This document shows, piece by piece, positions 1-39,802 of a stretch of 39,802 bases of DNA. Origin of the DNA: Draconibacterium orientale. Lineage in GTDB: Bacteria; Bacteroidota; Bacteroidia; Bacteroidales; Prolixibacteraceae. Position 1 is the stretch's first letter. The number at the start of each line of letters is the position of its first letter. The notes under the pieces were generated by a model. It had not been told where the DNA came from and made no database searches. It saw only the letters and a list, made by a program, of their open reading frames with translations. Location of the stretch: positions 1 through 39,802 of the forward strand of contig DYSZ01000016.1 in the NCBI GenBank assembly GCA_020726265.1, read 5' to 3'. Made by a program: the position numbers and the translations under genes.

Positions 1-1106
1 CCTTTCGGACGGTCTTCAGGTTTACGTTCAATCGTAACTTTCCCCGTATCTTTTTATATTCTTTTTCTGCGTTTCTTGCGAGAATTTGCCGACTCAAAAC
101 CTTCTTTTTTCTCACCCGGAAGATCTATTTTTCCTAAAACCGTAGGACCGGCCAGCTTAACGGCGCTCGCTTTTATTACGTGAATGTCGTTATCTCTTGC
201 AGGCGTTGTTCTGGCTTCTTCAGTTGGTTTCTGAAGATTTGGCTGAAATCTTTCCTTGCGCTCACGTTCTTTTTCCTCGCGGGTTTTCTTCACCGGGCGT
301 GTACGTTGGTTGATATTTAAAAGGTCGATTTTTCCAACCACTTTAACTTCTTCAACCTTCGAAGCCCGCGAGGGGTGTACATATATTTCAGCTTCCTGGC
401 GAACAGGTTTTTCTTCTGCTGCGGGAGCTTTGGGTTCAGGTTGTCTTTCAACCGGTTTCTCAACAAGTTTCACAACTGGTTTCTCAACCGGTTTTTCTAC
501 TGGCTTTTCTACTGGTTTCTCAACCGGTTTTTCTACTGGTTTCTCAACTGGTTTTTCTACAACCGGTGGTTCGGGTTGCTTTTCAATAATTAAAGGCGCC
601 GTTGGCTCTGGTTTTTTTACCGGAGCTTCAACCACTGGTTTTAATACAACCGCTTGTTTAACTTCTGGTTTAAGCTCTGGCTCCGGTTTCTTTTTGGGTT
701 TATTAAAAGTATCGAGGTCTATTTTACCTACCACTTTAAATTTTTCCTCCCGCTCGGGTGCAAGCACTGGCTCTTCCGGTTTTACTTCACGTTTTTCAGG
801 CGCTTTTATTGCAGGTTTTTCCTCTTCATACTCTTCATCATCATCTGCGTCCATATCGTCAATTGATATTGATTCTTTTTTCGGACGGTGGCTTTTTAAG
901 CTTATCTTTTCCGATTCCTTCTTGATTGAAATATCGGTTTTATACTCTTTTTCAAGAAGTTGAACGGCTTCTGCCGAGACTTTAGTGTTGGGATTCATAT
1001 CCACATCCTTGAATCCTTTTTTATGCAAAAAATCAACGATGGTATGAATACCCACGTTGAATTCTTTTGCAAGCTTACTAAGTCTGATTGATTCGCCTGA
1101 TACCAT
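1..1106 (-). CDS. infB: Translation initiation factor IF-2, N-terminal part (truncated by window edge; contains apparent in-frame TAA at 54-56)
   Basis: Translation has IF2_N-like start [32 protein letters not shown], a Lys/Glu/Pro-rich linker and KKRRKRI; lies downstream of rimP-nusA. Same frame continues after the TAA as [17 protein letters not shown] to the window edge. Probable start ATG at 1104-1106 rather than the ORF-track start at 1184. Confidence 0.88.
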
Positions 1107-1184
1107 ATAATTACTATTACTATTCTTTTTACTTCTGTCAGAAAATGCGTTTAACAACAGCCAAAAACTTGTTTGTACTCCCAT

Positions 1185-2420
1185 TTATTCAAACTCTGAC
1201 CTTAATACTTTGATAACCTCGTCGATTGTTTCTTCTTCAAGGTCAGTACGTTTGATGAGTTCTGCACGGGGTATGCTCAATACATTTTTAGCCGAATCGC
1301 AACCGATGGCTTTAAATGCATCAATTACCCATCCTTCAATTTCGTCGCTGAATTCATCGAGATTTACATCTTCGTCATCTTCTTCCATTTCGCGGTAAAC
1401 ATCAATCTCGTAACCTGTCAGCTGGCTTGCAAGCCTGATGTTAAGTCCGCCTTTACCTATGGCCAGCGAAACTTCTTCGGGTCGAAGGTAAACCTCAGCA
1501 CGTTTGTGGTCTTCAACTATCTTAATTGAAATAATTTTGGCCGGATTCAGCGCCCTTTTTATAAACAATTGTGTATTGGGCGAATAATTGATAACATCGA
1601 TATTTTCATTGCGCAATTCGCGAACGATGCCGTGAATACGCGATCCCTTCATTCCAACACAGGCCCCAACCGGGTCTATTCGTTCATCGTATGATTCAAC
1701 TGCCACTTTGGCGCGTTCACCGGGTACACGAACAATTTTTTTAATCGTGATAAGTCCGTCGAAAATCTCGGGAATTTCGAGTTCAAAAAGTCTTTCGAGG
1801 AAAGCCGATGCTGTGCGCGAAAGAATGATCAGCGGGTTGTTGTTTCTAAGCTCTACCTTATAAACAATAGCGCGCACATTGTCGCCTTTTCTGAAATAGT
1901 CGCTCGGTATTTGTTCCGATTTAGGCAAAATCAACTCATTTCCTTCATCATCGAGAATAAGAATTTCCTTTTTCCAAACCTGGTAAACCTCACCGGTAAC
2001 AATTTCACCAATTTTATTTTTGTATTTTCCGTAGATATGGTCTTTTTCGAGTTCAAGAATTTTGCTCGCAAGATTCTGACGAAGATTCAAAATTGCCCTG
2101 CGACCAAAATCAATAAGTTTTACCTCGTCGGTCACATCTTCACCAACTTCGTAATCGGTGTCAATCTTTTGTGCATCAGAAAGCGTAATCTGGGTATTCG
2201 GGTCTTCCAGTTCGCCATCTTCAACCACCACCCTGTTGCGCCATATTTCAAAGTCACCTTTGTCAATATTAATGATTACGTCGTAATTTTCGTCGGTTCC
2301 GAACTGCCGTATCAGCACACTGCGAAACACGTCTTCAATTACGCTCATCATTGTTGCCCTGTCGATATTCTTTAATTCTTTAAACTCAGCAAATGAATCA
2401 ATCAGGTTTATATTTTCCAT
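1185..2420 (-). CDS. nusA: Transcription termination/antitermination factor NusA
   Basis: 411 aa, N-terminal NusA domain (IEDVFRSVLIRQFGTDENYDVIINID), S1/KH regions (DPVGACVGMKGSRIHGIVRELRNENIDVI; LAIGKGGLNIRLASQLTGYEIDV), located between rimP and infB. Confidence 0.96.
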   Translation of the reverse strand: MENINLIDSFAEFKELKNIDRATMMSVIEDVFRSVLIRQFGTDENYDVIINIDKGDFEIWRNRVVVEDGELEDPNTQITLSDAQKIDTDYEVGEDVTDEVKLIDFGRRAILNLRQNLASKILELEKDHIYGKYKNKIGEIVTGEVYQVWKKEILILDDEGNELILPKSEQIPSDYFRKGDNVRAIVYKVELRNNNPLIILSRTASAFLERLFELEIPEIFDGLITIKKIVRVPGERAKVAVESYDERIDPVGACVGMKGSRIHGIVRELRNENIDVINYSPNTQLFIKRALNPAKIISIKIVEDHKRAEVYLRPEEVSLAIGKGGLNIRLASQLTGYEIDVYREMEEDDEDVNLDEFSDEIEGWVIDAFKAIGCDSAKNVLSIPRAELIKRTDLEEETIDEVIKVLRSEFE

Positions 2421-2431
2421 ACCTCAACTAT

Positions 2432-2896
2432 TTATTTAAATGAAATAACCGCTTTCGCAGATTTTATTTCGTCGTATTTTAAATGATGTTCCTTAACAAC
2501 CACAATTTTTTTCTTAGCACCTTCGGGTTTTTCTTTTACCGAAGTTTCGAGCACAATTCCTGCATCGTCGGCGGCCAGCAATTTTCCTTCCATCTCAGTA
2601 TCGTCGATGGTAACAATTTCAATTGCCTTTCCTTTGTATTTAATATACTGCTCTTTTACCCTGAATTTTTCGGATAATCCGGGAGATGAAACCTGCAACG
2701 AGAAGTCCTCATTTTCGCGATCGAGACTGTGTTCCACATGCCTGCTTACAGCTACACACATGTCGATGCTAAGTCCGCTGTAACCATCAATAAATATATC
2801 AATCCTGTTACTTTCGCTAACAGAAATACCAACAATAAACTGATCTTCTTCCAGCCTTTTTTTTACCAGCTTTTCTATTAAATTCTTGTCAATCAT
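2432..2896 (-). CDS. rimP: Ribosome maturation factor RimP
   Basis: 154 aa, motif VSRHVEHSLDRENEDFSLQVSSPGLSEKFRVKEQYIKYKGKAIEI; rimP-nusA-infB synteny. Confidence 0.93.
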   Translation of the reverse strand: MIDKNLIEKLVKKRLEEDQFIVGISVSESNRIDIFIDGYSGLSIDMCVAVSRHVEHSLDRENEDFSLQVSSPGLSEKFRVKEQYIKYKGKAIEIVTIDDTEMEGKLLAADDAGIVLETSVKEKPEGAKKKIVVVKEHHLKYDEIKSAKAVISFK

Positions 2897-3161
2897 TAAC
2901 TATATCCAACAAAATAGGGAACCAGAGGCCCCCTAAAAACTCGTTTTAGAAAATTCACCGCAAAAATAATAATTTTTCCCATTCACACAAATAACTCTGC
3001 TGATATAACCTGCTGATTTTAAAGAATAAATAAATTAAGCACAATATTTTTTATTAGTACCAGCTATCGGACTCCCGGCAAAACCCAATCAAAAAAACAG
3101 CATGCCGGAGTAATTTCCGGTAAAAGTTTCTAATTTTGATTCATAACGTTAAAGATGCTTT

Positions 3162-4418
3162 GTGATTCAACATCAAATAAATAAGAAGAAAATTATCAAC
3201 GACCCGGTTCTGGGTTTTATCAATCTCCAGAGTGAACTTATTTTCGATTTAATTGAACATCCCTATTTCCAGCGTTTGAGGAGGATCAGACAATTGGGTC
3301 TTTCATATCTTGTTTTTCCAGGGGCAAATCATTCACGGTTTGAACACGCTTTGGGCACAGTGCATTTAATGCGTCAGGCAATTTCGGTTTTAAAACTGAA
3401 AGGGCATGAGATAACTGATGAAGAAGCTGATGCAGTTAGTGCCGCAATTTTGCTACATGATATCGGTCACGCCCCATTTTCGCATGTACTTGAAAATACA
3501 CTGGTTAAAATTTCGCACGAGCAGATTTCGCTACTGATGATGGAGGAACTGAATCAGTTTTTTGGTGGCAAACTTGATCTTTCCATTCAGATTTTTACCA
3601 ACAAGTATAAAAAACAATTTTTGCATCAGTTGGTTTCGGGTCAGCTGGATATGGACAGACTTGATTACCTGAACCGCGACAGTTTTTTTACCGGTGTGGC
3701 AGAAGGAACTATCGGTGTTGAACGAATTATCAAAATGCTGAATGTGTGGAAAGATCAGCTGGTGGTTGACGAAAAGGGAATTTACTCGATTGAAAAGTTT
3801 TTGATTTCGAGACGGCTCATGTACTGGCAGGTTTATCTTCACAAAACTGTTGTATCGGCCGAAAGCCTGTTAATTAATGTTCTTCAACGCGCCCGCGAAC
3901 TTTCAGTTGCCGGCGAAGAAATTTACTCCACTCCAGCTTTACATGTTTTTTTAAAACACAATATCAGCCAAAGCGACTTTGAAAAAAACAGAATAATTGA
4001 TGGCGACAACATTTTAAGCTGGTATGCTGCACTTGACGATAACGATATTTCCATCGCGCTGAAAATCTGGCAAAACCATCCCGACCTTGTATTATCAAAA
4101 CTTTCGCAAAGCCTGATGAACAGGAAACTATTTAAAATTGTACTCAGTACAACCCCTTTTGAAGCCGAAATAGTAGAAAAAATAAACGCTGCTATTTCAT
4201 TGCAAATAACTACTGACAAACAACTTGCATCTTATTTTATTATGTCGGGTGAGATAACGAACAAAGCTTACAATAAACACAACGAGAAGATACTTGTTTT
4301 AGACAAGTCGGGTTTTACAAAAGATATGGAACAGGCATCAGACATTAACCTGATGGCGCTCACCAAAACTGTAAGGAAGTACTATTTGTGTTATCCGAAA
4401 GAATTGGTCGTTAATTAG
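3162..4418 (+). CDS. HD-domain phosphohydrolase (dGTPase-like HD superfamily)
   Basis: YFQRLRRIRQLGLSYLVFPGANHSRFEHALGTVHLM, ILLHDIGHAPFSHVLE, HQLVSGQLDMDRLDYLNRDSFFTGV are typical of the HD family; GTG start at 3162. Confidence 0.9.
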   Translation: MIQHQINKKKIINDPVLGFINLQSELIFDLIEHPYFQRLRRIRQLGLSYLVFPGANHSRFEHALGTVHLMRQAISVLKLKGHEITDEEADAVSAAILLHDIGHAPFSHVLENTLVKISHEQISLLMMEELNQFFGGKLDLSIQIFTNKYKKQFLHQLVSGQLDMDRLDYLNRDSFFTGVAEGTIGVERIIKMLNVWKDQLVVDEKGIYSIEKFLISRRLMYWQVYLHKTVVSAESLLINVLQRARELSVAGEEIYSTPALHVFLKHNISQSDFEKNRIIDGDNILSWYAALDDNDISIALKIWQNHPDLVLSKLSQSLMNRKLFKIVLSTTPFEAEIVEKINAAISLQITTDKQLASYFIMSGEITNKAYNKHNEKILVLDKSGFTKDMEQASDINLMALTKTVRKYYLCYPKELVVN

Positions 4419-4434
4419 TTTAAAGTTATATTTG
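4404..4434 (+). promoter_or_regulatory. Putative Bacteroidetes-type promoter for lpxD operon (TTGG-N19-TATATTTG)
   Basis: TTGG at 4404-4407, 19-bp spacer, TATATTTG at 4427-4434 matches the Bacteroidetes -33/-7 consensus TTTG/TAnnTTTG; lpxD start 20 nt downstream. Confidence 0.6.
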
Positions 4435-4453
4435 CACCGCTTATTCAAAAAGA

Positions 4454-5509
4454 ATGGATTTTAAAGTCACCGAAATTGCAAAGTTCTTAAATGGCGAAAT
4501 AGTTGGAAACGAAAACATTAGCGTATCCAACGTATCAAAAATTGAAGAAGGGAAACCAGGCACGCTTGCATTTCTTGCTAACATGAAATACGAGAATTTT
4601 ATCTATACAACCAGTGCTTCTGTGGTTCTGGTCAATAAAAATTTCGTTCCGAAAGAAAAAATTAACGCAACACTTATAAAGGTTGATGATGCATACCAAG
4701 CTTTTGCATCGTTACTCGATTTATATACCCAGGCCATGGCCGCTGTAAAAACAGGAATTGAACAACCCAGTTTCATCGATGAGTCGGCCACAGTTGGACA
4801 AAACATTTATTTAGGCGCCTTTGCCTACATTGGTAAAAACGCCAAAGTTGGAAACAACTGCAAAATTTATCCACAGGTTTACATTGGCGATAATGTAACC
4901 ATTGGTAACGACTGTATTATATACGCCGGAGTAAAAATTTACAGCGATTCGCTGATTGGCAACCGTTGTATTTTACATTCGGGGGTGGTAATCGGGTCTG
5001 ATGGATTTGGATTTGCACCGCTTGAAGATGGAACTTACAAAAAGATAGCACAGATTGGCAATGCCATTTTGGAAGACAACGTGGAAATTGGTGCGAACAC
5101 CACAATCGATTGTGGCACGATGGGTTCTACCATCATCAGAAAAGGAGCCAAAATCGACAATCTTGTACAGATTGCCCATAATTGCGAAATTGGAGAAAGC
5201 ACTGTGATGGCAGCACAAACAGGACTTGCAGGAACATCAAAGGTTGGCAAAAACTGCAAATTCGGAGGGCAGGTCGGACTGGCAGGTCATCTTACCATTG
5301 GCGACAATGTTTTTATCGGTGCACAGTCGGGCGTGGCAAAATCAGTCGATAGTAATCAGGTACTTTTGGGCAGTCCGGCAATCGATATTAAAGATGCTAT
5401 CAGGGCAATTACAGTTTACAAAAACCTACCGAAGCTACGCAATGAGGTTAACCAAATCCAAAAAGAAATTAAGAATATAAAAGCGCAGATTGATTCTGCT
5501 GTAAATTAG
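4454..5509 (+). CDS. lpxD: UDP-3-O-(3-hydroxyacyl)glucosamine N-acyltransferase LpxD
   Basis: Left-handed beta-helix hexapeptide repeats, N-terminal LpxD domain, [26 protein letters not shown] motif; followed by lpxC/fabZ and lpxA. Confidence 0.95.
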
Positions 5510-5525
5510 TACAGAACTGAGTGAT

Positions 5526-6932
5526 ATGGTTGTAAAGCAAAAAACACTGGCAAATTCATTCACCCTTCAGGGAAAAGGGTTACACACAGGTGTTTTTACT
5601 ACGATGAATTTTTTGCCAGCTCCCGAAAATCATGGTTTTAAATTTAAACGGGTCGATCTTGAACATCAACCCATTATCGATGCCGATGTTGATTTGGTTA
5701 TTGACACCTCGCGCGGAACTTTGCTTGAAAAAGACGGCGCACGGATTGGTACCATAGAACATGCACTGGCAGCTTTAATTGGCATGGATCTCGACAATGT
5801 TTTAATTGAGGTAAACAACGAAGAAGCACCAATAATTGATGGCAGTTCAATTGAATTCGTGAAAGCAGTTGAAAAAGCCGGCGTTATTGAACAGAATGCA
5901 GAACGTGAATACCTGGTTATCAAGGATAAAATCGAAATTTTCGATCCCAAATCGGGAGCTGAAATTGTTGCATTGCCCGACGATGATTACCGGCTGAATG
6001 TGATGATTTCGTTTAAATCGAAAGTACTGAACAACCAGTATGCAGTTTTGAATTCGATAAAAGATTTCAAAAACGAAATAGCCAACTGCCGCACATTTGT
6101 TTTTCTTCACGAACTTGAGTTTCTGCTGAACCACAACCTTGTAAAAGGTGGCGACCTGAACAATGCCATCGTAATTATCGATAAAGAAGTAAGCCAACCT
6201 GAACTTGACAGATTGGCCGATTTATTCGACCACAAACGAGTTGAGGTAAAACCACAGGGTATTTTGAATAACCTCGATTTACATTACGATAACGAATGTG
6301 CGCGCCATAAACTGCTCGATGTTATTGGCGACCTGGCGCTTTGCGGCAAACATATAAAAGGCCGTATTATTGCCTCGAAACCAGGGCATGGGCCGAATAC
6401 CATTTTTGCAAAAGCGTTAAAAAAATACATCCGCGAAAATGAAGAAAAAGCACCGGAATATGATCCAAACAAACCACCGGTAATCGATATTAATAAAATC
6501 AGACAGCTTCTTCCGCACCGTTATCCGTTTTTAATGGTCGATAAAATTATCTCAAAAAGCGATCTTCAGATTGTTGGGATAAAAAGTGTGACCTCAAACG
6601 AACCATTTTTCCAGGGGCATTTTCCGGAAGAACCTGTAATGCCGGGAGTTTTGCTTATTGAAGCAATGGCGCAAACCGGCGGATTACTGGTATTAAGCCA
6701 ATTAGAAGGAAAATACAGTACCTATTTTATCCGTATCGACAACGTGAAATTCAGAAAAAAAGTAGTACCGGGTGATACTTTGATTTTTAAATTAACTTTG
6801 GTTGCTCCAATCCGCAGGGGGATTGCACACATGAAAGGAGTAACTTATGTTGGTGATAAAATTGTTGCGGAAGGCGATTTTATGGCACAGATTGTTAAAC
6901 AAAACGAAAATAATAAAGAAATTTCAGAATGA
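5526..6932 (+). CDS. lpxC/fabZ: Bifunctional UDP-3-O-acyl-N-acetylglucosamine deacetylase / (3R)-hydroxyacyl-ACP dehydratase (LpxC-FabZ fusion)
   Basis: LpxC part: [37 protein letters not shown], HDxxG-like [17 protein letters not shown]. FabZ part: [37 protein letters not shown]. Confidence 0.96.
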
Positions 6933-7711
6933 AACAACCATTGGCATACGTACATCCCGATGCTAAATTAGCTGAGAGTGTGGTAATAGACCCATTTGTC
7001 ACCATCGATCAGGATGTTGAAATTGGGGAAGGTACGAGAATTGGATCAGGAGTGACCATTTTGCCCGGTACACGAATCGGAAAAAACTGCCGTATTTTTC
7101 CGGGAGCTGTAATTGGTGCTGTTCCACAGGACTTAAAATTCAGAGGTGAATATACTACTCTCGAAATTGGAGATAACAACACAATTCGCGAATTCGTAAC
7201 CATTAACCGGGGAACAGCTGCTAATGGCAAAACCATTGTTGGCAGCAACAACCTGATTATGGCTTATGTGCACATTGCTCACGACTGTGTGGTTGGAAAC
7301 AATATTATTCTTGTAAACAATACCCAGTTGGCCGGTGAAGTTATTATCGATGATTTTGCAATTCTTGGCGGTATGTCGGCAGTACATCAGTTTGTGCACA
7401 TCGGACCACATGTGATGATTTCTGGTGGTTCACTCGTTCGTAAAGATGTACCACCTTTTATTAAAGCTGGTCGCGAACCACTTTCTTATGTTGGAATTAA
7501 TTCTATCGGATTGCGTCGTCGTAATTTTTCGAACGAAAAAATCCGCGAAGTTCAGGATATCTATCGTTACATTTACCAAAAAGGGTTAAACACCTCTCAG
7601 GCAATTGAAATTATTGAAGCCGAAATGCCTGCTTCACTTGAGCGTGACGAGATTTTGCTTTTTGTAAAAGACTCGAAACGGGGAATTATCAGGGGTTATT
7701 TCCCTGATTGA
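6929..7711 (+). CDS. lpxA: Acyl-ACP--UDP-N-acetylglucosamine O-acyltransferase LpxA
   Basis: Hexapeptide repeats, [34 protein letters not shown], overlaps fabZ stop (ATGA). Confidence 0.95.
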
Positions 7712-7727
7712 TTTTGAAATATTTATA

Positions 7728-7770
7728 CAAAAAGAGGCTGTTACAATTAATCAGTAACAGCCTCTTTTTG
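7728..7770 (+). terminator. Perfect 17-bp hairpin terminator (probably bidirectional) after lpxA
   Basis: caaaaagaggctgttac (7728-7744) / gtaacagcctctttttg (7754-7770), 9-nt loop, A-tract on one side and T-tract on the other. Confidence 0.85.
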
Positions 7771-7820
7771 TATCTAAATTTGGCCACCTGTAAATTACCC
7801 AAATTTAACAACTACATTTT

Positions 7821-7957
7821 CTACTTTCCGTGGTCCCAACCTTGTGCCACCAGCGGAATTTTTGAACCGGCAGTTGTTACAAGATTTGCTCCTTCGGTAG
7901 CTTCAGTCATGTGACCAATAATCGTGATATCGGGGTCATTTTTAATTTTATCGTAAG
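7821..7957 (-). pseudogene. Displaced thiL 3'-end remnant (45 C-terminal codons plus stop)
   Basis: Reverse complement encodes YDKIKNDPDITIIGHMTEATEGANLVTTAGSKIPLVAQGWDHGK*, nearly the same as the ThiL C-terminus encoded at 9322-9463 (YDKIKNDPDITIIGHMIEATEGANLVTTGGSKIPLVAQGWNHGKGG*). Homology stops abruptly at about 7957. Confidence 0.9.
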
Positions 7958-7976
7958 CAAATGGCTAATCTGAAAA

Positions 7977-8006
7977 TTGCAACATTCAGATTTTTTACTA
8001 ATTTCG
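7977..8006 (+). promoter_or_regulatory. Putative promoter/operator of the AbiE-like operon
   Basis: TTGC (7977-7980) and TAATTTCG (7999-8006) resemble -33/-7 elements. Inverted repeat aatctgaa (7967-7974) / ttcagatt (7985-7992) overlaps the promoter. Confidence 0.4.
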
Positions 8007-8031
8007 TAAACTGAACATCTGATTAATTGAC

Positions 8032-8610
8032 ATGTCTGGTTCACGAAATAATAAAACCGATCTTATCTTTTCGATATATAAGGATATTCGAACTGTTTTT
8101 AAATTAAAAGATATTGCTTTATTGGTTGGGGAAGAAAATTTCGGTTCGTTAAACCAAAAACTGAATTATTATGTGCGAACCGGAAAATTATACAGTCCCC
8201 GCAAAGGCATTTATACTAAATCCGGTTACAACAAAAATGAACTTGCCTGCACAATTTTCACTCCTTCATACATTTCACTTGAATTTGTGTTGCAAAAAGC
8301 AGGGATCATTTTTCAATATGATTCGCGAATAACAGCAATCAGTTATTTGAGCCGAAGTATTGAAATTGAGAGCCAGACATATTTGTACCGGAAATTAAAA
8401 AATGAGTTGTTAATTAACACGGACGGTATTGACAGACAAGTTAACCAGATAAATATTGCCACACCTGAGAGGGCTTTTTTAGATGTTTTATACCTGAACA
8501 AGGAATACTATTTTGATAATTTAAATCCGTTGAATAAAGAATTGATTTATAAACTTCTTCCACTGTTTCAATCGAAAATTCTGGAACAAAAGGCAGGCAA
8601 ATACTTTTAA
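8032..8610 (+). CDS. AbiEi-family antitoxin-like protein (type IV toxin-antitoxin)
   Basis: 192 aa; N-terminal wHTH-like segment then LNYYVRTGKLYSPRKGIYTKSGYNKNELACTIFTPSYISLEFVL..., ATPERAFLDVLYL, typical of AbiEi/AbiEi_4 proteins; directly upstream of an AbiEii-like gene. Confidence 0.8.
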   Translation: MSGSRNNKTDLIFSIYKDIRTVFKLKDIALLVGEENFGSLNQKLNYYVRTGKLYSPRKGIYTKSGYNKNELACTIFTPSYISLEFVLQKAGIIFQYDSRITAISYLSRSIEIESQTYLYRKLKNELLINTDGIDRQVNQINIATPERAFLDVLYLNKEYYFDNLNPLNKELIYKLLPLFQSKILEQKAGKYF

Positions 8611-8611
8611 A

Positions 8612-9310
8612 ATGGTTGACATAAACCGGCACAAATTTTTATTGGTTCAAATCCTGAAAGACATCTATTCTGATATTGAATTATCAAACTGGCTTGGGTT
8701 TAAAGGCGGCACTGCATTGCTCTTTTTTTACGAACTTCCCCGTTTTTCTGTCGATCTGGATTTTAACCTGCTTAATCCCGAAAAAGAGGATGCTGTTTAT
8801 TCAAAAGTTCGCAACATCTTGCTCAAATACGGTTCTATTACTGATGAAGCAAAAAAGTTTTTTGGATCGGTAATCGTTCTTGATTATGGATTTGGCGAAC
8901 GCAAACTAAAAGTAGAGATATCGAACCGGATTTTTGACAATCATTATGAAATAAAAAACCTGCTGGGAATTAATATGAAAGTAATGGTTCCGGCGGATAT
9001 GTTTGCCCACAAACTTTGCGCCCTGCTCGACAGGAATGCTGTAACTAACCGCGATATTTTCGATTGCTGGTTTTTTATGCAAAAACAAACTCCGGTTAAC
9101 AAAAACATTATTGAACTTCGGATGGAAATGCCATTTTCCGATTACTTACAAAAATGTATCGATTTGCTTGAATCAATTAGCGACAAGGGGTTACTGCATG
9201 GGATGGGTGAATTAATGGATTCGGAAATGAAAAATTTTGTCAATACAAAACTTCGAACGGAAACAATTAGTTTAATGAGTTTTTATAAGAAATTTCCGAT
9301 ATCTTCTTGA
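8612..9310 (+). CDS. Nucleotidyltransferase AbiEii/AbiGii toxin family protein
   Basis: LGFKGGTALLFFYELPRFSVDLDFNLL is the AbiEii GG(T/S)..DxDF nucleotidyltransferase motif; VPADMFAHKLCALLDRNAVTNRDIFDCWFF also typical. Starts 1 nt after the upstream stop. Confidence 0.88.
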   Translation: MVDINRHKFLLVQILKDIYSDIELSNWLGFKGGTALLFFYELPRFSVDLDFNLLNPEKEDAVYSKVRNILLKYGSITDEAKKFFGSVIVLDYGFGERKLKVEISNRIFDNHYEIKNLLGINMKVMVPADMFAHKLCALLDRNAVTNRDIFDCWFFMQKQTPVNKNIIELRMEMPFSDYLQKCIDLLESISDKGLLHGMGELMDSEMKNFVNTKLRTETISLMSFYKKFPISS

Positions 9311-9321
9311 AAAATAAAAAG

Positions 9322-10362
9322 TCATCCGCCTTTCCCATGATTCCAACCCTGAGCCACCAGCGGAATTTTTGAACCGCCAGTTGTAACCAGATTTGCTCCT
9401 TCGGTAGCTTCAATCATGTGACCAATAATCGTGATATCGGGGTCGTTTTTTATTTTATCGTAATCGGTTTGAGCAATCGTAAAAAGCAGTTCGTAATCTT
9501 CGCCACCGTTTAACGCAGCAACAAGCGGGTTCATATTCAGTTCCTCCGCCATTTGTTTGGTCTGTAAATCGAGCGGGACTTTCTCTTCGAACAGGTTACA
9601 ACCCACCCCTGAGTTTTTACATAAATGCAGAATTTCGGATGAAAGACCGTCGGAAATATCAATCATCGAAGTAGGTTTTACACCCATTTTCCCGAAGGCG
9701 GCAACCATGTCAACACGCGCTTCTGGTTTGAGTTGGCGTTGCAAAATATAGTCGTAGCCCGAGAGTTTCAGTTGTAAATTTGGGTTTACTTTAAAAACTT
9801 CGTTTTCGCGTTCTAACAGTTGAAGCCCCATATAAGCTCCGCCCAAATCGCCTGAAACACAAAGCAAATCATTGGGTTTGGCGCCAGAACGGTACACCTC
9901 GCTCCTTTTTTCAACTTCTCCCAAAACTGTAACGCAAATGGTAAGCCCTGTGAGCGAACTTGTTGTGTCGCCACCAACCAAATCAACACCATAATTTTCG
10001 CAAGCCAAGTGAATTCCTCTATAAATCTCTTCTATTGCCTCGACTGAAAATTTCGAAGAAACTGCGATTGAAGCAGTGATTTGGGTAGGTACTGCGTTCA
10101 TGGCGCAGATATCAGAAACATTCACAGCTACAGCCTTGTAACCCAAGTGTTTCAAAGGAACATACATCAGGTTGAAATGAATTCCCTCGGTAAGCAGGTC
10201 GGTTGAAACAACCACCTGCTTATTGCCAAATTCAAGCACAGCAGCATCGTCGCCAACTCCTTTTTTTGTACTGTTGTTTTTTATTTTTATATCCTTTGTT
10301 AGCCGTTCAATCAGGCCAAATTCGCCCAATTCCGAAATACTTGTTTGTTTTTCTTTATGCAT
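9322..10362 (-). CDS. thiL: Thiamine-monophosphate kinase ThiL
   Basis: GVGDDAAVLEFGNKQVVVSTDLLTEGIHFNLMYVPLKHLGYKAVAVNVSDICAMNAVPTQITASIAV, VGGDTTSS, MIDISDGLSSEILHL. Confidence 0.95.
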   Translation of the reverse strand: MHKEKQTSISELGEFGLIERLTKDIKIKNNSTKKGVGDDAAVLEFGNKQVVVSTDLLTEGIHFNLMYVPLKHLGYKAVAVNVSDICAMNAVPTQITASIAVSSKFSVEAIEEIYRGIHLACENYGVDLVGGDTTSSLTGLTICVTVLGEVEKRSEVYRSGAKPNDLLCVSGDLGGAYMGLQLLERENEVFKVNPNLQLKLSGYDYILQRQLKPEARVDMVAAFGKMGVKPTSMIDISDGLSSEILHLCKNSGVGCNLFEEKVPLDLQTKQMAEELNMNPLVAALNGGEDYELLFTIAQTDYDKIKNDPDITIIGHMIEATEGANLVTTGGSKIPLVAQGWNHGKGG

Positions 10363-10426
10363 TGTTAATTTCAGACAAAATAGTATTAAATGAAATTCTT
10401 ACGCGGCAAAATTACCTTTTGTTTTA

Positions 10427-10434
10427 TATCTTTG
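10427..10434 (+). promoter_or_regulatory. Putative -7 element (TATCTTTG) for the suf operon
   Basis: Match to Bacteroidetes TAnnTTTG, about 60 nt upstream of sufB. Confidence 0.45.
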
Positions 10435-10492
10435 CAATTTATTTTAAACAGGATGTTTTTACTGTTGTTATTGTAGAAGAAAACAAGCAAAG

Positions 10493-11938
10493 ATGGCAGA
10501 ACAGGATAAAATATTACACGATTTAACTCAAAGCGACTATAAATACGGTTTTATTACTGATATTGAAACTGATATCATCGATATCGGGTTGAATGAGGCA
10601 GTTGTAAAAACTATTTGGGAGAAAAAAAATGAGCCGGATTTTATGCTCGATTTCAGGCTTGATGCCTTCAGAAAATGGCAGAAAATGAAGATCCCCGACT
10701 GGGCTTACCTGAAAATTCCGCCCATCGATTTTCAATCTATCAGTTACTACGCCGCCCCCGTTCAAAAACCAAAATATGCAAGTATCGACGAGGTTGACCC
10801 TGAGTTGATTGAGACTTTTAATAAGTTGGGAATTCCGCTCGAAGAACAGAAACACCTGGCTGGCGTTGCTGTTGATGTGGTAATGGACAGTGTTTCGGTA
10901 AAAACCACTTTTAAGGAAGTATTGGCTGAGAAAGGAATCATTTTTTGCTCGTTCAGCGATGCACTTCAGGAACATCCCAATCTTGTAAGAAAATACTTTG
11001 GTCAGGCTGTGCCGGTTGCCGACAACTTTTTTGCAGCGCTTAACTCAGCTGTTTTCAGCGACGGCTCGTTCTGTTACATCCCGAAAGGTGTGCGTTGCCC
11101 CATGGAATTATCGACTTATTTCCGCATCAACGCCGCCAATACGGGTCAGTTTGAAAGAACGCTGATTGTAGCCGACGACGACAGTTACGTGAGTTATCTC
11201 GAAGGTTGTACTGCACCCATGCGCGACGAAAATCAGCTGCATGCCGCGGTTGTAGAAATCATTGCACACGACCGTGCCGAGGTTAAATATTCAACGGTAC
11301 AAAACTGGTATCCCGGAGACAAAAATGGCATTGGCGGAATTTATAATTTTGTTACCAAACGAGGTGTCTGCCGGGGCGTTTCATCAAAAATAAGCTGGAC
11401 ACAAGTTGAAACCGGTTCAGCCATTACCTGGAAATATCCGAGTTGTATCTTATTGGGCGACAATTCGGTGGGTGAATTTAATTCGGTGGCAGTAACCAAT
11501 CATCACCAACAAGCCGATACCGGATCAAAAATGATTCACATCGGGAAAAACACAAAAAGCCGTATTGTTTCGAAAGGTATTTCGGCTGGGAGAAGCGACA
11601 ATTCGTACCGCGGGCTGGTAAAAATAATGCCCGGTGCCACCAACTCACGTAACTTTTCTCAATGCGATTCACTTTTGCTGAACGATACCTGTGGCGCTCA
11701 TACTTTTCCGTACATCGAAGTCGGGAACAAATCGTCGGTGGTTGAACACGAAGCCACAACCTCGAAAATTGGTGAAGACCAGATTTTCTATTGCAACCAG
11801 CGCGGTATTGATACCGAAACCGCTGTAGGCATTATCATTAATGGTTATGCCCGCGAAGTACTGAACAAACTTCCGATGGAATTTGCCGTTGAAGCGCAAA
11901 AACTTTTGCAAATCAGTCTGGAAGGAAGCGTGGGATAG
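10493..11938 (+). CDS. sufB: Fe-S cluster assembly protein SufB
   Basis: 481 aa; [60 protein letters not shown] and C-terminal SufB/SufD core; followed by sufC, sufD, sufS. Confidence 0.97.
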
Positions 11939-11940
11939 TA

Positions 11941-12146
11941 GCCCCTCCCGACCTCCCCAAAAGGAGGGGAAGGAAGAAGAACCCCGTTTAATTCCCCCAA
12001 GGGGGAAAACAAGAAAGAGAGAGTAAAACATGACATATAAAGTAGAATATTAACAATTTATGGCTTTCATGATAATCTGCTACTATAAAATGATTCTTCA
12101 GGAAGCTTTTTAAACCCTCCCCCTCCGGGGGAGTTGGAGGGGGCTT
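11941..12146. repeat. Repeat-bounded intergenic element between sufB and sufC (GC-rich REP/MITE-like)
   Basis: Left end gcccctcccgacctccccaaaaggagggga and right end ccctccccctccgggggagttggagggggc are each palindromic and are imperfect inverted repeats of each other. An extra hairpin attcccccaagggggaaa lies inside. Confidence 0.6.
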
Positions 12147-12150
12147 ATCT

Positions 12151-12903
12151 ATGCTTACAATTAAAAACTTATACGTCTCTGTTGAGGGACAGGAAATTCT
12201 GAAAGGAATAAATCTTGAGATAAAACCTGGAGAGATTCACGCCATAATGGGGCCGAATGGTTCAGGAAAAAGTACGTTAGCCAATGTTTTGGCTGGCCGT
12301 CATGAATATGAAGTTACCGCCGGCGAAATTACTTACAACGGTGAAGACCTTTTTGAAAAATCGCCTGAAGACCGCGCCCGTGAAGGAATATTTCTGAGTT
12401 TTCAATACCCGGTTGAAATTCCGGGTGTACCAATGGTTAACTTTTTGAAAACTGCTGTTAACGAACATCGCAAACACCGTGGAGAAAAAGAACTTACTGC
12501 TGGTGAGTTTTTGAAGCTGATGCGCGAAAAAATGGACATGGTCGATTTGCACCCGCAACTGACCAACCGCTCTGTAAACGAAGGTTTCTCGGGAGGAGAA
12601 AAGAAAAAGAACGAAATTTTCCAGATGGCACTCCTCGAACCTAAACTGGCGATTCTTGACGAAACGGATTCGGGACTCGATATTGATGCGCTGAAAACCG
12701 TAGCCCACGGTGTAAATGCATTGAAATCACCTGAAACTTCGACCATTGTGGTTACACATTACCAAAGATTACTTGATTATATTGTCCCCGATTACGTGCA
12801 TATTTTGTACAACGGCAAGATTGTAAAAACCGCCGGAAAAGAGCTTGCATTTGAGCTGGAAGAAAAAGGGTACGACTGGATTAAAAAGGAGAATGAAAAA
12901 TGA
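12151..12903 (+). CDS. sufC: Fe-S cluster assembly ATPase SufC
   Basis: ABC ATPase: Walker A GPNGSGKST, signature NEGFSGGEKKKNEIFQMALLEPKLAILDETDSGLDIDAL. Confidence 0.97.
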   Translation: MLTIKNLYVSVEGQEILKGINLEIKPGEIHAIMGPNGSGKSTLANVLAGRHEYEVTAGEITYNGEDLFEKSPEDRAREGIFLSFQYPVEIPGVPMVNFLKTAVNEHRKHRGEKELTAGEFLKLMREKMDMVDLHPQLTNRSVNEGFSGGEKKKNEIFQMALLEPKLAILDETDSGLDIDALKTVAHGVNALKSPETSTIVVTHYQRLLDYIVPDYVHILYNGKIVKTAGKELAFELEEKGYDWIKKENEK

Positions 12904-14270
12904 GCGTTTTAACAGAGAAAACAGATGTTTCGCTGAAATATACGGCCCATTTTAACGAGGCCAGGGAAAAGTTATTTGCCAATTCTTCCGAAATCCTGAA
13001 TTCAAAAAGAAATAAAGCTTTTCAGAATTTTGTGTTGCAGGGAATTCCTACACGCAAAAACGAAAACTACAAATACACCAATCTTCATTCTGCATTTGCG
13101 AATGAATATACTTTCGTGCATGAAAAGCAGAAAACCGAAGCCGACATTGCTGAGATTTTCCGCTGTAATGTTCCCGATTTAAACACACAACTCACGCTGC
13201 TGTATAACGGCTGGTTTTACGATAAAAACAACTTAGCTGGCAAATTACCTGAAGGTGTTATACTCGAAAGCCTCGAAAAAGCAACATCGAAATACGCCGA
13301 TATTATTGACCAACATTATGCTGCATTAGCGGATACCTCGGCTGATGCGATGGTTGCGCTTAATACAGCGTATGCAAAAGATGGCTATTTTCTTTACATT
13401 CCAAAAAATGTGGCGATTGAAAAACCCATACAGATTGTCAATCTGCTGAAAAGTGACACCGATACTTTTTCAACACAACGTAATCTTGTAATTGTTGAGG
13501 AAGGGGCAGAAGTTCAACTCATTTTATGCGACCATACGTTAGATTCGAACCGGTACATCAATAATCTTGTTACTGAAGTTTTTGTTGGAGAGAATGCAAA
13601 ACTTGATTATTATACGATACAAAATCAGCACAATAAGGCGGTGAGTGTTAATTCGGTCTTTGTCAGACAACAGGCAAATTCAACTTTTATTTCTCACACT
13701 GTTTCGTTGCATGGCGGGTTAATCAGAAACAACCTGAAAGTGACCATAGATGGTGAAAATGCACAGGCCAATTTGTTTGGAATGGCTTTTCTCGACCGTA
13801 AACAGCACATCGATAATTTTACGAAGGTTGAACATGCAAAACCGCATTGCCAAAGCAACCAGGTTTATAAGTATGTTTTAGATAATCAATCGACGGGAGC
13901 CTTTTCAGGGCAAATTCACGTGGCCCGCGATGCGCAAAAAACAAATGCTTTCCAGCGGAACAACAACCTGCTGTTAACCGATTCGGCCACCATGCAAACC
14001 AAACCGCAACTCATTATCGATGCCGATGATGTGAAATGCAGCCACGGCGCAACGGTTGGACAGATAGATGAACAGGCACTGTTTTATCTTCGGGCAAGGG
14101 GAATTCCCGAGGACAAAGCCCGTTTAATGATGATGAATGCCTTTGCACACGAAGTGGTTCAGGAAATAAAAGTGGAAGCGCTGCGCGAAAGAATCGATGA
14201 ACTGATTGAAAAAAGATTGAATGGCGAAGTGGCCCGTTGCCACGAATGCGAATACAATTGTGAATGTTAA
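12900..14270 (+). CDS. sufD: Fe-S cluster assembly protein SufD
   Basis: C-terminal SufBD core: VKCSHGATVGQIDEQALFYLRARGIPEDKARLMMMNAFAHEVV; ATGA overlap with sufC. Confidence 0.94.
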   Translation: MSVLTEKTDVSLKYTAHFNEAREKLFANSSEILNSKRNKAFQNFVLQGIPTRKNENYKYTNLHSAFANEYTFVHEKQKTEADIAEIFRCNVPDLNTQLTLLYNGWFYDKNNLAGKLPEGVILESLEKATSKYADIIDQHYAALADTSADAMVALNTAYAKDGYFLYIPKNVAIEKPIQIVNLLKSDTDTFSTQRNLVIVEEGAEVQLILCDHTLDSNRYINNLVTEVFVGENAKLDYYTIQNQHNKAVSVNSVFVRQQANSTFISHTVSLHGGLIRNNLKVTIDGENAQANLFGMAFLDRKQHIDNFTKVEHAKPHCQSNQVYKYVLDNQSTGAFSGQIHVARDAQKTNAFQRNNNLLLTDSATMQTKPQLIIDADDVKCSHGATVGQIDEQALFYLRARGIPEDKARLMMMNAFAHEVVQEIKVEALRERIDELIEKRLNGEVARCHECEYNCEC

Positions 14271-14273
14271 TTG

Positions 14274-15491
14274 ATGAGCTACGATATAACCAAAATCAGA
14301 AACAACTTCCCCGTTCTTCATCGCAAGGTTTACGATAAACCATTGATTTATTTCGATAGTGCAGCGTCATCACAAAAACCAGTTCAGGTTTTAATGGCCG
14401 AAGAAAAACTGCACAATGACTATTACGGAAATATCCACCGTGGTGCCCATTTTATGGCCGACAAAGCCACCGAAGATTTTGAAAATATACGGGTACAGGT
14501 TCGCAATTTTATTAATGCCACACACCGCGAAGAAATTATATTTACAAAAGGAGCCACTGAAAGCATCAATCTCGTGGCTTTTTCGTTTTGCGAAGCATTT
14601 CTGAATGAAGGAGATGAAATCATCGTTTCGGAAATGGAACACCACGCCAACATTGTTCCCTGGCAAATGGCAGCAATTCGTAAAAAAGCCAGAATTGTAA
14701 AACTTCCGTTTAACGATTCAGGCATTCTCGAAATTGAAAAACTGCCTCATCTCATCACCCCAAAAACAAAGCTCATTGCTGTTGCCCATGTTTCCAACGT
14801 TTTGGGAACCATAAACCCAGTAAACGAAATCATCAGCATCGCCCATCAGAAAAACGTACCCGTTCTGGTTGACGGGGCACAGGCTGTTCCACATCTGAAA
14901 GTAAATATACAGGAAATGGATGCCGATTTTTATGTTTTTTCGGCGCACAAAATGTATGGCCCCAACGGAGTAGGCGTTCTTTATGGCAAAAAAAGCTGGC
15001 TCGAACAAATGCCACCATATCAGGGGGGTGGCGAAATGATTTCAGAGGTTTCGTTTGAAGGGACCACTTTTAATGAACTGCCCTATAAATTTGAAACCGG
15101 AACTCCAAACATTACCGGAGTAATAGCTTTTGGAGCTGCCATCAGTTTTCTGAACGAAACAGGGCTGACTGAAATTGCCGGCTGGGAACACAGTTTGCTC
15201 GAATATGCCACTGAAAAACTTAAAACAATTTCCAGCTTACGGATTTACGGTGAAGCCGCTGAAAAATCGGGAGTGATTTCATTTAATATCGAAGGAATTC
15301 ATCCGTATGATTTGGGAATGTTGTTGGACAAAATGGGTATCGCTGCGCGCACCGGACACCTTTGCGCCGATACGGTAATGGCTCATTTTGGTATTGATGG
15401 GTGCGTGCGTATTTCGTTTGGCATGTACAACACAATGGAAGAAATTGATATTTTTATTGCGGCACTGCATAAAATAATATTGATGTTTTAA
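14274..15491 (+). CDS. sufS: Cysteine desulfurase SufS
   Basis: YFDSAASSQKPVQV, FTKGATESINLVA, SEMEHHANIVPWQ, FSAHKMYGPNGVGVLYG, RTGHLCADTVM; ATG at 14274 preferred over TTG at 14271. Confidence 0.96.
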   Translation: MSYDITKIRNNFPVLHRKVYDKPLIYFDSAASSQKPVQVLMAEEKLHNDYYGNIHRGAHFMADKATEDFENIRVQVRNFINATHREEIIFTKGATESINLVAFSFCEAFLNEGDEIIVSEMEHHANIVPWQMAAIRKKARIVKLPFNDSGILEIEKLPHLITPKTKLIAVAHVSNVLGTINPVNEIISIAHQKNVPVLVDGAQAVPHLKVNIQEMDADFYVFSAHKMYGPNGVGVLYGKKSWLEQMPPYQGGGEMISEVSFEGTTFNELPYKFETGTPNITGVIAFGAAISFLNETGLTEIAGWEHSLLEYATEKLKTISSLRIYGEAAEKSGVISFNIEGIHPYDLGMLLDKMGIAARTGHLCADTVMAHFGIDGCVRISFGMYNTMEEIDIFIAALHKIILMF

Positions 15492-15501
15492 ATATTCAAC
15501 C

Positions 15502-15969
15502 ATGGCAACCCGGAAATTAATCATCGGCAGAAAAGACTTTGCTGATTTCGAAAAACTCGATTTGTTCGGGATTGATGTAAAAATCGACTCGGGGGCATAC
15601 ACTTCAAGTTTTCATTGCCACAAAATCGAACAGGTTATCATCGATGGAAAGGATTACATCAAATGCAATTTTCTTGATCCCTGCCATCCACAATACCACG
15701 AAAAGGAATTCATATTTGATGATTTTAAACTACGAAAAATAAAAAGCTCCAACGGATTTGTTGAAAAACGCGTTTTGATTTCGACCGAAATCACCATTTT
15801 CAAAAACAATTATCCCATCGAACTCTCGCTCACCGAAAGAATGGAAATGAAGCACCCTGTTTTGTTGGGAAGAAAATTTCTTTCGAAAAGATTTTTAATC
15901 GACACATCAAGAAAAAACCTTTCTTTGAAAAAAAGAATCATTCAAATCAGGAAGCTGAAAAAAAAATGA
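15502..15969 (+). CDS. RimB-like ATP-dependent zinc protease family / retropepsin-like aspartic protease (RimK-associated)
   Basis: 155 aa; KLDLFGIDVKIDSGAYTSSFHCHKI (D-S-G-A-x-T-S motif), MKHPVLLGRKFL; ATGA overlap with the downstream rimK-like gene. Confidence 0.85.
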   Translation: MATRKLIIGRKDFADFEKLDLFGIDVKIDSGAYTSSFHCHKIEQVIIDGKDYIKCNFLDPCHPQYHEKEFIFDDFKLRKIKSSNGFVEKRVLISTEITIFKNNYPIELSLTERMEMKHPVLLGRKFLSKRFLIDTSRKNLSLKKRIIQIRKLKKK

Positions 15970-16850
15970 AAATCGTTGTACTTTCAAGGAATGCCGATTC
16001 GTATTCAACCAGCCGGATTATCAAAGAAGGGTTAATCCGCAACCACGAAATTATACAGGTTGACCATTCGAAATGCGACCTGATAATCGAGAAAAAAAAT
16101 CCTACTATCATTTACAAAGGCAAAATTCTTCATAACACCGATGCAGTAATCCCGCGTATCGGGGCCTCGCTCACATTTTACGGAACCGCCGTAATCAGGC
16201 AGTTTGAACTGATGAAGGTTTTTACTACCGTGCAATCGCAGGCTTTGCTACATTCGCGCGACAAATTGTACAGTTTCCAGCTGCTGTCGAAAGCAGGGCT
16301 GGGTTTACCCAAAACCGTGTTTACCAACTATTCAAAAAATGTAAACGACATTATCAGTGGAGCTGGAGGAGCCCCGGTTATCATCAAATTATTAGAAGGA
16401 ACACAAGGGCTTGGCGTTGTGCTTGCCGAAACTGAAAATGCTGCCGAATCGGTGATTCAGGCTTTTAACGGAATGAAAATCAGGGTTATTGTACAGGAAT
16501 ACATTAAAGAAGTGCAAGGTTCCGATGTAAGGGCTTTTGTTGTCGATGGCGAAGTGGTGGGCGCCATTAAAAGGCAGGCAAAAAATGGAGAATTCCGTTC
16601 CAACCTGCACCGCGGAGGAACTGCAAGGGTAATTCAGTTAACAGATGAGGAAGAGAAAGCCGCGATAAAAGCAGCGCGAACTTTAGGGCTCGGCATTTGT
16701 GGTGTCGATTTATTGCAATCGAATCACGGGCCACTTATTCTTGAGGTCAATTCATCGCCCGGTCTCGAAGGAATTGAAAAAGCTACCGGAACCAACATTG
16801 CCGAAAAAATTATCCAATATGTCGAAAAACACGGACAGCCTTCTGTATAG
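15966..16850 (+). CDS. rimK: RimK-family alpha-L-glutamate ligase (ATP-grasp)
   Basis: APVIIKLLEGTQGLGVVLAET, VDLLQSNHGPLILEVNSSPGLEGIEKATG is the RimK ATP-grasp signature. Confidence 0.93.
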   Translation: MKIVVLSRNADSYSTSRIIKEGLIRNHEIIQVDHSKCDLIIEKKNPTIIYKGKILHNTDAVIPRIGASLTFYGTAVIRQFELMKVFTTVQSQALLHSRDKLYSFQLLSKAGLGLPKTVFTNYSKNVNDIISGAGGAPVIIKLLEGTQGLGVVLAETENAAESVIQAFNGMKIRVIVQEYIKEVQGSDVRAFVVDGEVVGAIKRQAKNGEFRSNLHRGGTARVIQLTDEEEKAAIKAARTLGLGICGVDLLQSNHGPLILEVNSSPGLEGIEKATGTNIAEKIIQYVEKHGQPSV

Positions 16851-16856
16851 ATTTCA

Positions 16857-17819
16857 ATGAAACAGCAAAAAAAAATAACCATTCTTGGCATTCCAATTCC
16901 AGCCGGGCAGAAACGCACACTCAACCTCGATATTGCCCGGTTGCACACCCACACAAAAGTGGAGATTCCGGTTATTGTTGAACGCGCAAAGGAAGACGGC
17001 CCAGTATTGCTGCTCCTGGCCGGAATTCATGGAAACGAATTGAACGGCGTTGAAATTGTACGCGAACTGCTTGCCCGGAAATTCACAAAACCCACCCGGG
17101 GAATGGTCATCACCATTCCTGCCCTCAATGTTTTTGGGTTTCTCAACCAAACCCGCGAATTCCCCGATGGAAAAGATTTAAACCGGTCGTTTCCCGGCTC
17201 AAAAAAAGGATCGCTGGCTAGCATTTTTGCTTACCATATTATGAAAGAGATCATCCCGCACATCGATTATTGTATCGATTTTCATACAGGTGGCGCACAA
17301 CGGTTTAATTCGCCACAAATCCGTATTCCGGGAAAAGACAACGAGTTGATCGAACTGGCAAAGGTGTTTAACCCACGTTTTGTGGTTTTTGCCGGAGAAA
17401 GGGAGAAATCGTTCCGCCAGGCTACAACTGCATTGGGAAAAAAGGTGCTGCTTTTTGAGGGTGGCAAAACACTCGATTTTAAAGACCGTGTTACAAAGCG
17501 AGGTGTTCATGGCACGCTCCGGGTTATGCAGTACCTAGGTATGCGTGATTTTTCAGCGCAACTTGAAAATGATAAAAGCAACGGTGTGGTTGAAATTCAC
17601 AAATCAAAATGGATCAGGGCAAAATACGGTGGCTTGTTCAGGTTTTATGTAAAAGATGGAACAAAGGTCGAAAAAGGCGAAACCATTGGCGCCATTTCCG
17701 ACCCTTACGGAAAATTTGAATACCAAATCAAAATTCCCAAATCAGGTTATATTATTGGGTTAAACCATGCCCCGATTGTGTACAAAGGCGATGCAGTACT
17801 TCATCTCGGTTTTGAATAA
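16857..17819 (+). CDS. Succinylglutamate desuccinylase/aspartoacylase family (M14-like) zinc hydrolase
   Basis: LLAGIHGNELNGVEIVRELL and IDYCIDFHTGGAQRFNSPQIR (metal ligands HxxE...H); C-terminal beta domain GGLFRFYVKDGTKVEKGETIGAISDPYG. Confidence 0.9.
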   Translation: MKQQKKITILGIPIPAGQKRTLNLDIARLHTHTKVEIPVIVERAKEDGPVLLLLAGIHGNELNGVEIVRELLARKFTKPTRGMVITIPALNVFGFLNQTREFPDGKDLNRSFPGSKKGSLASIFAYHIMKEIIPHIDYCIDFHTGGAQRFNSPQIRIPGKDNELIELAKVFNPRFVVFAGEREKSFRQATTALGKKVLLFEGGKTLDFKDRVTKRGVHGTLRVMQYLGMRDFSAQLENDKSNGVVEIHKSKWIRAKYGGLFRFYVKDGTKVEKGETIGAISDPYGKFEYQIKIPKSGYIIGLNHAPIVYKGDAVLHLGFE

Positions 17820-17843
17820 ACCCTTTCAACAATCACGTTTCCG

Positions 17844-18419
17844 CTAATAATTTTTCTCCTGAATTTCGAAATAAGCTTGCGGATGCTGGCAGGCCGGGCA
17901 CATTTGCGGGGCCACGGTTCCTTCGTGAAGAAACCCGCAGTTGCGACATTTCCAAACCACTTTTTCTCCCCGTTTAAAAACTTTCCCCTCTTCGAGATTA
18001 TTGTACAGCGTACGGTAACGTTCTTCGTGTGCTTTCTCAACTTTTGCAATCAGCTTAAAAGCCATCGCCACATCTTTAAAACCTTCCTCTTCCGCAATCC
18101 GGGCAAACTCAGGGTACAGTGCTGTCCACTCTTCATTCTCGCCATCAGCCGAAGCTTTCAGGTTTTCCATCGTAATGCCTATTTTACCGGCCGGATAGGT
18201 AGCCGTAATTTCCACCATATTGCCTTCCAGAAATTTAAAAAAACGTTTGGCATGTTCCTTTTCGTTCAGCGAAGTTTCTGCAAAAATAGCGGCAATCTGT
18301 TCCAATCCTTCTTTTTTTGCCTGGCTGGCAAAATAGTCGTAACGCATGCGTGCCTGCGATTCGCCGGCAAATGCCTTTAATAAGTTTTGTTCGGTTCTTG
18401 AACCAGCTAATTGACTCAT
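17844..18419 (-). CDS. Rubrerythrin
   Basis: [53 protein letters not shown]-terminal rubredoxin-like [28 protein letters not shown]; start at 18419. Confidence 0.95.
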
Positions 18420-18589
18420 ATTCTTTTGATTTTTTTTGATTTTTGCTTGTTTAAATTTACAAAAAAGCAAAACTGAAAATGCCGCAATTCTTAAGCAAAT
18501 CCTAATTTTTATTGTTTCTGAATAAGAGTTTTGAACTGCCTTGTCAGAAACTAAATTTTTTAGAACTTTGCAGCCTGAAAAAGAAAGTT

Positions 18590-19012
18590 ATGACCATTGA
18601 ACAGGTACAAAACGAGATTGTTGAAGAATTTTCGGTTTTCACCGACTGGATGGATAAATATGCCTATCTGATTGAGTTGGGAAATGAACTTCAAAATCTT
18701 GACCCGAAAGAAAAAACAGACCAGTTCCTGATAAAGGGATGTCAAAGCCGGGTTTGGCTGGTCGCTGAAAAGCAGGATGGCAAAATAATATTTCGCGGAG
18801 AAAGTGATGCCGTGATTGTAAAAGGGTTGGTGGCACTTCTTCTGCGCGTTGTTTCAGGCCGGACACCAAAAGAACTTTTGGAAAACGACTTGCATTTTAT
18901 TGATGATCTCGGTTTAAAACAACACCTTTCGCCCACACGCTCGAACGGATTGCTGGCAATGGTCAAACAAATAAGGCTGTACGCCGTTGCTTATAACAGA
19001 ATTGAAGGATAA
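18590..19012 (+). CDS. sufE: SufE family Fe-S cluster assembly protein
   Basis: MTIEQVQNEIVEEFSVFTDWMDKYAYLIELGNEL, LIKGCQSRVWLVAEKQDGKIIFRGESDAVIVKGLVALLLRVVSGRTP. Confidence 0.94.
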   Translation: MTIEQVQNEIVEEFSVFTDWMDKYAYLIELGNELQNLDPKEKTDQFLIKGCQSRVWLVAEKQDGKIIFRGESDAVIVKGLVALLLRVVSGRTPKELLENDLHFIDDLGLKQHLSPTRSNGLLAMVKQIRLYAVAYNRIEG

Positions 19013-19024
19013 GGAGAGAACGAA

Positions 19025-19327
19025 ATGGATGCACGAATAGATTTAATTATAAATAATCTGAAAGAGGTTTTTGACCCCGAAATACCAGTGAATATTTACG
19101 ACCTCGGTTTAATTTACAACGTAAATGTTGACGGTGGAAACGCCAATATCCTGATGACACTTACAGCACCGGGTTGCCCGGTAATCGACATATTAATCGA
19201 CGATGTTACCAACGCTGCCAAAGCAGTTGAAGGCATCGAAAATGTACACGTCGAACTCACTTTCGAACCGCCATGGGATAAATCAATGATGAGCGAGGAA
19301 GCCCGTTTGGAACTGGGATTCTTTTAA
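19025..19327 (+). CDS. MIP18/DUF59 family Fe-S assembly protein (SufT-like)
   Basis: LKEVFDPEIPVNIYDLGLIYNVNVDGGNANILMTLTAPGCPVIDILIDDV...VELTFEPPWDKSMMSEEARLELGFF. Confidence 0.93.
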   Translation: MDARIDLIINNLKEVFDPEIPVNIYDLGLIYNVNVDGGNANILMTLTAPGCPVIDILIDDVTNAAKAVEGIENVHVELTFEPPWDKSMMSEEARLELGFF

Positions 19328-19405
19328 AATTTCAGTTTCTCCCAAAACGTTTGCAATTCATTTTCTATCAAGCATCTAATGTAACTGTTTCTGGTGGAAA
19401 AGGGC

Positions 19406-19435
19406 AAAAAAAAAGGCAGCTTCTACAAGCTGCCT
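19406..19435 (-). terminator. Rho-independent terminator downstream of frr (minus strand)
   Basis: aggcagctt (19414-19422) ctac aagctgcct (19427-19435); reading on minus the stem is followed by an uninterrupted T tract (19414-19406). Confidence 0.8.
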
Positions 19436-19488
19436 CAAAGCCATGAAAACAATTAAACAATGTTCAGAAAACAGAAAACTAGAAACAA

Positions 19489-20052
19489 TTATATCGTCAT
19501 AATATCTTTTTCTTTGGCTTTCACCAAGATATCTACTTTCACACTAAAATCATTTGTCATCTTTTGAACTTCTTCTTCCGCACTTTCAACAATGTCTTCA
19601 GCAACTCCGTCTTTTTGCAATTTTTTCAGACTTTCGTTTGCTTCTTTCCGAACCGTGCGAATACTCACTTTTGCAATTTCACCCTCATGTTGCGCCTGCT
19701 TTACCAACGATTTTCTCCTTTCTTCGGTCAGTACCGGAACATTAATCCGGATCAGTTCACCGTTATTGTCAGGATTGAATCCAAGATTAGCATTCAAAAT
19801 TGCTTTTTCAATCACAGGGATCATTTTCTTTTCCCAAGGCTGAATTGCCACTGTGCGCGCATCGGGTGTACTGATGTTTGCAACCTGAACGAGCGGAGTC
19901 ATTGTTCCGTAATAATCAACTTTCACCCCGTCTAGCATTGCTGGTGATGCCTTCCCTGCCCTGATATGAATTAATTCTTTCTCGAGATGCGAGATCGCCG
20001 CATTCATTTTTTCCCCTGTATGCTCTAAAACAAAATCAACTTCTTCCTGCAT
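19489..20052 (-). CDS. frr: Ribosome recycling factor
   Basis: HIRAGKASPAMLDGVKVDYYGTMTPLVQVANISTPDARTVAIQPWEKKMIPVIEKAILNANLGFNPDNNGELIRINVPVLTEERRKSLVKQ. Confidence 0.97.
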   Translation of the reverse strand: MQEEVDFVLEHTGEKMNAAISHLEKELIHIRAGKASPAMLDGVKVDYYGTMTPLVQVANISTPDARTVAIQPWEKKMIPVIEKAILNANLGFNPDNNGELIRINVPVLTEERRKSLVKQAQHEGEIAKVSIRTVRKEANESLKKLQKDGVAEDIVESAEEEVQKMTNDFSVKVDILVKAKEKDIMTI

Positions 20053-20154
20053 TAGTAATAGCGTCTTTCAAATAACTAAGGTGAGCAAATATAAAAAAAA
20101 ATTAAATATTTAAAATTTTCTTTAAAAAATATTCCCCATTCATTTGTTGAAAAA

Positions 20155-20868
20155 TCAGCGATGAACGTAAGTCCCAATGTTATCACCAGCCATAACTTTC
20201 AGTAAATTACCCTTTTGGTCCATATTAAAAACAAAAACAGGCAAATTATTTTCTTTGCACATTGTTGTGGCCGTCAAATCCATAATCCGCAGGTTGCGTT
20301 TATAAATTTCATCAAAACTGATTGTATCGAATTTAGTGGCAGTCGGGTCTTTTTCAGGATCGGCGGTGTAAATGCCGTCAACACGGGTTCCTTTCAGCAT
20401 CACATCTGCTTCTGTTTCAATTCCGCGCAGTGCACTTGCTGTGTCTGTGGTAAAATATGGGTTGCCGGTACCACCCGAAATAATCACTACTTCGCCTCTG
20501 TTCAAAGCTTCAACAGCCTTTTCCTTGCTGTAATATTCACCAATGGGTTCCATTCTGATGGAAGTCATGACCCGCGAAACAATACCATAATTTTTTAAGG
20601 CCGAATTCAGAGCTAAACTATTAATCACCGTGGCAAGCATTCCCATCTGGTCGCCTTTCACACGGTCGAATCCTTTTGCTGCTCCGCTTAACCCGCGAAA
20701 AATATTACCGCCGCCGATTACAATTCCAACTTGTACACCGGCATTGGCCAAAGCAGCAATTTCTTCTGCATAATCGTTCAGCCGCTCATGGTCGATGCCA
20801 TGTTGCTGAGTACCCATAAGCGATTCGCCACTCAGTTTTAAAAGTATCCGTTTATATTTTGTCATCAT
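20155..20868 (-). CDS. pyrH: UMP kinase
   Basis: YKRILLKLSGESLMG, GVQVGIVIGGGNIFRG, GNPYFTTDTASALRGIETEADVMLKGTRVDGIYTADP. Confidence 0.97.
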   Translation of the reverse strand: MMTKYKRILLKLSGESLMGTQQHGIDHERLNDYAEEIAALANAGVQVGIVIGGGNIFRGLSGAAKGFDRVKGDQMGMLATVINSLALNSALKNYGIVSRVMTSIRMEPIGEYYSKEKAVEALNRGEVVIISGGTGNPYFTTDTASALRGIETEADVMLKGTRVDGIYTADPEKDPTATKFDTISFDEIYKRNLRIMDLTATTMCKENNLPVFVFNMDQKGNLLKVMAGDNIGTYVHR

Positions 20869-20910
20869 TTTGGTTTGTTTTGAGTTGCAAAGATATCACA
20901 GTTTTTTATT

Positions 20911-20955
20911 AAAAAATAAAAACCATTCACCAGTTGACGAATGGCTTTTTAGAAA
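20911..20955 (-). terminator. Hairpin terminator between acyl-CoA synthetase gene and pyrH
   Basis: ccattc (20923-20928)...gaatgg (20939-20944), A/T tracts on both sides. Confidence 0.6.
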
Positions 20956-21099
20956 TAAGTTGTATAAAACTGTACTCTACTAATAAATACAACAAAAAAA
21001 AAGATTTAACCATCGGCAAAAATGTTCTCTTTTCATTTTTAAAAGAATGATAAACATCAGTCGGCAAAACAAAATCAAATGAATTGCCCGCCAATTGTG

Positions 21100-22752
21100 T
21101 TATTCAACCACAATTCCACGCTCCCTGCAAAGCTTAGTCGCCTGTTGACTTAACTTGTATTTTTGAATTTTACCACTGGCTGTCATCGGAAATCCATCAA
21201 CAAAAAAGATGTATTTCGGGATTTTAAATCTTACTATTTTCCCCCTGCAAAAATCGAGGATTTCTTCCTCTGTCATGTTTTGTCCGGCTTTCAGTTTGAT
21301 AAAAGCGCCCACTTGTTCCCCGTATTTTTTACTGGGTACGCCTGCTACCTCTACCGTTTCAATTTGCGGCAACTGGTACAGATAATTTTCAATCTCGCGG
21401 GGGTAGATATTTTCACCACCCCTGATAATCATATCTTTAATACGCCCTGTAATTTTATAAAAACCATCCTCTGTTTTAATCGCCAGATCACCCGAATGTA
21501 GCCATCCATCTTTGTCGATAGCCTTTTGTGTTGCCTCTTCATTTTTATAATATCCTTTCATCACATTGTATCCTCGGCAACAGATTTCGCCCTGTTCGTT
21601 GGGTTCACATTCATTACCAGTTTCGGTATTCACAACTTTTACTTCCACATTTGGTAATTCAAAACCAACGGTTGTGGCTCGTACTTCAGGCGAATTGTGG
21701 GTTCGGGTTGCTGTCATTCCGGGCGAAGTTTCGGTAAGCCCGTAAACAATAATGATGTCTTTCATGTGCATCCGTGTCATCACCTGGTTCATGGGTTCGA
21801 TGGGGCAAATTGCTTCGGCCATAATTCCCGTACGCAACGACGACAGGTCGAACATGTTAAACATCGGGTGGTTCAGTTCGGCAATAAACATGGTGGGGAC
21901 ACCGTAAAGCGCTGTACATTTTTCTTTTTGAACTGATGCCATCACCATCAGCGGATCGAAATCTTCGGTGATAACCATTGTTGCGCCGTGGGTAACAATA
22001 GCGCACAGTGCCAGAACACAACCAAAGCAATGGAAGAGCGGCACACAAACTAGCAGTTTTTCATCGGAGGTGAATTTCATACATTCGCCGGCAGAGTACC
22101 CATTATTAAGAATATTGTGGTGCGAGAGCATCACCCCTTTCGGAAATCCGGTAGTTCCTGACGTGTATTGCATATTTACCACATCGTGACAACTAATATT
22201 TTCTTTCAGACTTTCAAGATCGATGGCGTCGATATGGTTACCAAGCAAAAGCAATTCGGCAGTATTGTACATACCGCGGTGTTTTTGCTGACCGATGTAA
22301 ACCACATTTTTTAATTCAGGAAAATCTTTTGCCCGGAGTGTTCCCCGCGGATGGTCCTTTAGCTCCGGAACCAATTCGAAAATCATATTGATGTAATCGC
22401 TGTCGCGATTGCTGTCAACAAGAAAAAGCGTGTGGATATCGGCATTTTTCAGCAAAAAACTGATTTCCGACAATTTATAACTTGTGTTGATAGTTACCAG
22501 AACAGCACCGATTTTTGCAGTGGCAAACATCACTGTAAGCCAGTCGGGCACATTTTTCGCCCAGATTCCAACTTTATCGTCGGGTTTTACGCCAATGTAA
22601 ATCAGGCCTTTGGCGAGTGCATCAACCCTGTCGTTAAATTCGGCATAGGTAAACCGGAGATCGCGATCGGCATAAATTATAAACTCTTTTTCGGGTGTTT
22701 TAAATGCCCATCTTTCGAGCATTTCGCCTAAAGTAGATTCGAGTAATTGCAT
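21100..22752 (-). CDS. AMP-binding acyl-CoA synthetase
   Basis: [78 protein letters not shown]; likely start [12 protein letters not shown] at 22752. Confidence 0.95.
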
Positions 22753-22789
22753 TTTATTTCTTTCAAATCTGAAAATTAAACCAACAAAA

Positions 22790-23365
22790 TTAAAGCGGGT
22801 AATATACCACACCCAGCACCCGTGCTTTTTTGTGTCCGGTGGCATGCACGTTGTGCGCCACCACCGAGTCGAGATAAATACTATCGCCTACTTTTAGCTG
22901 ATAAAGTTCTTTGCCATAATTTATTTCAACTTCACCTTCAAGTACATAAATAAACTCCTCCCCTTCATGCGATGAAAGTTTATAATCGGAATGGTTTGAT
23001 GGTTCCATTTCAATCATAAATGGTTCCATGTGCCGACCAGTTTTATCCTGTGCCAGTGAGTAAAAACTGAGATGTTCGCGCGCAGAATCGTCTTTTGTTG
23101 AGAAACTGAGTGCAGCTTTTTCCTCTCCGGCTTTTACCACAACCGGGCCAATCTGCCCCTGGTCGTCGAGAAAAGTACCGATACGAACACCCAGCGCCCG
23201 GGTAATTTTTATTAAATGCCCCAACGAAGGGACTACACCTTTTCCTTCGATTCGCTCCAGTTGCTTTGTATCGAGATCGGCTTTAAACGCCAAATCTTCA
23301 AGCGAAATCATCCTGAATTCGCGGTAGGCTTTTATTTTTGCCCCCAAACTTTTTTTGTTCTTCAT
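22790..23365 (-). CDS. XRE-family transcriptional regulator with C-terminal cupin domain
   Basis: N-terminal HTH ([54 protein letters not shown]), C-terminal cupin ([43 protein letters not shown]). Confidence 0.92.
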
Positions 23366-23430
23366 TTCAGTTTTTATTTTGCAGCAAGTACAAAATTACA
23401 TTTTGAATGCTTAATTGCCGCCAATTGCAA

Positions 23431-23461
23431 CAAAAAAAAGGTGACTGAAATCAGCCACCTT
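23431..23461 (-). terminator. Terminator downstream of the glycogen operon (minus strand)
   Basis: Hairpin aaggtgactga (23438-23448) / tcagccacctt (23451-23461) with one mismatch, T tract on the minus strand. Confidence 0.65.
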
Positions 23462-23482
23462 TTCTCAATATTTCATTTTGGT

Positions 23483-26059
23483 TTAAATCCATTTCACATA
23501 CCTGAAATCCTGACGGTGTGCAAGATTTTCGTTTTTCGGGAATATTCTGAACCCATAGTTAAACGAACCCGGATGATTTGGGTAGAAATCGAGTTTATAG
23601 CAACAAATTGTACCCTCACAATTTTGTGCTGTAAGTTCAAGCGTTTCAACAATCCGAGAAGGTTGCTGATCTTCGTTTTCGGTAATTACCAGTTCAAGCC
23701 CGACTTCGCTGGACGAAAGACCTTTTAAATCGAGGTAAACTCTACAGGGATAAACCTGCCCGATTTTCATCTTATTGGTAATTCCATCGGCAATATCAAT
23801 TGATTTTACTTCGATTGAATCCCAGACTTTGCTGATTTTATATTTCCAGGCAGCCATTTCGCGTGCCTGTTTAAAGTTATCGGCCTTCATTTTTGAAGCC
23901 CTTGCAAACTGCGGATTGTAATACCTGTCCTGGTAGTCGCGAATCATTCGCGCAGTTGTAAAGTTGGGCGAAACCTGGGAAATGGTGTTTTTAATAAAGC
24001 TCACCCATTTTTCTGGGACACCATCGCCATTCGTGTTGTAAAATGCAGGAACAATTTCCTGTTCCAAAATACTGTAAATGGTTTGTGCATCGAGCTCATC
24101 CTGAAAATCCTGCACATCGAATGACCGTTCAGCGGGAAGTGCCCAGCCTGCATTTTCGCGGTAACCTTCAACCCACCAGCCATCGAGAACAGAAAAATGC
24201 AGTGTGCCGTTCATAACGCCCTTTTCCCCACTTGTACCCGATGCTTCCAATGGGCGGGTTGGCGTGTTCAGCCAAACATCGACACCCTGAAGCAGCATTT
24301 TGGCCAGGTTCATATCGTAATTCTGTACAAACAGAATTTTTCCCCTGAACTCGGGCCTTTTTGAAATTTCGACAATATTTTTTATGAGCTCCTGCCCGGC
24401 ATGGTCAGCGGGATGTGCTTTCCCTGCAAAAATAAACTGAACCGGGAAATTCGGGTTGTTTACAATCTTCGACAATCTTTCAAGGTTTCTGAAAAGCAGG
24501 TATCCACGTTTGTAGGTGGCAAAACGACGGGCAAAACCGATGGTCAGCGCTTTTGGATTGAGTGCGCCCAAAACCTCTGTAATCAGTTTCGGGTTTTCGT
24601 GCCGTTTAATCCAGTTATCGGCAAAACGGGCTTTTATATAAACGAAAAGTTTTTTTCTGAGGTCTTCGCGAATCGACCAGATTTCCTGATCGGGAACCTG
24701 GTAAATATTTTTCCAGGCGTTAAAATCGAGTTGGTTCACCGCAAAGTTTTCACCAAAATATTTTTTATGAATTTCCTTCCACTCGGGAGCTGTCCAGGTC
24801 GAATAATGAACTCCGTTGGTTACATACCCGATGGCAAGTTCTTCTTCCATATAACCCGGATAGAGGTTTTTAAGCACCACTTTACTCACATCGCCGTGCA
24901 ACATACTCACCCCGTTAATTCCCTGCGACAAATTGCAGGCAAGGTAACTCATATTGAAATGGTCTTCATTTTCGCGGGCTTTCCCCAGCATCATAAACTC
25001 GTCCCAGCTAAGACCAATTTTTGCAGGAAAACCACCCATATAATGTTGGAATATGTCGATATGAAAAGAATCATGACCTGCGGGGACCGGAGTATGTGTG
25101 GTGAAAACCGTTGAAGCGCGAACCACTTCCTTGGCTTCGGCATAAGTTAACCTGTTTTTTGTGGTTAAATCGGCAATACGTTCGAGCCCGATAAAAGCCG
25201 CATGACCTTCGTTACAGTGGTAAACATCTGAATTATAACCCATTTTATTAAGCACCCTGATACCTCCGATACCCAAAAGAATCTCCTGTTTCAAACGGTT
25301 TTCGTTATCGCCGCCATAAAGGTGATGTGTTACTGAACGGTCGCGCTCTTCATTGTCGGTGTGGTCGGTGTCGAGCAGGAAAAGGTCGATAATACCCACT
25401 TTCACTTTCCACACACGCGCCACCAAATTGCGGCCTGGATATTCAACGGTTACCGAAATCCAGTTTCCATCTTTATCGAGTGCCGGCTGAACCGGTATTT
25501 TTGAGAAATGCTGCGCCTCGTAATTGGCAATTTGCTCGCCCTGCAAACCCAGTGTTTGTTTAAAATAGCCATAACGGTAAAGCAAACCAATTGCAACGAG
25601 GTTAACTTTTGAATCACTGGCTTCTTTCAGATAGTCGCCGGCAAGAATTCCCAAACCACCCGAAAAAATTTTAAGGCTGTCGTGCAACCCGTATTCCATA
25701 CTGAAATACGCAATCTGCGGATCTTCCAGTTGTTTTCTTTCGGCAAGGTATTCATCAAGGAGGTATTTTGCACGAATCATTTTCGATACAAATTGTTCGT
25801 CTTTTTCAAGCTGAACAAAGCGTTTATAACTTACCTCCTGCAGTAAAACAATGGGATTGTGGTTACACTCTTCCCAAATCTCGCTATCAATATACTGAAA
25901 TACTTCCCTTGCTTCTGTGTTCCACACCCACCAAAGATTTCGCGATAAATCCTTCAGCGGATTCAGGCTTTCCGGCAGGTTCGATTCTACAATTATCTTT
26001 TTCCAAACCGGTTCCGAAATCCCCGATTTTTCAACAAATCTTACTCCTTCTGACTCCAT
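23483..26059 (-). CDS. glgP: Alpha-glucan (glycogen) phosphorylase, GT35
   Basis: 858 aa; YFSMEYGLHDSLKIFSGGLGILAGDYLKEASD, GFARRFATYKRGYLLF, NTPTRPLEASGTSGEKGVMNGTLHFSVLDGWWVEGY (PLP Lys). Confidence 0.95.
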   Translation of the reverse strand: MESEGVRFVEKSGISEPVWKKIIVESNLPESLNPLKDLSRNLWWVWNTEAREVFQYIDSEIWEECNHNPIVLLQEVSYKRFVQLEKDEQFVSKMIRAKYLLDEYLAERKQLEDPQIAYFSMEYGLHDSLKIFSGGLGILAGDYLKEASDSKVNLVAIGLLYRYGYFKQTLGLQGEQIANYEAQHFSKIPVQPALDKDGNWISVTVEYPGRNLVARVWKVKVGIIDLFLLDTDHTDNEERDRSVTHHLYGGDNENRLKQEILLGIGGIRVLNKMGYNSDVYHCNEGHAAFIGLERIADLTTKNRLTYAEAKEVVRASTVFTTHTPVPAGHDSFHIDIFQHYMGGFPAKIGLSWDEFMMLGKARENEDHFNMSYLACNLSQGINGVSMLHGDVSKVVLKNLYPGYMEEELAIGYVTNGVHYSTWTAPEWKEIHKKYFGENFAVNQLDFNAWKNIYQVPDQEIWSIREDLRKKLFVYIKARFADNWIKRHENPKLITEVLGALNPKALTIGFARRFATYKRGYLLFRNLERLSKIVNNPNFPVQFIFAGKAHPADHAGQELIKNIVEISKRPEFRGKILFVQNYDMNLAKMLLQGVDVWLNTPTRPLEASGTSGEKGVMNGTLHFSVLDGWWVEGYRENAGWALPAERSFDVQDFQDELDAQTIYSILEQEIVPAFYNTNGDGVPEKWVSFIKNTISQVSPNFTTARMIRDYQDRYYNPQFARASKMKADNFKQAREMAAWKYKISKVWDSIEVKSIDIADGITNKMKIGQVYPCRVYLDLKGLSSSEVGLELVITENEDQQPSRIVETLELTAQNCEGTICCYKLDFYPNHPGSFNYGFRIFPKNENLAHRQDFRYVKWI

Positions 26060-26215
26060 TTATGTGTATTTAAATGATACTAAACCAATAAAAACCAAGC
26101 CCGGGAGTGAGCTGCAAAAATATACTTTCCTGTTAAAACACGATTAAAAATCAGTTTTTTAAAAATGGAATAACAATGAAATAACATTCAAAGTTGTATT
26201 TGGGGTAAGAAATAT

Positions 26216-27529
26216 CTATTTTCTGGTTTTATTGCTCTGCGATTTTTTCAGCATTAACAGATTGTCTTCCAATTCTTTTATTTTCAATTCTTTTTCGGCA
26301 AGGCGTTTTTTTAGTTCTTCTGTTTCGTTGCCGGGGCTGGTATGCCGGTTAAGGCGAAGAATAAAATCGCTTAAAACATTCATATAATTTATGAATGCCT
26401 CGTAAGGCGAGCCAAACGGATTGAAATGTTTGTGCACTTCGCCATCGGTTGAAACTTTGGTTGACATGTAAAAAAAGTGGTCGCTCAGCTGAAGGCAATT
26501 CCAGTCTTTCATTAAACTGTTATCGGTGCATTCTACAATCTTGTCGCTCAAACTATATAGTTTTTCATAGGCTTCCTTTTGCATTTCATTACCCAACCAG
26601 GCAGTTAAATCGCGTTCTTCATCGGCCCACGAAATTGGGTGTGGCACACTCACTGCCGAGACAGGTTGTAAATCTTTGATTACTTTGGATGGCGTAGAAA
26701 GTTCAAATTCAGTACTTTGTGCAATTTTTTCAAGAAACACTTCAAGAAAAGTAAAAATTCCGCTCTCTTTTGCATGTCTTTCTCCAAAAGCTTCATAACT
26801 CAGAAAAAGATTGACCACTTCATCCTGTTCCGGCAAATTACGGAGCCATTTCAAGTATTTATCCGCAGTGAGCGGATATTCGGCCCAGCGTTTATTCGAG
26901 AACCGAAACGCAATATCGTCGCTGAGTTTATAGTTGCGCATCAAAACTTTCAGTCTTGGATTGATTGCGTTCACATACAAAAATCCAGGACTTTTCCATC
27001 CCAAAACTTGCTTCGCTCCTTCCGTTACCATGCCATCGAAACCCATTTCAGCCACCTGAACGCCAATCAGGTCGGAATAAATCATTTCAGTATTCCTGAA
27101 AACCCGTGGTTTCTGGCCGAACAGACTAAAAATTTTATTGTTGTGAAGTTGCACCTGTTCCCTGAAAATGGCATTGCTTTTTAATGAGGCAAGTGAATGT
27201 GAATAGGTTTCGCCTATAAATTCAACACAGCAGGTTTTTGCCAATTGCTGAAACGACTCAATTACCTCGGGTGCATACATTTCAAACTGGTCGAGGGCAA
27301 CTCCCGAAACAGAGAAAGATATTTTCAGTTTATCACCCAGTTTGTCAGCCAGTTTCAGCAGTAACTGGTTAGCTGGCAAGTAACTTTTGGCTGCAATGCC
27401 AGTCAACACTGCATCGTTGGTGTAATCGTCGTAGTAATAGTGGTCGGCCCCGATATCGAAAAACCTGTAACGGCGATGCCTGAATGGCTGATGTATCTGA
27501 AAAAGCAGGCAAACTGACTTCATATTCAA
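26216..27529 (-). CDS. GH57 family glycoside hydrolase-like protein (alpha-amylase-like)
   Basis: LLFQIHQPFRHRRYRFFDIG, FIGETYSHSLASL, PRVFRNTEMIYSD, VVNLFLSYEAFGERHAKESGIFTFLEVFLE; between phosphorylase and GT4 genes. Confidence 0.88.
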   Translation of the reverse strand: MNMKSVCLLFQIHQPFRHRRYRFFDIGADHYYYDDYTNDAVLTGIAAKSYLPANQLLLKLADKLGDKLKISFSVSGVALDQFEMYAPEVIESFQQLAKTCCVEFIGETYSHSLASLKSNAIFREQVQLHNNKIFSLFGQKPRVFRNTEMIYSDLIGVQVAEMGFDGMVTEGAKQVLGWKSPGFLYVNAINPRLKVLMRNYKLSDDIAFRFSNKRWAEYPLTADKYLKWLRNLPEQDEVVNLFLSYEAFGERHAKESGIFTFLEVFLEKIAQSTEFELSTPSKVIKDLQPVSAVSVPHPISWADEERDLTAWLGNEMQKEAYEKLYSLSDKIVECTDNSLMKDWNCLQLSDHFFYMSTKVSTDGEVHKHFNPFGSPYEAFINYMNVLSDFILRLNRHTSPGNETEELKKRLAEKELKIKELEDNLLMLKKSQSNKTRK

Positions 27530-27532
27530 TAA

Positions 27533-28822
27533 TTATTGATTTAGGACTGAACGATAAACATCAACCAATTTTTGTGCCGAGTGAATCCATTCAAAATGTT
27601 CTACTTCGGTTTTACCGCCGGTTTTAAAATGGCGCGAAAGCGCGTCGTAACTGAGTAATCCGTAAATGGAATCGGCCATGGCAAGTGTATCCCAAAAATC
27701 GATTTTTACCGCATGTTTTATCACTTCCGAAACGCCAGATTGATGGGAAATAATTACAGGCACATTAAATTGCATGGCTTCGAGCGGCACAATTCCGAAA
27801 GGTTCTGAGACCGAGGGCATTACAAAAACATCGGTCATCCGCAACATCTGATGAACATCGCCTGCGTTCAGAAATCCTGTAAAATGAAACCTGTCGGCAA
27901 TACCCAATTCGGCCACGCGGGTAATCATTGGGTAGAGCAAATCGCCGCTGCCAGCCATTACAAACCTTACATTTCTCATTTTCCTCAGCACCAGCGCGGC
28001 GGCTTCTATAAAATATTCGGGCCCTTTCTGCATGGTAATCCTTCCCAAAAAAGTGACTATCTTTTCGTTGAGTGCTTTTGCATAGGGCTTTGTCTCCAAA
28101 TTATCAACCGGTTCTACCGCATTGTACACCACACTGATTTTTTCAGGTGGAATTCCATATTTTTCGACAATGATGTTTTTTGTGAGTTCACTCACCGCAA
28201 TAATGTGGTCGGCAGTTTCCATCCCTTCTCGTTCGATGGCGTAAACCCGCGGGTTTACATTCCCCCCGCTGCGGTCGAATTCGGTTGCATGTACATGAAT
28301 CACAAGTGGTTTGCCTGATACTTCTTTGGCCGCTATTCCGGCCTGAAAAGTAAGCCAGTCGTGCGCATGAATGATGTCGAATGAATTTTCAGCGGCAATT
28401 ACTCCGGCTACCAGCGCGTATTTTTTGATTTCACTCATCAGATTTCCACTGTAATTGCCCGAAAAATTAACTCTTAAACCTTCGTCGGTCTGCACAAACC
28501 GCGGCTGATTTGAGTAGCGTTTGCTTTTCAGTTCCCAAAATTCGGGTTCTGAAACATACGGGATTAACGGAGAGTCAACCTCCACCAATTCCATTGTTTC
28601 GCGCTCTTCAAAAAATGAATATTCTTTATGTGAAACAGCAATTTGGTTGGCGCCAATCAGTTGTGTAGTTTCTTTTTGCTCATCACCAAAAGCTTTCGGA
28701 ACAACAAAAATGACATCTGTTTGTCTGAGTTCTGCCAGCCCTTTGGTAAGGCCGTGGCAGGCCGTTCCCAACCCTCCTGAAATGTGGGGAGGAAACTCCC
28801 ATCCAAACATCAATACTTTCAT
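27533..28822 (-). CDS. Glycosyltransferase family 4, glycogen/starch synthase-like
   Basis: MKVLMFGWEFPPHISGGLGTACHGLTKGLAEL, IIHAHDWLTFQAGIAAKEVSGKPLVIHVHATEFDRSGG, FLGRITMQKGPEYFIEAA, SVSEPFGIVPLEAM. Confidence 0.93.
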   Translation of the reverse strand: MKVLMFGWEFPPHISGGLGTACHGLTKGLAELRQTDVIFVVPKAFGDEQKETTQLIGANQIAVSHKEYSFFEERETMELVEVDSPLIPYVSEPEFWELKSKRYSNQPRFVQTDEGLRVNFSGNYSGNLMSEIKKYALVAGVIAAENSFDIIHAHDWLTFQAGIAAKEVSGKPLVIHVHATEFDRSGGNVNPRVYAIEREGMETADHIIAVSELTKNIIVEKYGIPPEKISVVYNAVEPVDNLETKPYAKALNEKIVTFLGRITMQKGPEYFIEAAALVLRKMRNVRFVMAGSGDLLYPMITRVAELGIADRFHFTGFLNAGDVHQMLRMTDVFVMPSVSEPFGIVPLEAMQFNVPVIISHQSGVSEVIKHAVKIDFWDTLAMADSIYGLLSYDALSRHFKTGGKTEVEHFEWIHSAQKLVDVYRSVLNQ

Positions 28823-28833
28823 TTTTTAATTTT

Positions 28834-30780
28834 TTATTCTCTGTAATTCTGAACCAAATGATTGGCATACACCACTGCGGCAACACTCCATGCCTGCGAA
28901 ATGGCTCCTTTTGCCTTGTGTGGTGGTGTGCCGTTGTACATCTCGGAAAGTGTACCGATACAATGCTCGGTTATATCGTCTTCAAAACCTGCGAGCAGGT
29001 TTTTCATTGCCTGAACTCCGCTTTTCCGGTAAATTTTCAGATACGCCTCAACATAAAACTGAATCAGCCAGGGCCAGACAGCGCCCTGATGCACTGCGAC
29101 TTCGCGTTCGGCAGGGTTACCTTCAACCGAACTTTTAAACCTGATATGTTCGGGTGCCAGCGTTCGTAAGCCGCGCTGTGTTAGTAAATCCTTTGTTATT
29201 ACATCGAGTACCGATTTTTGTTGGCCTGCTGATAACGGTGAGTGTTCCATGGCCAGCGCAATTACCATGTTTGGCCGCACCGACCAGTCGTCCCGGCCAT
29301 CTTTCACCACATCGGCCAAATGGTTGTGACCCGGGTTCCAGAAAGTTTTCACAAAAGCATCGCCCACTTTTTTTAATGTTGCTTTCCAGGTACCGGTAAA
29401 AGCATTGTCGCCGGCAGCCACAGAAAGTTCAACGGCAAATGCAATCGCATTGTACCAGAGTGCATTTATTTCCACAGGCATTCCATCGCGTTGAACCACC
29501 GGACAACCATCAACAACCGAATTCATCCAGGTAAGCGGAGTTCGTTCCAATTGGGCATATACCAAACCTTCACGGGTTGTTCCCACATATTTCAGTTCCG
29601 AACTCTTATAAGCCTGCAATATTTCGGTTATTGCATTACCATACTTTGCCCAGAATTCTTTGGGTTTGTCGTGTTTTTTGTAGTATTTGCTGAGCGCCCA
29701 GATAAACCACAGCGGCGCATCGGCTGATTGATAAACAGGTATTTTCCGGTTAATCTGATCGGGGAAAAATCCGTTCTTCAATTTTTTCAGATAAGTATCA
29801 ATAACTTCAGAAAAGGTTGCTGAATCGTTTAACGATAGACACAAACCCGGCAACGAAACAAAAGTGTGTCGGGTGATGCTGTCGTACCACGGAAAACCGG
29901 CAATAATATCAGTTCCGGCAGTTGTTCGCATCACAAACTGGCTGGCAGCATGGTCGAGCGATTCAAGAAACGAACTTCGCACCGGCCTGCTGTTTTTTTC
30001 TGTGGTGAATATCTTTCTCAGATCAGCAGGATTAACTTCTTCTGTACTTGCCGAAAACCAGATACTTTCACCCTTTTTCAACGTCACTTCAAAATAACCC
30101 GGAACAAACAAATCTTCAAGACATTCATAGCCCCGGTTTTTCTCTTTGATGTATTCAATATTATAGTACCAGTCGGGTACCGGAACAAACTCAGTCTTTC
30201 TGCTGAATTGCATAAACAGGTGGGGCAGGTTTTCGTATAACCGCATCGCAATTCCGTTGGAGACCTTGGTAAACCTTCGGTTTACAAACATATTTGCCTT
30301 GCTCAACTGGTGTATGTTCCGAAAAGCGAAAAAAGGTTTTAACCTGAGTTTTACCGGCAAAGTGCAATCTTCGAGTGTGTATTTTATGATTACCTGACGG
30401 GCATCGTCAACCAGCAGCATTTCTTTTGTTAATACGGCACCTCCCACCCGGTAAGTAATTTCGGGGATGCGGTTGAATTCCAATTGCTGCATGTATTTGT
30501 GGCCTTTGGGGACGAAAACCCCACCCTGATAACGGCGAACGGCGAGGTTAAACTGAGAACCATTTTCAAGAACCGTTTCGTCGAGCGACGACAATAACAC
30601 AAATTTATCGCTGCCCGGCTCTGCAACGGGGCAAACCAGTAGTCCATGGTATTTCCGGGTGTTGCACCCACACAACGTTGTACTCAGCCAGGCACCGGCT
30701 TTATTTGCCCGCAAAATCTCCTTGTTCAGCGAGTATTCAAGGTTTATCAGTTTTTCTTTGTCGAATTTCAGGTAACTCAT
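28834..30780 (-). CDS. Glycogen debranching enzyme (amylo-alpha-1,6-glucosidase-type, GH133)
   Basis: LSTTLCGCNTRKYHGLLVCPVAEPG, TDIIAGFPWYDSITRHTFVSLPGLCL, LTWMNSVVDGCPVVQRDGMPVEINALWYNAI, VAVHQGAVWPWLIQFYVEAYL. Confidence 0.93.
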   Translation of the reverse strand: MSYLKFDKEKLINLEYSLNKEILRANKAGAWLSTTLCGCNTRKYHGLLVCPVAEPGSDKFVLLSSLDETVLENGSQFNLAVRRYQGGVFVPKGHKYMQQLEFNRIPEITYRVGGAVLTKEMLLVDDARQVIIKYTLEDCTLPVKLRLKPFFAFRNIHQLSKANMFVNRRFTKVSNGIAMRLYENLPHLFMQFSRKTEFVPVPDWYYNIEYIKEKNRGYECLEDLFVPGYFEVTLKKGESIWFSASTEEVNPADLRKIFTTEKNSRPVRSSFLESLDHAASQFVMRTTAGTDIIAGFPWYDSITRHTFVSLPGLCLSLNDSATFSEVIDTYLKKLKNGFFPDQINRKIPVYQSADAPLWFIWALSKYYKKHDKPKEFWAKYGNAITEILQAYKSSELKYVGTTREGLVYAQLERTPLTWMNSVVDGCPVVQRDGMPVEINALWYNAIAFAVELSVAAGDNAFTGTWKATLKKVGDAFVKTFWNPGHNHLADVVKDGRDDWSVRPNMVIALAMEHSPLSAGQQKSVLDVITKDLLTQRGLRTLAPEHIRFKSSVEGNPAEREVAVHQGAVWPWLIQFYVEAYLKIYRKSGVQAMKNLLAGFEDDITEHCIGTLSEMYNGTPPHKAKGAISQAWSVAAVVYANHLVQNYRE

Positions 30781-30880
30781 CGCCTTTTAATTTTGATGAA
30801 ACAATAAGTTCAAACCCTGCCAAAAGCGTAACTTTCTCTCTCACAACTTCAATTTTGTTTCAGTAACTTCTTAATGACAG

Positions 30881-31873
30881 TTATTTCTCCAAGCCAAAAA
30901 AATACACCTTTTCCCCCGTAAAATCAATGTTTTTAAACTCTTTTTCCAACTTATTTATTTGCTCCTGCATTTGCAGTAAAAAACGGTTGTATTCAGGGGC
31001 ATTTTTATTGAAAGGCCTGTGATTGGCGGCCTGTACTATTTTTTGCACTCTTACCGATATCTGGCGGCTTTCGGCATCGATTAACGCATGTTCAAATTTC
31101 TCCCATATAAAATCGATGGTCACGTCTGAAATGTGTAACATATCGGGAGCATAAAACCTGTAATCGCGAAGCTCGTCCATCACAAGTTCGTAGGCCGGGA
31201 AATAAGAGCAGTTTTCGCCGTAACTGCGAATAATTTCATCGATTGCAAGATGCAGTGCGGCTTTGCTCCGTTGGTTTTCCACTGCGCCATCTTTCCAGTG
31301 CCGGATTGGGCTCACTGTAAAAATTATTTGAATTTCAGGATTGACAAACCTGATTTCATCGATTAGCTGACGAAATTCAGCAACAATTTCAGTAACATTT
31401 AAACGGCTTCTGAGAAATTCGTTATCCGGAATTTTATGACAGTTGGATACTATTTCCTGTGTTTTTATATACCTGTAAACCCATGCAGTTCCGAAGGTAA
31501 TAAACAGGAAATCTGCTGTTTTCAGAAACGTTGATGAAAATTCCAACCGCTCATTGATTTGCTGAAGTGCGGCATCAGCGTCTTCACCTGAGAACCTGCC
31601 GTGGTGCGAAAAGCTGTGCCAAAGCCCACCGTGATAAACCAAATCATTTTGCGAAAATTTCCTGCCGTTCAGCAAAATCTTCAGGCCATTGGCCACCGAT
31701 TCAGGATTGTACAAAATTCCAAAAGGGTTAATATCAACCGGGTATTTCAGGGCCGCCATCCGGCTGCCAATGTTTTCAGTAAAACAGGATCCCATAAACA
31801 TACTTTTATGTGCATAGCCCGTTTTGTACCTGAAATCCGGAATTTTTACCGCTGTTCGGAACTTTTGTTCCAT
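30881..31873 (-). CDS. GSCFA domain-containing protein
   Basis: MFMGSCFTENIGSRMAALKYPVDINPFGILYNPESVANGL, FITFGTAWVYR, VSPIRHWKDGAVENQRSKAALHLAIDEI, FPAYELVMDELRDYRFYAPDMLHISDVTIDFIWEKF. Confidence 0.93.
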   Translation of the reverse strand: MEQKFRTAVKIPDFRYKTGYAHKSMFMGSCFTENIGSRMAALKYPVDINPFGILYNPESVANGLKILLNGRKFSQNDLVYHGGLWHSFSHHGRFSGEDADAALQQINERLEFSSTFLKTADFLFITFGTAWVYRYIKTQEIVSNCHKIPDNEFLRSRLNVTEIVAEFRQLIDEIRFVNPEIQIIFTVSPIRHWKDGAVENQRSKAALHLAIDEIIRSYGENCSYFPAYELVMDELRDYRFYAPDMLHISDVTIDFIWEKFEHALIDAESRQISVRVQKIVQAANHRPFNKNAPEYNRFLLQMQEQINKLEKEFKNIDFTGEKVYFFGLEK

Positions 31874-31875
31874 AT

Positions 31876-33894
31876 TTATTTCACTTTCTGAATGTCAACT
31901 TTTTTCAAAACCAAAGCTGTACGGGCTGGCAAATAGAGTTTCAGGTATTGCTGACCGGTTAAATCGCTACCGGGCAGCGTGTAGTAACTGATATCTGTAT
32001 CAATCCGGTCGTGCCCTCCAAAATTGCCCGAATCTGTAGTTAAAACAACTTTGTATTTTCCTTTTCCCAACGGAATCCCGTAATCGGTAAACGATTGCGT
32101 AGGATTAAAATTAAAAACAAACAAAAACAATCCGCGATGAAACGCAAGCACATTATCGGGTTTGTTCTCAAAAACAAAATCGACCGATGGAATTGTCAGT
32201 AGCTTATTTTCTTTTATCATCCGAATCATCTCCCTGTCGAAATCATACAACCAGTGAAATTTCAGCTCCGGATTTTCGGCAATGCTCCAGATGCGGCGGC
32301 AGTGTTTGTACGACCAGCCGTTTCCAACGCGCGGAAAGTCAATCCATTCGGGGTGGCCAAATTCGTTACCCATAAAATTGAGGTAAGCGCCACCGGCGGC
32401 TCCGGCAGTAGCCAACCGAATCATTTTGTGCAGCGCAATGCCGCGGTCAACTATCAGGTTGGGCTGGTCTTTACGCATGCTGTAATACATTTCTTTATCG
32501 ATGAGCCGGAAAATGATGGTTTTGTCGCCAACAAGCGCCTGGTCGTGCGATTCAGCATAACTCACCACTTTTTCGTCAAGCCGTTTCGAGGTAAGCTGGT
32601 AAAAAATCTCACCCACATTCCACTCGTTATCCGATTTTTCCTTAATCAGTTTAATCCAGAAATCGGGAACACCCATTGCCATGCGGAAGTCGAATCCAAG
32701 GCCACCATCTTCAACCGAAACGGCAAGTCCGGGCATTCCGCTCATGTCTTCGGCAATGGAGAGCGCCATCGGGTTAATTTGTTTGATGAGTTTATTGGCC
32801 AGTCGCAAATAGCTGACCGCTTCGCCATCCACATTTCCATCAAAATAATCGTCGTAACGGGTAAAAGCTTTGCCCAAACCGTGGTCGAAATACAACATGC
32901 TGGTGATTCCATCAAACCGGAACCCGTCGAAACGAAACTCTTCGAGCCAGTATTTTATGTTTGAAAGCAGAAAGTGCAACACTTCGTTTTTGCCATAATT
33001 AAAACAGTACGAATCCCACGCCGGGTGCTCGCCACGTCCTCCATCGTAAAAAAACTGAAAGCGTGTGCCATCGTATTTTCCCAAACCTTCGATCTCGTTT
33101 TTAACAGCATGAGAATGAACCAAATCCATGATAACCGCTATTCCCATTTCGTGGGCGGCATCAATCAGTTGTTTCAGTTCATCAGAAGTTCCGAAACGTG
33201 ACGACGGGGCGAAAAAGCTGGAAACATGATAACCAAAACTGCCGTAATACGGATGCTCGGGAATGGCCATTAACTGAATTGTATTGTAACCGTTTGTTTT
33301 TATGCGGGGAAGCATTTTCTCCCGAAATTCATTGTAAGTATGAACCTTTTCTTCCTCACCCGCCATACCAATATGCGCTTCATATATTAACGGAGGTTCA
33401 TTGTTCCTCTGAAAACCGGTATTTCTCCATTGATAAGGATTTTCGGGCGTCCAAACCTGCGCATTAAAAATATGAGTAACCGAATCCTGTACCACACGGG
33501 TTGCCCACGCCGGAATACGTTTGGCAAAATCGATAGCCCAGTGTACCGAAAGTGCGTATAAATCATTGTGATGAAGCGCATCGTGCGGCAGTTTCAATTC
33601 CCAAACCCCATTTTCGAGGCGAATAAATTCATAGGGCTGTTTCTCCTGCCAGTCGTTAAAGTTTCCTATCAGAAAAATAAAAGTGGCATTTGGCAGCCAT
33701 TCGCGGATTACCCAGCCGTCATCGGTTTTGTGCAATCCGAAGTACAAATGGCCTGTGGCAAATTCATACAACGGTTTGCCGCCGGTGAGTTCATTTTCTT
33801 TCTTGTCGGCTGCATCAATCCTGTTAAGAATCACATCTGCAAATGGTTCGAGCCAGGTATCGTTCTGAAGTAGTACTGGTATATTGCTTTTCAT
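31876..33894 (-). CDS. glgB: 1,4-alpha-glucan branching enzyme (GH13, CBM48)
   Basis: IREWLPNATFIFLIGNFNDWQ, VIMDLVHSHAVKNEIEG, FRFDGFRFDGITSMLYFDHG, SIAEDMSGMPGLA, SYAESHDQALVGDKT, YLNFMGNEFGHPEWIDFPR. Confidence 0.92.
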   Translation of the reverse strand: MKSNIPVLLQNDTWLEPFADVILNRIDAADKKENELTGGKPLYEFATGHLYFGLHKTDDGWVIREWLPNATFIFLIGNFNDWQEKQPYEFIRLENGVWELKLPHDALHHNDLYALSVHWAIDFAKRIPAWATRVVQDSVTHIFNAQVWTPENPYQWRNTGFQRNNEPPLIYEAHIGMAGEEEKVHTYNEFREKMLPRIKTNGYNTIQLMAIPEHPYYGSFGYHVSSFFAPSSRFGTSDELKQLIDAAHEMGIAVIMDLVHSHAVKNEIEGLGKYDGTRFQFFYDGGRGEHPAWDSYCFNYGKNEVLHFLLSNIKYWLEEFRFDGFRFDGITSMLYFDHGLGKAFTRYDDYFDGNVDGEAVSYLRLANKLIKQINPMALSIAEDMSGMPGLAVSVEDGGLGFDFRMAMGVPDFWIKLIKEKSDNEWNVGEIFYQLTSKRLDEKVVSYAESHDQALVGDKTIIFRLIDKEMYYSMRKDQPNLIVDRGIALHKMIRLATAGAAGGAYLNFMGNEFGHPEWIDFPRVGNGWSYKHCRRIWSIAENPELKFHWLYDFDREMIRMIKENKLLTIPSVDFVFENKPDNVLAFHRGLFLFVFNFNPTQSFTDYGIPLGKGKYKVVLTTDSGNFGGHDRIDTDISYYTLPGSDLTGQQYLKLYLPARTALVLKKVDIQKVK

Positions 33895-34015
33895 TTTTTA
33901 ACATTTTAAGATATAAAAACAGGTTTTTAACCCACCTGTGAATTTAAGAAAAAGGGCGGATTAATTGCACCAATGATGAAAAGAGGCAGTAAAAAGGACA
34001 TTAAAAAATAAAGTA

Positions 34016-35011
34016 TCAGTAGATTAGCTCAATGTTATCGACCCAGAAAACTGATTCGGTTGAGCCGGTATATTTCATTCCTTCGTAGCTCGATGTAAAA
34101 TACATTATCATGTGAGTGGGGGTTTCGCCCGGTTTGCCCCAGCCTGTTTCCACCAGCGATACCATATCACCTTTCGAGTTTTTTACATATACTTTCCCCA
34201 CCGAGGGTATCAATCCCATGGTTTTCTGGTCGTATTGCGGAAGTTTTGTAACATCGCCATAATAAACCGGATAGGTAGCTTCAGTAACCCACTGGTTAAC
34301 CGAACCTGTAAAAAACAGGCGGTTTCCTCCGATACGGGTTGCAAAAACATTTCCATCCTTGTCTTCCCAACGTTTCTGCAGCAGGATGGCAAAATCAGCA
34401 CGGTCTTCACCAGCAATCGGTTTTACATTGGTTGTAGCCACTACCCTGCTTTTCCCGACATGGTATTTATAATCGAATTTCACGGCTTTGGGCATCCCTG
34501 AAAAAGGAATACCCTGACTTGCATTTTTTTCAGGGTCTTTCATGCCTTTCACCGGTTCGGCTGTTTCGCCCAAAAACAGGGTGCCTGCAAGCAAAACATC
34601 AACTTTAAACCCGGCAATGTTGTCTTTTCTGATTTTTGTTTCGAGCCTTGCACAATATCCATCTCCCCTTTTCTCAGGAATTACGCGGGTGTTTCCCACA
34701 TCGAGCACCATTTTGGCATAAATATTTGTGGTTGCCCATGGCGCCGAATTATCTTTTAGTTTCATGTCGGTAAAGTCAGCTGTTGAACTTACTTTTCCTA
34801 CTCCGTACAATTCGATTACATTGCCCGAAAGCAGCGACGATTCCTTTAATTTACGCGAATACCAGTTGTCGAGCGACGAATATTTAAGCTGCCCGTCGCC
34901 ATCGATATAATTTACCGGCGGCTTTTGTGCATATATATGGCCAACAAAAATCATTAAAATCAATAAAGTCAGTGCAATTATTTGAAATTTTAAACGTCGG
35001 GAAGAATTCAT
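34016..35011 (-). CDS. Secreted PCMD-like (putative carbohydrate metabolism domain) protein
   Basis: Signal peptide MNSSRRLKFQIIALTLLILMIFVGHIYAQ; body YIDGDGQLKYSSLDNWYSRKLKESSLLSGNVIELYGVGK... ending GMKYTGSTESVFWVDNIELIY resembles PCMD proteins. Divergent enough that the family call is tentative. Confidence 0.6.
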   Translation of the reverse strand: MNSSRRLKFQIIALTLLILMIFVGHIYAQKPPVNYIDGDGQLKYSSLDNWYSRKLKESSLLSGNVIELYGVGKVSSTADFTDMKLKDNSAPWATTNIYAKMVLDVGNTRVIPEKRGDGYCARLETKIRKDNIAGFKVDVLLAGTLFLGETAEPVKGMKDPEKNASQGIPFSGMPKAVKFDYKYHVGKSRVVATTNVKPIAGEDRADFAILLQKRWEDKDGNVFATRIGGNRLFFTGSVNQWVTEATYPVYYGDVTKLPQYDQKTMGLIPSVGKVYVKNSKGDMVSLVETGWGKPGETPTHMIMYFTSSYEGMKYTGSTESVFWVDNIELIY

Positions 35012-35185
35012 AAAACTATCTTTCTTATTGAGAATCATGTTGTTTTTCAGGCTGCAAATTTAGTTGAATATTCTTTTATTGAAAATGTAAGAAAAAGTTG
35101 ATTTCAATACACAAACAAGTGCCGCCAAACTGTATATCAAAAACCCTGAAGGTTCTGAGTTAAAGTTTAAAATGCAAAAACTATT

Positions 35186-35193
35186 TATCTTCG
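35186..35193 (+). promoter_or_regulatory. Putative -7 element (TATCTTCG) for the PLP enzyme gene
   Basis: Near match to TAnnTTTG, 33 nt upstream of the ATG at 35226; lies inside the ORF-track N-terminal extension and so argues against the upstream start. Confidence 0.35.
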
Positions 35194-35225
35194 CTTGTGT
35201 TATTTTGAAATTCAAAAATCAGAAC

Positions 35226-36458
35226 ATGAAAAAAACTGGATTTACAACCACTGCACTCAATGTTGGTTTTGCAAAACCAGACCCGCACAACAGTTTGCAA
35301 ATGCCGCTTTATGAAACTGTGGCGTTTGAATTTGATTCGACAGAAAAAATGGAAGCCAATTTTAAAGGCGAATATATTGCCCATGTTTACTCAAGAACCT
35401 CGAATCCGACGGTTGAATATTTCGAATTAAAACTGAAAGCGCTTACCGGAAGTCATGCAGTTTTGGCGGTGAGTTCGGGAATGGCAGCCATCGCCGATTC
35501 AATTTTAGCAGTTACCAAATCGGGCGAAAATATTATTTCGGGAAGTCGGTTATTCGGTCATACTTACGCGCTTTTTCAGGATACTTTGGCTGATTTGGGA
35601 ATCGAAACACGCTTTTCAGAATTAACAGATGCTGCCGAAATTGAAAATCTGATTGATACAAAAACACGTGCCATCTATTTCGAAACAGTAACCAATCCTC
35701 AACTCGATATTGCCGATATTGAAATGCTGACCGGTGTTGCAAAAAAACACAACCTCATTCTGATTGCCGACTCAACCATGACTCCACCCAATGTTTTTAA
35801 TGCAGGTAGTTTTGGCGTGAATATCGAAGTTGTTTCGACTACAAAATATATTTCGGGTGGTGCCACGTCGTTTGGCGGAGCCATTATCGACCATGGAAAT
35901 TACGACTGGAAACTGAATCCCAACTTTTCAAAATACACCGAAAAATTCGGGAAAAACGCACTGATTGCCAAATTGCGGAAAAACATTTACCGCAACACGG
36001 GCGGAAGCATGACTCCGCAAACCGCAAAAATGATGATTCAGGGACTGGATATTCTGGAACTTCGGGTTGAAAAGTGTTACAAAAACTGCTTGCAACTGGG
36101 CGCATTTTTCGAATCGAACCCAAAAATAAAAAGGGTTGATTATCCCGGATTAAAAGCCGATTTTAGGTTTCAGCTTACTGAAAAATATTTCAATGGAATT
36201 CCGGGAACCATTATGACTTTCGACCTTGAATCAAAAGAAGCCTGTTTCGCGTTTATGAACCGGTTACAGATTATTCGCCGGGCTACCAACCTGAACGACA
36301 ATAAAACATTGATAATACACCCGTATTCAACTATTTATGCCGAGTTTAGCGAAAACGAAAGAAAAACTGCCGGCATCCGCGATACCATGATGCGCCTTTC
36401 TGTGGGCATTGAGAACGTGGAGGATTTGATTGCGGATATTGAAAGGGCAATTGAATAA
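35226..36458 (+). CDS. Cys/Met metabolism PLP-dependent enzyme (O-acetylhomoserine sulfhydrylase / methionine gamma-lyase family)
   Basis: MKKTGFTTTALNVGF, YIAHVYSRTSNPTVEYFELKLKALTGSHAVLAVSSGMAAIADSI, STTKYISGGATSFGGAI (PLP Lys), MMRLSVGIENVEDLIADIERAIE. Confidence 0.92.
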   Translation: MKKTGFTTTALNVGFAKPDPHNSLQMPLYETVAFEFDSTEKMEANFKGEYIAHVYSRTSNPTVEYFELKLKALTGSHAVLAVSSGMAAIADSILAVTKSGENIISGSRLFGHTYALFQDTLADLGIETRFSELTDAAEIENLIDTKTRAIYFETVTNPQLDIADIEMLTGVAKKHNLILIADSTMTPPNVFNAGSFGVNIEVVSTTKYISGGATSFGGAIIDHGNYDWKLNPNFSKYTEKFGKNALIAKLRKNIYRNTGGSMTPQTAKMMIQGLDILELRVEKCYKNCLQLGAFFESNPKIKRVDYPGLKADFRFQLTEKYFNGIPGTIMTFDLESKEACFAFMNRLQIIRRATNLNDNKTLIIHPYSTIYAEFSENERKTAGIRDTMMRLSVGIENVEDLIADIERAIE

Positions 36459-36467
36459 ACCGGGTTA

Positions 36468-37634
36468 CTAAAATTGTCTTATTAATTCAGATAAATTTTT
36501 GTAATTGACCAATTTGTGTTCAAGATAATTCATTTCGTTTTTGCCGGCATAACAAAGAATTGAATTTTTTGTTTTTTCGGGGAACAACAGTCTGAAATAA
36601 TTTAATCCTTTGACAAGACTTTTATTAAACGTTTCAGATGATTTTATTTCAATCACATCGTACGAAATAACATTGTCAAGAAGCAAATCAACTTCATTTT
36701 GATTGCTGTCACGATAAAAAAAGAAGTTATCCATTAAACTCCTGTTGTTCTGCGATTTTATGACCTCTGCAACAACTAGGTTTTCAAACAAAGCACCACG
36801 TAAAGGATGAAAATCAAGATGGTCAGGATTCTGAATCCTTAGCAGGGTTGATGCCAGACCAGTGTCAAAGAAATATATTTTGTATGATTTGGTTAATCTT
36901 TTATTAATATTTGTGTGAAATGGTTGAAGTTTAAAAATGACAAACGAAGTCTCCAAAATTGAAATCCATGAATTGATTGTATGAACTGAGACTCCAATTT
37001 CATTCGCCAAATGACTGGCTATGAATATTTGACCAGTTCTGCCTGCACATAATCTTAAAAAAGTCCTGAATTTATCAAGTTCTTTAATGTTAATTAGCTG
37101 TCGTAAATCACGTTCAATGTAGGTCTCAATATAGTCAGCATAAACTTTCGCAGGTAACAGGTTCATATCCCAAACCCGTGGATAAAATCCTTTGCAGATT
37201 GATTGGTTAATATTTGTTTCATTTAAATTTCCAAGCTCTTTAAAACTGAATGGAAAAAGTTTATAAAGAGCTGTTCTCCCTGCCAGTGACTGTGTGATAC
37301 TACTTAATAAGTTAAACTGTTGACTACCAGTAAGAATGAATTGCCCGGGGATGCTTTGTTCATCCACAATTTCTTGTATGTATGACAAAAGTTGTGGAAC
37401 ACGTTGAATTTCGTCCAGAATTACTCCGGTTTTATTGCTTTCTAAAAAATTTCGCGGGTCTGCAGTGGCAAGCTCATAATTGTCGGGATTCTCGAGTGAA
37501 ATATATATTTTTTGAGGAAATAATTTTTTTAACATGGTTGTTTTACCCGATTGCCGTGGACCAGAAACCGTGACAACCGGAAAATTTGCAGCGCCCTGCA
37601 ACACTTCGTTTTCTATTTCTCTATGAAGATACAT
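36468..37634 (-). CDS. AAA-family ATPase with DUF4143 domain
   Basis: Walker A VSGPRQSGKTTMLKKLFP, Walker B GVILDEIQRVPQLLSYIQEIVD, ILTGSQQFNLLSSITQSLAGRTALYKLFPFSFKEL, C-terminal DUF4143/PD-(D/E)XK-like FYRDSNQNEVDLLLDNVISYDVIEIKSSETFN. Confidence 0.93.
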   Translation of the reverse strand: MYLHREIENEVLQGAANFPVVTVSGPRQSGKTTMLKKLFPQKIYISLENPDNYELATADPRNFLESNKTGVILDEIQRVPQLLSYIQEIVDEQSIPGQFILTGSQQFNLLSSITQSLAGRTALYKLFPFSFKELGNLNETNINQSICKGFYPRVWDMNLLPAKVYADYIETYIERDLRQLINIKELDKFRTFLRLCAGRTGQIFIASHLANEIGVSVHTINSWISILETSFVIFKLQPFHTNINKRLTKSYKIYFFDTGLASTLLRIQNPDHLDFHPLRGALFENLVVAEVIKSQNNRSLMDNFFFYRDSNQNEVDLLLDNVISYDVIEIKSSETFNKSLVKGLNYFRLLFPEKTKNSILCYAGKNEMNYLEHKLVNYKNLSELIRQF

Positions 37635-37693
37635 TTTATGTAATTATGAAGTCAGATTACAAGATTACATCAAAAACAGAAATAAAAGCAGAC

Positions 37694-37738
37694 AAATCTA
37701 TGTAAATTTGAAGTTGAACTTCAAATTTACATAGATTT
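37694..37738. repeat. Perfect inverted repeat, 22-bp arms, 1-nt spacer
   Basis: aaatctatgtaaatttgaagtt g aacttcaaatttacatagattt, checked base by base. Confidence 0.95.
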
Positions 37739-37885
37739 CAACAAACCAATCTGCTTCAAAACTCTCAAGCAATGGCAGTTTTCATTCAAAACTTCTTTAT
37801 AATTATTGCCTTCTACAAACATAAAGCTAACATTTATATAACAGTCGGCTAAATTGAAGACATTGAAAAGGCACTGGAAAATAAA

Positions 37886-39007
37886 TCAACTCGTTTTCTT
37901 GTAATTGATAATTGCCCAGGCATTAAAGAAAATGGCAAACCCGGTCATTACCACAAAATGCAGCCTGATATGGTGAAACCCGCTGCCTTTCAGCACTATC
38001 ATCCGCATCACCTCAATAAACCATGTTACCGGGTTGAAACGCGCAATCCATTTGGCCCATTCGGGCATGCTGTCGATTGGCGTGAACAAACCACTCATCA
38101 GAATAAAAATCATTAAAAAGAAAAATGCCAGCGACATGGCTTGTTGCTGCGTGTTGGCGTATGTCGAAATTATCAATCCAACGCCCAGAATAGCCACAAG
38201 ATATATCGACAAAAATCCGTAGAGCAACAAAATGCTACCTTGCGGAACGATGCCATAAACCAGCCTGGCAATCAAAAAAAGTCCCACGGAAAAAACAAAC
38301 ATCCCGATTACCCAAAACGGAATCAGTTTACCAAGAATAAAATGGTGTTTTCGGATGGGTGTCACGTTGATTTGTTCGATGGTGCCAACCTCTTTTTCCT
38401 TGACAATATTTAGCGCACACATCATTGCCCCGACCATGGTTACCAGCAGTACCAATATGCCGGGAACCATAAAATGCGGGTAGTTCAGGTATTTGTTATA
38501 CCAGTTTGAGTTGGTGATTTCGATGGTGGGCAGCGACGCCACTTTGGGTACCGGAGCCATTTCTGCCCTGATGTTTTGGTTGTATTGTAAAATTATCCGG
38601 TTCAGGTAAACCGCGCCGATGTTTGCTTTTGTGCCGTTTATCGCATTTACGGCAATAAACAGTTTTCCTTTTTCTCCGCTCACAAGGTCTTTTTCGAAAG
38701 AACGGGAAATTTCAAGTACCAAATCGGTTTTGTCGGTTTCCATTTGTGCAAAACCTTCGTGAAACGATTCGCCAAATCCAGCTAATCTGAAATATCCTGA
38801 TGCCATGATACGGCTTGTGAGGTCGCGCGAAAATGCAGAATGGTCGTGGTCAACCACTGTGATATTGATGTTTTTGATTTCGTAATCGGCAGCGAGTGGC
38901 AAAATAAGCAACTGAACCACCGGCACTGCCAAAATCATTCGCAGGATAATTGTATCGCGCAAAATCTGTCTGAATTCCTTTTGCAGTAAAAAAAGCATTG
39001 TCTTCAT
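37886..39007 (-). CDS. ABC-2 type transporter permease (YbhR/YbhS-like)
   Basis: 373 aa; LLQKEFRQILRDTIILRMILAVPVVQLLILPLAADYEIKNINITVVDHD, FMVPGILVLLVTMVGAMMCALNIVKEKEVGTIEQINVTPI, multiple TM segments. Confidence 0.93.
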   Translation of the reverse strand: MKTMLFLLQKEFRQILRDTIILRMILAVPVVQLLILPLAADYEIKNINITVVDHDHSAFSRDLTSRIMASGYFRLAGFGESFHEGFAQMETDKTDLVLEISRSFEKDLVSGEKGKLFIAVNAINGTKANIGAVYLNRIILQYNQNIRAEMAPVPKVASLPTIEITNSNWYNKYLNYPHFMVPGILVLLVTMVGAMMCALNIVKEKEVGTIEQINVTPIRKHHFILGKLIPFWVIGMFVFSVGLFLIARLVYGIVPQGSILLLYGFLSIYLVAILGVGLIISTYANTQQQAMSLAFFFLMIFILMSGLFTPIDSMPEWAKWIARFNPVTWFIEVMRMIVLKGSGFHHIRLHFVVMTGFAIFFNAWAIINYKKTS

Positions 39008-39802
39008 GCCAGCCTGATTTTAAATTTTTTAATACTAACAACCAGTAAAAACAGGGTCATTCCCATTAAAATAAGTGTCTCTTTCCAGATGGATGAAAAC
39101 CCAAGTCCTTTAATCATGATTGATTTTACAATGATGTAGTACCATTTTGCTGGCACAATATTCGAAATTACCTGCAATGCAACCGGCATATTTTCGATGG
39201 GAAACATAAAACCCGATAATAATATGGTTGGCAACATCATTCCAAGCAAAGCAATAATCATGGCTGTGCGTTGCGAACTGGTTGAATTTGAAATGAGCAA
39301 CCCGAACGAAAGCGCCGTAATCACCAGTAGCGAGCTTTCAGCAAAAAGCAGCAAAACACTGCCTTTGATGGGTAAATCGAGCAGATAAACACTTAAAAGT
39401 AAAATCATTGTAAGATTAATAAGCGACAAAACGAAATAAGGAACAGCTTTCGATATCACGACAAGAATGGTTTTGAAAGGAGAAACAAGCAATACTTCCA
39501 TGGTGCCATTTTCTTTTTCGCGAACGATGGAAACCGAAGTCATTAATACGCTGATGAGAAAAAGTACCAGCGCCATTACTCCGGGAACAAAATTGGTAAC
39601 TCCTTTCAGTTCGGGATTATAAATCATGCGTATGTCTGTTTCGATTTGATACGGGATTTTTTGCAATCCCTGCAACTCAGCCTGATAACTTAAAATGATA
39701 CTTGATGCGTAGTTTGTAAGTGTACCGGCCGTATTGGGGTCGGTGGCATCTGCAATAATCTGTACCTGTTCTTTATTCAGGTGGGTGAGGTCGTTGTTAA
39801 AG
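39004..39802 (-). CDS. ABC-2 type transporter permease, 5' truncated by window edge
   Basis: NFVPGVMALVLFLISVLMTSVSIVREKENGTMEVLLVSPF. Frame stays open beyond the ORF-track start: FNNDLTHLNKEQVQIIADATDPNTAGTLTNYASSIILSYQAELQGLQKIP..., so 39675 is not the true start. Overlaps the next gene by 4 nt. Confidence 0.93.
   Translation of the reverse strand, partial: FNNDLTHLNKEQVQIIADATDPNTAGTLTNYASSIILSYQAELQGLQKIPYQIETDIRMIYNPELKGVTNFVPGVMALVLFLISVLMTSVSIVREKENGTMEVLLVSPFKTILVVISKAVPYFVLSLINLTMILLLSVYLLDLPIKGSVLLLFAESSLLVITALSFGLLISNSTSSQRTAMIIALLGMMLPTILLSGFMFPIENMPVALQVISNIVPAKWYYIIVKSIMIKGLGFSSIWKETLILMGMTLFLLVVSIKKFKIRLA

Follow-up and report, generated by a model that had tools for sequence, protein, structure and literature searches.

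The 3' end of thiL, the housekeeping gene for thiamine-monophosphate kinase (vitamin B1), is present twice in the stretch of Draconibacterium orientale DNA analysed here (39,802 nucleotides, contig DYSZ01000016.1; hereafter the window), and a two-gene AbiE toxin-antitoxin (TA) module stands between the two copies (Table 1). One copy completes an intact thiL with an uninterrupted reading frame; the other lies as an orphan, in the same orientation, on the far side of the inserted module. We read this architecture, with a probability of roughly 60%, as C-terminal displacement, that is, the recombinase-free entry of the AbiE module and its promoter at the thiL 3' end. Comparable arrangements with other TA modules recur at thiL in other genomes, and the same AbiE module is found at the 3' ends of other genes.

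Table 1 Features between lpxA and thiL in the window, with positions, strand and basis of assignment.
Feature	Position	Strand	Basis or details
lpxA, convergent with thiL	6929-7711	+	Pfam hexapeptide and PF13720
Terminator-like inverted repeat 3' of lpxA	7717-7744/7754-7781		28-nt arms, 89% complementary, 9-nt loop
Orphan thiL 3' end (displaced tail)	7821-7956	-	Last 44 codons in frame, own TAG
Small terminator-like hairpin AATCTGAA...TTCAGATT followed by a T-run, in the gap between orphan tail and AbiEi	7967-7996	+	Read from sequence
Inverted repeat TTTCGTAAAC (8002-8011)/GTTCACGAAA (8039-8048) around the AbiEi start codon (putative operator)	8002-8048		Sequence; upstream regions of AbiE homologues
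AbiEi, type IV antitoxin, 192 aa	8032-8610	+	PADLOC PDLC02255, E=1.4e-83
AbiEii, nucleotidyltransferase toxin, 232 aa	8612-9310	+	PADLOC PDLC02324, E=1.1e-117; Pfam PF08843, E=4.6e-18
thiL, intact, 346 aa, C-terminus HGKGG*	9322-10362	-	PF00586; match in 60/61 relatives
3' part of thiL repeated at 7825-7956 (probably donor-derived)	9332-9463	-	Repeat search, tail tree and sites

A repeat search of the window returned the two copies as a 132-nt direct repeat with 91% identity and a spacing of 1507, and BLAST matched the two flanks of the cassette to each other (E = 2.3e-50); the preliminary description of this DNA had recognised two same-orientation copies at about 90%, and their length is now refined to about 132-137 bp. 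Exactly two copies of the thiL-tail repeat exist, with none elsewhere in the 3.86-Mb genome. The orphan aligns to thiL residues 301-344 at 93% and stays in frame with thiL from YDKIKND up to a TAG stop of its own (CTA on the plus strand, 7821-7823). As had been described, it differs from the intact copy by three substitutions (I to T, G to A and N to D) and is two residues shorter, ending HGK* where the intact copy ends HGKGG* (asterisks mark stop codons). AbiEi and AbiEii are the only ORFs of at least 80 aa between the repeats, in agreement with the earlier statement that no integrase is encoded there, and the lpxA-thiL interval of the window holds no recombinase ORF.

Judged by its sequence, the pair is a genuine AbiE system. 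An AbiEi-family antitoxin lies directly upstream of an AbiEii nucleotidyltransferase, PADLOC and Pfam profiles agree with the initial assignment of the cassette, and AbiEii keeps the nucleotidyltransferase motifs GGTAL...DLD, RDIFD and KLCALLDR, matching Pfam profile positions 2-177. The top AbiEii match among named genomes is that of Mariniphaga sp. KA03 (85%; hereafter KA03). Upstream of the AbiEi start, a TTTGTGAACT-like arm is kept across the AbiE subfamily, and its inverted partner overlaps the AbiEi start codon in the window and in several homologues; the inverted repeat around this start codon is probably the AbiEi operator. We infer that both thiL and the TA pair continue to function.

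Under displacement, the incoming DNA would have carried the AbiE module attached to the 3' end of a related thiL; this end would have paired by homology with the resident gene, acted as an anchor and become the new functional thiL tail. The far end of the module would have joined, without homology, inside the recipient's old tail, so that the old tail would have been pushed outward to become the orphan beside lpxA. We infer such a one-sided recombination step, and the process would probably be homology-facilitated illegitimate recombination. Once a tail-module-tail arrangement exists, homologous recombination between the tails could spread, delete or stack modules beside the living gene, and a mosaic orphan would fit a later step of this kind.

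Separate trees of the thiL tail and of the gene body, which the preliminary description had proposed, bear on which of the two tails is native. In the tail tree the orphan groups with the tails of the sister species G035 and the attached tail falls outside; in the gene-body tree the thiL genes of the window and G035 are sisters. Seven sites unite the orphan and G035 against the attached tail, six unite the orphan and the attached tail against G035, and four unite the attached tail and G035. These sites are unevenly placed: the lpxA-proximal half (alignment column 86 on) has 5 sites joining orphan and G035 and 0 joining orphan and attached tail, and the cassette-proximal half has 2 and 6, respectively (one-sided exact p about 0.016, with the break placed by eye after seeing the data). 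The orphan and strain 2 of G035 (L032) both end WDHGK*, and the attached tail ends WNHGKGG*; the orphan thus shares the N-to-D substitution and the HGK* end with G035 against the intact copy. Among the other genus members examined, G017 alone has an ending similar to HGKGG*: its thiL ends HGKGE* and is followed, about 20 bp past the stop and in the same relative orientation, by a 35-aa AbiEii C-terminal fossil. An apparent frameshift splits thiL of this genome into two ORFs (C15:110957-111996, L070).

The sites favour an incoming, distinguishable end on the living thiL, but the divergence of the attached tail equals that of the gene body (85.9% and 86.1% identity to G035, respectively), and the donor origin therefore rests on about five sites. 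Sliding identity along thiL showed no sharp donor tract. Furthermore, the orphan and the intact tail are each other's best match (90.2%), and their likeness in the cassette-proximal half requires an internal crossover or gene conversion. We favour an incoming unit of AbiEii plus thiL end, with a native orphan that would have undergone internal exchange; the case for a foreign attached tail has support but falls short of proof. Of the earlier proposal that the cassette and a foreign thiL end had recombined into the gene, the displaced tail and the rebuilt gene hold, and the foreign origin of the attached tail does so only moderately: the orphan groups with G035 in the tail tree, but by identity the attached tail has diverged from G035 no further than the gene body.

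We compared the thiL-lpxA spacing across 37 same-genus genomes (the window genome and 36 others, mostly draft metagenome assemblies), 29 of which have both genes on one contig. The two genes are convergent neighbours as a rule, with stops 53-235 bp apart in 21 of the 29 (window included), and varied cargo lies between them in the other 8. This cargo is AbiE in the window, a three-gene block in G035, and in G016 a G035-type three-gene block together with an AAA_14/DUF4143 ATPase 12 bp from the thiL end; it is an 845-aa protein in G002 and G013, a 1472-aa protein in G026, and apparent transposase genes (by eye) in G009 and G012. No tail remnant was found beside the cargo in G002, G013, G012, G009 or G026, nor upstream of the AAA_14 gene in G016. 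The thiL-lpxA spot is thus variable, and most of its variation lacks a thiL-tail scar. The position of the orphan beside the lpxA terminator had been taken to fit the ancestral convergent end of thiL; the terminator-like repeat is indeed present, but G016, G035 and KA03, all of the window's clade, carry extra genes adjoining lpxA that are absent from the window, and the nearness of orphan and terminator is therefore not simply ancestral. A search of the window genome for the CBM48-like gene of G035, run without a positive control, gave no match.

Within the G035 bin, the lpxA-thiL region occurs in two strain versions that are about 94.6% identical, L031 (C196) and L032 (C98). L031 has three genes between lpxA and thiL, and its thiL continues beyond the usual stop (WDHGQMECDRIQ*); L032 has only the first of these genes and then the thiL tail, inside which C98 stops at the contig end, and this contig was left out of the orphan/intact calls. 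On the suf-operon side, a distant AbiEii-like nucleotidyltransferase lies about 8 kb from thiL, at a near-constant distance, in four same-genus genomes (G002 C14:528984, G021 C12:60303, G032 C111:469096 and G006 C1:1254442), possibly marking a second TA spot near thiL.

The most elaborate case of recurrence is KA03. Its contig C3 carries, in order, the C-terminus of an AAA_14-type ATPase, a thiL tail remnant of about 60 bp and an AbiEi N-terminal remnant, followed by a 79-codon thiL tail (237 bp), an intact AbiEi-AbiEii pair and a remnant of the 3' end of an MNT gene; contig C143 carries an intact thiL, then a HEPN-MNT toxin-antitoxin pair, then another thiL tail. C3 at its right end and C143 at its left end have 11 bases in common, which suggests, and does no more than suggest, that the two contigs may adjoin. 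Successive displaced thiL ends in KA03 thus form arrays across C3 and C143, subject to this suggested join, and the AAA_14-thiL junction that is displaced in KA03 is intact in G016. An AAA_14/DUF4143 ATPase of the same kind is also encoded in the window at 36468-37634. In another family of the same order, G073 has thiL, a DUF6922 gene with an AbiEii-like nucleotidyltransferase, and a decayed thiL tail (105 bp, 81%). The break in thiL differs by locus: about 132 bp in the window, 237 and about 60 bp in KA03 C3, 120 in KA03 C143 and 105 in G073. The intervals between thiL tails at L113, L156 and L161 gave no recognisable recombinase.

Across the order, a survey of 393 genomes found a second true thiL tail only in the window and G073, which makes the event rare. 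Most second matches to the tail profile were AIRS-family paralogues of about 330-380 aa and were rejected as displaced tails, as was the second match in G393, an incomplete thiL with 96% identity that lies at the end of a contig. Neither a TA module of this kind nor a displaced tail turned up in 40 further thiL neighbourhoods from the order (a single 27-bp match, L179), and thiL is therefore not a hotspot for the order as a whole. AbiE beside thiL in Phocaeicola paurosaccharolyticus (L130) was considered as another case and rejected: a tRNA-Phe lies between them, and AbiE adjoins tRNA-Phe in the same neighbourhood in a Butyricimonas species (L132). Displacement at thiL is thus rare overall and concentrated in this lineage. 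The suggestion that the thiL 3' end serves as a swap point in the lineage is borne out by AbiE in the window, the AbiEii fossil in G017, AAA_14 in G016 and the mixed remnants in KA03, and other cargo at the site, likewise anticipated, extends once to another family (G073). Some relatives lack the cassette, and among genomes without it none was found to have an orphan tail (G035 C98, a contig end, set aside); a cassette with both repeats in every relative, or an orphan tail in a genome that never had the cassette, had been named beforehand as contrary to the proposal.

We then asked how often modules of this AbiE subfamily are bracketed, and counted a locus as such when the 300 bp upstream of AbiEi and the 400 bp downstream of AbiEii shared a direct repeat of 40 bp or more. 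Bracketing was found at 12 of 51 distinct loci (the 12 are not entirely independent, as L114 and L115 seem to be one site) and at 6 of 515 transcription units that had a gap upstream (odds ratio 26, p about 1e-9), a fairer control than compact gene pairs, among which none was bracketed (0/23 and 0/176). Three of the repeats are 3' ends of genes convergent with AbiE, namely thiL, a SPOR-domain gene (L101) and a fabD-like gene (L116), the latter two identified by eye from C-terminal sequence and not by a profile. The repeat is a terminator hairpin at L106, L114, L115 and L123, and hairpin-rich, palindromic or low-complexity sequence at L088, L091, L093, L095 and L129. At other loci, the same module is flanked by unrelated sequences. 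The left repeat copy ends 61-98 bp upstream of AbiEi in 10 of the 12, just outside the conserved promoter/operator block; this regularity points most strongly to a defined cassette, is least expected from random end-joining, and counts against displacement in being oddly regular for an illegitimate junction. One could tentatively propose, as an idea that we hold to be rather doubtful, that this AbiE subfamily, and perhaps other nucleotidyltransferase TA modules, move without a recombinase as a minimal cassette that starts about 65 bp upstream of AbiEi and stops about 10-30 bp downstream of AbiEii. Such a cassette would insert where a convergent gene has its 3' end or terminator, and copies of that sequence would then flank it. 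That AbiE modules are bracketed in general is the stronger claim and calls for a larger survey. The AbiE pairs of L125 and L129, which differ from each other, form a tandem on a single contig, and at L093 (G259) a second AbiEi operator-like sequence lies within the repeat to the right of AbiEii, as if from a decayed second AbiE unit.

The same observations can be arranged in other ways. A tail-AbiE-tail unit might have been acquired whole from a donor by purely homologous exchange, with two crossovers, one in the orphan tail and one in thiL. We consider this possible, though not probable; it is a variant of displacement that concerns the route into this genome, and the two are compatible. The mosaic orphan, like the intact copy on its cassette side (6 to 2) and like G035 on its lpxA side (5 to 0), would follow from such an exchange, and ready-made tail-module-tail units exist in KA03; however, only 13 sites are informative, gene conversion between the copies would look identical, and the exchange accounts for the spread of such units, not for the origin of the first. 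An old tandem duplication of the thiL end in this lineage, into which AbiE was later inserted and whose copies diverged by drift, would explain why orphan and intact tail are each other's best match and share six sites against G035. It is unlikely in view of the seven sites that the orphan shares with G035 against the intact copy, N to D and the HGK* end among them, and of the finding that a tail duplication free of cargo is absent from the 37 same-genus and 393 order genomes, whereas tails separated by TA modules recur.

Islands at the 3' ends of tRNA genes, guaA and prfC restore the gene from an incoming copy and displace the old end, and the outcome at thiL, a gene restored and an old 3' end displaced, is alike. 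Site-specific integration by a tyrosine recombinase acting in trans, with an attachment site in thiL and the gene restored from the element's copy of the 3' end, would also suit the regular left borders of the bracketed modules and the AbiE genes beside tRNA-Phe in Phocaeicola and Butyricimonas. We nevertheless judge it improbable, because no integrase was found, either in the window interval or at L113, L156 and L161, and because the breakpoints in thiL vary from about 60 to 237 bp with no constant crossover point; the repeats are moreover diverged throughout, with no constant identical core, and unrelated sequences bracket the same module at other loci. The varying breakpoints likewise tell against the likeness to site-specific islands drawn in the preliminary description. 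Finally, two strains might have been merged in one contig across the repeated thiL end, and the window genome is fragmented (346 contigs) and the G035 bin does mix two strain versions of the region. Such an assembly artefact is very improbable: the orphan-AbiE junction has no thiL-shared sequence able to bridge two strains, and the independent assemblies of KA03 and G073 show the same architecture.

TA and defence modules vary in place between related genomes, usually without an enzyme able to move them. The thiL locus can be read as a record of module entry, in which rebuilding of the gene leaves its former end behind as a scar and successive scars stack up in order, and the recurrence points to a simple, recombinase-free settling of such modules. 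The scar, a direct repeat bracketing a module, can be searched for, and the idea is therefore testable in any set of genomes. In the open-access literature searched, no paper was found that describes insertion at thiL, and by that literature the repeated displacement of a housekeeping-gene end by different TA modules is a new form of a known process.

Compared with integrative elements at gene 3' ends, the locus has no integrase and no constant crossover, and its repeat is diverged along its whole length. An insertion sequence or transposon is likewise a poor match, with no transposase ORF at the window locus and a direct repeat as long as 132 bp at 91% identity. The proteins themselves are ordinary for type IV (abortive infection) AbiE systems, with AbiEi followed by AbiEii in a compact operon and an operator-like inverted repeat at the AbiEi start; what is unusual is their bracketing by host-gene 3' ends or terminators. 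The closest likeness in process is to C-terminal displacement as earlier proposed for rhs genes and T6SS effector-immunity loci (PMC5361080), where a module with a copy of the gene's 3' end enters by one-sided homology, the old 3' part is orphaned outward, and repeated events build arrays with the newest beside the living gene, as here in KA03. In contrast to rhs and T6SS loci, the gene concerned here is a housekeeping gene with a nearly unaltered product, and an intracellular TA module unrelated to that gene forms the cargo.
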